Assembly (NCBI GenBank): GCA_021604765.1
Contig: BQJP01000021.1
Span: 1 to 45,362 of the forward strand
From: Thermodesulfobacteriota bacterium
Lineage (GTDB): Bacteria > Desulfobacterota_D > UBA1144 > Nemesobacterales > UBA2774
Direction of reading: 5' to 3'
DNA length: 45,362 bases
Shown: in pieces, positions 1-45,362 of the stretch
Numbering within the stretch: position 1 is the stretch's first letter
Layout: each line of letters begins with the position of its first letter
Notes under the pieces: generated by a model
Databases searched by the model: none
Seen by the model: only the letters and a program-made list of their open reading frames with translations
What the model was told of the DNA's origin: nothing
Position numbers and translations under genes: made by a program

Positions 1-25
1 TAGAGAGGCAGGACTGGAATTTTAA
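1..25 (+). CDS. rplR: 50S ribosomal protein L18, C-terminal end (partial)
   Basis: Only the last seven codons and a TAA stop at 23-25 are present, reading R-E-A-G-L-E-F. This is the usual C-terminal signature of bacterial L18 (5S rRNA-binding protein of the central protuberance), and the gene directly before rpsE in the spc operon is rplR. The rest lies upstream of the window. The assignment rests on this short peptide plus gene order. Confidence 0.75.
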
Positions 26-58
26 AGAAATCGGATAAGTTTATTTTAGGAGGCATCC

Positions 59-583
59 TTGCAAAAAGAAAAAATTGATCCAAACGACTTCGAACTCAAG
101 GAAAAAGTTGTAGACATAAGAAGAGTAGCTAAGGTAACTAAAGGTGGAAAGAGATTTCATTTCACGGCACTTGCTGTTGTAGGTAATGAAGACGGCGTTA
201 TTGGTGTTGCCTTGGGTAAATCGAATGAAGTCCCGGATGCTATTAGAAAAGCTATGGAAAAAGCTAAAAAAAGCCTTGTTAGGGTTCCTAGACAGGGAAG
301 TACAATCCCACACGAAGTTATTGGGGAATATGTGTCGAGTAATGTGATGTTAAAGCCTGCTTCCCCTGGTACAGGTGTTATTGCTGGAGGTGCTGTAAGG
401 GCTGTTATAGAGCTTGCGGGTATTCATGATGTGCTTTCTAAGGTTGTAGGATCTACAAATCCTCTCAATGTTGTAATGGCGGCAATTAACGGGCTGCTAT
501 TGCTTAGAATGCCTGAGGAAGTTGCAAGGGCAAGAGGAAAAGAGCTTAGTGAATTAGATCTTCCAAGTTCTTATTTCAATTAG
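59..583 (+). CDS. rpsE: 30S ribosomal protein S5
   Basis: S5 sits at the back of the 30S subunit and contributes to decoding accuracy and mRNA helicase activity at the entry channel. The 174-residue product has the N-terminal double-stranded-RNA-binding S5 fold (about residues 10-75, with the VAKVTKGGKRFHF stretch) and the C-terminal S5 domain (about 85-160, with GTGVIAGGAVRAV). It starts with TTG, chosen because a perfect AGGAGG lies at 48-53, five bases upstream, and no nearby ATG keeps the N terminus. It follows rplR by 33 bases in the spc operon. The expected next gene, rpmD, is absent. Confidence 0.97.
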   Translation: MQKEKIDPNDFELKEKVVDIRRVAKVTKGGKRFHFTALAVVGNEDGVIGVALGKSNEVPDAIRKAMEKAKKSLVRVPRQGSTIPHEVIGEYVSSNVMLKPASPGTGVIAGGAVRAVIELAGIHDVLSKVVGSTNPLNVVMAAINGLLLLRMPEEVARARGKELSELDLPSSYFN

Positions 584-687
584 AATTATTACATTTCTTG
601 TTTTCTCGAATGTGAGATATTTTAGCATTGTAGATTTTTAGGAAATTTAATCAAAACATTAACTTCAATTTAAGAAGGTAAAAAATT

Positions 688-1119
688 ATGCTTAATAAGT
701 TATCACCTCAACCTGGATCAAAGAAGAATAGAAAGAGAGTAGGGCGAGGAAGCGGAAGTACTGGAAAAACAAGCGGAAAGGGCCATAAAGGTCAAAATTC
801 GCGTACAGGCGGAGGAGTATCTCCATGGTTTGAAGGTGGCCAGACTCCCCTTAAGATGAGAACGCCAAAGCGAGGGTTTACAAGCCGCAACAAACTCGTT
901 TTTGACCTCATTCAAGTGAAGGATCTGAGTAAGTTTAGCGAGGGTGATACAGTTACCCCTGCAGAATTGATAAAAGCTGGTCTTGCAAGTGGCAAAAAAC
1001 CTATAAAGATTCTTGCTAATGGTGATATGCCTTTTGCTTTAACAATTAAAGCTGACGCTTTTAGTAAAGGTGCTATAATCAAAATCGAAGAAAAAGGTGG
1101 GAAGGCAGAAGCTATATGA
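688..1119 (+). CDS. rplO: 50S ribosomal protein L15
   Basis: L15 is a late-assembly 23S rRNA-binding protein. The 143-residue product has the basic, glycine-rich N terminus typical of the family (RKRVGRGSGSTGKTSGKGHKGQ at about 16-37 and the GGQTPL stretch) followed by the compact C-terminal domain. An AAGAAGG ribosome site at 672-678 precedes the ATG. Its TGA overlaps the secY ATG by four bases (ATGA), indicating translational coupling. The 104-base gap before it is where rpmD normally lies and is too short for that gene. Confidence 0.97.
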   Translation: MLNKLSPQPGSKKNRKRVGRGSGSTGKTSGKGHKGQNSRTGGGVSPWFEGGQTPLKMRTPKRGFTSRNKLVFDLIQVKDLSKFSEGDTVTPAELIKAGLASGKKPIKILANGDMPFALTIKADAFSKGAIIKIEEKGGKAEAI

Positions 1120-2438
1120 ATAGCAATGTAGGTTCTATTCCTAGAATACCTGAACTTAATAAGCGTCTTTTATTTACGGCATTGATGCTTATTGTATATA
1201 GGTTGGGTGTATTTGTTCCTATACCCGGCATAGACCCCGAGCAGATAGTTAAGCTCTTTGAGCAAACTGCTGGTGGTACGATCTTTGACATTCTAAATAT
1301 GTTTTCAGGTGGCGCTTTGGAGCGTGCATCTGTTTTTGCGTTAGGTGTAATGCCTTTTATTACATCCTCAATTATCATGTCTTTGTTAGTAAAGGCTTTC
1401 CCTACATTAGAAGCTATGCAAAAGGAAGGTGAAGCTGGGCGCAGAAAAATTAACCAGTATTCACGTTATGGAACTGTCCTAATATGTGTAGTTCAAGGAT
1501 TAATGTTGGCTATAACGCTGGAAGGTGGTTTAGGATCTGGTGCTACAGTTGTAAAAGAAGCCGGCTGGGCCTTTAGAATTATGACTATTCTGACCCTGAC
1601 CGCGGGATCTCTTTTTGTGATGTGGATAGGAGAACAAATAACAGAGCGGGGAATTGGTAACGGTATATCTTTAATCATTATGGCTTCAATTATAGTAGGA
1701 TTGCCTAGTGCTTTTTGGGATATAATTAGGCTTATTAATACGGGCGAATTGACAGTGTTTGGTGTAGCTTTAATCTTCATCCTATTACTTGCCATTATTG
1801 CTTTCATAGTTTATGTAGAGAGGTCGTACAGGAAAATACCTGTTCAATATCCAAGGCGTGTAGTGGGGCGCAAGGTTTACGGTGGGCAATCATCTCATTT
1901 ACCTCTTAAAACAAATACAGCTGGGGTTATTCCTCCAATATTTGCATCATCACTTTTAATTTTTCCAGCTACGATTCTTACATTTGTAAACGTTCCGTTT
2001 TTAAGAGATATGTCTGATTTATTATTTGATAATGCTATTATATATAATGCAATTTTTGCTGGGTTGATAATATTCTTTGCTTATTTTTACACTGCTGTAA
2101 TTTATAACCCAGATGATCTGGCTGATAACCTCAGAAAAAACGGGGGATTTGTTCCTGGAATTAGACCCGGGAAGAAGACCGCTGAGTACATTGATAAGAT
2201 TCTTGGCAGAATTACTTTTATTGGCGCAGTTTACGTTGCATTTGTATGCGTAATACCTTCATTCTTACAAAGGGAGCCTTTTAATCTGCCATTTTACTTT
2301 GGTGGTACATCTTTGCTAATTGTTGTAGGTGTTACCCTAGATTTTGTGCAGCAGGTTGAATCATTTTTGATTACACATAGTTATGAAGGGTTTGTAAAGA
2401 AGAAGGGGATGAAAGGACCAAAGAGATATAATGTATAA
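1116..2438 (+). CDS. secY: Preprotein translocase channel subunit SecY
   Basis: This is the channel subunit of the SecYEG translocon in the inner membrane, which exports unfolded proteins and inserts membrane proteins. The 440-residue product has about ten hydrophobic helices. It shows the plug-region signature (IFDILNMFSGGAL), the EAMQKEGEAGRRKINQYSR cytoplasmic loop and the GGKVYGGQ-type loop with VGRKVYGGQSSHLPLK before helix 7. Its length is typical. The start overlaps the rplO stop and adk follows after 18 bases, so it is inside the spc operon. Confidence 0.98.
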   Translation: MNSNVGSIPRIPELNKRLLFTALMLIVYRLGVFVPIPGIDPEQIVKLFEQTAGGTIFDILNMFSGGALERASVFALGVMPFITSSIIMSLLVKAFPTLEAMQKEGEAGRRKINQYSRYGTVLICVVQGLMLAITLEGGLGSGATVVKEAGWAFRIMTILTLTAGSLFVMWIGEQITERGIGNGISLIIMASIIVGLPSAFWDIIRLINTGELTVFGVALIFILLLAIIAFIVYVERSYRKIPVQYPRRVVGRKVYGGQSSHLPLKTNTAGVIPPIFASSLLIFPATILTFVNVPFLRDMSDLLFDNAIIYNAIFAGLIIFFAYFYTAVIYNPDDLADNLRKNGGFVPGIRPGKKTAEYIDKILGRITFIGAVYVAFVCVIPSFLQREPFNLPFYFGGTSLLIVVGVTLDFVQQVESFLITHSYEGFVKKKGMKGPKRYNV

Positions 2439-2456
2439 TCAGGGAGTTTTGAATTA

Positions 2457-3029
2457 ATGAGATTAATATTATTCGGACCACCTGGAGCTGGAAAAGGCAC
2501 TCAGGCTAGTAAAATTGCAGAGAATTACGTTGCTGCTCATATATCGACAGGAGATATGCTTCGGTCCGCGGTAAAAAATGGAACGGAACTTGGTACTCTT
2601 GCAAAGTCCTATATGGATAAAGGAGAGCTTGTTCCTGATGATGTAATAATTGGGATTATTAAAGATAGAATCAAAGAGGAAGATGCAAAAAAAGGGTTTA
2701 TGTTAGACGGGTTCCCTCGCACTATAGCGCAGGCTGATGCTCTCAATGACATGCTTACTGCCGAGAACGAGTCAATAGATATTGTCGTTTCTATTGAGGT
2801 AAATGATCAAGAAATTATTGGTAGAATACTAGAGAGGGCAAAGATTGAGGGAAGAAAAGATGATACTGAAGATGTTGTGAAAAATCGTTTAAGTGTTTAC
2901 CGCAATCAGACGGAGCCTTTAAAAGCTTATTATCAAAGTGCGGGTGTTTTAGCTGAAGTGGACGGAATGGGGACAATTGATGAAGTTTTTGAAAGGATTA
3001 AGACGGTATTAAACGAAGTGAAACAATGA
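2457..3029 (+). CDS. adk: Adenylate kinase, short-LID form
   Basis: Adenylate kinase interconverts ATP plus AMP with two ADP in the cytoplasm. The P-loop GPPGAGKGT is at residues 7-15, the AMP-binding region with STGDMLR follows, and DGFPRT is present near residue 84. At 190 residues it lacks the roughly 30-residue zinc or non-zinc LID insertion of long adenylate kinases; the arginine-bearing short loop near GRKDD replaces it. It overlaps map by four bases (ATGA), and the secY-adk-map-infA order is the conserved spc arrangement. Confidence 0.96.
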   Translation: MRLILFGPPGAGKGTQASKIAENYVAAHISTGDMLRSAVKNGTELGTLAKSYMDKGELVPDDVIIGIIKDRIKEEDAKKGFMLDGFPRTIAQADALNDMLTAENESIDIVVSIEVNDQEIIGRILERAKIEGRKDDTEDVVKNRLSVYRNQTEPLKAYYQSAGVLAEVDGMGTIDEVFERIKTVLNEVKQ

Positions 3030-3784
3030 TTCATCTAAAAAGTAAGGAAGAAATTAACAAAATGCGCTCAGCTGCTCAAATAGTGGTAGAGGCGCTTAAT
3101 ACGGTTAAAGAAATGGTAGAGCCCGGTGTAACAACTTGGGATCTTGATAAGAGGGCTGAAGAAGTAGCATTAAAAAGAGGGGCTAAACCGGCATTTAAAG
3201 GATATTCGGATTATCCGGGTTCAGTCTGTTTTGCTATAAATAGTGAAGTAGTTCATGGTATCCCTTCCAAAAAGAAAATTTTGAAGGAAGGAGATATTGT
3301 AGGTATTGATTTTGGCGTGATCTTGGATGGTTTTTATGGGGATTCAGCAATTACAGTTCCTGTGGGCGATGTATCATCACTAGCTCACAAGCTGCTTAAA
3401 GTGACTGAGGAATCTCTTTTAAAAGGTATCCAGGAGGCAGCTCCTGATAATGGGCTTTATGATATATCACATGCCATACAGTCATATGTTGAAGACATGG
3501 GTTTTTCAATAGTCAGATCCTTTGTGGGACATGGAATAGGTAAGAGTTTGCATGAAGATCCGCAAGTTCCCAATTTTGTTCCCAACAACGGAAACCGTGC
3601 AAACGGGGTAAAGTTAAAACCCGGTATGGTGATTGCTATTGAGCCAATGGTTAATGTAGGGAAGCCCGATATCAAAATTTTAAACGATGGATGGACAGCT
3701 GTCACGGTTGACGGTACACTTTCCGCTCATTTTGAACATACAGTAGCAGTTACGGATAGTGGTCCTGTGATTTTAACTCAGTAG
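3026..3784 (+). CDS. map: Type I methionine aminopeptidase
   Basis: It removes the initiator methionine from nascent proteins when the second residue is small. The 252-residue pita-bread fold carries all expected active-site residues: His78 in HGIP, the metal ligands Asp95, Asp106, His169, Glu206 and Glu237. There is no N-terminal zinc-finger or SH3-binding extension, so it is the bacterial type Ia form. Translation is probably coupled to adk by the ATGA overlap; infA begins 13 bases after its stop. Confidence 0.97.
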
Positions 3785-3797
3785 TTATAGGAAGGAT

Positions 3798-4025
3798 ATG
3801 GCGAAAGAAGAGAGAATAGAGTTTGAGGGTACAGTTATTGAGGCGCTTCCTAACGCCATGTTTAGAGTTGAAATAGACGGTGGTCAGGGACATGAAATTT
3901 TAGCATATGTTTCTGGCAAAATGAGAACGCGTTTTATACGAATTCTCCCAGGGGATAAGGTTAAGCTTGAACTATCACCTTATGATCTTACTAAGGGAAG
4001 AATTACATATAGGCTGAGAAAATAA
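3798..4025 (+). CDS. infA: Translation initiation factor IF-1
   Basis: IF-1 is a single S1/OB-fold domain that occupies the ribosomal A site during initiation. The 75-residue product matches the family along its whole length ([19 protein letters not shown] start, [26 protein letters not shown]). A GGAAGG at 3789-3794 precedes the ATG. Its position between map and rpmJ is standard. Confidence 0.97.
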
Positions 4026-4046
4026 GTATTTTGTGAGGTAAGTAAG

Positions 4047-4160
4047 TTGAAAGTTAGAGCATCAGTTAAGAAAATTTGCGATAAGTGCAGGATAATTAAG
4101 CGAAAAGGTGTAGTTCGCGTAATCTGTACTAACAAAAGACATAAACAAAAGCAAGGGTAG
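4047..4160 (+). CDS. rpmJ: 50S ribosomal protein L36, zinc-ribbon form
   Basis: This is the smallest 50S protein, 37 residues: start TTG, then [13 protein letters not shown] and ending HKQKQG before TAG at 4158-4160. Cys11, Cys14, Cys27 and His32 form the complete zinc-binding set, so this is the zinc-requiring (C+) paralogue. The TTG start follows a GTGAGGT at 4033-4039; no in-frame ATG is available. It is flanked by infA and rpsM, the conserved location. Confidence 0.95.
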
Positions 4161-4172
4161 AAGGAGAAAGAT

Positions 4173-4553
4173 ATGCCTAGAATTGCGGGTGTCGATATCC
4201 CACTTGAAAAAAGGATAGAGGTAGGCCTCACATATATTTATGGTGTGGGCAAAGTTATATCAAAAGAAATCTTAGAAGAAACAAAGATTGATGTTAATAC
4301 TAAGTCTAAAGACCTTACAGACCAAGAAGTTGCTGCTATAAGAGAGATTCTTGAGACTAAATACATGGTTGAGGGTGATCTTAGAAAAGAGGTTCAGGGC
4401 AATATTAGACGTTTGGTTGAAATAGGTTGTTATAGAGGAATTAGGCACAGAAGCGGACTTCCTACCCGAGGACAGAAAACGAAATCTAATGCTAGAAGTC
4501 GTAAGGGGCCTAGGGGAACTGCAATTGCGAAGAAGAAAAAAGCCGGTAAATAA
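4173..4553 (+). CDS. rpsM: 30S ribosomal protein S13
   Basis: S13 is a head protein of the 30S subunit that contacts the P-site tRNA and the intersubunit bridge. The 126-residue product has the N-terminal helix-two-turn-helix domain ([13 protein letters not shown] start, YIYGVG) and the basic C-terminal tail that reaches the P site ([14 protein letters not shown], ending KKKKAGK). AAGGAG at 4161-4166 gives a good ribosome site. It opens the alpha-operon part: rpsM, rpsK, rpsD, rpoA, rplQ. Confidence 0.97.
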
Positions 4554-4573
4554 TAATCTTTTGGAGATAAGTA

Positions 4574-4960
4574 ATGGCTACTAAAAAAGTTGGTAAGAAG
4601 AAAACTAAAAAGTTTGTAGAGCAAGGGGTTATTAATATCAGGGCCACCTTTAATAATACAATTATTACAATATGTGATAATGGTGGAAACGTTATTGCTT
4701 GGTCAAGTGGTGGAATGAAAGGTTTTAAAGGAACCCGTAAAGGTACACCGTTTGCAGCACAGATTGCAGCAGAGGACGTTGCAAAAAAAGCCGCTACATT
4801 TGGTATGAAGAGTGCTTCTGTTTATGTAAAAGGACCAGGTCCAGGAAGAGAACCTGCAATCAGATCGATTCAGGCTGCAGGAATAAAGGTCACATTTATT
4901 AGAGATATAACTCCTATTCCCCATAATGGCTGCAGACCGCCGGGAAGAAGAAGAGTTTAA
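4574..4960 (+). CDS. rpsK: 30S ribosomal protein S11
   Basis: S11 forms the platform of the 30S subunit near the E site. The 128-residue product shows the family core, including the [18 protein letters not shown] region at about 21-38, WSSGG and the C-terminal signature [23 protein letters not shown] at 4563-4566 precedes the ATG. It lies 20 bases after rpsM and 59 bases before rpsD. Confidence 0.97.
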
Positions 4961-5019
4961 AATTAGCTTTACATAATCTGAATTCAGCAATTGTAGATTT
5001 TAAGGAGGTTTTATACTAC

Positions 5020-5652
5020 ATGGGAAGATATACAGGGCCAACAGATAGAATTTCAAGAAGAGAGGGCGTAAACCTGTTCCTCAAAGGTGAGAGGAGCTAC
5101 AATGGGAAAACCGCCATTGAAAAGAGGCCGGATTCGGTTCCTGGCGAACATGGAAAGTTCCGTAGTAAATTCTCGGAATTTGGTGTAAGGCTTCGTGAGA
5201 AGCAAAAAGTAAAAAGAATGTATGGACTTAGAGAAAAACAATTTAAAAAATATTTTACTAAAGCATCCCATATCAAAGGTGTTACAGGTTTCATACTGTT
5301 ATCATTATTAGAAAGAAGACTTGATAACGTAGTTTTTCGTCTATGTCTTGGAAGCTCCAGGAATGATGCACGACAGTTAGTTAGCCACAAGCATATCCTC
5401 GTTAACGGGTCAGTGGTTAATATTCCTTCATATATGGTTCAAGAAGGGGATAAGATTGAAATAAGAGAGAAGAGCAAGAAATTACAAAGAGTACATGAGG
5501 CTCTTGAATTTAGATCTAGAAGAGGAATTCCTGAATGGCTTAGTTTAGATGAGGAAAATTATATAGGTACAGTGACAAAACTGCCTGAAAGAGATGATGT
5601 AACATTCCCAATCGATGAGCAGCTCATTGTTGAGTTTTATTCAAGAGTATAA
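5020..5652 (+). CDS. rpsD: 30S ribosomal protein S4, zinc-free form
   Basis: S4 nucleates 30S body assembly and in many bacteria represses its own operon. The 210-residue product has an N-terminal domain without any of the cysteines that bind zinc in C+ S4 proteins, and a central S4 RNA-binding domain (about 95-160: LERRLDNVVFRL, ASRN-like SSRNDARQLVSHKHILVNG). The C terminus ends VEFYSRV. The ribosome site AAGGAGG lies at 5002-5008. The zinc-free S4 contrasts with the zinc-binding L36 in the same operon. Confidence 0.97.
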   Translation: MGRYTGPTDRISRREGVNLFLKGERSYNGKTAIEKRPDSVPGEHGKFRSKFSEFGVRLREKQKVKRMYGLREKQFKKYFTKASHIKGVTGFILLSLLERRLDNVVFRLCLGSSRNDARQLVSHKHILVNGSVVNIPSYMVQEGDKIEIREKSKKLQRVHEALEFRSRRGIPEWLSLDEENYIGTVTKLPERDDVTFPIDEQLIVEFYSRV

Positions 5653-5711
5653 GAGAATTCCTATTAATATTTTGACAGGCAAAGAGAAAATTATGGCAAG
5701 ATTGACAAAAT

Positions 5712-5716
5712 GGAGG
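5712..5716 (+). promoter_or_regulatory. Ribosome binding site that decides the rpoA start
   Basis: GGAGG lies eight bases before the GTG at 5725. It overlaps an in-frame ATG at 5710, which therefore has no ribosome site of its own at the right distance. This favours GTG as the rpoA start. Confidence 0.6.
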
Positions 5717-5724
5717 AAGATAAG

Positions 5725-6756
5725 GTGAAAGATTTTCAAAAAAATTGGCAAGATCTTATTAAACCAAAGAGGATAGAAAAGGAAGAAAAGAGCGCTACTC
5801 CATTTTACGCAAAATTCATTTGTGAACCCCTTGAGCGTGGTTATGGTGTTACTTTAGGTAATGCGTTAAGAAGGGTTCTTTTATCTTCTATTCAGGGACC
5901 TGCGATTACCTCTATTAAAATAGATGGAGTTCTACATGAATTCTCATCTATGCCAGGAATAAAAGAGGACGTAACTGAAATTATCTTGAATTTAAAGGGT
6001 ATAGAATTAAAAATGCATTCCTATGAAACACAGATTATTACAGTTAGTGCTAGTGGGGAATGCAATATAAAGGCTAGTGATATTATCCTGAATCAGAATG
6101 TTGAGATTTTAAATCCCGATCATCATATTGCAACTTTGGCTGAAGGTGCAAAACTTGAAATGGAAATGACTGTGGAAATGGGAAGAGGGTATGAAGCAGT
6201 CGAGAGAAGAGGAGATCTCCAAACCACAATTGGTGTTATTCCGATAGATGCATTGTTCTCCCCGGTAAGAAAGGTGAACTATGCTGTTACTAATTCAAGG
6301 GTAGGAAGACGTACTGACTTCCAAAAGCTTACATTGGAGATTTGGACAAATGGTACAATCTTGGCAGAAGATGCAATTGCATATGCTGCAAAAATTGTCA
6401 AAAATCAGCTTACCATTTTTATTAATTTTGATGAAGCTGAGATTGATGAAGTTCCAGAGAGCGAAGAGCAACAAGACATTAGGGGTACCGAAGAAATACT
6501 ATTTAATACAATTGAAGAGATGGATCTTTCAGCAAGGTCCCTTAACTGTTTAAGAAAAGCAGGGATAGAGTATGCTGGGGATTTAATTCAAAAATCTGAA
6601 GAGGATTTGCTTAATTTAGAAAACTTTGGAAAAAGATCACTATATGAAATTAGAGAAAGGCTTGAGGAAATGGGCCTTGGTCTTGGACTAGCAATCGATC
6701 ATGATGTGTTCGATGCGGAAAAAGAAAAACGTGGCGAAAAATTGGCTACTCAATAA
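5725..6756 (+). CDS. rpoA: DNA-directed RNA polymerase alpha subunit
   Basis: Alpha dimerises to nucleate RNA polymerase assembly and its C-terminal domain contacts UP elements and activators. With the GTG start the product is 343 residues, MKDFQKNWQDLIKPKR onward; an upstream in-frame ATG at 5710 would add five residues. The N-terminal assembly domain shows EPLERGYGVTLGNALRRVLLSS, the insert domain follows, and the C-terminal domain (about 255-325) has helix-hairpin-helix-like LNCLRKAGI and LLNLENFGKRS. It lies between rpsD and rplQ as in most bacteria. Confidence 0.96.
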   Translation: MKDFQKNWQDLIKPKRIEKEEKSATPFYAKFICEPLERGYGVTLGNALRRVLLSSIQGPAITSIKIDGVLHEFSSMPGIKEDVTEIILNLKGIELKMHSYETQIITVSASGECNIKASDIILNQNVEILNPDHHIATLAEGAKLEMEMTVEMGRGYEAVERRGDLQTTIGVIPIDALFSPVRKVNYAVTNSRVGRRTDFQKLTLEIWTNGTILAEDAIAYAAKIVKNQLTIFINFDEAEIDEVPESEEQQDIRGTEEILFNTIEEMDLSARSLNCLRKAGIEYAGDLIQKSEEDLLNLENFGKRSLYEIRERLEEMGLGLGLAIDHDVFDAEKEKRGEKLATQ

Positions 6757-6785
6757 TTAATTGCGGACAAATTGGAGATTAGGAT

Positions 6786-7700
6786 ATGAGACATAAAAGA
6801 ACAGGAAGGAAACTTGGAGTAACAACTAAACATAGAAAGTCTATGCTTCGTAATATGGTTACCGATTTGTTTCGTAATGAAAAGCTCAAAACAACTGATA
6901 CTAGAGCAAAAGAGATTAGAAGAGCTGCTGAGAAAATAATAACTCTTGCTAAAGAGGGCACACTTCATAAAAGAAGACAGGCAGGAGCATTTGTAAAAGA
7001 TAAAGAAGTACTAACGAAACTTTTTGATGAACTTGCAGAGAGATTCAAAGATCGTCCCGGGGGTTATACCAGAATAACCAAGCTAGGATTCAGAAGGGGC
7101 GACAATACTCCTGTTTCAATCATAGAATTGGTTGAAGAGGCGTATAAACCTAAGAAGAAAAAGAAAGCTAAAAAAGCTGCTCCAAAGAAAACCGCTAAAG
7201 CTAGTGTCAAAGACGACAGTGCTAAGGCTAAGAGTTCTAAGAAGGAATCAGCTGAAGAGCTTGGATTAATAGAAGAGGAAGATAAAACAACTGCTGAAGC
7301 CGCAGTAGAGGCAGCAGCAGTAACAGAAACTGTCGAAGCTGTAAAAGAAGTAAAAGAAACAGAGGCAAAAGAAACAACTGCAAAGGAAGCTGTAGAAGAG
7401 ACTAAGTCTGAAGTAAAAGAAGAAGCTCCAGCACCTGACGCTGGATCAGGAACTCAAGAGACTCCACAAGAGGAAAAAGTAGAGGAGCCGGCTGCAGAAG
7501 CCCAAGAAACTCAGGCATCTGAAGAAGAACCTGCCGCGGAAGTTCCTGAGGCAACTTCTGATGAGGTTTCGGAAGAAACAGAAGAAGCACCCCAAGCAGA
7601 AGCAGAAATAGAGGCAAAAGCTGAAGAAGTATCAGAAGATTCTACCGAGGAAACCTCAGAAGCAGAGGAAGATAAGGAATCTGAGAAAAAAGAAGACTAG
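6786..7700 (+). CDS. rplQ: 50S ribosomal protein L17 with long charged C-terminal tail
   Basis: Residues 1-120 are a normal L17 ([16 protein letters not shown] start, [32 protein letters not shown]). Typical L17 proteins stop there or soon after, but this product is 304 residues. Residues 121-153 are lysine- and alanine-rich and strongly basic. Residues 154-304 are low-complexity and strongly acidic, dominated by Glu, Ala, Thr and Ser. The tail is in frame with no stop and is followed by the operon terminator, so it looks real rather than a read-through error. Its role is unknown; some other phyla carry shorter L17 tails. Confidence 0.95.
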
Positions 7701-7766
7701 AAGTCTTCTTCAATAACGAAACTAATAAATTTTACTATATCTGTAGATTGAACTTGCTTATCAACG

Positions 7767-7794
7767 GGCGACCCAATGGGTCGCCTTTGTTTTA
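7767..7794 (+). terminator. Rho-independent terminator of the ribosomal operon
   Basis: A perfect 8-bp stem (GGCGACCC with GGGTCGCC) and a three-base AAT loop are followed by TTTGTTTT. It lies 66 bases after the rplQ stop and closes the super-operon. Confidence 0.9.
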
Positions 7795-7822
7795 TATGGT
7801 AGATTAAGGATGGATAGGATAA

Positions 7823-8836
7823 GTGAAACCAGTCGGACTAATATTAGATGCAAATAGTATTTCAGACCTCACCGTCTTGGCCAAGAAGGCCGAAGACGCA
7901 AACTTCGATTCCGTTTGGGCAACAGAACTTTATAGAACCACCTTTCAGCAACTATCAGCAGTAGCTAATTCAACTCATAACATCAAGCTAGGAACTGCAG
8001 TAGCATTGGCGTTTGTGAGGAGTCCCTTGATTACTTCGCTTACCGCTCTTGACCTGGATGAAATATCAAATGGCAGATTGATACTTGGATTAGGCACAGG
8101 GGCGAAACGTACTAACGAGATGTGGCACGGCATTAACCACGGAAAGCCTGTAACTAGGATAAAAGAGTGCATTGAACTAATAAGACTACTGAGCTCCGGA
8201 GTTCATAATGGCAGTGACCTGTCTTTTGAGGGGGAGTATTACAATATCTCCACTAAAGGATACCACAGAGCCTTTAAGCCTATTAGAGAGAGTTTCCCGA
8301 TATATTTAGCGGGTGTGGGAAGTAATATGATTAGCGCTTCTGCAGAGGTGGCAGACGGATATCTGGGACACGTAGTATGTTCTCTTAAGTATATAAAAGA
8401 AGTAGTGAACAGGAGCATCTTATCTGGCTTAGAGCGATCGAGCAGACCTAGAAAAGATTTTAAGTCCTGCTCTATTATTACGTGTGCTATATCAGAAAAT
8501 AAAAAAGACGCTCTTGAGGCTGCGAGAGCAACCATAGCTTTCTATGCCACTGTTAGAACTTATGAGCCGCCTTTCAAGCTCCATGGATTTCAAGAGCACA
8601 CAGAGCGTGTAAGGGATGCATTCTTTAAAAGAGATATCAAGACAATGGTTAATAGTGTTACTGATGAGATGGTTCACACTTTTGCGGTTGTAGGCACGCC
8701 ATCAGAGTGCGTAAAAAAGATCGATGAGTATAGAGACTATATAGATCTTCCGATCTTAAGCGCCCCTCACTACTATATTGATTTTGAAGAAGTGAAGCGT
8801 TATCAGGATGCTATAATTGATACTTTTGGTCAATAG
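7823..8836 (+). CDS. Luciferase-like (LLM class) flavin-dependent oxidoreductase
   Basis: The 337-residue product is a bacterial-luciferase-fold TIM barrel of the type that uses FMN or deazaflavin F420. Family landmarks are the N-terminal KKAEDANFDSVWATEL, the LGTAVALAFVRSP strand, the DEISNGRLILGLGTG region (about 78-94) and the C-terminal VVGTPSECVKKIDEY. GTG is the start, with AAGGAT-like bases at 7806-7811. The substrate cannot be read from sequence, and no F420 biosynthesis gene is in the window, so the cofactor is open. It follows the ribosomal terminator, so it is a separate transcription unit. Confidence 0.85.
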   Translation: MKPVGLILDANSISDLTVLAKKAEDANFDSVWATELYRTTFQQLSAVANSTHNIKLGTAVALAFVRSPLITSLTALDLDEISNGRLILGLGTGAKRTNEMWHGINHGKPVTRIKECIELIRLLSSGVHNGSDLSFEGEYYNISTKGYHRAFKPIRESFPIYLAGVGSNMISASAEVADGYLGHVVCSLKYIKEVVNRSILSGLERSSRPRKDFKSCSIITCAISENKKDALEAARATIAFYATVRTYEPPFKLHGFQEHTERVRDAFFKRDIKTMVNSVTDEMVHTFAVVGTPSECVKKIDEYRDYIDLPILSAPHYYIDFEEVKRYQDAIIDTFGQ

Positions 8837-8894
8837 CCGTAGTTTTGAGATATATTCCCTAAATTATTACCTGTGCTATTCTTAACTATATAAA

Positions 8895-9803
8895 ATGTCT
8901 AAAAATATTCTAATAACAGGTGCCGCGGGTTTTGTGGGTACACATTTAACGGAGTATCTCGTAAGTAAAGGATGCAATGTCCTGATTCTTAGTAGATCGG
9001 CAAAAAGTACCAAAGGCAATGTTGCATACTGGAACCCTAAGAGGGGTGAAATAGATATTGAAGTACTTAAAGGTTTGGATGCTGTAGTCCATCTTGCCGG
9101 TGAGAATATTGCTGGGAGATGGACGGATCAGAAAAAAGTAAAAATAGAGAGCAGTAGGGTTTTAGGGACTAGACTTCTATCGGAATCGCTTGCTGCACTG
9201 AGTAAAAAACCAGAAGTTTTAATATCAGCCTCAGCTATCGGGATTTACGGGGATCGAGGCGATGAAGTATTAACTGAAGCAAGCTCACATGGCAGTGGAT
9301 TCTTAGCAGATGTGGGTGTTAAATGGGAAGGTGCTACTAAGGCTGCGAAAGAGGCTGGAATTCGGGTTTGTAACTTACGAATAGGTTTAGTTTTAGGTAA
9401 GGACGGTGGTGCACTTGAAAAGATGTTGATGCCTTTTAAGCTTGGTTTGGGCGGTAGGATTGGCGATGGTAAACAGTACTGGAGCTGGATTGCGATAGAT
9501 GACCTTATAAGGATTATTTATTCTCTCCTAAATAATAAAGATTTAGAAGGTCCGGTGAATGCTGTTTCCCCAAATCCTATTACTAATAATGAGTTTACCT
9601 CGGCTCTAGGAAAAACACTTAATCGCCCTACTATATTTCCACTGCCCGGGTTTGTTGCAAGAGGTCTTCTAGGTGAGATGGCTGATGAGACCATGCTTTC
9701 AAGCACACGAGTAATACCCCAAAAATTGTTAGATATAGGGTTCGAATTTAAACACACTAATCTAGAGAATGCTTTATCTGGTATATTACAAAGCAAGTTA
9801 TGA
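8895..9803 (+). CDS. TIGR01777 / YfcH-type NAD(P)-binding epimerase-family protein
   Basis: An extended SDR-like protein of 302 residues. The N-terminal Rossmann motif is TGAAGFVGTHL (about 8-18), followed by AVVHLAGENIAGRWT, which is the hallmark of the TIGR01777 subfamily, and a C-terminal DUF1731-like segment (GLLGEMADETMLSSTRVIPQKL). Function in the family is not established. No Shine-Dalgarno sequence precedes the ATG; a TGC-TATTCT extended minus-10 at 8874-8882 would place the transcript start only a few bases before it. Its stop overlaps the pdxH start (ATGA). Confidence 0.88.
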   Translation: MSKNILITGAAGFVGTHLTEYLVSKGCNVLILSRSAKSTKGNVAYWNPKRGEIDIEVLKGLDAVVHLAGENIAGRWTDQKKVKIESSRVLGTRLLSESLAALSKKPEVLISASAIGIYGDRGDEVLTEASSHGSGFLADVGVKWEGATKAAKEAGIRVCNLRIGLVLGKDGGALEKMLMPFKLGLGGRIGDGKQYWSWIAIDDLIRIIYSLLNNKDLEGPVNAVSPNPITNNEFTSALGKTLNRPTIFPLPGFVARGLLGEMADETMLSSTRVIPQKLLDIGFEFKHTNLENALSGILQSKL

Positions 9804-10444
9804 CTAAGTCAGAAGATACGCTAAATAAGCAGTTTGAATTGTCTGAGTTATACGAAGCTGATCTTGATCCTAATCCGATTGAGCAGTTCAGGATCTGGTA
9901 TGGACAGGCTCTTGGGGCTGATTTTATCTATCCCAATGCCTTTACCCTTGCCACCTCAACCAAGGATGGCAAGCCATCTGCGAGACAACTTCTACTAAAG
10001 GATTTCGATGAGGAAGGATTTGTTTTTTATAGCAACTCTGAGAGTAAGAAGGGGAGCGATCTTGCTGATAACCCTTTTGCTACTTTATGTTTTTGGTGGG
10101 ACAAGCTTGAGAGACAGGTTCGAGTTGAGGGAAAAGTTCAGATAGTGTCTCAAAAAGACGCAGATGAATATTTTCATAGTCGACCTATAGGTAGTCAATT
10201 AGGGGCATGGGCATCTAATCAAAGTACTGTAATTCCTGATCGAGAACTGTTAGATAATAGATATAGAGAGTTTGAGAAGAAATTTGAGGATAAAATTATT
10301 CCGAGGCCGCCTTATTGGAATGGATATAGGTTGGTACCTGTGGCAATTGAGTTTTGGCAGGGAAGGCAAAATAGATTGCATGACAGATTAAGGTATAAGC
10401 TTCAAAAAGATGGCAGCTGGACAATAGAAAGACTGGCACCATAA
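9800..10444 (+). CDS. pdxH: Pyridoxamine/pyridoxine 5'-phosphate oxidase
   Basis: This FMN enzyme makes pyridoxal 5'-phosphate in the salvage and DXP-dependent vitamin B6 pathways. The 214-residue product shows the complete family pattern: PNAFTLATSTKDGKPSAR with the LLKDFDEEGFVFYSN FMN-binding stretch, SRPIGSQLGAWASNQS, and the C-terminal EFWQGRQNRLHDR ending near RLAP. It is translationally coupled to the upstream epimerase by an ATGA overlap. It converges on ubiE, 14 bases away. Confidence 0.96.
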   Translation: MTKSEDTLNKQFELSELYEADLDPNPIEQFRIWYGQALGADFIYPNAFTLATSTKDGKPSARQLLLKDFDEEGFVFYSNSESKKGSDLADNPFATLCFWWDKLERQVRVEGKVQIVSQKDADEYFHSRPIGSQLGAWASNQSTVIPDRELLDNRYREFEKKFEDKIIPRPPYWNGYRLVPVAIEFWQGRQNRLHDRLRYKLQKDGSWTIERLAP

Positions 10445-10458
10445 ATGCTTGAAATCAA

Positions 10459-11139
10459 TTACTTCTTGATACCTGTATAAATAATCACAGTTCCAATCAT
10501 CAGCTCAATTGATTCTTGAGGATCAAGCTGAGCTTCCTTCATTAGCTCCAGAAACTTTTCTCTCTGTGGAAATTCCGAAGTTGAGTCAGAAAGATATTTA
10601 TACTCTTTTTTACTTCCAAAGAATGAACCAATAAAAGGAAGGAATTTCTTAAAATAAAATAGATATATCGGAGCAAATATCTTGTTTCTGGGAATTGTAA
10701 ATTCTAAGATAGCAACTTTTCCACCTGATTTTAATACTCTCCTCATCTCATTAAGCGATTGAAGGGGATTCACTGTGTTTCTTATCCCAAACGCAATAGT
10801 GATAGCGTCAAATCTATCATTCTCGAAAGGAAGATCTTCTGCATATCCTTGGATTAGCTCTATCTTATCTTTATATTCTGGGGATGCGCACTTTTTCTTA
10901 GCGAAACTGAGCATCTCAGCGCTGGGGTCTATTCCTATTACTCTTGCACCCTCTAATTTTCTAACTGTTTCAATTGCGACTTCTGCAGTACCAGTAGCTA
11001 TATCTAAAATTTCATGAGATCCCATAATTTGTCCTACGAGCTTTTTTCTCCAAATCTTATCCATTCCAAAACTAAAGAATGTGTTCAGAGAATCGTAGTG
11101 CTTTGCTATCTTGTTAAATAGAGAGGTAGTTTCGGGCAT
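10459..11139 (-). CDS. ubiE: Demethylmenaquinone / ubiquinone methyltransferase UbiE/MenG
   Basis: A class I SAM-dependent C-methyltransferase for the last step of menaquinone (or a C-methylation of ubiquinone) synthesis. The 226-residue product begins with IAKHYDSLNTFFSFGMDKIWRK, typical of UbiE/MenG. The SAM-binding motif is DIATGTAEVAIE (about 46-57), then GIDPSAEML and the post-motif FGIRN. The quinone type cannot be decided from this window. It lies 49 bases downstream of metF on the same strand and probably shares its transcript. Confidence 0.93.
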   Translation of the reverse strand: MPETTSLFNKIAKHYDSLNTFFSFGMDKIWRKKLVGQIMGSHEILDIATGTAEVAIETVRKLEGARVIGIDPSAEMLSFAKKKCASPEYKDKIELIQGYAEDLPFENDRFDAITIAFGIRNTVNPLQSLNEMRRVLKSGGKVAILEFTIPRNKIFAPIYLFYFKKFLPFIGSFFGSKKEYKYLSDSTSEFPQREKFLELMKEAQLDPQESIELMIGTVIIYTGIKK

Positions 11140-11188
11140 GTTTTATTATTTTAGCTGACTTAATAAGAACTGTATTGTTATGAATCTA

Positions 11189-12100
11189 TTATGCTCTCAG
11201 TTTTTGTAGATCTTCTGATAGAGCCTCCATAATTCTGATCATATGGCTGGATTTGTTTAGAACATAGAAATGAATTCCGGGTACACCGTGCGCCAGAAGT
11301 TCTTTAGACTGTTTAATACACTGTTTTATGCCGATATCACGCGCTTTATCGTCGTCATCTACCGCAGCATCCAGTTTTTCTCTTAGTTCTTGTGGAATAG
11401 TTGTGCCGCACATGGACGTAATCCGCTTAATCTGTTTTGCCGACAGTATGGGCATAATACCGGGGATTATCGGTACAGTGATTCCTATATCCCTTACTCT
11501 CTGGACAAAATCGAAGAAATAATCATTGTTAAAAAAGAGCTGGGTAATAATAATATCTGCCCCGGCATCAACTTTTCTTTTAAGATTAGCCAGATCAGCA
11601 TTCGCCTCACTAGCTTCTACATGTTTCTCAGGATATCCTGCCACCGCTAAACCAAAATTATTTTGATTTCCTGTCCTTATTTCGTAGTTTCTGATGTGTT
11701 CAACCAGCTCATTGGCATATGAGTATCCGTCTTCGGGTGGAATGAAGTTTTTTTCGCCTTCAGGAGGGTCTCCCCTTAATGCAACAATATTTCTAACGCC
11801 AGCTTCATAAATGCTTTCTAGTATGGAGTCCAGGTCCTTTTTTGTCGAGCCGACACACGTAAGATGACACGCAGGTTCGATCCCAAAATGGTTTTTAATA
11901 AGCGATGCTATATCTAATGTCTTCTCTCGTGTGGTCCCCATTGCTCCATATGTAACAGTGATGCAGTCAGGATTCAGATCCGCTAGTATTGAGAGTTCAA
12001 ACTTTAAGTTGTCGTATCCCTTTTCTGTCCTGGGAGGAAAAATTTCAAATGATATTATAGGTTTTTTATTTTCGTATTTTGAATAATCTGAAAAGAGCAT
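11189..12100 (-). CDS. metF: 5,10-methylenetetrahydrofolate reductase
   Basis: An FAD TIM-barrel enzyme that makes 5-methyltetrahydrofolate for methionine synthesis. The 303-residue product has SFEIFPPRTEKG near the N terminus, with the catalytic Glu, the CITVTYGAMG segment, ALRGDPPEG and TQLFFNNDYFFDF, all diagnostic of MetF. Length is standard for the bacterial single-domain form. It is the first gene of a leftward pair with ubiE, and a good promoter lies just upstream at 12132-12160. Confidence 0.95.
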   Translation of the reverse strand: MLFSDYSKYENKKPIISFEIFPPRTEKGYDNLKFELSILADLNPDCITVTYGAMGTTREKTLDIASLIKNHFGIEPACHLTCVGSTKKDLDSILESIYEAGVRNIVALRGDPPEGEKNFIPPEDGYSYANELVEHIRNYEIRTGNQNNFGLAVAGYPEKHVEASEANADLANLKRKVDAGADIIITQLFFNNDYFFDFVQRVRDIGITVPIIPGIMPILSAKQIKRITSMCGTTIPQELREKLDAAVDDDDKARDIGIKQCIKQSKELLAHGVPGIHFYVLNKSSHMIRIMEALSEDLQKLRA

Positions 12101-12131
12101 AAATTCACCTCTGGAATTCTTAAACCAGTAA

Positions 12132-12160
12132 ATTCTTTCACTTCAACGGGACTTTGTCAA
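12132..12160 (-). promoter_or_regulatory. Sigma-70-type promoter for metF-ubiE
   Basis: On the minus strand, TTGACA (12160-12155), a 17-base spacer and AAGAAT (12137-12132) lie about 30 bases before the metF ATG. The minus-35 is perfect and the minus-10 matches four of six consensus positions. Confidence 0.5.
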
Positions 12161-12198
12161 ATTGAAGACATTGTAAAAATAACCAATTGTTTCTTAAT

Positions 12199-12226
12199 TT
12201 GACTTGATATGATTATTTAATATCAT
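12199..12226 (+). promoter_or_regulatory. Promoter with an embedded inverted repeat, upstream of the Sel1 lipoprotein gene
   Basis: TTGACT (12199-12204), 16 bases, then TATCAT (12221-12226). The spacer contains TGATAT (12205-12210) and its reverse complement ATATCA (12220-12225) around nine bases. The resulting 21-bp element matches a Fur box at about two thirds of its positions and would be blocked by a bound repressor. The promoter is well supported; the Fur assignment is inference. Confidence 0.45.
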
Positions 12227-12287
12227 AGATTCAAATTGTTTGTTTCTATAAACGATACCCTTAGAGTTTCAGAACGGAGAACATAAA

Positions 12288-12926
12288 ATGATTATTTTTA
12301 ATCGAAGTAACACTAAATTATTGCTGCTTGGCTGCTTAGTTTTGATGATTTGCATTTCTTGTCAGCAGACCAAAGATATACCTGCCCAGGTAGGTGAGGA
12401 TATTCCTAATCCTGTAAGCGATTTTACACAGAAGGATAGATACAAACTAGGGCTCAGATGGTACCAACAAGGTCAGTATGACATTGCCAAGAAGATGTGG
12501 AAACCAATGGCGGAAAATGGCGACTGCGATGCTCAATATGCCTTAGGTTTACTTTATTTCAATGGACTCAGCGTGAGAAAGAATTACAGCACGGCACTTA
12601 AGTGGTGGGGTAGGGCTGCTCAGCAGGCACAGCCGCAGTCTTTAAATAGCCTTGGTGTGGTTTATTCACATCTTAGGGTTCCTTATACTACTCTTGACTG
12701 CAGAAAAGGCTGTGGTGAAGCTAAAAACCTTGTTAAAGGTTATAAGTGGTTTGGACTTGCAGTTGAATATGGCCCTCCACGTGAAATTAAATTCGCTCAG
12801 AAATCTATTGATCGAATAAGCTCAGAAATGAGAGATGCTCAAATTAATGAGGCTAAAGCTATGATAGAGCAGTGGGAGCCTAAGCCTACCAAGTGTAAAT
12901 CACGCGGATTATTTATAGTGAATTAA
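12288..12926 (+). CDS. Sel1-repeat lipoprotein
   Basis: The 212-residue product starts with a basic n-region and a hydrophobic stretch (LLLLGCLVLMICIS) ending at Cys25. This gives a lipobox-like site, although the minus-3 residue is Cys rather than Leu. Residues of about 50-125 form Sel1/TPR-like helical repeats (GQYDIAKKMWKPMAENGDCDAQYALGLLYFNG and a second copy with NYSTALKWWGRAAQQ), a fold that scaffolds protein contacts. A cysteine pair CRKGC lies near 132-136. A GGAG at about 12275 precedes the ATG. The specific partner is unknown; its promoter carries a Fur-like repeat. Confidence 0.75.
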   Translation: MIIFNRSNTKLLLLGCLVLMICISCQQTKDIPAQVGEDIPNPVSDFTQKDRYKLGLRWYQQGQYDIAKKMWKPMAENGDCDAQYALGLLYFNGLSVRKNYSTALKWWGRAAQQAQPQSLNSLGVVYSHLRVPYTTLDCRKGCGEAKNLVKGYKWFGLAVEYGPPREIKFAQKSIDRISSEMRDAQINEAKAMIEQWEPKPTKCKSRGLFIVN

Positions 12927-12947
12927 ACATTCCATAAGTTTTTTCCC

Positions 12948-13000
12948 TTGACAGAAAAAAAATATCCTGTATTATGATATTGAGAATGAAATTCAATATT
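12948..13000 (+). promoter_or_regulatory. Promoter and Fur-like operator for the small CxxC protein gene
   Basis: TTGACA (12948-12953), 16 bases, TATTAT (12970-12975). Immediately downstream is a perfect 7-bp inverted repeat, ATATTGA (12977-12983) and TCAATAT (12993-12999), around GAATGAAAT. The same sequence recurs, with few changes, in the promoter at 13425-13496. The position just after the minus-10 is typical of a repressor site. Confidence 0.6.
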
Positions 13001-13067
13001 AGTGTTTGCTGTGAAATTCTAATTAGTAGTTTTGTTGGAAATAACAAAATGAGAAGGAGGCTTAGAA

Positions 13068-13298
13068 ATGGGATTTTTATGTAAAGATGACGAACCTATT
13101 ACTCTTTCATCCTCAAATATTGGTAAAGTAAGTCAGTGTGCTGACTGTGAATCATATCATGTAACAGTGGGTAATATCACAATGAGAATGGAAAGAAAAC
13201 ATTTACTAAGCCTTACTCAGATGATAATTGATGCGCTAGAGGTTAAATCAGAACCTGAATGGCATTACCAAGATAAAGATATTAGAAATCAAGCATGA
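13068..13298 (+). CDS. Small CxxC protein of unknown function
   Basis: A 76-residue cytoplasmic-looking protein with a strong AAGGAGG ribosome site at 13053-13059. It has Cys5 and a Cys24-x2-Cys27 pair in the sequence GKVSQCADCESYHVTVGNITMRM. I recall a similar pattern (C-x2-C then GN and a hydrophobic helix) in small uncharacterised proteins of other phyla but cannot name the family with certainty. Three cysteines could bind iron or zinc; this is inference. It is transcribed from a promoter with a Fur-like operator and is followed by a long-loop hairpin terminator. Confidence 0.75.
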   Translation: MGFLCKDDEPITLSSSNIGKVSQCADCESYHVTVGNITMRMERKHLLSLTQMIIDALEVKSEPEWHYQDKDIRNQA

Positions 13299-13343
13299 TG
13301 CGTCTTATAAATTCAAAAGTAAATAGGATTTTATGATACCCAA

Positions 13344-13404
13344 GGGAGGGGTAGCGTCCTTTTTCATGCCTTATTAACCTTAGCCAGCTGCCCCTCTCTT
13401 TTTC
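13344..13404 (+). terminator. Long-loop hairpin terminator
   Basis: A 12-bp stem pairs GGGAGGGGTAGC (13344-13355) with GCTGCCCCTCTC (13387-13398), using two G-T pairs, and is followed by TTTTTTC-type bases. The 31-base loop is unusually long for a simple terminator. It ends the transcript of the small CxxC gene. Confidence 0.65.
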
Positions 13405-13424
13405 TAAGACAATTTGTACATAAT

Positions 13425-13496
13425 GAATATGAATTTCATTTTCTTGACAAAGATCGTAGGGCTGGTAGATTGAATTTGAAAACGAATATCAATATT
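13425..13496 (+). promoter_or_regulatory. Porin promoter flanked by two Fur-like boxes
   Basis: The core is TTGACA (13444-13449), 16 bases, and TAGATT (13466-13471) preceded by TGG, an extended minus-10. Box 1, GAATATGAATTTCATTTTC (13425-13443), abuts the minus-35 and matches the classical Fur consensus GATAATGATAATCATTATC at 14 of 19 positions. Box 2, GAAAACGAATATCAATATT (13478-13496), matches the 12982-13000 operator at 15 of 19. The two boxes are 53 bases apart, start to start, and bracket the core promoter. Confidence 0.65.
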
Positions 13497-13518
13497 AACT
13501 AAAGGGGGCATTTCTAGG

Positions 13519-15102
13519 ATGAGAAGTTTAATCTCAGGTATAGAATTAAAATTTATGAATAATGTTATTATTTCGTTTTTCGTACTCTTATTAGCTGTTT
13601 CTTCAATAGGCGCTATTTCGCAAGAGCTTAATCAAAATCAAAAAGAATTCTCGGATTCTATTGATACTTATAACAAGATCAGGGCACAGCAAATAGCTAA
13701 GCAGGCAAAATTCGAAGAACAACAAAAGGCACAGAAAATAGAAGTAGCCCAGAGGCTTAGTGATGACGAGACTGAGACCCAGGATGAGCGAATAGAACAA
13801 TTAGAAAAAAGACTACAGAGCGTTACTGAGGAGCTTCAAAGTCTTAAGAGCTCGGGAATGACGGATGACAGACTGCAGTCCATCGAGAATAGCATAAGTG
13901 TATTAGCTGAAGAGATAGATAATATTAAATCAGCTTCAGTCGTTGCCGATCCTACATATGAGCAGGTCTATGGAGCTGCCCCAGCGGCGTCAAAGATCTA
14001 TCTTAAGGACAAAGGGCTGTCTATCGGCGGCTACGGAGAGCTTCTTGTGGGTCAAGTTAGACAGGATGAAGATAATATAGTAGACGCGCAAAGAGTCGTA
14101 TTATATTTCGGGTATAAATTTACGGACAGAATAATCTTTAACTCTGAAATTGAGTTTGAGCATGGAACAACTTCTTCAAATCAGGACGATCGCTCAGGCT
14201 CAGTATCAGCCGAATTTGCGCTCCTTGATTTTCTCCTATGGCCCGAGCTAAATCTAAGGGGCGGTTTACTCTTAGCTCCTTTTGGAATAGTAAACGAAAT
14301 ACATGAGCCAACCACTTTCTTTGGAGTATTTAGACCTTCAGTTGAAAGGTTCATAATACCTACAACCTGGAGAGAGAATGGGCTAGGTATATTCGGTGAC
14401 TTTGATTTAGGATCCGCGGGTACTATAAATTACAGAGCTTATGCTATGAACAGTTTTGACGCCAGAGGTTTTAGGGCTCAAAACAACAGAAACCTTCGAA
14501 TAAAAGGTAACCGTGCGCTATTTAATGATGTAGCATTTGTGAGCAGGGTTGAGTATCAGCCACTTCCTTATGTAGCAATCGGGGGTTCAATATTTCTTGG
14601 AAACACAGGACAAGATCAAACAATTGATGATCCTGAATCACCATTTGACGGTGATAAATTCAACGGTTTCTTCCAAATGTATGAAGCTGACGTGCAGGTT
14701 CAGTACAGTGGTTTCGAAGGAAGAGCACTGTTTACCTACACAAGCTTGGATGACGTAGCTAGAATAAATGCTCTAAACGATTTTGAGGGTGATGATTCTG
14801 TAGGAAGCGAGCAGTGGGGTTATTATGTCGTAGGGGCGTATAATGTGCTGACACTAACCGATTTCTCGAGTCAGTATGCTCAATACTTAGCGCCATTTGT
14901 GAGGTGGGAACAGTATGATACCCAAGCAAAAGTTCCTTCAGGATTTTTTAGGAATCCGGCAAATGACAGAAGCGACCTAACTATAGGACTTAACTACAAA
15001 CCAATTCCTAATGTAGTAGTTAAGGCTGAATATCAATATCTCGATAACGAGGCTAATGAATCTGAGAACCAATTTAATTTTGGACTTGGATATGTGTTTT
15101 AA
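13519..15102 (+). CDS. Outer-membrane beta-barrel porin with N-terminal coiled coil
   Basis: The 527-residue product has a signal peptide; the hydrophobic core is VIISFFVLLLAVSSIG with cleavage probable after Ala-Ile-Ser near residue 34. A second ATG 12 codons in would also serve, but only the first has a GGGGG ribosome site. Residues of about 75-140 form a heptad-rich coiled coil (RIEQLEKRLQSVTEELQSLK). The rest alternates amphipathic strands beginning ISGGYGE-like (SIGGYGELLVGQ, about 170) and ending in GLGYVF with a terminal Phe, the BamA recognition mark. It resembles phosphate-selective or metal-associated porins. Two Fur-like boxes flank its promoter. Confidence 0.85.
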   Translation: MRSLISGIELKFMNNVIISFFVLLLAVSSIGAISQELNQNQKEFSDSIDTYNKIRAQQIAKQAKFEEQQKAQKIEVAQRLSDDETETQDERIEQLEKRLQSVTEELQSLKSSGMTDDRLQSIENSISVLAEEIDNIKSASVVADPTYEQVYGAAPAASKIYLKDKGLSIGGYGELLVGQVRQDEDNIVDAQRVVLYFGYKFTDRIIFNSEIEFEHGTTSSNQDDRSGSVSAEFALLDFLLWPELNLRGGLLLAPFGIVNEIHEPTTFFGVFRPSVERFIIPTTWRENGLGIFGDFDLGSAGTINYRAYAMNSFDARGFRAQNNRNLRIKGNRALFNDVAFVSRVEYQPLPYVAIGGSIFLGNTGQDQTIDDPESPFDGDKFNGFFQMYEADVQVQYSGFEGRALFTYTSLDDVARINALNDFEGDDSVGSEQWGYYVVGAYNVLTLTDFSSQYAQYLAPFVRWEQYDTQAKVPSGFFRNPANDRSDLTIGLNYKPIPNVVVKAEYQYLDNEANESENQFNFGLGYVF

Positions 15103-15129
15103 GTCTGGTTTAATATAAGACAGAATAAG

Positions 15130-15159
15130 GGCGTAGAAACTTGTTTTCTGCGCCTTTTC
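15130..15159 (+). terminator. Hairpin terminator or attenuator between porin and FMN-binding genes
   Basis: GGCGTAGAAA (15130-15139) pairs with TTTCTGCGCC (15145-15154), one G-T pair, five-base loop, then TTTTCT. The next gene starts only 25 bases later and no promoter is obvious in that space, so partial read-through is likely and would lower downstream expression. Confidence 0.75.
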
Positions 15160-15183
15160 TATATATAAAAGGCAGAGTTAATT

Positions 15184-15738
15184 ATGGCTAAGAAGTATAT
15201 AATTTTTATATTGCTAACGGTTCTAACCCTTGGATTTGTTTCTTATGCGGAAGCCAAAGTTTTTATGAAAAGGGATGAAGCATTAAAGACAGCTTTTCCT
15301 GAGGCGGTTGAGATTGAAAAGAATGAAATATTTCTATCTTCAGACCAGTCCAAATCTATAGAGTCTATGTCCCGTGCAAAAAATGAATCAAAACTCTATA
15401 TTGTTTATGAGGCGAAAAATGGGGATAAAACCTTAGGTTATGCTATAATAGACACCCATAGCTTAAGGACTAAGACCGAAACTGTGATGTTTGTGATCAA
15501 TCCTGACGGTAGCTTGAGACAGACAGAGGTGCTTGCATTTTTTGAACCTCCGGACTATCAAGCGGGGGGTAATTGGATTGAGTTGTTTGAAGGAAAAACT
15601 TCTGAAGACAGTTTGAAAGTGGGAAAAGATATTCCAAACATTACAGGGGCTACTATTACTGCAAATTCTTTATCTCAAGCGACTAGGAGAGTTCTTGCAG
15701 TGTTCAAAGTAGCGTCAGATGACGGACAGTTAAAATAG
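15184..15738 (+). CDS. Exported FMN-binding domain protein (probable flavoprotein)
   Basis: The 184-residue product has a signal peptide (IIFILLTVLTLGFVS, cleavage probable after Ala-Glu-Ala at 22-24). The C-terminal FMN-binding domain ends with Asp149 and the Ile-Thr-Gly-Ala-Thr motif at 153-157. Family knowledge (NqrC, RnfG and related proteins) makes Thr157 the expected site of covalent FMN attachment by ApbE, but no apbE is in the window. The central GYAIIDTHSLRTKTETVMFVINPDG is the usual strand pair. The gene sits between a porin and a four-helix membrane protein and probably carries electrons in the periplasm. Confidence 0.8.
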   Translation: MAKKYIIFILLTVLTLGFVSYAEAKVFMKRDEALKTAFPEAVEIEKNEIFLSSDQSKSIESMSRAKNESKLYIVYEAKNGDKTLGYAIIDTHSLRTKTETVMFVINPDGSLRQTEVLAFFEPPDYQAGGNWIELFEGKTSEDSLKVGKDIPNITGATITANSLSQATRRVLAVFKVASDDGQLK

Positions 15739-15753
15739 TTAAGGGACATAACG

Positions 15754-16248
15754 TTGCGCTTCTTTATCTCAGCAGACATCAAAAAAAATACACTTCTTAA
15801 ATTGATTGTAGCATTTACCGTGCTATTTTTCTTGTTCCTTTGGATTACTAACCTCTTGTTATATCTACAAATTGGTTTTTCTTACGAATCTGTAGTTCAG
15901 TATTACCTGGGTTCAGAAGAAGATTTCAGGCCTGCTCGTAGTTATCTTGGAATGCTTGAGGAAGCACATTTCCACTTCTTCGCAATGGCAATAATTCTTG
16001 TTACCTTAAATCATTTGATACTATTTACTAAGATCTCAAATTTCTGGAAGCTGGTCCTGATTTTATTATCATATTTGTCTGCCTTAGGTGATATAGCTGG
16101 TGGATGGCTGATTCGTTATGTAAGCCCTGAGTTTGCTTACTTAAAGATAGCATCCTTAATAGGTTTGCAGGTATCTCTCGCAGTGCTTATGATAATTGTG
16201 ATTTGGTTTCTATATGGTTACAGCGATAAAAAGACAAGCTACGGATAA
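15754..16248 (+). CDS. Four-helix inner-membrane protein with conserved-looking histidines
   Basis: The 164-residue product has four predicted membrane helices at about 14-40, 72-91, 97-119 and 129-153. Helix 2 contains His72, His74 and His87 (EEAHFHFF and NHL), which could ligate haem or a metal; this is inference. The start is TTG with AAGGGA at 15740-15745; no ATG is near enough. It lies 15 bases after the FMN-binding gene, so the two are co-transcribed. A membrane electron donor or receiver for the flavoprotein would fit, but the family is not recognised. Confidence 0.7.
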   Translation: MRFFISADIKKNTLLKLIVAFTVLFFLFLWITNLLLYLQIGFSYESVVQYYLGSEEDFRPARSYLGMLEEAHFHFFAMAIILVTLNHLILFTKISNFWKLVLILLSYLSALGDIAGGWLIRYVSPEFAYLKIASLIGLQVSLAVLMIIVIWFLYGYSDKKTSYG

Positions 16249-16258
16249 TAAATTGCAA

Positions 16259-17545
16259 CTAGCTTAACTTTAACTTCTTTCTTAACTTGCTGACATCATA
16301 ATACGGCTCGCCACGTTTCCTCGCCTGTTCATATATAGCCTCGAGCTCATCTATAACCAAACTTAGCTTTGCCCTTCCTTCTTTTGATTTCATGGCTTCT
16401 TTGGGCGAAATCTTTCCTAGCACTTCAAGAGGTGTTGTTACCCATTTATCATAATGATTATCTAATTCGTTATCGAGTTCTTTCTTGTTTTTGACCCCAA
16501 GCGGCAACTTCTTTAATTTCTTCGGTTCGTTTTGAGATTTGTCTATAAATGTATCAAGTTCTTTTATTGTATCTTTTATGTGGGTAATAGAATCTTTGCA
16601 TTGAGTCTCGATTTTTGCTTTTGCCAGAGCGAGCATATCAATTGAGTAGCACTCTATCCGTAGTTTGTCTTTTTCAATTTCTAAACTACCGGTAATTGTG
16701 TTTCTTCCAATCTTTTCCCACGAAAATGCTCTCAATTCTTCAGTCTTATCACTAAGCTCTTTTAATGACTTGATTCCCTCCAGCTTCTTAATGCATTTCT
16801 CATATTCTTTTACAGAATAATCAGCGATTGCTATGACGAATTCATGTCCCTCAGGGGTTACAAAATGTGGATTATTAGCGGTTTCCTCAACATAAGCGCC
16901 AATTTGAAAGCCCCAGTCTTTTAAATAGTTAAACTTTGTTTTTTGCTTGCCATATAGTTTTTTGTATTCCTTAAATTCTTTATCGAAAAACTCGGTTATT
17001 AAATTCTTAAAAGGGGGAGGGTAGAGTGAAACTATTCCGGAGAAGTAATATTGGTTTCCAATTTTAATTGGTCTTGCGGCGATAATATCTGATTTTTTAA
17101 TCTGTTTAGTGGATGCTTTATCCAGAACTTCAAGTGAGTTTCCAGAGAATATATCTTTCATTACACACTTTTCGCCAGGTACTACTTCTAGAACTTCAAA
17201 AAAACTGTGAATACTTTTTATCCAGTCTTTTATTAATATCTTTTCCGAAGCTGATAAATTTGATCCCTCTTCTGAATAGAATCTCTCTGCTACTCTTTCC
17301 TCTGAGTCAATAAGTTTGTAGTCATATAAGAACCAGTCATAGAATTTTTCAAAAGTTAGCTCGTCTATCTCATCTTCATCGAGATCTTCACTTGTGAAGT
17401 CGGGGTCATTCTTCCATATATAGAAAGCTTCTCCAAGCTGGGACTGGATCTCCGGTCTCTCGGAGTAGTCCACTAGCTTTTTGCGAAGCTCTTTGTCGGT
17501 TTGATCTATCTTATATTCGTTAATGTCTACAACTGATTCGGTCAT
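16259..17545 (-). CDS. Unrecognised 428-residue acidic and lysine-rich protein
   Basis: A soluble protein with no signal peptide or membrane segment. The N-terminal half is acidic and helical (SEDLDEDEIDELTFEKFYDWFLYDY). A central beta-rich part contains NTITGSLEIEKDKLRIECYS followed by a long helix. The C-terminal part includes WVTTPLEVLGKISPKEAMKSKEG (about 370-392), resembling a segment seen in SEC-C-associated proteins, though no SEC-C cysteine motif is present. It converges on the four-helix gene with a 10-base gap and has no functional context. No function is proposed. Confidence 0.75.
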   Translation of the reverse strand: MTESVVDINEYKIDQTDKELRKKLVDYSERPEIQSQLGEAFYIWKNDPDFTSEDLDEDEIDELTFEKFYDWFLYDYKLIDSEERVAERFYSEEGSNLSASEKILIKDWIKSIHSFFEVLEVVPGEKCVMKDIFSGNSLEVLDKASTKQIKKSDIIAARPIKIGNQYYFSGIVSLYPPPFKNLITEFFDKEFKEYKKLYGKQKTKFNYLKDWGFQIGAYVEETANNPHFVTPEGHEFVIAIADYSVKEYEKCIKKLEGIKSLKELSDKTEELRAFSWEKIGRNTITGSLEIEKDKLRIECYSIDMLALAKAKIETQCKDSITHIKDTIKELDTFIDKSQNEPKKLKKLPLGVKNKKELDNELDNHYDKWVTTPLEVLGKISPKEAMKSKEGRAKLSLVIDELEAIYEQARKRGEPYYDVSKLRKKLKLS

Positions 17546-17608
17546 ATAAAATTCTTCCCCTTTACTACTTATAATTTAATACCAGAAGTGTAAATATCAA
17601 TTGGATAA

Positions 17609-18073
17609 TTATTCTATTATGCCAAAACGGTTTTCCAGGTAGTCGGATCTAAAGTCAAATATTTCATTGAGCTGCTTTGTTACAATTAAACTGTTTGCTA
17701 TTCTACACAATGGATCAAGGGGCAGAGCATAATGGACCAAATCTTTTGCTTCCACACCGCCTTCTATCTCTTTGAATCTATGCTGATGGTGCCAAAATTT
17801 ATATGGCCCGAATCTTTGCTCGTCAATGAAAAAATTTGGTTCCTCAACATGAGTAATTTCAGTTACCCATGTCATAGGGATATTTAGCATTGGTGCCACA
17901 GTATATGTAATGATCATGCCTGTGTACATTTTGTCTGGCAGTTTAGAGGTTATATTCAAATTCAGCGAAGGGGGGGTGATTAGACTAAGATTATTGGGAT
18001 TTGAGAAAAAGTCCCATGATTCTGACATAGACATTTTTAGTTTAATTGTTCTCTCAAGCGAGTAAATTTTCAT
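17609..18073 (-). CDS. SRPBCC-fold ligand-binding protein
   Basis: The product is 154 residues from the ATG at 18073, chosen because AAGGAT lies just upstream on that strand; a more distal ATG at 18136 would add 21 poorly conserved residues. It has the START/Bet v 1-like helix-grip features: WDFFSNPNNLSLITPPSLN near the N terminus, then PMTWVTEITHVEEPNFFIDEQ, GPYKFWHHQHRF and VHYALPLDPL. This subfamily often accompanies TIGR01777 epimerases in other genomes; here one is present about 8 kb away. The ligand is unknown. Confidence 0.85.
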   Translation of the reverse strand: MKIYSLERTIKLKMSMSESWDFFSNPNNLSLITPPSLNLNITSKLPDKMYTGMIITYTVAPMLNIPMTWVTEITHVEEPNFFIDEQRFGPYKFWHHQHRFKEIEGGVEAKDLVHYALPLDPLCRIANSLIVTKQLNEIFDFRSDYLENRFGIIE

Positions 18074-18174
18074 TCTTATTATCCTTTTACACTTAGTGTA
18101 CCGGAAAAAGTGAAAAGCAGGTCTAATACTAAACATTGTTCAGCTATTTCTGGAGCAAAAGCTTATAAATTAAC

Positions 18175-18203
18175 TTTCGAATATGCATTTTCCGATGTAT
18201 AAT
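18175..18203 (+). promoter_or_regulatory. Promoter of hisD-hisC, giving a near-leaderless mRNA
   Basis: A perfect minus-10 TATAAT occupies 18198-18203. The element 17 bases upstream, TTTCGA (18175-18180), is a weak minus-35. Transcription would begin only about five bases before the hisD ATG, which has no ribosome binding site. Confidence 0.4.
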
Positions 18204-18214
18204 CCTTCTCCGTT

Positions 18215-19498
18215 ATGAAAATTGTACAAATTAAATCAAAAAATATAGATAGTTACCTAAAAGGCTTAAGGAGAAGTACGTCTTTATCAGATCCAAAGCT
18301 TGAATCTACTACTAAAAAGATTGTAGATGATGTAAGAAGGAACGGTGACAAAGCGCTATTTAAATATACAAAGAAGTTTGACAAAGTAGAGCTTTCCAAG
18401 AGGAGCGTTAAAGTTACAGCCAGAGAAATTGAGCAGGCACAAAAAAAGGTTCCCTCTAAAATAAAAGCAAATCTCAGGACTGCTGCCCGTAGAGTCAGAG
18501 AGTTTCACAAACATAAAATGCCCAAAGGTAGTATGCATAAAGACTCTCTAGGCAATGAGCTTGGTTGGTTAATTAGTCCTATTGAAAGGGCAGGATTATA
18601 TGTTCCTGGAGGTAAAGCGGCTTATCCTTCAACCGTGTTAATGACAGCCATTCCTGCAAAGGTGGCGGGTGTTGAGGAGCTGGTTTTAGTGACCCCTTGT
18701 TCTAATGGTGAGCTGAATCCAACTGTCTTGGTAGCTGCTTCAATTGCTGGTGTGGATTCCATCTATAAAGTTGGTGGAGCACAAGCGGTTGCAGCCTTAG
18801 CTTATGGAACTGAGTCAGTTCCTAAAGTAGATAAGATTGTAGGCCCGGGGAATATATATGTAACAATTGCAAAAAAGCTCGTATTCGGCGAAGTTGATAT
18901 TGATATGATCGCTGGTCCCAGTGAGGTTCTCATAATAGCTGACGCAAGCACACCTGCTAGCTGGGTGGCTGCAGATCTTTTAGCCCAAGCTGAGCATGAT
19001 GAGATGGCAGTGCCTCTTTTAGTTACGAACAATACTAAATTTGGAAAGGAAGTAGCTAAAGAAGTTTCCAGACAGTTAGCGCTGCTTAGTAGAAAAGACA
19101 TTGCGGGTGAGGCTGTTAAGAGTCAGGGGCGAATATTTATAGTGAGAGATATTGATCAAGCCGTTGAGGTTGCTAATGCCCTTGCCCCCGAGCACTTGGA
19201 GCTATGCGTTAAAAATCCTAAAGCATTATTAAAGAAGATTAAGCATGCAGGGGCGATATTCGTAGGCGGAATGTCTACTGAGGCATTTGGAGATTATGTG
19301 GCAGGACCAAGCCATGTTCTTCCTACAGGAGGAGCTGCGAGATTTTCTTCGCCGCTTAGCGTCTATGACTTTTTAAGGATGCCAAGTGTTATCTCTATTT
19401 CTAGAAAAGGTTTTGATAAACTTAGTGATGACGTAATGAACCTTGCCTATAGTGAAGAGCTTGAAGCGCATGCTCTTTCCGTAAAAGTAAGAAAATAA
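18215..19498 (+). CDS. hisD: Histidinol dehydrogenase
   Basis: A zinc enzyme that oxidises L-histidinol to L-histidine in two NAD-dependent steps, the end of histidine synthesis. The 427-residue product shows GLYVPGGKAAYPSTVLM (about 128-144), VGPGNIYVTIAK, the catalytic LLAQAEHDE segment and the C-terminal AGPSHVLPTGGAARFSSPLSV. Length is standard. No Shine-Dalgarno is present before the ATG. hisC follows after 55 bases, and the two are probably one transcript, while the other his genes are elsewhere. Confidence 0.97.
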   Translation: MKIVQIKSKNIDSYLKGLRRSTSLSDPKLESTTKKIVDDVRRNGDKALFKYTKKFDKVELSKRSVKVTAREIEQAQKKVPSKIKANLRTAARRVREFHKHKMPKGSMHKDSLGNELGWLISPIERAGLYVPGGKAAYPSTVLMTAIPAKVAGVEELVLVTPCSNGELNPTVLVAASIAGVDSIYKVGGAQAVAALAYGTESVPKVDKIVGPGNIYVTIAKKLVFGEVDIDMIAGPSEVLIIADASTPASWVAADLLAQAEHDEMAVPLLVTNNTKFGKEVAKEVSRQLALLSRKDIAGEAVKSQGRIFIVRDIDQAVEVANALAPEHLELCVKNPKALLKKIKHAGAIFVGGMSTEAFGDYVAGPSHVLPTGGAARFSSPLSVYDFLRMPSVISISRKGFDKLSDDVMNLAYSEELEAHALSVKVRK

Positions 19499-19553
19499 GT
19501 ATTCTCTTCAATAACCAATTAATACAAACTTTTTTTAAAATTGGCTAGATAAT

Positions 19554-20654
19554 ATGACATCTAAAGATAAAAAATCAGAATCTGAAGCTCAGGGAATAGT
19601 TGAGTCTAGAGTAAGTCAGGAAATTCGTGACATTACTCCATATTCAGTTCCTCATATAGATTGCAAGATCAAGCTTGACGGAAATGAAAGCCCTTTTTCT
19701 CTGCCGCAAGATGTGCAGAAGAAGGTCGATGAAGCAATTAAGCAAATTGATATCAACAGATATCCTGATCCTGAGGCAGAGCGTTTAATCGAGATAGTCT
19801 CCAAGGTTTCAGAGTTTCCTAAAGATGGAATTCTGCTCGGAAACGGATCAGATGAGCTTATAGGAATGCTTATAACGACCTTAACAAGCGGTAGTGGGAA
19901 AGTTCTATGTCCAACCCCCAGTTTTTCAATGTATAAGCTTACAGCGCTTGTAATGGGAGCTGAGGTTTTAGAAATCCCATTGGATGAGAATTTTGATATA
20001 GATCTTGATTCTATTCTTAAGTTGATCCAGGAAGAAGACCCTGATCTTATTTTTTTGGCTTCTCCCAATAATCCAACGGGGAATATGTATTCAGCTAGCA
20101 AAATTGCGGAGATTATTAGTGTTGCAAAGGGCGTAGTTGTAGTGGATGAGGCTTATTCTGATTTTAGCGGTTATACCTTTTTGCCTTTAGTAAGAGAATG
20201 TGAGAATCTAGTTATCTTAAGGACTCTCTCTAAAGTCGGTTTTGCAGGGCTCAGAATCGGAATGCTTTTTGCAAGTGAAGATCTTGTATCAGAGATTAAT
20301 AAAGTTCGCTACCCGTATAACATCAATTCCTTGAGCCAGAAAGTTTCGGAAGTTGTGCTGGAAAATCACGAATTTGTATCAGAGAGCATACAACTGATTA
20401 TAAGAGAAAGGGATCGGGTCTATAAAGTCTTATCATCTATTAAAGTAATAGAGGCTTACCCGAGTGATGCTAACTTTATATTTTTCAAAGCCGAAGATGC
20501 AGACTCTTTATTCAATAAGTTAGTAGAGAAAGATATCCTTATAAGAAATTTTAATAGACCAGGAAGACTTGAAAACTGTATGCGTGTTACTATTGGAACT
20601 CCGGAAGAAAATGATGCATTCCTAAGCGCTTTGACTGAAATCTTTACCTCTTAA
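19554..20654 (+). CDS. hisC: Histidinol-phosphate aminotransferase
   Basis: A PLP class I/II aminotransferase converting imidazole-acetol phosphate and glutamate to histidinol phosphate. The 366-residue product has LDGNESPF and NRYPD near the N terminus, SPNNPTG (170-176), VVDEAYSDF and the PLP lysine Lys227 in RTLSKVGFAGLRIG. An N-terminal extension of about 20 charged residues precedes the conserved part, so the true start could be internal. The 3' end overlaps convergent lnt by 33 bases. Confidence 0.95.
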   Translation: MTSKDKKSESEAQGIVESRVSQEIRDITPYSVPHIDCKIKLDGNESPFSLPQDVQKKVDEAIKQIDINRYPDPEAERLIEIVSKVSEFPKDGILLGNGSDELIGMLITTLTSGSGKVLCPTPSFSMYKLTALVMGAEVLEIPLDENFDIDLDSILKLIQEEDPDLIFLASPNNPTGNMYSASKIAEIISVAKGVVVVDEAYSDFSGYTFLPLVRECENLVILRTLSKVGFAGLRIGMLFASEDLVSEINKVRYPYNINSLSQKVSEVVLENHEFVSESIQLIIRERDRVYKVLSSIKVIEAYPSDANFIFFKAEDADSLFNKLVEKDILIRNFNRPGRLENCMRVTIGTPEENDAFLSALTEIFTS

Positions 20655-22193
20655 TTTAGTTACTGCCATAAATCCTACCCAAAAAACTAGTGTTGCTATC
20701 GGGAAGGCATCTCCAATTCTGGTGTAGAGGGTTTTGCTACCATTCATAAGAGCGACCTCGCCTTCAAGATTGGTTTGTTCAAAGTTTCCTGTTTTTGCAA
20801 CCACTCTCCCTACAGGATCTATAATTGCACTTATTCCTGTGTTGGTTGATCTAAGCAGGTACTTTCTCGTTTCTACCGCTCTTGGAATCGAAATAAGTAA
20901 ATGCTGATAAGGGGCAATAGTTTTTCCAAACCAGGCGTCATTTGTAATATTTACAATTAAATTTGCGCCTTTATCTACAAATTGCCTGCTAAATGATGGA
21001 ATAATGTCCTCATAACAAATAATCGGGGCTATCTTCGCTCCTTTTTCTTCAATTACAAAGAGGTCAAGTTCGTCCCCGGGAGTAAAATCACCTGTGGCAG
21101 GGCTTACTTGTTTTATAGCCGGAAAAGTCTGAGCAAATGGTAGGTATTCTCCAAAAAGAAGAAGCTTAATTTTATGATACCGCTCTAGGATTATTCCATT
21201 TGAATCGGTTAAGAACGCGGTGTTGTATTTAATAATGTTGTCATCAGTAATTTCCTCAGCATCGGGGTCTTTTGGTGTAAAGGACATACCGCCAACAATG
21301 AAATACTTGCCTTTCATTTCAGGCACCCCAAGCTCACCCCTAACAATTAAATAGTCAGAGTTGTTAGAGAACCAGGCCTGTATTGAGGTCTCAGGCCAAA
21401 TTATCAGATCAACATCTTTCAGCTCCTGAGACATTTCTTTATGTTTATCTGTAACTGTTTTTTCCTGGTTCTCAGTCTTGGCCAGGAAATCGAAGTTTGC
21501 TTGTACCATTCCCACTTTGAGTTTGGGAGATCTCTGCATCTCTACTTCAACTTGGAATATCCTAAAGTACCCATACGACATTGTTAAGAATAAAAGAGTA
21601 AATGAAAGAATAAGCTCTGGTGCGGGAAGAACGGCATTAAGAGTAAATCTCTTGATTATTCTAAGCAGAGTCACATTTACCACTACAATAATGAAGCTCA
21701 GTGCATAAATACCAAATAGGTCATAAATCTGAATCACTGAAAGGAAGTTAGCTTGTGAGTTTGTTATCCCGTATGGGAACAGGAAGGGGAAAAGATACTC
21801 AATCGATGTCCAGATAGACGCTATAAGTAAGACTGAGAGAACGCCTGGCTTTCTAAATAATCCAAGTCTGGTTGTAATGTATGAGAATATTCCAAAAGCA
21901 AGTCCCGCGTATGCGCTTAAGAAAATGATGAATATAAAACTCAGTGGGATCGGGAATCCGCCGAACCTTGTGAGTGTTCCGACTAGCCAATAAGTTCCTA
22001 TAAAATTGGCAATTGTTCCTGAAAGAAGGCCAAGCTTAAATGCGTCTTTGGGAGTTCTTTTTACGATCGACCAGAAAAAAGGAACTAACACTATCCAGGC
22101 TACTATGCCTAAATAGGGGACCATAAAGGTCAGGGGATATAAAATGCCTGTGAGTGATGCAAAAATAATATCTCTGGTCTTGATTTTAGACAT
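20622..22193 (-). CDS. lnt: Apolipoprotein N-acyltransferase
   Basis: The third enzyme of lipoprotein maturation, adding the N-acyl chain in the inner membrane. The 523-residue product has about six to eight membrane helices over residues 1-215, then a nitrilase-fold periplasmic domain with the triad Glu268 (IWPETS), Lys341 (RYHK before FGEYLPF) and Cys393 (ICYED), and a final membrane helix. It is 42 bases downstream of lgt on the same strand. Pairing lnt with lgt in one operon is fitting, since both act on the same substrates. Confidence 0.96.
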   Translation of the reverse strand: MSKIKTRDIIFASLTGILYPLTFMVPYLGIVAWIVLVPFFWSIVKRTPKDAFKLGLLSGTIANFIGTYWLVGTLTRFGGFPIPLSFIFIIFLSAYAGLAFGIFSYITTRLGLFRKPGVLSVLLIASIWTSIEYLFPFLFPYGITNSQANFLSVIQIYDLFGIYALSFIIVVVNVTLLRIIKRFTLNAVLPAPELILSFTLLFLTMSYGYFRIFQVEVEMQRSPKLKVGMVQANFDFLAKTENQEKTVTDKHKEMSQELKDVDLIIWPETSIQAWFSNNSDYLIVRGELGVPEMKGKYFIVGGMSFTPKDPDAEEITDDNIIKYNTAFLTDSNGIILERYHKIKLLLFGEYLPFAQTFPAIKQVSPATGDFTPGDELDLFVIEEKGAKIAPIICYEDIIPSFSRQFVDKGANLIVNITNDAWFGKTIAPYQHLLISIPRAVETRKYLLRSTNTGISAIIDPVGRVVAKTGNFEQTNLEGEVALMNGSKTLYTRIGDAFPIATLVFWVGFMAVTKLRGKDFSQSA

Positions 22194-22235
22194 GGTCGTT
22201 AAAGATACACTAGTGATGTTGGTTGGGAAAGACGG

Positions 22236-23039
22236 CTATGCCTTTCTCTTTTTTCTCGTTTGTTTGGTTGGTTGAGGGTCTGGTTCTCTTCCACTGGAAT
22301 TTCGGAGTGTATAGAGTTTAACTGCTCCAACAACAATTAATCCAAGCGCCATAACCTGAGCTACAGAAAGCCCAGGAATGACACTCTCTGTAGTATTTCT
22401 AACAAATTCTACAAAAAACCGCTCAAATCCTGCAATAATTAAATATATGGAAAATAGCCAGCCAGCCGGTCTGATCTTTGTTCTGATTTTCCAAATATAT
22501 AAAAACGCTATAAACATAATAACTATTTCATAGATCTGTGTGGGGTGGACTGTTTCTGTAGTTGGGGGCAGCCCCTGAGGAAAAGCCATTGCCCAAGGAA
22601 GGTTAGAGGGAACTCCGTAGTCATCTCCTACTAGTAAACAGCCTATTCTTCCAATCGAATATGCCAGAGCAAGTGCAGGGGCAGCTAAATCTCCAACGGT
22701 CCACATGCTAATTTTATTCTTGTTCGCTATTATCCATACTAAGATCAGTGCTCCAATAAAACCGCCATAAAATGTAAGGCCGCCCCTAGATAGCAGATGT
22801 GTGATCGGATGTCTGATTAAGTCTCCAAAAGGAACATTCTCTAATAAATAAAGTAGTTTTGCACCCACTATGCCGCCTATCATAGTAGCAAGAAACATAT
22901 TGCTCACAGCTGATTCGTTTAGTTTCTTTCTCTTGGTTTCAAGCGAGATAAGCCAATAGCCCGCTAGAAAGCAAAGAGCTATCATTACGCCGAAAGAAGA
23001 AATTGTAAAATCGCCTATTTTCAAAAGTTCTGGATACAT
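22236..23039 (-). CDS. lgt: Prolipoprotein diacylglyceryl transferase
   Basis: The first enzyme of lipoprotein maturation, transferring diacylglyceryl from phosphatidylglycerol to the lipobox cysteine. The 267-residue product has seven predicted helices, the SRGGLTFYGGFIGAL stretch, the signature GRIGCLLVGDDYG (about 131-143) and HPTQIYE. A basic C-terminal tail (RKKRKA) is cytoplasmic. The first position of the HGGL motif is Arg here, a variant seen in other lineages. It starts directly after the stop of a 50-residue membrane-protein gene, with no spacer. Confidence 0.96.
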   Translation of the reverse strand: MYPELLKIGDFTISSFGVMIALCFLAGYWLISLETKRKKLNESAVSNMFLATMIGGIVGAKLLYLLENVPFGDLIRHPITHLLSRGGLTFYGGFIGALILVWIIANKNKISMWTVGDLAAPALALAYSIGRIGCLLVGDDYGVPSNLPWAMAFPQGLPPTTETVHPTQIYEIVIMFIAFLYIWKIRTKIRPAGWLFSIYLIIAGFERFFVEFVRNTTESVIPGLSVAQVMALGLIVVGAVKLYTLRNSSGREPDPQPTKQTRKKRKA

Positions 23040-23192
23040 TTATTCCTCGCTAGATTTGGTGTTTGAATTATTTGTCTTTGATTCGATTTCTTTTTTCAGT
23101 TCGGCATTTTTAGTCATAAAGTAAAATAGAAAGCCAAAAAGAACTACGCTAAACAAAATTTGAATTATCATAGCTGTGGTCAGGTCGCTCAT
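23040..23192 (-). CDS. 50-residue single-helix membrane microprotein, first gene of the lgt-lnt operon
   Basis: An AGGAG ribosome site eight bases before the ATG opens a 50-codon frame, MSDLTTAMIIQILFSV onward. Residues of about 6-26 form one membrane helix, followed by KNAELKKEIESK, which could form a coiled coil, and a polar tail ending SSEE. Its TAA is immediately followed by the lgt ATG, so the two are translationally coupled. The topology recalls YajC or CcoQ-like small subunits, but none of their motifs is present. The context suggests a lipoprotein-maturation or membrane role; this is inference. Confidence 0.7.
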   Translation of the reverse strand: MSDLTTAMIIQILFSVVLFGFLFYFMTKNAELKKEIESKTNNSNTKSSEE

Positions 23193-23281
23193 ATGAATAT
23201 CTCCTGATTAAGTTAATCCATTAAATTATATGTGAAAATCCGCAAATTAGTAGTTTGAATTGAGAAATATCTTGCTCAAGA

Positions 23282-23309
23282 GTTATATTCTACTTGCAAA
23301 AAAAGTCAA
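23282..23309 (-). promoter_or_regulatory. Promoter for the microprotein-lgt-lnt operon
   Basis: On the minus strand, TTGACT (23309-23304), 16 bases and TATAAC (23287-23282). The 5' leader would be about 80 bases. The site lies in the divergent region shared with the HNH gene. Confidence 0.4.
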
Positions 23310-23332
23310 AATAGGTAAATTCCCTTTACGAA

Positions 23333-23932
23333 ATGCTAACCTCTCCCGTGTTAGTTCTTAATCGCTACTTTGTCCCGGTCACTATAACAAGTGTTAGAAG
23401 AGCTTTTGTAATGTTGTATGGGGGTATCGCCAAGGCTGTAGATACCGAATATAACACCTTTGATTTTGAATCCTGGTCACAAATTTCTGAATTAAGAGAA
23501 CACGATGATGTGATTCGAACTGTTAGCTCTGTTATCAAGACACCCCGTGTAATAATCTTAGTAAGATATGAAGGTATGATCAGGAAAGAAGCCAAGTTTA
23601 ATCGCCTAAATATTTTCAGGAGAGATGGGGGCACTTGCCAATACTGCTACAAGCCGTTCTCGCGGTCTGAACTCACAATAGACCACGTAGTCCCTCGTAC
23701 ACAGGGAGGAAAGAGTGTTTGGGACAATGTTGTTTGCTGCTGTATTGATTGTAATAGAAAAAAAGGCGGGCATACACCGGCTCAGGCTGGAATGAAACTA
23801 AAAACTATTCCGAAAAAGCCAAAATGGGATCCATTCTCAAATATATACATTAAATCCGTAAGGTATAAAGAATGGAAGCCGTTCTTAAACTTCGTGGATA
23901 TATCTTATTGGAATGTAGAGCTTGAAGAATAA
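23333..23932 (+). CDS. HNH endonuclease family protein
   Basis: The 199-residue product has an N-terminal helical domain (SPVLVLNRYFVPVTITSVRRA) common to a widespread chromosomal HNH family. The C-terminal HNH domain has Cys102-x2-Cys105, Asp117-His118, Asn132 and Cys137-x2-Cys140, so the zinc ribbon and catalytic residues look intact. There is no adjoining methylase, toxin or phage gene, so a restriction or homing role has no support. Start has a weak TAGGT ribosome site. It diverges from the lgt operon. Confidence 0.88.
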   Translation: MLTSPVLVLNRYFVPVTITSVRRAFVMLYGGIAKAVDTEYNTFDFESWSQISELREHDDVIRTVSSVIKTPRVIILVRYEGMIRKEAKFNRLNIFRRDGGTCQYCYKPFSRSELTIDHVVPRTQGGKSVWDNVVCCCIDCNRKKGGHTPAQAGMKLKTIPKKPKWDPFSNIYIKSVRYKEWKPFLNFVDISYWNVELEE

Positions 23933-24050
23933 GCTAAGAAATTTACAATTATTATACAAAATAGAATTTTGCTAGTTTTTAGTCTATCCATAGGCTAAAT
24001 TTATTCTAAATATCGACAACTTATTAACTAATTCGAAAACATCATTATAT

Positions 24051-24056
24051 GGAGGG
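24051..24056 (+). promoter_or_regulatory. Ribosome binding site that decides the tolB start
   Basis: GGAGGG lies four bases before the ATG at 24061. The in-frame ATG at 24049 overlaps this site and lacks one of its own, so the downstream start is favoured. Confidence 0.65.
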
Positions 24057-24060
24057 TTTA

Positions 24061-25320
24061 ATGGCTCTTAGAACATTTTTTATAACAATAGCTTTATTTT
24101 TGGGTATCAGTATCACCTCATTTTCACAAATTAAATTACCCGACGTTACAGGACCTATTATTCAGAAAATTCCAGTATTTGTCCCTGAGCTATCTAGCTT
24201 AGGATCCGGCAATTCTCAGGGTAGAGAATTTGTCGAGGTATTGAGAAATGATCTAAACAACGCGGCACTCTTCGATGTAAGTACAGGTGGCGCTATAATA
24301 GGGGATCCAAGCAATATTAATTTCCAGAGTATATTTGACGCCGGGGCTGATTATATGATTGCAGGACAGTATCAAGCTGAAGGTGGTAAGACTAAATTCG
24401 CTGTTCAGCTTTATAATGTTAAAGAGGAAAGACCAATTTTAGGTAGAACCTATGTTGCGACTCCGGGGAAGATTAGAGAAGCTGCCCATAAGTTTGCAGA
24501 TCTTGCAATGAAACAGATTACAGGCAAGGAGGGTTTCTTCACATCAAAGATTGCTTTTGTATTAGGAGCCAAAAGTAAGAGAAATCTATTTATTATGGAT
24601 TACGACGGTTTTAATAAGAGACAGCTTACAAGGCATAGTTCTCTTTTGATGTCACCCGATTGTTCTCCTGACGGCAGACAAATTATTTTTAATTCTGATA
24701 AGGTCTGGGATCAGGATCTTTATGTAATTACCTTAGGTCAAAAGATTGCAGAAAAGAGGCTAACCAAGGCTTTTAAGCTTGAGCAGAGCCCCGAATGGTC
24801 TCCAAGTGGTAAACAGCTTGCATTTAGCGCCAATGGAGACATCTATGTCTCTGGTCTCAGCGGTAAGGGTGCAGTTAATTTAACTAGGTCAGGCTCTATT
24901 GACGTTTCTCCCACATGGTCTCCAGACGGAAGCAAGATCGCTTTTGTTTCTGACAGAAGCGGTAATCCTCAGATATATGTTATGAATTCAAGTGGTGGCG
25001 GGCTCAGGAAAATCACCTCAAGCGGTTATAACACAGACCCAGCATGGTCACCCAACGGTGCTGTGAACAAAATTGCATTTGTAAGAGTTGAAGGCGGAGC
25101 CAATATATACACAATCGATCCTAGCGGCGGCGGAGAGCAACGACTCACATTCGGCGGGGGCAGGAATGAAAACCCTGCTTGGTCGCCAGATGGATATTAT
25201 CTCGCATATAGCTCTTCCAAGGCAGGCGCAAAGGATATTTACCTTATGTATATGAATGGTGAAAACCAAGTGCGTCTTAGCCAGGGTGGTGGAAAGAGGT
25301 TTCCTACCTGGTGCAAGTGA
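24061..25320 (+). CDS. tolB: Tol-Pal system protein TolB
   Basis: TolB is the periplasmic beta-propeller that links Pal and the outer membrane to TolA during envelope constriction. The 419-residue product begins with a signal peptide (LRTFFITIALFLGISITSFS, cleavage near Gln). An N-terminal TolB_N domain (about 25-150) precedes WD40-like propeller blades, each with a Trp-Ser-Pro-(Asp/Ser)-Gly repeat (EWSPSGKQLAFSA, TWSPDGSKIAFVSDR, AWSPDGYYLAY). tolA, tolQR and pal are not adjacent in this window, although tolB and pal are usually neighbours. Confidence 0.94.
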   Translation: MALRTFFITIALFLGISITSFSQIKLPDVTGPIIQKIPVFVPELSSLGSGNSQGREFVEVLRNDLNNAALFDVSTGGAIIGDPSNINFQSIFDAGADYMIAGQYQAEGGKTKFAVQLYNVKEERPILGRTYVATPGKIREAAHKFADLAMKQITGKEGFFTSKIAFVLGAKSKRNLFIMDYDGFNKRQLTRHSSLLMSPDCSPDGRQIIFNSDKVWDQDLYVITLGQKIAEKRLTKAFKLEQSPEWSPSGKQLAFSANGDIYVSGLSGKGAVNLTRSGSIDVSPTWSPDGSKIAFVSDRSGNPQIYVMNSSGGGLRKITSSGYNTDPAWSPNGAVNKIAFVRVEGGANIYTIDPSGGGEQRLTFGGGRNENPAWSPDGYYLAYSSSKAGAKDIYLMYMNGENQVRLSQGGGKRFPTWCK

Positions 25321-25360
25321 TTTTAGATCAACTGCAGGTTACTGTCTGAGGTGTTAATAA

Positions 25361-25897
25361 GTGAGACTGTTTATCGGCGCATTGATACCCGAAGAAATCC
25401 GAAAGCAGCTATTAAACTATATAAATTCTCTCAAGTCTCATATTGATGGGGTTAAGTGGGAGAAATCTGATAAGCTTCACATCACTCTCAAATTCCTTGG
25501 TGATGTTGAAGATTCAAACTTGGATAATATCACTAATTTGCTCAAGCGATTGGTTGAAGAGTCTTCATCCTTTAAATTTAGAATTGCAGAATTTGGAGGT
25601 TTTCCGAATCTCAATAATCCAAAAGTATTATATATGGGTTTATCTGAGAACAGAGAGTTCTTAAAATTCCAAAAAAAGTTAGACCAAGGCCTTTGTGAAC
25701 TTGGTTTTGAAAAAGAACATCGCAGATTTATTCCTCACATAACTTTAGGTCGCGTTAAGAAAAAGATTAATATCATGAGCAGCCAGGCTACTACTCATAG
25801 TAGCTTTGAGATAGTAGACATAGGGCTTATTTGCAGTGAGCTAAGACCCAAAGGATCTGTATACACGCCCGTGAAAACTTATAAGCTGGAAAAATAA
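25361..25897 (+). CDS. thpR: RNA 2',3'-cyclic phosphodiesterase (2H family)
   Basis: This enzyme (formerly LigT) opens 2',3'-cyclic phosphates on RNA. The 178-residue product has two His-x-Thr motifs: His40-Ile-Thr42 (HITLKFLG) and His126-Ile-Thr128 (HITLGR). Other family features are the N-terminal RLFIGALIPEE and CSELRPKGSVYTPV near the end. Start is GTG; upstream is GAGGTG at 25349-25354. It lies 40 bases after tolB. Confidence 0.93.
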   Translation: MRLFIGALIPEEIRKQLLNYINSLKSHIDGVKWEKSDKLHITLKFLGDVEDSNLDNITNLLKRLVEESSSFKFRIAEFGGFPNLNNPKVLYMGLSENREFLKFQKKLDQGLCELGFEKEHRRFIPHITLGRVKKKINIMSSQATTHSSFEIVDIGLICSELRPKGSVYTPVKTYKLEK

Positions 25898-25925
25898 TTG
25901 CATACGAATTACTATTAATAAAGTT

Positions 25926-26534
25926 ATGGTTCACTTTGATTCTAAATATCAGAATAGAGTATCGGCTACTATTCTTATCTGGTATGTGCTTGCAATTCTT
26001 GCCGGAGGTTTGGGTTTGACGTCGCGTATGACTCCTCCCTTGCCTCAGATTGTTCTATTTGGATTAGTTGTTCTTTTGTTGTTGCTCTATTGGTTATCCC
26101 ACAACTTTAGAAAGTGGATTTTGTCTGTTAATATCAAATTACTGGTTTTAGTACATTTGACCCGATTCGTCGGATTTTACTTCCTGTATCTTTACTCCCA
26201 AGGTCTTCTCCCGTACGATTTTGCAGTTTTAGGTGGGTGGGGCGATATCATAGTGGCCAGTTGTGCTCTTTTAGTCATTTTGCTGACCCCTCTTGCTGGT
26301 AAAAACGGATGGGGAATATATTTTGTCTGGAATTTTATTGGACTAATTGATATCCTTTTTGTTGTTGCTACTGCTGCTAGGCTGGCAACTGTAGATCCAC
26401 AGAGCATGAGTGAATTGCTTAAGCTGCCATTAAGCCTGTTGCCTACCTTTTTAGTTCCAATAATAATTTTTACTCATATTATTATTTTTATTAGACTTAG
26501 AGTTTCAAGAAAGACCGGATATGGAAGTTTTTAA
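25926..26534 (+). CDS. Six-helix integral membrane protein of unknown function
   Basis: The 202-residue product is almost entirely hydrophobic with about six membrane helices. The most distinctive parts are LTRFVGFYFLYLYSQGLLPYDFAVLGGWGDI (about 78-109) and NFIGLIDILFVVATAARL. Related hypothetical proteins are common in diverse bacteria, but no function is recognised. Start is 28 bases after thpR with no clear Shine-Dalgarno, which suggests coupling to thpR or a short leader. Confidence 0.75.
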   Translation: MVHFDSKYQNRVSATILIWYVLAILAGGLGLTSRMTPPLPQIVLFGLVVLLLLLYWLSHNFRKWILSVNIKLLVLVHLTRFVGFYFLYLYSQGLLPYDFAVLGGWGDIIVASCALLVILLTPLAGKNGWGIYFVWNFIGLIDILFVVATAARLATVDPQSMSELLKLPLSLLPTFLVPIIIFTHIIIFIRLRVSRKTGYGSF

Positions 26535-26561
26535 TATCAAATTTTACGAGGGTACAGGTTA

Positions 26562-27260
26562 ATGACTGATAAAATTGGCTTTAAAGGGTTTAGTAATAAA
26601 ACATTGAAGTTCTTTAAAGATCTTGAAGAAAATAATACAAGACAATGGTTTGAAGAGAACAGAGTGATTTTTGAGAAGAACGTTATGGAACCTGCTCAAG
26701 AGTTTGTGATGGAAATGGGGGAGCGGCTTAAACCTCTATGTCCTAAGATTGTAGCAATTCCCAAAACAGATAAATCAATTTTCAGGATTTATAGAGACGT
26801 CAGGTTTAGCAAAGACAAAACGCCATACAAAACCCATCTTGGTATTTTCTTGTGGGAAGGTCCGAGAAAGAAGCTTGGTAATCCGGGATTTTATTTACAG
26901 CTCGATAAATCTCAGATTCTAATAGCGGGCGGTATTTATCAACTTCCAAATGAATTAGTCAAACCTTACCGTGATGCGGTGAGTGATTCCAAAAGAGGGA
27001 CAGAAGTTGCCAAAATATTAAAAAAGATAACCAAGAACTCGTCTTATAAACTAGGAGGGAGTCATTATAAAAGAGTTCCCAGGGGATATGATCCTGATAG
27101 TCCCAATGCGGAATTGCTTTTGCATAACGGGCTTTATCTATATTATGAGGGAGCAGTACCAAAAGAGGTCTATTCATCAGATTTCCTGGATTATGCGCTA
27201 GGTGTATTCAAAGATATAATGCCTTTGCACATCTGGATAAGGGATAATGTCTCAAATTGA
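26562..27260 (+). CDS. TIGR02453 / DUF2461 family protein
   Basis: The 232-residue product matches this uncharacterised family over its length: GFSNKTLKFFKDLEENNTRQWFEENR at the N terminus (with TRQWF as the hallmark), SIFRIYRDVRFSKDKTPYKTH in the centre and GGGIYQLP-like AGGIYQLPNELV after it. Family members occur in bacteria and fungi with no firm biochemical role. A GAGGG at 26549-26553 is the ribosome site. It ends one base before the convergent HxlR gene stop. Confidence 0.9.
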   Translation: MTDKIGFKGFSNKTLKFFKDLEENNTRQWFEENRVIFEKNVMEPAQEFVMEMGERLKPLCPKIVAIPKTDKSIFRIYRDVRFSKDKTPYKTHLGIFLWEGPRKKLGNPGFYLQLDKSQILIAGGIYQLPNELVKPYRDAVSDSKRGTEVAKILKKITKNSSYKLGGSHYKRVPRGYDPDSPNAELLLHNGLYLYYEGAVPKEVYSSDFLDYALGVFKDIMPLHIWIRDNVSN

Positions 27261-27261
27261 C

Positions 27262-27627
27262 TTAAGTATTCTTTTTGTCGTAACTTGTTCGGGATTTCTG
27301 AATTTTGTTGTTGTTCTTCGTTGTCCATTCCTCAAGTTCTTTAAATATCGGAATTAGTGTTTTGCCTAATTCAGTCATTGAATAGACTACTTTAGGGGGG
27401 ATCTGCAAATATTGTTTTCTGTCTATTATTCCATCCCTTTCTAATTCTCTCAACTGTTGGGTTAGCATTCTTTGACTTACATCAGGGATTAATCTCCGCA
27501 GTTCATTAAACCTTTTAGGTCCGAGATTAATAAAATATATGGCTTCCGGTTTCCACTTGCCCCCAAAAATATTTATTGATCTTGCAATAGGACAACTCTT
27601 GCCTTCATCTTCTGATTTCTTTGCCAA
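27262..27627 (-). CDS. HxlR-family winged-helix transcription regulator
   Basis: The 121-residue product is an HxlR (MarR-like) regulator: CPIARSINIFGGKWKPEAIYFINLG at the start, RFNELRRLIPDVSQRMLTQQLRELERDG (recognition helix), and YSMTELGKTLIPIFKELEEW at the end. Cys12 aligns with the redox-sensing cysteine of HypR/YodB-type members, so thiol stress sensing is possible. It diverges from a SnoaL/NTF2-like gene, and two operator-like inverted repeats lie in the shared 130-base region. Confidence 0.92.
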   Translation of the reverse strand: MAKKSEDEGKSCPIARSINIFGGKWKPEAIYFINLGPKRFNELRRLIPDVSQRMLTQQLRELERDGIIDRKQYLQIPPKVVYSMTELGKTLIPIFKELEEWTTKNNNKIQKSRTSYDKKNT

Positions 27628-27648
27628 GGTTTTATCTCCATAAAAAGT

Positions 27649-27709
27649 GTTAAGTATATAAAATATACTATATCACATTAAAGTACCTAATTGAAATTTT
27701 ATACTTAAC
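27649..27709. promoter_or_regulatory. Operators between the HxlR gene and the NTF2-like gene
   Basis: Two nested inverted repeats are present. AGTATAT (27653-27659) and ATATACT (27663-27669) flank AAA. A 10-bp pair GTTAAGTATA (27649-27658) and TATACTTAAC (27700-27709) is 41 bases apart. Half-sites of the same sequence in divergent promoters are typical of autoregulating HxlR proteins. Confidence 0.55.
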
Positions 27710-27757
27710 CATTAGAATTAAAAAGTGCTTTATAATCTATTTCCCTGGAGGTAAAAA

Positions 27758-28129
27758 ATGACAGATGATGAGAGAAAATCTATAGCGTCGGAGTATCTAA
27801 AAGCTCTAGATACAGGAAAAGAATTTTTCCACTTATTAGATGATGATGCAGAAGTATTCTTCCCGAACTGGGGTGTAGCTCGAGGCAAGCAAGAGTACAC
27901 AAACTTATTCTCTGACCTTGGAGCTTTAGTGGAGGATTTCAAGCACCATCATGCATATATAAATTGGATAATTCAGGGTGACATGATTGTTGCCGAAGGT
28001 TCAAGTGAGGGGAAGCTTAAGACCGGGGAAAGCTGGTCAGATAGTAAATGGTGCGATGTGTTTGAAATACGAGATGGAAAAATTAAAAGATTATATATTT
28101 ATCTTGATCCCGAATATTCAAGGTATTAA
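27758..28129 (+). CDS. SnoaL/NTF2-like fold protein
   Basis: The 123-residue protein has the cone-shaped NTF2 fold pattern: a helical N terminus, DDDAEVFFPNWGVARGKQEYTNL with the FPNWG turn, AHINW-like hydrophobic strands and DGKIKRLYIYLD at the end. NTF2-like proteins include enzymes and ligand binders; the substrate is not clear. A TGGAGG ribosome site precedes the ATG. It is divergent from HxlR and likely controlled by it. Confidence 0.85.
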   Translation: MTDDERKSIASEYLKALDTGKEFFHLLDDDAEVFFPNWGVARGKQEYTNLFSDLGALVEDFKHHHAYINWIIQGDMIVAEGSSEGKLKTGESWSDSKWCDVFEIRDGKIKRLYIYLDPEYSRY

Positions 28130-28206
28130 CAAAGATTTAACATCAAAAAGTTAAAATATTAGCTAGACTCAGATTAAACCATAAGTTAAGAGAGGGATAT
28201 TGAATT

Positions 28207-29154
28207 ATGAATGAGAAAGTTGCAAATCAAAATTTATCTTCTTCAGATTTATTTCCACCTTTACCGATTGAGGAGTGGGAAGATACCAAAAACACACTTC
28301 ACTTATTTTTCCAGATAGTTGGAAAGATTCGACTCACTTTATTTCCAAAAATGAATCATTGGTGGCATGTTACTTTATACCTTTCTCCAAGAGGAATGAC
28401 CACTAGACCTATTCCGTACAAAGACATGATATTTGAGATTGAATTCGATTTTATCAAACACCAATTATTTATTACTACTAGCAGGGGACAAGATAAGTCT
28501 TTTAGTCTTGAAGGAATTTCAGTGTCAGAATTCTATGACAAAATATTTTCTTTACTTCATGAGCTGGGTGTTGATGTGAATATTAGACCTGCTCCATACG
28601 ATGTTCCTTTTAGTGAACAACCTTTTAAATCTGATAATAAACACTCATCCTATGACAGAGAATATGTGAACAGGTACTGGCGTATATTGGTACAGGTGAA
28701 TTCGGTCTTTGAAGAATTTAGGGCCAAATTTATAGGAAAAAGTACACCAGTACATCTTTACTGGCATCATGCTGACTTGGCAGTTACCAGATTTTCAGGA
28801 AATAAAGCTCCAGCTATGCAAGGTGGTACTAATGCAGATAAAGAGGCATATTCTCATGAAGTAATAAGTTTTGGATTCTGGGCAGGGGACGAGAATGTTA
28901 GAGCACCAGCATTTTATTCCTACACATACCCTGAACCAGAAGGACTGGCAGAAGAGCCTCTTTCTCCAAAAGAAGCCATGTGGAATACCGATAATGGAGC
29001 TATGGCAGTGTTAATGTATGATGATCTAAGAAATTATGAATCACCTAGAGAGGCTCTAATGGATTATTTGGAAAGCGCTTATCTTGCAGGGGCCAAAAGA
29101 GCAAATTGGAACTTAGATGAATTTGATCTTAGATCCAATATCTCAAAATATTAA
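28207..29154 (+). CDS. DUF5996 family protein
   Basis: The 315-residue product matches DUF5996: LPIEEWEDTKNTLHLFFQIVGKIRL, the MNHWWHVTLYLSPRGMTTRPIPY segment (about 52-74), PVHLYWHHADLAVTRFSG and GFWAGDENVRAPAFYSYTYPEP. The function of the family is unknown, but the His/Trp-rich motifs suggest a metal or ligand site. A GAGAGGG ribosome site is present. It is 77 bases downstream of the NTF2-like gene and could be co-transcribed. Confidence 0.9.
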   Translation: MNEKVANQNLSSSDLFPPLPIEEWEDTKNTLHLFFQIVGKIRLTLFPKMNHWWHVTLYLSPRGMTTRPIPYKDMIFEIEFDFIKHQLFITTSRGQDKSFSLEGISVSEFYDKIFSLLHELGVDVNIRPAPYDVPFSEQPFKSDNKHSSYDREYVNRYWRILVQVNSVFEEFRAKFIGKSTPVHLYWHHADLAVTRFSGNKAPAMQGGTNADKEAYSHEVISFGFWAGDENVRAPAFYSYTYPEPEGLAEEPLSPKEAMWNTDNGAMAVLMYDDLRNYESPREALMDYLESAYLAGAKRANWNLDEFDLRSNISKY

Positions 29155-29212
29155 ATAACGCTTATTATTTCTCAGTTATTAGTTAGTCTTAAATAATAAA
29201 GGAGCAAGTTTT

Positions 29213-29857
29213 ATGCCTGGTGACAAAAGTAAGAATGTGACTATAGATATATTGGAAGATGGACCGTTGATTGTTAAGGGTATTAGAAGCTTAACGAACT
29301 CCAAAGGGGAAGAAGTAGAAACTGAGAAGGTGACTGCTCTATGCAGATGCGGGTATTCCTCTAATAAGCCCTACTGTGATGGGACTCATAAAAAAGTTGG
29401 CTTTTCAGGAAAAAGAGAAATTGATAAACCAATAAATAAAGAAAGAGAGTACGCCGGAGAGGATATAGCAGTTTACGATAACCGCGTAATTTGCTCACAT
29501 GCTGCAGAGTGTGTTAAGAATCTACCCAATGTATTCCGCCTAGGAGAGCGTCCTTGGATTACGCCTGATAATGCGAGCGTGGAAGAAGTTATATCTGTAG
29601 TTAAGAAATGTCCTTCAGGAGCATTGAGTTATTCTGTAAATGGTACACATCAAAGAGACTTTGAACAAGACCCCGAAATCATAATAACGAAAAACGGACC
29701 TTATAATGTGACGGGTAGCATAGAGATTAAAGTTGAAGATGAGTTGCAGCCGCCTTCTAAAGAGCACTATGTGCTTTGCCGCTGCGGAGCTTCTAAAAAT
29801 AAACCTTATTGTGATGGTTCACATGCTGATGCTGGTTTTAAAGACGAAGATAATTGA
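29213..29857 (+). CDS. CDGSH / divergent ferredoxin / CDGSH triple iron-sulfur protein
   Basis: The 214-residue product has three candidate cluster sites. A CDGSH domain has Cys44, Cys46, Cys55 and His59 (2Fe-2S, three-Cys one-His). A Fer4_19-type mono-cluster domain follows with Cys94, Cys100 and Cys133 (CPSGAL). A second CDGSH domain has Cys189, Cys191, Cys200 and His204. CDGSH proteins are redox or cluster-transfer proteins. The order of domains is a known architecture. A strong AAAGGAG site precedes the ATG. Confidence 0.92.
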   Translation: MPGDKSKNVTIDILEDGPLIVKGIRSLTNSKGEEVETEKVTALCRCGYSSNKPYCDGTHKKVGFSGKREIDKPINKEREYAGEDIAVYDNRVICSHAAECVKNLPNVFRLGERPWITPDNASVEEVISVVKKCPSGALSYSVNGTHQRDFEQDPEIIITKNGPYNVTGSIEIKVEDELQPPSKEHYVLCRCGASKNKPYCDGSHADAGFKDEDN

Positions 29858-30046
29858 TTTAACCTAGATACTTCTGAACTAAAATTCTTTACTGCAGTCA
29901 TTAATAATATCTTCAATCAGTAGTTGATTTTTCTTTTGAATCTTAAGCACCTGTTTTTCCAACTAAATTATTGTCACTTAATATTAAAATCTGATATTGT
30001 TGTATGGTTTATAATTACACATCCAATACATCCATAGGAGTTATAA

Positions 30047-30712
30047 ATGATTGATCTTTATACATCTACAACACCAAATGGCAGGAAGGCTTCTATTATG
30101 CTTGAAGAGGTTGGGCTTCCTTATACAGTAAAGCACTTAAAACTGGGCAAAATGGAGCAAAAAGAAGACTGGTATATGGAATTAAATCCAAACGGTCGCA
30201 TACCAACCATTGTAGATCATGATCAAGATGGTTTCGCAGTATTTGAGTCAGGCGCAATTTTAATTTACCTTGCAGAAAAGACAGGGAAGTTCATGCCTTC
30301 AGATATAAAAGGCCGCTCAACAGTCATTCAGTGGTTAATGTTTCAAAAAGCTGGAATTGGCCCAATGCAGGGCCAAGCAAATGTTTTTTACAGATATACC
30401 CCTGAGAAGATTCAGTACGCAATAGATCGTTATCAAAAAGAAACCAGAAGACTTTATGAAGTGCTCGATAAGAGATTGAAAGATAATGAATACTTGGCTG
30501 GAGATCAGTACTCGATAGCTGATATCGCCACATATCCGTGGGTACATGTTCATGATTGGGCTGGGATAGAAGTCCACGACTTGGATCACCTAAGAAGGTG
30601 GAAAGAGACTGTTGGCGAGAGACCAGCCGTTAAGCGTGGCATGGATGTTCCTAGACCACCAGTTATGGACGAGAAGGCTGCGGAAAGAGGGGCACAACTT
30701 TTAATTAAATAA
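30047..30712 (+). CDS. Glutathione S-transferase, Nu-like (YfcG type)
   Basis: The 221-residue product has an N-terminal thioredoxin-fold domain ([23 protein letters not shown], the [11 protein letters not shown] loop with cis-Pro, and the glutathione-binding ESGAI at about 68-72) and a helical C-terminal domain. The Thr-Pro-Asn-Gly start of helix 1 is typical of YfcG/Nu-class enzymes, which act as disulfide reductases. TAGGAG precedes the ATG. It is followed 35 bases later by a disulfide oxidoreductase gene, a plausible partner. Confidence 0.9.
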
Positions 30713-30747
30713 CCTTTTTGGTAGTTTAAAGTTATAAGGAGAAGGCA

Positions 30748-32193
30748 TTGAAAGAAATTAAAGTTGATGTTGCGGTAATTGGCAGTGGAACCGCTGGGAT
30801 GGTCGCATACAGAAAAGCAAAGGAAAATGCCGAGGATGTAGTTCTAATAGAAGGCGGGGATTACGGCACTACTTGCGCAAGAGTAGGATGTATGCCGAGC
30901 AAACTTCTGATTTCTGCTGCGGAAGCTGCTCATGCAATTGAGGAAGCCCCGGGTTTTGGAATTTCTCCTAAAGGCGAAACAATCATAGACGGCGTAAAAG
31001 TTATGGAAAGGGTCAGGAGTGAGAGAGACCGTTTTGTAGGTTTTGTATTAGATACGGTTGATGCTATTCCTTCAGAAAACAAGATCACAGGTTACGCTCG
31101 TTTTGTAGATGATCAGACCCTACAAGTTGACGATCATACTAAAATAGAGGCCGCTTCAATAGTGATAGCAACTGGGTCATCACCAGCTATCCTTCCTATG
31201 TTTGAGCCGGCAGGTGATAGGTTAATTGTAAATGACGATGTTTTTTATTGGCAGGACCTGCCTGAATCCGTAGTCATATTTGGAGCAGGAATAATTGGGC
31301 TTGAAATTGGACAAGCACTTCATCGTCTTGGAGTAAGAACAAAAATATTGAGCAAATTCGGATTAGTGGGACCTTTGAATCATCCGGAAATTATTGAGTA
31401 TGCAGATAAAACTTTTCAAGATGAGTTTTATATTGATACAGATGCTGATACTTTAGATGTTAAAAAAGTTGGAGATCAGGTTGTAATCACTTATAAAAAC
31501 TTAGACGGGGATGAGGTCAGCGAAAACTTTGATTACTTACTCGCGGCAACCGGAAGAACCCCTAATGTTAAAAATCTAGGTCTGGAGAATACTAGTTTGG
31601 AACTAGATAAAAGAGGCATCCCCATCTTTGACAGATATACTCTTCAGTGTGGTAGTAGTTCTATCTTTATAACAGGTGATGCTAACAATGATGTTCCATT
31701 GTTACATGAAGCTGCGGATGAGGGTCGAATAGCTGGCGAGAATGCTGGAACATTCCCTGAAGTACATGCAGGTCAGAGGACAAGCCCGATAACTGTTGTA
31801 TTCACTGATCCTCAAATTGCTCTTGTAGGCAGTAGCTACAATCAATTAAAAGAAACTCCAAATAAATGTTTTGTAACAGGGAAAGTATCTTTTGAAAACC
31901 AGGGCCGAAGCCGAGTCATGCTTAAAAACAAAGGCATGCTCTATATATATGCAGAGTATGGATCAGGAATATTCCTGGGTGCAGAGATGTTTGGTCCACG
32001 TGCTGAGCACATTGCACATCTGCTTGCCTGGGCGCACCAGAAGAGAATGTGTATTCCCGAGATGTTGCAAATGCCTTTTTATCATCCAGTTATAGAGGAA
32101 GGGGTTAGGACGGCGCTGAGAGATGCAAATGAAAAACTCCACATAGGACCGGGGCTCGATGAGACGAGCATAGAATGTGGACCTGGGATTTAA
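30748..32193 (+). CDS. Dihydrolipoyl dehydrogenase-like flavin disulfide oxidoreductase
   Basis: A 481-residue FAD/NAD pyridine-nucleotide disulfide reductase. The N-terminal FAD site is GSGTAG (12-17), the redox-active disulfide is Cys43-x4-Cys48 (CARVGC), the NAD site is GAGIIGLEIG (about 178-187), and the dimerisation-domain active-site pair HP..E appears as YHPVIEEG. Length and C terminus fit the orphan Lpd3-like branch. No acyltransferase subunit lies nearby, so assignment to a 2-oxo acid dehydrogenase complex is unsupported. Start is TTG with AAGGAGAAGG upstream; an ApbE-independent redox role with the GST is inference. Confidence 0.88.
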   Translation: MKEIKVDVAVIGSGTAGMVAYRKAKENAEDVVLIEGGDYGTTCARVGCMPSKLLISAAEAAHAIEEAPGFGISPKGETIIDGVKVMERVRSERDRFVGFVLDTVDAIPSENKITGYARFVDDQTLQVDDHTKIEAASIVIATGSSPAILPMFEPAGDRLIVNDDVFYWQDLPESVVIFGAGIIGLEIGQALHRLGVRTKILSKFGLVGPLNHPEIIEYADKTFQDEFYIDTDADTLDVKKVGDQVVITYKNLDGDEVSENFDYLLAATGRTPNVKNLGLENTSLELDKRGIPIFDRYTLQCGSSSIFITGDANNDVPLLHEAADEGRIAGENAGTFPEVHAGQRTSPITVVFTDPQIALVGSSYNQLKETPNKCFVTGKVSFENQGRSRVMLKNKGMLYIYAEYGSGIFLGAEMFGPRAEHIAHLLAWAHQKRMCIPEMLQMPFYHPVIEEGVRTALRDANEKLHIGPGLDETSIECGPGI

Positions 32194-32261
32194 TTTGTTT
32201 TCGTGAACTAAAATAATTAAACTTCTATAAGCTGTAGATCGTTTTTAAAGGAGACAGGGTT

Positions 32262-33023
32262 ATGAGACTAGAGGGTAAGACAGCACTAATAACAGGTGGT
32301 GGGGATGGAATCGGGCGCGCAACAGCTCATCTTTTCTGTGAAGAAGGCGCAAAAGTTGGAATAATGGGCAGGACCGAAGCTAGACTACATGATACAGTTG
32401 AAGAAGCTAATGGCCCAGGAGAGATCACTGCCTATCAGGGAGACGTTTCAAACGAGCAGGATGTAAAAAGAGTGGTAAACGAATTTTATAATAAACACGG
32501 AAGAATAGATATTTTATTTAACAATGCAGGGATTTATGAAGCTGGAACTGTTGTCACAACTTCTATGGACGTTTGGGACCGAACAATGGGCATAAACGTT
32601 AAAGGTGTTTTTTTAGTTAGTAAATATGTAGTTCCTTTAATGGCCAAACATGGTGGTGGAGCTATAATAAATAACTCCTCTGTTCTTGGCATAGTCGGAA
32701 TGGAAGATTGCGTTGCCTATAATGCCTCTAAAGGTGCTGTTAGACAGATTACTAAAAGTATGGCACTGGATCATGCAAGTGAAAATATCAGAGTGAATTC
32801 GGTATGTCCTGGGTATATAAAAACTAAAATGGACCCTGAGTTTATGGGCAATCCCCCAGATGCCGATGAGCAGTTAGATAAAATTGCAGCCGATATGATA
32901 CCCCTTGTTAGACGAGCAGAAGCAGTTGAAGTAGGGCATGCTGTCTTGTATCTAGCGAGCGATGACGCCAGATATGTGACAGGCTCCGATTTGGTAATCG
33001 ATGGTGGTTGGACAACTCTTTAA
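32262..33023 (+). CDS. Classical short-chain dehydrogenase/reductase
   Basis: The 253-residue product has the NAD(P) motif TGGGDGIG (11-18), NNAG (87-90), and the catalytic tetrad Asn112, Ser140, Tyr153 and Lys157 (YNASK). The GG between TG and the last G in the NAD loop is standard. Substrate is unknown; 3-oxoacyl-ACP reductase and glucose-dehydrogenase-like labels would be guesses. AAAGGAG precedes the ATG, 68 bases after the disulfide reductase. Confidence 0.9.
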   Translation: MRLEGKTALITGGGDGIGRATAHLFCEEGAKVGIMGRTEARLHDTVEEANGPGEITAYQGDVSNEQDVKRVVNEFYNKHGRIDILFNNAGIYEAGTVVTTSMDVWDRTMGINVKGVFLVSKYVVPLMAKHGGGAIINNSSVLGIVGMEDCVAYNASKGAVRQITKSMALDHASENIRVNSVCPGYIKTKMDPEFMGNPPDADEQLDKIAADMIPLVRRAEAVEVGHAVLYLASDDARYVTGSDLVIDGGWTTL

Positions 33024-33080
33024 TTAAACCTGTGCTACACTTATTCCCATATTAATTTTAATTCTGAACAAGGATAGTTT

Positions 33081-34091
33081 ATGGACCCTGTGAGCCAGGG
33101 ATTACTCGGATCAGTACTTCCCCAAAGCGTCTCGAATAAGAAAGAAATAAGACTGGCGGCTTTAATAGGATTCTTGTCAGGATTGCTTGCAGACTTAGAT
33201 GTAGTCATTCGCTCTTCTACAGATCCCTTACTGTTTTTAGACTATCATCGGCAATTTACTCATTCTCTAATCTTTATTCCCATAGGAGGTCTAGTAGCAG
33301 CAGGATTTTGCTGGCTTTTCTTGAAAAAACGGCTTAGTTTCTGGAAGATTTATTTCTATGCAGTTTTAGGATATGGAACTCATTGTTTCCTCGATGTCTG
33401 TACAAATTACGGAACTCAGCTTTTTTGGCCATTTTCTAACGCTAGGCTGGCCTGGAATAATATTTCAATCATAGATCCCCTGTTTACTATTCCTTTACTA
33501 TTATTAGTTCTGATTGCTGTGTTTAGGAAATCGATCTTTACAGCTAGAATCGGTCTTATCTTTGCAATAAGTTATCTTCTTTTCGGTCTATATCAGAGAG
33601 AAGAGGCTAAAGAGGCTCTATTAGCTTTGGCGAGCACAAGAGAGCACACGGCTGAAATGGTTATGGTTCATCCTTCTATTGGAAACCTTTTTGTCTGGCG
33701 ATCAATTTATAAAGACGATGATCGATATTATGTTCAGGCAATTCGAGTTAGTCCGTTTTCAGAACCAAAAATTTATAGTGGTGACTCAATTAAAGTTTTT
33801 ATTCCTGAAGTGGAGTTGGATACTTTAGATCTTGACTCAGTTTTTTATAGCGACATTAGACGTTTTAGAAAGTTTGCTAGAGATTACCTTGTTGTTCATC
33901 CCGATTACCCAGGTACCATAGGAGACTTGAGAATGGGCATTTTGCCAAATTCTATCAAGCCTCTATGGGGCATCTCGATTAATCTTAATAACCAAAACGA
34001 GCACGTCTCGATGGATAATTATGAGCGGTCTGTCGACGGCAATAAAATCCAAATATTTATATCTATGCTTCTTGGTCGAAACCTACCTTAA
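33081..34091 (+). CDS. YdjM-type membrane-bound metal-dependent hydrolase family protein
   Basis: The 336-residue product belongs to the DUF457/YdjM family: MDPVSQGLLGSVLPQS at the N terminus, LLADLDVVIRSSTD with conserved Asp residues (about 35-48) and YHRQFTHSLIF with the conserved His residues. Several membrane helices (about five) follow, then a soluble C-terminal domain from about residue 195. Enzymatic activity has not been shown for most members. AAGGAT precedes the ATG. Confidence 0.85.
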   Translation: MDPVSQGLLGSVLPQSVSNKKEIRLAALIGFLSGLLADLDVVIRSSTDPLLFLDYHRQFTHSLIFIPIGGLVAAGFCWLFLKKRLSFWKIYFYAVLGYGTHCFLDVCTNYGTQLFWPFSNARLAWNNISIIDPLFTIPLLLLVLIAVFRKSIFTARIGLIFAISYLLFGLYQREEAKEALLALASTREHTAEMVMVHPSIGNLFVWRSIYKDDDRYYVQAIRVSPFSEPKIYSGDSIKVFIPEVELDTLDLDSVFYSDIRRFRKFARDYLVVHPDYPGTIGDLRMGILPNSIKPLWGISINLNNQNEHVSMDNYERSVDGNKIQIFISMLLGRNLP

Positions 34092-34175
34092 ACCTAGTCA
34101 AAGCAAATCTTGATTAAAAATTTCATAAGTATTAATATTGTTCTTAATAGTTAGAGGAACAAAGGAGGGAAATCC

Positions 34176-34973
34176 ATGCTAAATGGAGTGATGCTGGTTT
34201 GGTTTATTCTGACTGCCATGTCTGTTGCTTTTGTTGCTGTGGATATTCGCAGCACTCCTGAATCTAAAGTTTTAAAGTGGGGTTTTATACTTCTGACTTT
34301 GTATACGGGACCTTTTGGTGCATTCCTATATGTTTTAGGTTGCCGAGAGCCTCTTACAGGATTGCATGAGCGTTTTGTAGCTGTAAGATGGCGTCAGGTT
34401 CTTGGCTCTACAATGCACTGCGTGGCTGGCGACGGTGTAGGGATATTGGTTGGGGCAGTATTAGGTAGCGTACTATCTCTCGCCATGCTTGCCGATATTG
34501 CACTTGAATATGTTTTGGGATTTGGTTTCGGCTGGACTATTTTTCAAGCTTTATTTATGAAGGATACCGCGGGTGGCTCGTATTCAAAAGCGCTCAAAAA
34601 TACGTTTATTCCTGAGCTTCTTTCAATGAACTGTCTTATGTCGGCAATGGTTCCTCTATCAGCGATAGCTAAAGCGAATGTTCCTGGGAGTGAGAGTCCT
34701 TTGAGCGTGGCATTCTGGTTTATAATGTCAATGGCTCTTTTGGCTGGGTTTATAGCGGCCTATCCTATGAACTGGTGGCTTGTGTCTAATCACTTAAAGC
34801 ATGGCATGATGACTGTGAGACCTAAGGGCGAGCGAGTTGAACAGGATCAGGGACAAGCAGCTCAAAGTGCTATGAACATGGAGAAACCAAGCCATTATGA
34901 GATTGGAAAAATGACGATATTGAGCTTCCTAATCCTGGCGGTTGGAATAGGTATTGCATTCATCTTTACATAA
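34176..34973 (+). CDS. DUF4396-type integral membrane protein
   Basis: The 265-residue protein has about six to seven membrane helices. TMHCVAGDGVGILVGAVLG (about 86-104) with the His-Cys pair, and PMNWWLVSNHLKHGM near the end, resemble DUF4396 proteins, often found next to metal or copper genes. A strong AAAGGAGGG ribosome site precedes the ATG. No function is claimed; the family label is moderately sure. Confidence 0.75.
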   Translation: MLNGVMLVWFILTAMSVAFVAVDIRSTPESKVLKWGFILLTLYTGPFGAFLYVLGCREPLTGLHERFVAVRWRQVLGSTMHCVAGDGVGILVGAVLGSVLSLAMLADIALEYVLGFGFGWTIFQALFMKDTAGGSYSKALKNTFIPELLSMNCLMSAMVPLSAIAKANVPGSESPLSVAFWFIMSMALLAGFIAAYPMNWWLVSNHLKHGMMTVRPKGERVEQDQGQAAQSAMNMEKPSHYEIGKMTILSFLILAVGIGIAFIFT

Positions 34974-35022
34974 GAAATAGGTGTTAAGGAATATAATTGA
35001 ATCTCTTTACAAAGGTAAAACG

Positions 35023-35040
35023 TATATCTAACTAAAGATA
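35023..35040 (+). promoter_or_regulatory. Palindromic operator, copy 1 (upstream of the flavodoxin-like gene)
   Basis: TATATCTAACTAAAGATA contains TATCT (35025-35029) and AGATA (35036-35040) around six bases. A near-identical 18-base element is found upstream of the OprB gene at 35914-35931. The site is 45-62 bases before the ATG. Confidence 0.5.
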
Positions 35041-35084
35041 CAAAAAGAGATTATTTATGTAATTCAAAATACAGGAGGATTATT

Positions 35085-35831
35085 ATGGAATTAAATGAAA
35101 AGCAGTTAGCGATGTGCGAGAATAGCAAATGGGATTTTTCTGATCTCAAAGCATTAATATTGAACTGTACTCTAAAGAAATCTCCAGAGTTGTCACACAC
35201 CGAAGGGCTTATTAACATTTCTAAAGCTATTATGGAAAAAAACGGAATCACTGTCGATCTCCTTCGCCCGATTGATTATGACATAGCTACAGGTGTTTAT
35301 CCTGATATGACTGAGCATGGCTGGGAAAAGGACGACTGGCCTGAGATTTATAAAAAAGTAGAAGCTGCAAACATTCTAATTATCGGTTCGTCTATATGGC
35401 TCGGAGAAAAAACATCAGTTGCTACACAAGTGGTTGAAAGGCTCTATGCTAACTCCCATTTGCTTAACAAACATGGTCAGTATGCTGACTACGGTAAGGT
35501 CGGAGGCTGTCTCATTACAGGGAACGAAGATGGTGCCAAGCACTGCTCGATGAACATCTTGTATTCACTGCAGCACCTAGGTTATACAATCCCACCCCAA
35601 GCTGATGCTGCATGGCTTGGTGAGGCGGGTCCCGGGCCTTCTTATCTTGATCCAGGCTCCGGTGGCCCAGAGAATGATTTTACAAACCGGAATACCACTT
35701 TCATGACCTGGAACTTAATGCATATAGCCAGGCTGCTCAAAGATGCTGGTGGAATTCCAGCTCATGGTAACCAGCGCTCAGAATGGGACGCTGGATGCCG
35801 TTTTGATTACGAGAATCCAGAGCATAGGTAA
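35085..35831 (+). CDS. Flavodoxin-fold NAD(P)H-dependent reductase
   Basis: The 248-residue product is a flavodoxin-like FMN reductase: KALILNCTLKKSPELSHTEGLI (about 21-42) has the phosphate-binding loop position, and ILIIGSSIWLGEKTS (about 97-111) and GGCLITGNEDGAKHCSMN are the FMN-contact loops. A C-terminal GPGPSYLDPGSGGPEND loop follows. Family members reduce quinones or azo dyes or support flavin supply; the substrate is unknown. GGAGG precedes the ATG. It is followed by a strong terminator. Confidence 0.85.
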   Translation: MELNEKQLAMCENSKWDFSDLKALILNCTLKKSPELSHTEGLINISKAIMEKNGITVDLLRPIDYDIATGVYPDMTEHGWEKDDWPEIYKKVEAANILIIGSSIWLGEKTSVATQVVERLYANSHLLNKHGQYADYGKVGGCLITGNEDGAKHCSMNILYSLQHLGYTIPPQADAAWLGEAGPGPSYLDPGSGGPENDFTNRNTTFMTWNLMHIARLLKDAGGIPAHGNQRSEWDAGCRFDYENPEHR

Positions 35832-35874
35832 CTAGATCTATTTCAATAAGCAATTGCAATGTGAATATTTACTG

Positions 35875-35914
35875 CCGGATTAATACTAGTTTATAGTATT
35901 AATCCGGTTTTTTT
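35875..35914 (+). terminator. Strong rho-independent terminator
   Basis: A perfect 14-bp stem, CCGGATTAATACTA (35875-35888) with TAGTATTAATCCGG (35894-35907), a GTTTA loop, and seven T residues. It ends the flavodoxin-like transcript and separates it from the OprB gene. Confidence 0.95.
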
Positions 35915-35931
35915 ATATCTGACTAAAGATA
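35914..35931 (+). promoter_or_regulatory. Palindromic operator, copy 2 (upstream of the OprB gene)
   Basis: TATATCTGACTAAAGATA, with TATCT (35916-35920) and AGATA (35927-35931). It differs from copy 1 (35023-35040) at one base in 18. It follows the T-tract of the terminator and is 48-65 bases before the OprB ATG. Confidence 0.5.
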
Positions 35932-35978
35932 AAGTATTTGCAGCTGGTTAAACCAAATAGTAAACTTCTGCAATTCCA

Positions 35979-37247
35979 ATGGTAATAAATAGCCTTAAAT
36001 TATTAATACTATTATCTGCTTGTATATTCGCTGTTAATATTCAATCTTCAGCCCAAACCCCCTTGTCCTATAATAGAGATTTGAATTCTTATGAGCAGTA
36101 TGATTCTAAAAATTATTTGACTGGTGATTGGGGAGGATCCAGAGCTAAATTAAATGAAATGGGTATTACACCATTTGCTAGATACTATTTTTCTGTACTT
36201 GGCAATCCCGCTGGTGGCGAAAGAAAAGGAGTTCAGTACGCGGGTCTTTTAAATGCATATTTGAGATTTGATTTGGAGAAACTTCTTAGTATTAAAAGCA
36301 CAAAACTTATAGTCTCAGGTTCCTGGGCATCGGGTAAAAGTTTGAGTAATGAGGATATAGGAAATTTCTTTACTGCTTCACAAGTATTTAGCGGGCAGAG
36401 GGTAAGTCTATATCAATTATTTTTGGTCAGCGACTTTTTTGATAACAAGCTCAACATTGCAGTCGGGCGTAAAGCTGTGGGTGATGAGTTTGCAACTTCA
36501 CCGATATTTTATAATTATGTAAATACTTCAATTGACGGAAATCCCATAAGTATTCCAATAAATGACGAAGGTTTCTTAATCATTCCTTCTGCTGGCTGGG
36601 CTGCAAGAGCACGGCTAAAACCGCTCAAGAGTCTTGAAATTTTAGCAGGAGTTTATAATTCTAATCCTAATGTCGGAAGAGATAGTGCTCATGGAGTGGA
36701 TTTCTCATTTCGTAAGGGGGTTATTTTGATTGGCGAAGTAGTATACCTACGTAATCAAGATTCAAGTTCAGAGTGGTTACAGGGGACATTTAAATTCGGC
36801 GGGTTTTATGACACTCGAAAATTTAAAAAGCTGGAAAACGACCCTGACAAAGAAAAAGGAAATTACGGGTTTTATTGGTTGGCTGAACATATGGTTTATC
36901 GCGAAACAGAGAAAGATAATCAAGGTCTTACTCCGTGGGCAACTTTCACAGTATTTCCTGAGGAAAGTATTAACACTTTCCCATTTTTTCTCTCCGGCGG
37001 TCTAGTTTATAAAGGGTTAATACCACAAAGAAACTTTGATAAGACAGTATTTGGTTTTGCATACGGCGCACTCAGTGAAGATTTAAAAGATAGGGACTAT
37101 GAACTGATGATGGAACTAACTTACATTATTCAGGCAACTCCCTGGTTAAAGGTCCAACCAGATCTTCAGTGGATAGTTCACCCAGGTGGAAGAGACGAAA
37201 TTCCAAACGCGGTCATTATGGGAATGCAGTTAGAGGTTGATCTTTGA
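35979..37247 (+). CDS. OprB-family carbohydrate-selective porin
   Basis: The 422-residue product has a signal peptide (NSLKLLILLSACIFAVNIQSSAQ) and the OprB N-terminal hallmark YLTGDWGGSRAKLNEMGI (about 46-63), then 16-strand barrel features including GLLNAYLRFDLEK and ending GMQLEVDL. OprB porins carry glucose and other sugars across the outer membrane, but substrates vary. Downstream is a convergent dienelactone hydrolase separated by a bidirectional hairpin. Confidence 0.9.
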   Translation: MVINSLKLLILLSACIFAVNIQSSAQTPLSYNRDLNSYEQYDSKNYLTGDWGGSRAKLNEMGITPFARYYFSVLGNPAGGERKGVQYAGLLNAYLRFDLEKLLSIKSTKLIVSGSWASGKSLSNEDIGNFFTASQVFSGQRVSLYQLFLVSDFFDNKLNIAVGRKAVGDEFATSPIFYNYVNTSIDGNPISIPINDEGFLIIPSAGWAARARLKPLKSLEILAGVYNSNPNVGRDSAHGVDFSFRKGVILIGEVVYLRNQDSSSEWLQGTFKFGGFYDTRKFKKLENDPDKEKGNYGFYWLAEHMVYRETEKDNQGLTPWATFTVFPEESINTFPFFLSGGLVYKGLIPQRNFDKTVFGFAYGALSEDLKDRDYELMMELTYIIQATPWLKVQPDLQWIVHPGGRDEIPNAVIMGMQLEVDL

Positions 37248-37266
37248 GTATGGATTCTATCGTAAT

Positions 37267-37294
37267 AATGGAGGAAGCTTGAGCTTCCCCCATT
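37267..37294. terminator. Bidirectional hairpin between convergent genes
   Basis: AATGGAGGAAGCT (37267-37279) pairs with AGCTTCCCCCATT (37282-37294) with one mismatch. T-rich bases follow on the plus strand, and an A-rich 5' side would serve the minus strand. It sits between the OprB and dienelactone-hydrolase stops. Confidence 0.7.
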
Positions 37295-37312
37295 AGTTAA
37301 TCTTTTTATGTC

Positions 37313-38113
37313 TTAATTATTTTCAGGTTGGAAAATTCTTTTTAAGAAAGCTTGAGTTTGTTCCCAAGATTTCTCGTCTGCGTCTTTGTCATATACGAGC
37401 GGAAGTTCAAATTTCTTTCCATACTTGTCTGCATCTGGGTTTGTGAAACTGTGCTGAACTCCTGGATAAACTACCAATTCGTAGTTAGCGTCAGTGTCCT
37501 GCATGATCTTTCTGAATTTGTCGAATTGATCTTTTGGTACAAATGGATCATCGCCGCCATGGAATACAACTATGTCAGCTGTAGGCTTAGCGTTCTCAGG
37601 GGCTTCTTGTGGAAGAATCCCATGGAAGCTAGCAACACCATCTAAATCAACTCCTCTAAGGGCCATATTTAAAACTACTGCTCCACCAAAACAATATCCG
37701 ATTGCCGCTATATACTCAGAATTTACAGTCTTTTGTTCCTCAAGAAATTTCATAGCTGCTGTAAACCTGGCCTCTGCAACATCTAAGTTGCCCAGAACTG
37801 ATCCTGCCAACTCTCCAGCTTTTTCCGGATGGTCAGCATTCTGAGCGTCCCCATACATATCTACTGCAAGAGCTGTATAGCCGAGTGCAGCCAGTTTGTC
37901 TGCTCTTGCTCTTGCATAGTCGTTGTGTCCCCACCACTCGTGAACTACTAATATTCCCGGTCTTTCACCTTTAACACTATCGTCATAGGCTAAGTACCCT
38001 TTTAAAGTTGTACCGTCTGCGGTGTACTCAACATCTTTTCCTACAACTTTAGCGGATACTGATATAGAAAGGAAAGCAAATACTAATACTAAAAATATGC
38101 TTAAAAATCTCAT
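37313..38113 (-). CDS. Secreted dienelactone hydrolase-family protein
   Basis: The 266-residue alpha/beta hydrolase starts with a signal peptide (FLSIFLVLVFAFLSISVSA, cleavage near residue 21). The nucleophile elbow is GYCFGG with Cys141; Asp188/189 (GGDDPF) and His221 (QHSFTNP) complete the triad. Dienelactone hydrolases open cyclic esters, but most exported family members have unknown substrates. A GGAGG site precedes the ATG. It diverges from the MFS gene. Confidence 0.9.
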   Translation of the reverse strand: MRFLSIFLVLVFAFLSISVSAKVVGKDVEYTADGTTLKGYLAYDDSVKGERPGILVVHEWWGHNDYARARADKLAALGYTALAVDMYGDAQNADHPEKAGELAGSVLGNLDVAEARFTAAMKFLEEQKTVNSEYIAAIGYCFGGAVVLNMALRGVDLDGVASFHGILPQEAPENAKPTADIVVFHGGDDPFVPKDQFDKFRKIMQDTDANYELVVYPGVQHSFTNPDADKYGKKFELPLVYDKDADEKSWEQTQAFLKRIFQPENN

Positions 38114-38161
38114 ACTAATTTCCTCCGTGTGTGTTATCTTTGATTATTCAGTGATATCTGG

Positions 38162-38188
38162 TTGACAAAGTAAAGTCAAGAATATCAT
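38162..38188 (+). promoter_or_regulatory. Promoter of the MFS transporter gene
   Basis: TTGACA (38162-38167), 15 bases and TATCAT (38183-38188). The spacing is two bases short of ideal. A weak inverted repeat TAACC-N6-GGTTA lies just downstream at 38193-38208. Confidence 0.35.
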
Positions 38189-38236
38189 AGACTAACCCTA
38201 ATAGGTTAAGATAGCATAAATAGAGAGAAAGATTCA

Positions 38237-39766
38237 ATGACTCGTAAACAGATACTTACTTTTTTTGCAATGGGCTTGGGAATTTTAGCCGTTGCAATGG
38301 ATATCACAGCTATTAATGTTGCTATACCTGCTATTGAGAAATCATTTAAAACCGATGTTGAAACCATACAATGGCTAGTTAATGGTTACATACTATCATT
38401 TGGTGTCTTGATGGTAACTTTCGGCCGACTGGCAGATATATTTGGCCGCAAGAAGATATTTTTCATGGGATTATTTGTCTTTGGTCTTTCTTCACTAGCT
38501 GGCGCTTTATCAACTAGTGCATGGATGATAATTGCTGCTAGGGTTATTCAAGGGGTAGGGGGAGCAATGTTGTGGCCAAGTATTATTGGAATTCTTTATT
38601 CTGCAGTATCTGAAAACCAAAAGAGTCTTGCCGGTGGATTACTTTTAGCTATTGCCGGGGTAGGAAATGCAGCGGGTCCACTGGTTGGTGGAGCTCTGAC
38701 TGAGTTTGCATCGTGGCGCTGGGTGCTATTTGTTAATGTCCCTGTATGCGTTATTGCAGGGATTATTACTTATCTAGAGGTCGGAAAGCAAGAAGTTCAG
38801 GAAGGAAAGAGTGATGTGGATTATTTTGGAATTGTTTCGATCTCGGTATCTTTAGTAGCTCTTCTATATGCTTTAAATGTATCTCCTTCTTGGGGCTGGA
38901 CTTCGTATAAGACAATCTCTCTCTTAGTTATCTTTGCACTGTTCATGGCTTTATTTTTAATTGTAGAAAAGAGAAAAGATGATGGACTGATACCCAGTGA
39001 TGTGATGGGAAATTTTCAATTCATGATAGCAGGATTTGTTATGTTTACCTATATACCTGGATTTTTTGCGATTTTACTATACGTCACCCAGTACTTAGAA
39101 AAGTTCCTTAATTATACACCGTTAGAGGCAGGTGCGGTTCTTGTTCCAATGCTCGTGTTCTTTTCCGGAACATCGGCGATGTCTGCTAAAATTTACAACG
39201 AAATTGGAGCAAGATTAGCAATATTCATTGGAATAGTCTTGAGTGTTTTAGGGATACTTGGTGTAGTTTTGTTTGGGCTTAACTCTAGTTTCTATGGATT
39301 AATCCCCGCTTTTATACTATGTGGTGTTGGTTTAGGTTTTGCAGTGCCTTCGATTACAACAGCTGGGATTAGTGCTGTGAGTGAATCAAGAGGTAGTTTG
39401 GCTGGTGGTATTATCTATATGTTCCAATTGGTCGGCGGAGCATTTGGTCTTGCTATGGCAACAACAATATTTACAGACCTTGCTCAAAATGATCTAATAA
39501 AAAGATTAAGTGATTCAAGCCTGAATATATCAAAATCTGAGCTGTCAGAAATTACTAATTTTGTTGTAGGCAGCGGAAGTAGTCAGGAAATATTAGATAG
39601 TCTGGGTCAGCAGAAGTTTGATACTGTTTTTGCCCATGTAGAACATGCCTATATAACCGGTGTTAGCGGTGGGCTGATTTTCACAGCTATACTGTCTAGT
39701 ATAGGAGCAGTATTAGCTATACTATTTATTAAGAGTAAAGTAGATAACAGCCCGGTTAGTGGTTAA
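38237..39766 (+). CDS. DHA2-family MFS drug:H+ antiporter
   Basis: The 509-residue protein has 14 predicted membrane helices. MFS motif A appears as GRLADIFGRKKIF (about 62-75), the DITAINVAIPAI start of helix 1 is typical of DHA2 (EmrB/QacA), and the motif C region GVGNAAGPLVGG is present (about 145-156). The family exports lipophilic drugs and cations; specificity is unknown. No membrane-fusion partner gene (EmrA) is adjacent. Confidence 0.93.
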   Translation: MTRKQILTFFAMGLGILAVAMDITAINVAIPAIEKSFKTDVETIQWLVNGYILSFGVLMVTFGRLADIFGRKKIFFMGLFVFGLSSLAGALSTSAWMIIAARVIQGVGGAMLWPSIIGILYSAVSENQKSLAGGLLLAIAGVGNAAGPLVGGALTEFASWRWVLFVNVPVCVIAGIITYLEVGKQEVQEGKSDVDYFGIVSISVSLVALLYALNVSPSWGWTSYKTISLLVIFALFMALFLIVEKRKDDGLIPSDVMGNFQFMIAGFVMFTYIPGFFAILLYVTQYLEKFLNYTPLEAGAVLVPMLVFFSGTSAMSAKIYNEIGARLAIFIGIVLSVLGILGVVLFGLNSSFYGLIPAFILCGVGLGFAVPSITTAGISAVSESRGSLAGGIIYMFQLVGGAFGLAMATTIFTDLAQNDLIKRLSDSSLNISKSELSEITNFVVGSGSSQEILDSLGQQKFDTVFAHVEHAYITGVSGGLIFTAILSSIGAVLAILFIKSKVDNSPVSG

Positions 39767-39858
39767 ATAGGGTTTTTTTCTGTTAAAATTTACTCTTTAA
39801 CAAAGTGAAAGTAATTTCTTAAGTGTTGTGTTGATCTAACTGTTAATACATATAAATT

Positions 39859-39889
39859 GATTGTACAATCGTTATCTGTAAGTTAATAT
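39859..39889 (+). promoter_or_regulatory. Promoter with perfect 12-bp palindrome upstream of the AsmA gene
   Basis: GATTGTACAATC (39859-39870) is a perfect palindrome. It contains the minus-35-like TTGTAC (39861-39866), 17 bases before TAATAT (39884-39889). A repressor on the palindrome would cover the minus-35. The promoter assignment is moderate and the operator is inference. Confidence 0.35.
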
Positions 39890-39952
39890 TATAACAAGTA
39901 AAATAAATCTAATAAAAGATGGAATTTGTTACAAACCTACTAGGCGGCACAA

Positions 39953-42900
39953 GTGAAGAGAGTTAAAAAAGTTTCAATATGGCTTTCAGTAACTGTACTA
40001 ATAATCGTAATTTTAATTGGTACAGCTTTTTATATTGCTTCTCATTTGATACAGAAAGATTCTATTCAACAAAAGATAGATACTATTATTTCAAAAAAAA
40101 TTGGTGGGGATGTTCACTATGAGAGCATGAACCTTTATTTCTTTCATTGGCCCCATATTGTTATCAGGAAGGGGGAATTTAATGTCCCTGAGAAGGTCAA
40201 GGGAAGCTTTGAATCACTAATGGTTTTTCCTAAGATACTTCCTCTTTTATATGGCGATGTAGAGATATCAACACTTAGGTTTTACAGTCCCGATATAACT
40301 GTTTATCTAAGTGACATGACGGAGGAGACTGAATCGGAAGATAAAGAGTCCTTCTCTTTTGATGAAATTAAGCAGAAGGTTGTTCAAGCATTGGATCATC
40401 TAAATTCTCATGAAAAAGGTCTCGATGCTCGAGCATACAGAGCTAAATTGCAAATAATGAATGAAGATGGAGAATTTCTTAATTTCAATAATCTGAATGC
40501 TGTAATATCTTTTCCGGATAATGTTTTGAGTTATCAAATAAATGCTAACTCTAATATAAGCCGAATAATATCTCTTAAAGGCTCAATCAATACAAAATCT
40601 TATGATGCCGATGGTGTAATAAGCTTCACTGGTTTTAAACCACATATGCTTGAAAAATATGTCCTTCCCAAAAATGACTTAGAATTGGAATCCAAGTTAG
40701 ACTTGAATCTGAATTATAGTTCTCAGCAGCTTGAAATCTTTAAAGGCAATTTAGTGGTTGCTAATTCGGAAATAACACTTTCCAAAGGTGATGAAAAATT
40801 TAAGATCAGTGGAAAGAAAATTGATACAGATCTTTATCTAGATGAAAACAAATCTGTTTTTACCATTAATAGCGCTGAGTTCATCCATCCGGATGTAAAA
40901 GCGAGTGGCGAGCATCATATTGATAGGTCAAGCAATAGGGTTAATTTAAACCTAATCGGGACTGATGTTAATGTTGAATCTTCACGAGACGCTGTTCTTT
41001 TTATAGCTGGCGGAGATAGAATTGTAGATTTAATTTTTGATATAGTAAGAGGCGGGACTGTTCCTGAGGTTACTCTTCAAGCAAGTGGAGAAAACTTTAA
41101 AGACCTATGGAAACGTGACAACTTTGAAATAAAAGCCAATATGGTTAATGGAAATATTTTCGTACCTATTGGGAACTTTGATTTAACTGATGTGTCCGGT
41201 GATGCTGTAATTGGTAACGGTAAGCTTGAAGGTACAAATCTAAAGGCTAAATCAGGGAATTCAACTGGATACGATGGGACATTTATCATTGGTATTGAGG
41301 GACCAATTGGTCCGTTGCATCTTGATATAGATGTAGACGCGGACGCAGCGGAGATTCCTGGCATAATTAAAAAGTTTATTGATGACAAGGGTTTTCTATA
41401 TGAGTTGAGCCTAATTGAAAACCTTCAAGGTACAGCTAGTGGTAAATTAAAGATAGGGGATACCAAAAAATCACCAGATACTATTGTTGATGTTACTTCT
41501 CTAGATATAACTGGAGATTATAAAAGAGTTCCTGAACCTGTAAATATAAAAGGCAACAAATTTACATTTACAAAAATTGATAAGTCAATTGACTTTGAAG
41601 GCCTAAATGTCGCCATAGGCAATTTTGTTGCTCCCCAGACTACAGGCTATTACCACTGGAAAGATGATAAATTCATCAAAATTGGAACTAAGCAGGCAAA
41701 TATTGATTTGAGCATAATGTTTCCTTGGCTCAACTCTTTTGAAATAATAAGGCCTCATTTAAGACATATTGATTCCATGGCTGGTTCAGCATTTTTCTCT
41801 ACTGTTGATTTTACTGGTCCGGTATCCCAATCAGATCAGTGGGAAATAAATGCTCAGGGAAATGTTGATAAAATTGATGTCAATCTAGATGGGTTTGGGA
41901 GTGTAATGACAGTAACAAAAGCTGAAATTGAATCTTCCTCTCAAAACATGACTTTATCTAATGCGAGTGTTCAAATCAAAGACAGTCTAATGAGTGTCGG
42001 GGCAGTCTTAAAAGATTATTTTAGAGACAACTTGAAATTAACTATGGATTTTTATGGCGATATGCTTGCAGATGAAGCAAAGCTTTTCTCTGATTATTTT
42101 AGTGTTCCTGAGCAGCTGGACATACTTAGCCCCGTCTCAATTTCTGATTCCAGTTTAGTAGTGCAAAAAATTCCTAGCTCTAATTCTTCTACACCTAATG
42201 ACACAAGTAATTCTAAAACTGGCAATGTAAGTAAAGAGATTGATTTAAATATGAATATTGTTGCTGAATCACTTGAATGGAAGGTTTTAGAAGTCGATAC
42301 ACGATTAGAAACTGGTGGTGAATCTGAATTACCCGAGACCGATGATTCCACTAAGGCTAGGACTTCACTTAATGGTAAGGTTGCAGTGAAATCCGATAAT
42401 TTTACATATAAAGGTTTCGATTGGGATACTGTGGATGCAGAGGTTTCCTTACTTGGCAACAAAATTGATGTGAATGTAAATGAAGCAAATCTCTGCGGTA
42501 TCAAGACACCTGGTTTACTTGAGATAACTTCCCCAACATTAAAACTTGAGTTTGAGCCTTTTTCTGAGGAAGAGAGTTTGGCCAATGCCATTCAATGCTT
42601 ATTTGATAAAGCCGGAATAATCACTGGAGACTTTAATTTAGGTGGCACAGTTAATTCTGATGGAGAGATTGTAGATGTTATGAAGTCTCTTGAGGGAGAA
42701 TTAGAGCTTACATCAAATGGGGGAAGAGTTAGTAAATATGGTGGACTTGCAAGATTTTTCTCAGCGCTTAATTTCGGCGAAATTTTTAGGGGTAATAGTA
42801 TTGATTATGAAGATGAAGGTTTTCCATATGATTATATTATGGCTAACGCTGATATAAACGAGGGCCAGTTGATTATTAAAGAAGCCGCGATGGATGGTCC

Positions 42901-43300
42901 TTCGCTCAAAGTTGTATGTGAAGGTTCGATCGATCTTGTAAATGATCAGCTAGATCTTAAAGTCATGGTGATTCCGGTAATGGCCGTTGATTCAGTAATA
43001 GAAAAAATTCCTTTGATTAGTGCTGTTTTGGGAAAAGATGTTGTTTCAATTCCTATTAAAGTGACCGGGGATATCTCTGATCCTAAAATTTCCGAACTCT
43101 CTCCTCATACAATTGGCGCCGGTCTATTAGGGATTATTAAGCAAACACTCAATATCCCCGTAACTTTGGTTAAACCTCTTAATTCCGGCAAGAAAAAAGA
43201 AAAAGTTCAGGAGCCTGAATCAGCAAGCAGTATTGAGGCATCAGATGAAACTAAAGCACCTGATAAGGTTGAAGCTTCTGATGCTGCAACTGAGGAATAA
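39953..43300 (+). CDS. Large AsmA-family protein
   Basis: The 1115-residue protein has one N-terminal membrane helix (about 9-31, SIWLSVTVLIIVILIGTAFYI) and a long periplasmic beta-rich body, an AsmA-N domain over about 35-200 and AsmA-like C-terminal domains over about 860-1060 (LEGELELTSNGGRVSKYGGLARFFSAL). A short acidic tail (about 1085-1115) ends it. AsmA-family proteins (YhdP, TamB, YdbH) are thought to move phospholipid to the outer membrane; that role is by family only. Start is GTG with TAGGCGG upstream, and a perfect palindrome lies in its promoter. Confidence 0.88.
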   Translation: MKRVKKVSIWLSVTVLIIVILIGTAFYIASHLIQKDSIQQKIDTIISKKIGGDVHYESMNLYFFHWPHIVIRKGEFNVPEKVKGSFESLMVFPKILPLLYGDVEISTLRFYSPDITVYLSDMTEETESEDKESFSFDEIKQKVVQALDHLNSHEKGLDARAYRAKLQIMNEDGEFLNFNNLNAVISFPDNVLSYQINANSNISRIISLKGSINTKSYDADGVISFTGFKPHMLEKYVLPKNDLELESKLDLNLNYSSQQLEIFKGNLVVANSEITLSKGDEKFKISGKKIDTDLYLDENKSVFTINSAEFIHPDVKASGEHHIDRSSNRVNLNLIGTDVNVESSRDAVLFIAGGDRIVDLIFDIVRGGTVPEVTLQASGENFKDLWKRDNFEIKANMVNGNIFVPIGNFDLTDVSGDAVIGNGKLEGTNLKAKSGNSTGYDGTFIIGIEGPIGPLHLDIDVDADAAEIPGIIKKFIDDKGFLYELSLIENLQGTASGKLKIGDTKKSPDTIVDVTSLDITGDYKRVPEPVNIKGNKFTFTKIDKSIDFEGLNVAIGNFVAPQTTGYYHWKDDKFIKIGTKQANIDLSIMFPWLNSFEIIRPHLRHIDSMAGSAFFSTVDFTGPVSQSDQWEINAQGNVDKIDVNLDGFGSVMTVTKAEIESSSQNMTLSNASVQIKDSLMSVGAVLKDYFRDNLKLTMDFYGDMLADEAKLFSDYFSVPEQLDILSPVSISDSSLVVQKIPSSNSSTPNDTSNSKTGNVSKEIDLNMNIVAESLEWKVLEVDTRLETGGESELPETDDSTKARTSLNGKVAVKSDNFTYKGFDWDTVDAEVSLLGNKIDVNVNEANLCGIKTPGLLEITSPTLKLEFEPFSEEESLANAIQCLFDKAGIITGDFNLGGTVNSDGEIVDVMKSLEGELELTSNGGRVSKYGGLARFFSALNFGEIFRGNSIDYEDEGFPYDYIMANADINEGQLIIKEAAMDGPSLKVVCEGSIDLVNDQLDLKVMVIPVMAVDSVIEKIPLISAVLGKDVVSIPIKVTGDISDPKISELSPHTIGAGLLGIIKQTLNIPVTLVKPLNSGKKKEKVQEPESASSIEASDETKAPDKVEASDAATEE

Positions 43301-43324
43301 TCAGACCAGCCTATAATTCTATTA

Positions 43325-43753
43325 TTACTTTTGTTTCAAAAGATCGCGGATTTCAGTTAAAAGTGTTTCTTCTTTAGAAGGTTCCGGAGGAGCAGCAGGA
43401 GCTTCTTCCTCTTTTTTCTTCATATTGTTAATGCTTCTTATCAATAGGAACACCGCAAATGCTACAATCAAGAAAGTAATAATTGTATTAATAAATGCTC
43501 CATAGTTAATTGTTACAGCCCCGGCTTCTTGTGCTTCAACTAGAGCTGCATAGGGTCCAGGCGGAACTCCTTCTTTAAGTACAGAAAAGAGATTAGAGAA
43601 ATCAACGTTGCCGAGTGCCAAGCCAATTGGTGGCATAATAACGTCTTTTACAAGAGATTGAACAATCGTTCCGAATGCTGCTCCAATGATAATACCAACC
43701 GCCATATCCACTACGTTGCCTCGCATAGCAAACTCTCTAAATTCTTTGAACAT
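43325..43753 (-). CDS. mscL: Large-conductance mechanosensitive channel
   Basis: MscL opens under membrane tension to release osmolytes. The 142-residue product begins [27 protein letters not shown] (TM1 with the gate), has [12 protein letters not shown] and a second helix ([17 protein letters not shown]), and a charged C-terminal bundle ending [11 protein letters not shown]. Length is typical. GGAGG precedes the ATG. It converges on the AsmA gene with a 24-base gap. Confidence 0.97.
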
Positions 43754-43774
43754 TAACGACCTCCATCTTAAGGA

Positions 43775-43802
43775 ATTCTATTTTGAATCGATTATCTCAC
43801 AA
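43775..43802 (-). promoter_or_regulatory. Candidate mscL promoter
   Basis: On the minus strand, TTGTGA (43802-43797), 16 bases, then TAGAAT (43780-43775), about 22 bases before the ATG. Both hexamers are imperfect. Confidence 0.3.
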
Positions 43803-43895
43803 ATTTTTTTTAAATTCAATTGTTTTTTGTACGTTCGTATCAAACTCTAAAAACAGGACTTATAAAATAAGGCATAATAATATTTGAGAGGTATA

Positions 43896-44171
43896 ATGAA
43901 AGTTAATAGAATTGAAATTGTTTATTGTAAAAAGTGCCACTGGTTACTGCGGTCTAGTTGGATTGCACAAGAGCTTTTAACTTCTTTTGATGATGAGCTT
44001 TCAGAAGTTTCTTTAAGACCAGGAACAGGTGGAATATTTGAAATTAAGCTAAATAACCAAATTATATGGTCTCTACGAGATAAAGGTAGATTTCCTGATA
44101 TAAAAGAAATAAAGAAGTTGGTCAGAGATAAAATAGCTCCAGAGAAATCTTTGGGGCATACTGATAGGTAA
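43896..44171 (+). CDS. SelT/SelW/SelH-family (Rdx) selenoprotein-like redox protein
   Basis: The 91-residue product starts with ATG at 43896, preceded by GAGAGG; an in-frame TTG at 43884 would add four residues. Cys11-x2-Cys14 (CKKC) stands where SelW proteins have Cys-x2-Sec, so this is a cysteine version with no UGA recoding. Other family features are WLLRSSWIAQELL, PGTGGIFEIKL and the FPDIKEIKKLVRDKIAP ending. Thioredoxin-like redox roles are inferred for the family. Confidence 0.92.
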   Translation: MKVNRIEIVYCKKCHWLLRSSWIAQELLTSFDDELSEVSLRPGTGGIFEIKLNNQIIWSLRDKGRFPDIKEIKKLVRDKIAPEKSLGHTDR

Positions 44172-44196
44172 CCAATTTTCATAAATACTCAATCAA

Positions 44197-44877
44197 ATGA
44201 CAGTTTATATACTTGATGATTCTTTGGTATTTCCTAAGCCACAAGATGCAGAATCTAGCGGATTGCTTGCTATCGGTGGTGATCTCTCTGTAGAGAGATT
44301 ACTTTTGGCTTATAGAAGCGGCATCTTCCCCTGGTACTCTGAAGGTGATCCCATTATGTGGTTTTCGCCGGATCCTAGACTAATTGTTTTTTTTGATAAT
44401 CTGCATGTATCCAGCAAGCTAAAAAAAATTATCAGGTCTAAAATTTATGAAGTGCGATTCGATACTGTATTTAAGGATGTAATTACAAAATGCGCAATAG
44501 CTGAACGAGCAGGGCAAAATGGAACATGGATAACAGATGAAATGATTGAGGCTTATATCCAGTTGCATCTTGAAGGGTATGCGCATTCTGTTGAAACTTT
44601 TCATGAGGGGAAACTTGTAGGGGGGTTATACGGTGTGTCATTAGGCGGTGTTTTCTTTGGGGAATCCATGTTTTTTGAAATGAGTAATGCATCTAAAGTT
44701 GCGTTATATTCTTTAGTTGAGAAACTTAGGTCTTGGGATTTTGATTTTATTGATTCTCAAGTCCCAAATGATCATATGCTTAGTTTAGGAGGAAAAGAAG
44801 TGAAAAGGACTGTCTTTCTTAACCTACTGGAGAACTCTTTGAAAAAGCAAACTAAAATAGGTAATTGGGGATCCTGA
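44197..44877 (+). CDS. aat: Leucyl/phenylalanyl-tRNA--protein transferase
   Basis: This enzyme adds Leu or Phe from aminoacyl-tRNA to N-terminal Arg or Lys, feeding the ClpS/ClpAP N-end-rule pathway. The 226-residue product has the FPWYSEGDPIMWFSPDPR segment (about 44-61), the TWITDEMIEAYIQLH stretch and GGLYGVSLGGVFFGESMF, the family's most conserved region. clpS and clpA, frequent neighbours, are not in this window. It follows the SelW-like gene by 25 bases, without a clear Shine-Dalgarno. Confidence 0.95.
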   Translation: MTVYILDDSLVFPKPQDAESSGLLAIGGDLSVERLLLAYRSGIFPWYSEGDPIMWFSPDPRLIVFFDNLHVSSKLKKIIRSKIYEVRFDTVFKDVITKCAIAERAGQNGTWITDEMIEAYIQLHLEGYAHSVETFHEGKLVGGLYGVSLGGVFFGESMFFEMSNASKVALYSLVEKLRSWDFDFIDSQVPNDHMLSLGGKEVKRTVFLNLLENSLKKQTKIGNWGS

Positions 44878-44984
44878 GCTATAAATTAATATCTGAATAT
44901 CCTCTAAATAATGTGTTTGATTAACTAATCTGCCCCCAATGATATAACACTCTTTCTAATCATAAAATGATAAATTAACTCAAA

Positions 44985-45012
44985 TTGAAAAATGAGTGTG
45001 GACTGGTATAAT
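44985..45012 (+). promoter_or_regulatory. Extended minus-10 promoter for the NMN-adenylyltransferase-like gene
   Basis: TTGAAA (44985-44990), 16 bases, and a perfect TATAAT (45007-45012) preceded by TGG give an extended minus-10. The 5' leader would be about 100 bases (to 45120). I see no recognisable riboswitch in it. The rest of the 44878-45120 interval holds nothing else I can support. Confidence 0.5.
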
Positions 45013-45120
45013 CAGAGCTTTGTTTAATTTGATGATTGATGTTGCAATGTTTTCGTCTTACTAATCAAATCCTGCAATATCCATTAACATAATCTAAATT
45101 ACCATTAAAGGAGACTTATA

Positions 45121-45362
45121 ATGAGTGAATGGACAGTTACAAATCATGGCCATCCTGATATACAGCCTGATAAAAGCAAAAGAGCTATTTTTATTGGTAG
45201 GTATCAGCCATACCATATCGGGCATGTAACCCTAGTAAAACAGAAACTAGATAAAGGAGTTCCTTGCCTAATTATGGTAAGAGACATTCCACCTGATGAA
45301 AAAAACCCATTTACCACAGAACAAACAGTTGACATGATTAGGAAATATCATGAAAGCAAAGG
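45121..45362 (+). CDS. NMN adenylyltransferase-like nucleotidyltransferase, N-terminal part
   Basis: Eighty codons are present before the window ends. After a short N-terminal stretch comes FIGRYQPYHIGHVTLV, the nucleotidyltransferase T/HxGH motif (here HIGH), and then VRDIPPDEKNPFTTEQTVDMI. The F-x-G-R-(Y/F)-Q-P-x-H-x-G-H pattern is typical of archaeal-type nicotinamide-nucleotide adenylyltransferases and related cytidylyltransferases. AAAGGAG at 45108-45114 is a strong ribosome site. The C-terminal signature needed to choose between these is not in the window. Confidence 0.8.
   Translation, partial: MSEWTVTNHGHPDIQPDKSKRAIFIGRYQPYHIGHVTLVKQKLDKGVPCLIMVRDIPPDEKNPFTTEQTVDMIRKYHESK

Follow-up and report, generated by a model that had tools for sequence, protein, structure and literature searches.

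The threonine of the GAT motif in NqrC/RnfG-like domains is covalently flavinylated by ApbE. Several types of flavinylated system pair a membrane donor with an ApbE-dependent periplasmic flavoprotein. These include the PepSY, MsrQ, NapH, DsbD and RNF/NQR-like systems (PMC8238504) and the DUF4405/FezC cytochromes (PMC11334425). PepSY-type systems have been tied to Fur and iron assimilation, and DUF4198 has been reported with PepSY iron clusters in the same flavinylation survey (PMC8238504). This survey also describes P19-FTR1 clusters, in which an FMN_bind protein lies beside an FTR1 permease, again in iron assimilation. The motif recognised by ApbE is D-x-x-[ST]-G-A-[ST]; replacement of the Asp reportedly has a minor effect, whereas replacement of the Thr by Ala abolishes flavinylation (PMC12052999). 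The inner-membrane ferric (siderophore) reductases FrcB and FoxB are built of four helices and are described without a separate flavoprotein (review PMC8891985). At the outer membrane, OmpC and OmpF carry iron in E. coli when the TonB routes are blocked (PMC7315122).

A further component of interest is Psp, a porin regarded as hypothetical and Fur-regulated in Geobacter metallireducens and Desulfuromonas, where its gene, psp, is preceded by two tandem Fur boxes (PMC545781). In the accessible portions of this 2004 account, the delta-proteobacterial Fur consensus is derived as WTGAAAATNATTTTCAW and the predicted box before the G. metallireducens gene is ATGAAtATGAaTTTCAa. The same portions mention that Aquifex aeolicus and uncultured bacteria have homologues and that the porin weakly resembles PF07396, and they name the porin without a flavoprotein, a four-helix protein or ApbE.

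Here we describe a three-gene locus, referred to below as the trio, which encodes a porin, an exported FMN-binding protein and a four-helix membrane protein and looks like an undescribed way to reduce and take up iron. Flavinylated iron-assimilating systems are already known; what the trio adds is a membrane protein family that could not be placed, together with the Fur-box link. The locus lies in a 45,362-nucleotide stretch of DNA (the window) which is part of a 3.42 Mb genome; among named relatives, the closest are MAGs of Candidatus Dadabacteria. The three ORFs were found in the order and at the places given in the original prediction (Table 1), with 15 bases between the stop of the FMN gene and the start of the four-helix gene. 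That prediction also did not recognise the trio as a described system. As a system it has no description in the literature searched, a scope which largely left out subscription journals; the porin alone, however, was probably predicted to be Fur-regulated in 2004 (PMC545781).

Table 1. Coordinates of the trio, its upstream neighbour and the associated Fur-box-like sites in the window
Feature	Position	Strand	Description
Fur-box-like site TGAGAATGAAATTCA	12981..12995	+	Precedes DUF6686-like gene
DUF6686-like gene	13068..13298	+	76 aa, Cys pairs; upstream neighbour of trio
Fur-box-like site TGAATATGAATTTCA	13424..13438	+	10/12 consensus positions; tandem, 53 bases upstream of the 13477 site
Fur-box-like site TGAAAACGAATATCA	13477..13491	+	10/12 consensus positions; 42 bases before porin ATG
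Porin gene	13519..15102	+	527 aa ORF; outer-membrane porin, N-terminal helical extension and OmpC/OmpF-like barrel
FMN protein gene	15184..15738	+	184 aa ORF; exported, FMN_bind (RnfG/NqrC-like)
Four-helix protein gene	15754..16248	+	164 aa ORF, TTG start; inner-membrane, unnamed family

The product of the DUF6686-like gene matches PF20391 at 4.7e-5, slightly below the Pfam cut-off. Its homologues adjoin the trio in L032, L035, L037, L043 and L047 (two copies in the last), and it may be an accessory to the trio. On the other side, and outside the trio, a convergent gene for a 428-aa protein (16259-17545, minus strand) is retained 3′ of the trio in several relatives. In L043 and L047 this protein starts with a CxCGSG...CC segment resembling a SEC-C motif.

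The porin, FMN and four-helix genes occur in identical order in 53/53 loci that were first found via the four-helix gene, mostly in Dadabacteria, and since this order recurs in all of them the trio is not a chance association. A lack of co-occurrence in other genomes had been set beforehand as grounds for rejecting the proposal; the three genes are present together in all 53 loci, and they co-occur across phyla. As a query, the four-helix protein found matches in 41/61 relatives. Among named genome contigs it retrieved 23 loci, mostly from Dadabacteria or from records titled Deltaproteobacteria, together with one gammaproteobacterium, one Aquificaceae bacterium and a few others. Profile searches, which include a group of distant paralogues, gave matches in 57/101 genomes from the order of the Aquificaceae bacterium, in 33/369 from the class of the gammaproteobacterium (4/369 at E < 1e-30) and in 26/395 from the phylum of L050 (18/395 at E < 1e-30). 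All 18 strong matches in this last phylum (L119-L136) have porin and FMN genes adjoining the four-helix gene, and the trio is also present in sampled Gammaproteobacteria (L090, L091 and L148).

In Aquificales, the FMN gene is adjacent to the four-helix gene in 20/20 short loci (L069-L088) and porin matches occur in some only. No porin lies within the short flanks of L092 and most Aquificales loci. Where a longer region was read at the same place as L092 (L148) the porin is present; in the 16 kb regions of three Aquificales loci (L163-L165) no recognised porin gene accompanies the flavin and four-helix genes. This patchy distribution means that the flavin/four-helix pair is the core in Aquificales and that the porin is not universal. 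Pfam scans of the trio neighbours in other phyla revealed no consistent partner besides apbE and FTR1. The porin, FMN and four-helix genes form an operon which is conserved from Dadabacteria to Aquificales.

The FMN protein scores above the Pfam cut-off for FMN_bind PF04205 (25.7 vs 22 bits). It shares this domain and the [ST]GAT motif with RnfG and NqrC, but the proteins with which it is partnered do not belong to the Rnf or Nqr complex. Its own identity as such a subunit was rejected: the match to rnfG (TIGR01947; 3e-7, 30.7 bits) is under the cut-off of 102 bits, and it is the sole FMN_bind protein detected in its genome. The Dadabacteria genomes used in the apbE comparison below likewise have at most one FMN_bind match each.

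The original prediction included a flavinylation motif running from Asp149 to Ile-Thr-Gly-Ala-Thr157. Its second part, T-G-A-T157, is present in the segment P151-N-I-T-G-A-T157, with T157 as the likely flavinylation site, but Asp149 is not the Asp of the motif. Counting back from T157 leads to P151, and D149, two residues too far upstream, occupies a position that is not conserved (of 72 scored family members, 41 have D, 16 have G and 8 have E). The motif Asp position itself is P or Q in most members and D in 1/72 of those scored, and the window protein, with P151, departs from the full D-x-x-[ST]-G-A-[ST] pattern. [ST]-G-A-[ST] is kept in 69/74 family members and decays in one marine lineage (VSNST, KVAGST). 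Because the canonical Asp is replaced and the motif decays in this lineage, covalent attachment of FMN to T157 by ApbE is likely rather than certain.

The window contains no apbE, as originally noted, and the search for one elsewhere was successful: the genome carries a single copy outside the window. In many relatives apbE is found beside the trio, either downstream on the opposite strand (L039-L041, L044-L046, L048 and L049), upstream on the same strand (L043, L047 and L050) or adjoining it (L149-L153). Strong apbE matches occur in 39/41 Dadabacteria genomes with the four-helix gene vs 4/17 without (58 genomes; Fisher 7e-8, a value which ignores relatedness), and one of the four genomes with apbE and no four-helix gene is a case at a contig break. 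Members of family f8 with small genomes of ~1 Mb (L030 and L031) show a motif reduced to SNST or GST in which Thr157 is retained. This family has a second, weaker apbE-like gene, which was left out of the apbE counts.

A Fur-box filter had been suggested as a check on the trio, and it gave a strong positive result. The consensus scored was TGAnAATnATTnTCA, a form chosen after viewing the window and L043 and not fixed in advance. Sites matching at least 11/12 positions were found within -200..+40 in 14/28 operons, whereas the 384,839 bases scored elsewhere contain 7 (nominal P 3e-26, for loci that are not all independent). Perfect 12/12 boxes precede the porin in L035, L037, L042, L043 and L047, and sites of at least 11/12 lie shortly before the DUF6686-like gene in L035 (3200), L037 (3176) and L047 (2067). 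In the window, where the porin has two 10/12 sites, 3/6 such matches in the whole 45 kb fall at the porin and DUF6686-like promoters. A consensus Fur box is absent from the f6 lineage and from several other operons. In L050 both apbE and the trio have a Fur-family gene upstream of them, and five Fur-family genes above cut-off were found in the genome to which the window belongs. On the strength of its promoter boxes, the trio is a predicted member of the Fur regulon.

These boxes also connect the locus with psp. The site at 13424..13438 is identical over 15 bases to the core of the G. metallireducens psp box (PMC545781), and the tandem spacing of 53 bases is common to the window and Desulfuromonas psp (-139 and -86; PMC545781). 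Given the box identity and spacing, the Aquifex homologues and the weak PF07396 likeness in both (in one alignment member here), the porin is probably Psp, named as Fur-regulated in 2004, although the case is circumstantial (PMC545781).

Iron-uptake genes are found in the vicinity of the trio in a number of relatives. In L039 and L045 the gene for a cytochrome c-FTR1 permease is found upstream in divergent orientation, and FTR1 was recognised beside the trio by homology in L040, L044, L046, L049 and L052. The genome of the window itself has a cytochrome c-FTR1 gene, preceded at 127 bases by a Fur-like site that matches 11/12 positions, and only one TonB-dependent receptor was found in it (G000:C23:17256-18479). 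The arrangement in relatives is similar to that of the P19-FTR1 clusters in that an FMN_bind gene lies near an FTR1 gene. It differs in that no P19 match occurs among the scanned neighbour proteins and in that the trio has a separate four-helix gene and a porin.

Assimilatory ferric reduction fits these observations best because the operon is iron-controlled, linked to ApbE and, in relatives, near an iron permease. We give a probability of roughly 55% to the reading that the trio is a flavin-based ferric reductase, induced by iron starvation, serving iron assimilation and equipped with its own passage through the outer membrane. The porin would admit ferric iron on small ligands into the periplasm, where the FMN protein, flavinylated at Thr157 by ApbE, would reduce Fe(III) to Fe(II). 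Electrons from the inner-membrane quinol pool would reach the flavin by way of the four-helix protein, which would use H87 near the cytoplasmic face and H72 and H74 near the periplasmic face. The iron would then be imported by a permease of the inner membrane whose gene lies elsewhere; the likeliest candidate is the cytochrome c-FTR1 protein of the same genome. Context lends good support to the original idea of a flavin-based envelope redox system, here one that serves iron uptake: the trio co-occurs across phyla, apbE is present and the Fur-box filter was positive. The donor role and cofactor of the four-helix protein, the direction of electron flow, the covalent flavin and the substrate of the porin are predictions.

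The main doubt about ferric reduction by the trio is whether the four-helix protein brings electrons or carries iron. The protein has no Pfam family at E < 1 and no NCBIfam match (its relatives L051 and L054 have no Pfam match at 0.5), nor does it have a PDB sequence match at E < 0.8. The known electron-donor families (PepSY, DUF4405, MsrQ-like and NapH-like) were excluded on the lack of a Pfam or NCBIfam match. In contrast to the membrane components of the surveyed flavinylated systems, it matches none of their Pfam families, and the trio differs further from those systems in having a porin at the outer membrane (PMC8238504, PMC11334425). The AlphaFold2 model consists of four long helices (pLDDT 81). 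In Foldseek its best PDB match has an E value of 0.41; the matches listed are all weak, to soluble helical bundles or LTC4 synthase-like proteins, with no redox protein among them, and FoxB is absent from the 50 listed.

The three histidines of the original prediction, H72, H74 and H87, are at the positions given there and are conserved. H74 and H87 are present in 32/32 aligned sequences and H72 in 31/32, the exception being the latter half of a fused protein from Aquificales. If the positive-inside rule is applied as usual, the H72/H74 pair would be close to the periplasm and H87 close to the cytoplasm. Any heme or other cofactor of the protein is putative. In Aquificales the four-helix gene is duplicated in tandem or fused, and in 20/20 fusions the first half keeps H72 without H74 and H87 while the second half has kept only H74 and H87. 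Two subunits that share one site would account for such a division. A symmetric arrangement with bis-His ligation across a homodimer (H74-H74′ and H87-H87′) is disfavoured, since neither residue is present in the first halves of these fusions.

More distant relatives keep the H-x-H and most have a CXXCH between helix 1 and this motif; in L093, L094 and L097 a His/Met-rich loop takes its place. Proteobacterial and other relatives (L100-L118 and L137-L143), most of which have this CXXCH and whose scanned members match no Pfam family above cut-off, may form an unnamed cytochrome family. The L093-L098 relatives adjoin a weak FMN_bind-like gene without the GAT motif, and L094 also adjoins a DUF4198 gene.

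These features bear on the principal rival explanation, in which the four-helix protein is a permease, a dimeric channel for ferrous iron or another metal, where H72, H74, H87, E69 and D113 would bind the metal after its reduction by the flavoprotein. Conservation of the His and acidic residues agrees with such a role, and the tandem or fused Aquificales copies with their separated histidines suit a dimer with a shared site. His/Met-rich loops, like that of L093, L094 and L097, are common in metal-handling proteins, and the FTR1 fusions show that permeases can bear a cytochrome domain. We nevertheless consider a channel rather unlikely: the window's own genome and several relatives already have FTR1, the CXXCH of many distant relatives fits electron transfer more simply, and the flavoprotein would be left without a known donor.

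The role of the first gene product is approached through its structure. A beta-barrel with a coiled-coil N terminus had been proposed, and this is backed by an AlphaFold2 model of moderate confidence (pLDDT 69), in which a long N-terminal helical stretch (about residues 10-140) is followed by strands, and by a Foldseek match to OmpC/OmpF porins (E 1.5e-12, prob 1.00, TM (target) about 0.65). Pfam matches are weak (BBP2 in 15/21 members and Porin_O_P in one), and a HEPTTF...RP..ER segment is strongly conserved in the alignment. A second rival explanation takes the barrel as a TonB-independent receptor for one ferric siderophore, with the FMN and four-helix proteins as a siderophore reductase. 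The barrel would then work like LbtU or FupA/FslE, a likeness set by description only. Its N-terminal periplasmic part, its barrel of FslE/FupA size and its iron control would be in keeping with this (PMC5378763), as would the conserved segment and the single TonB receptor of the genome, but the top Foldseek matches are general-diffusion porins and we regard a dedicated receptor as improbable. A third rival, in which respiratory or extracellular electrons would leave for external acceptors by way of the flavoprotein and porin, as in a flavin analogue of porin-cytochrome conduits of the MtrAB type, is very improbable: the order of membrane protein, periplasmic redox carrier and barrel would suit it and the long N-terminal helices of the modelled barrel could reach into the periplasm, but the Fur boxes indicate iron starvation and not respiration, the barrel matches porins of ordinary OmpC/OmpF size, each protein would have one flavin with no long chain, and FTR1 genes are among the neighbours.

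Returning to reductive iron assimilation, we tentatively put forward, at less than even odds, a wider proposal: that the four-helix HxH protein represents a new class of membrane electron-transfer protein, a dimer with an inter-subunit site. It would serve either a flavinylated partner and a porin or, in the CXXCH relatives, its own cytochrome c domain, and would underlie TonB-independent, porin-based reductive iron uptake in several phyla. If the reductive iron-assimilation reading is true, the membrane component would lie beyond the classes named in the flavinylation surveys (PMC8238504, PMC11334425). The trio would provide an ApbE client in Dadabacteria and an iron route without a TonB receptor in poorly cultured lineages, and would give the orphan Fur-regulated porin noted in 2004 a setting in which its function may be tested.
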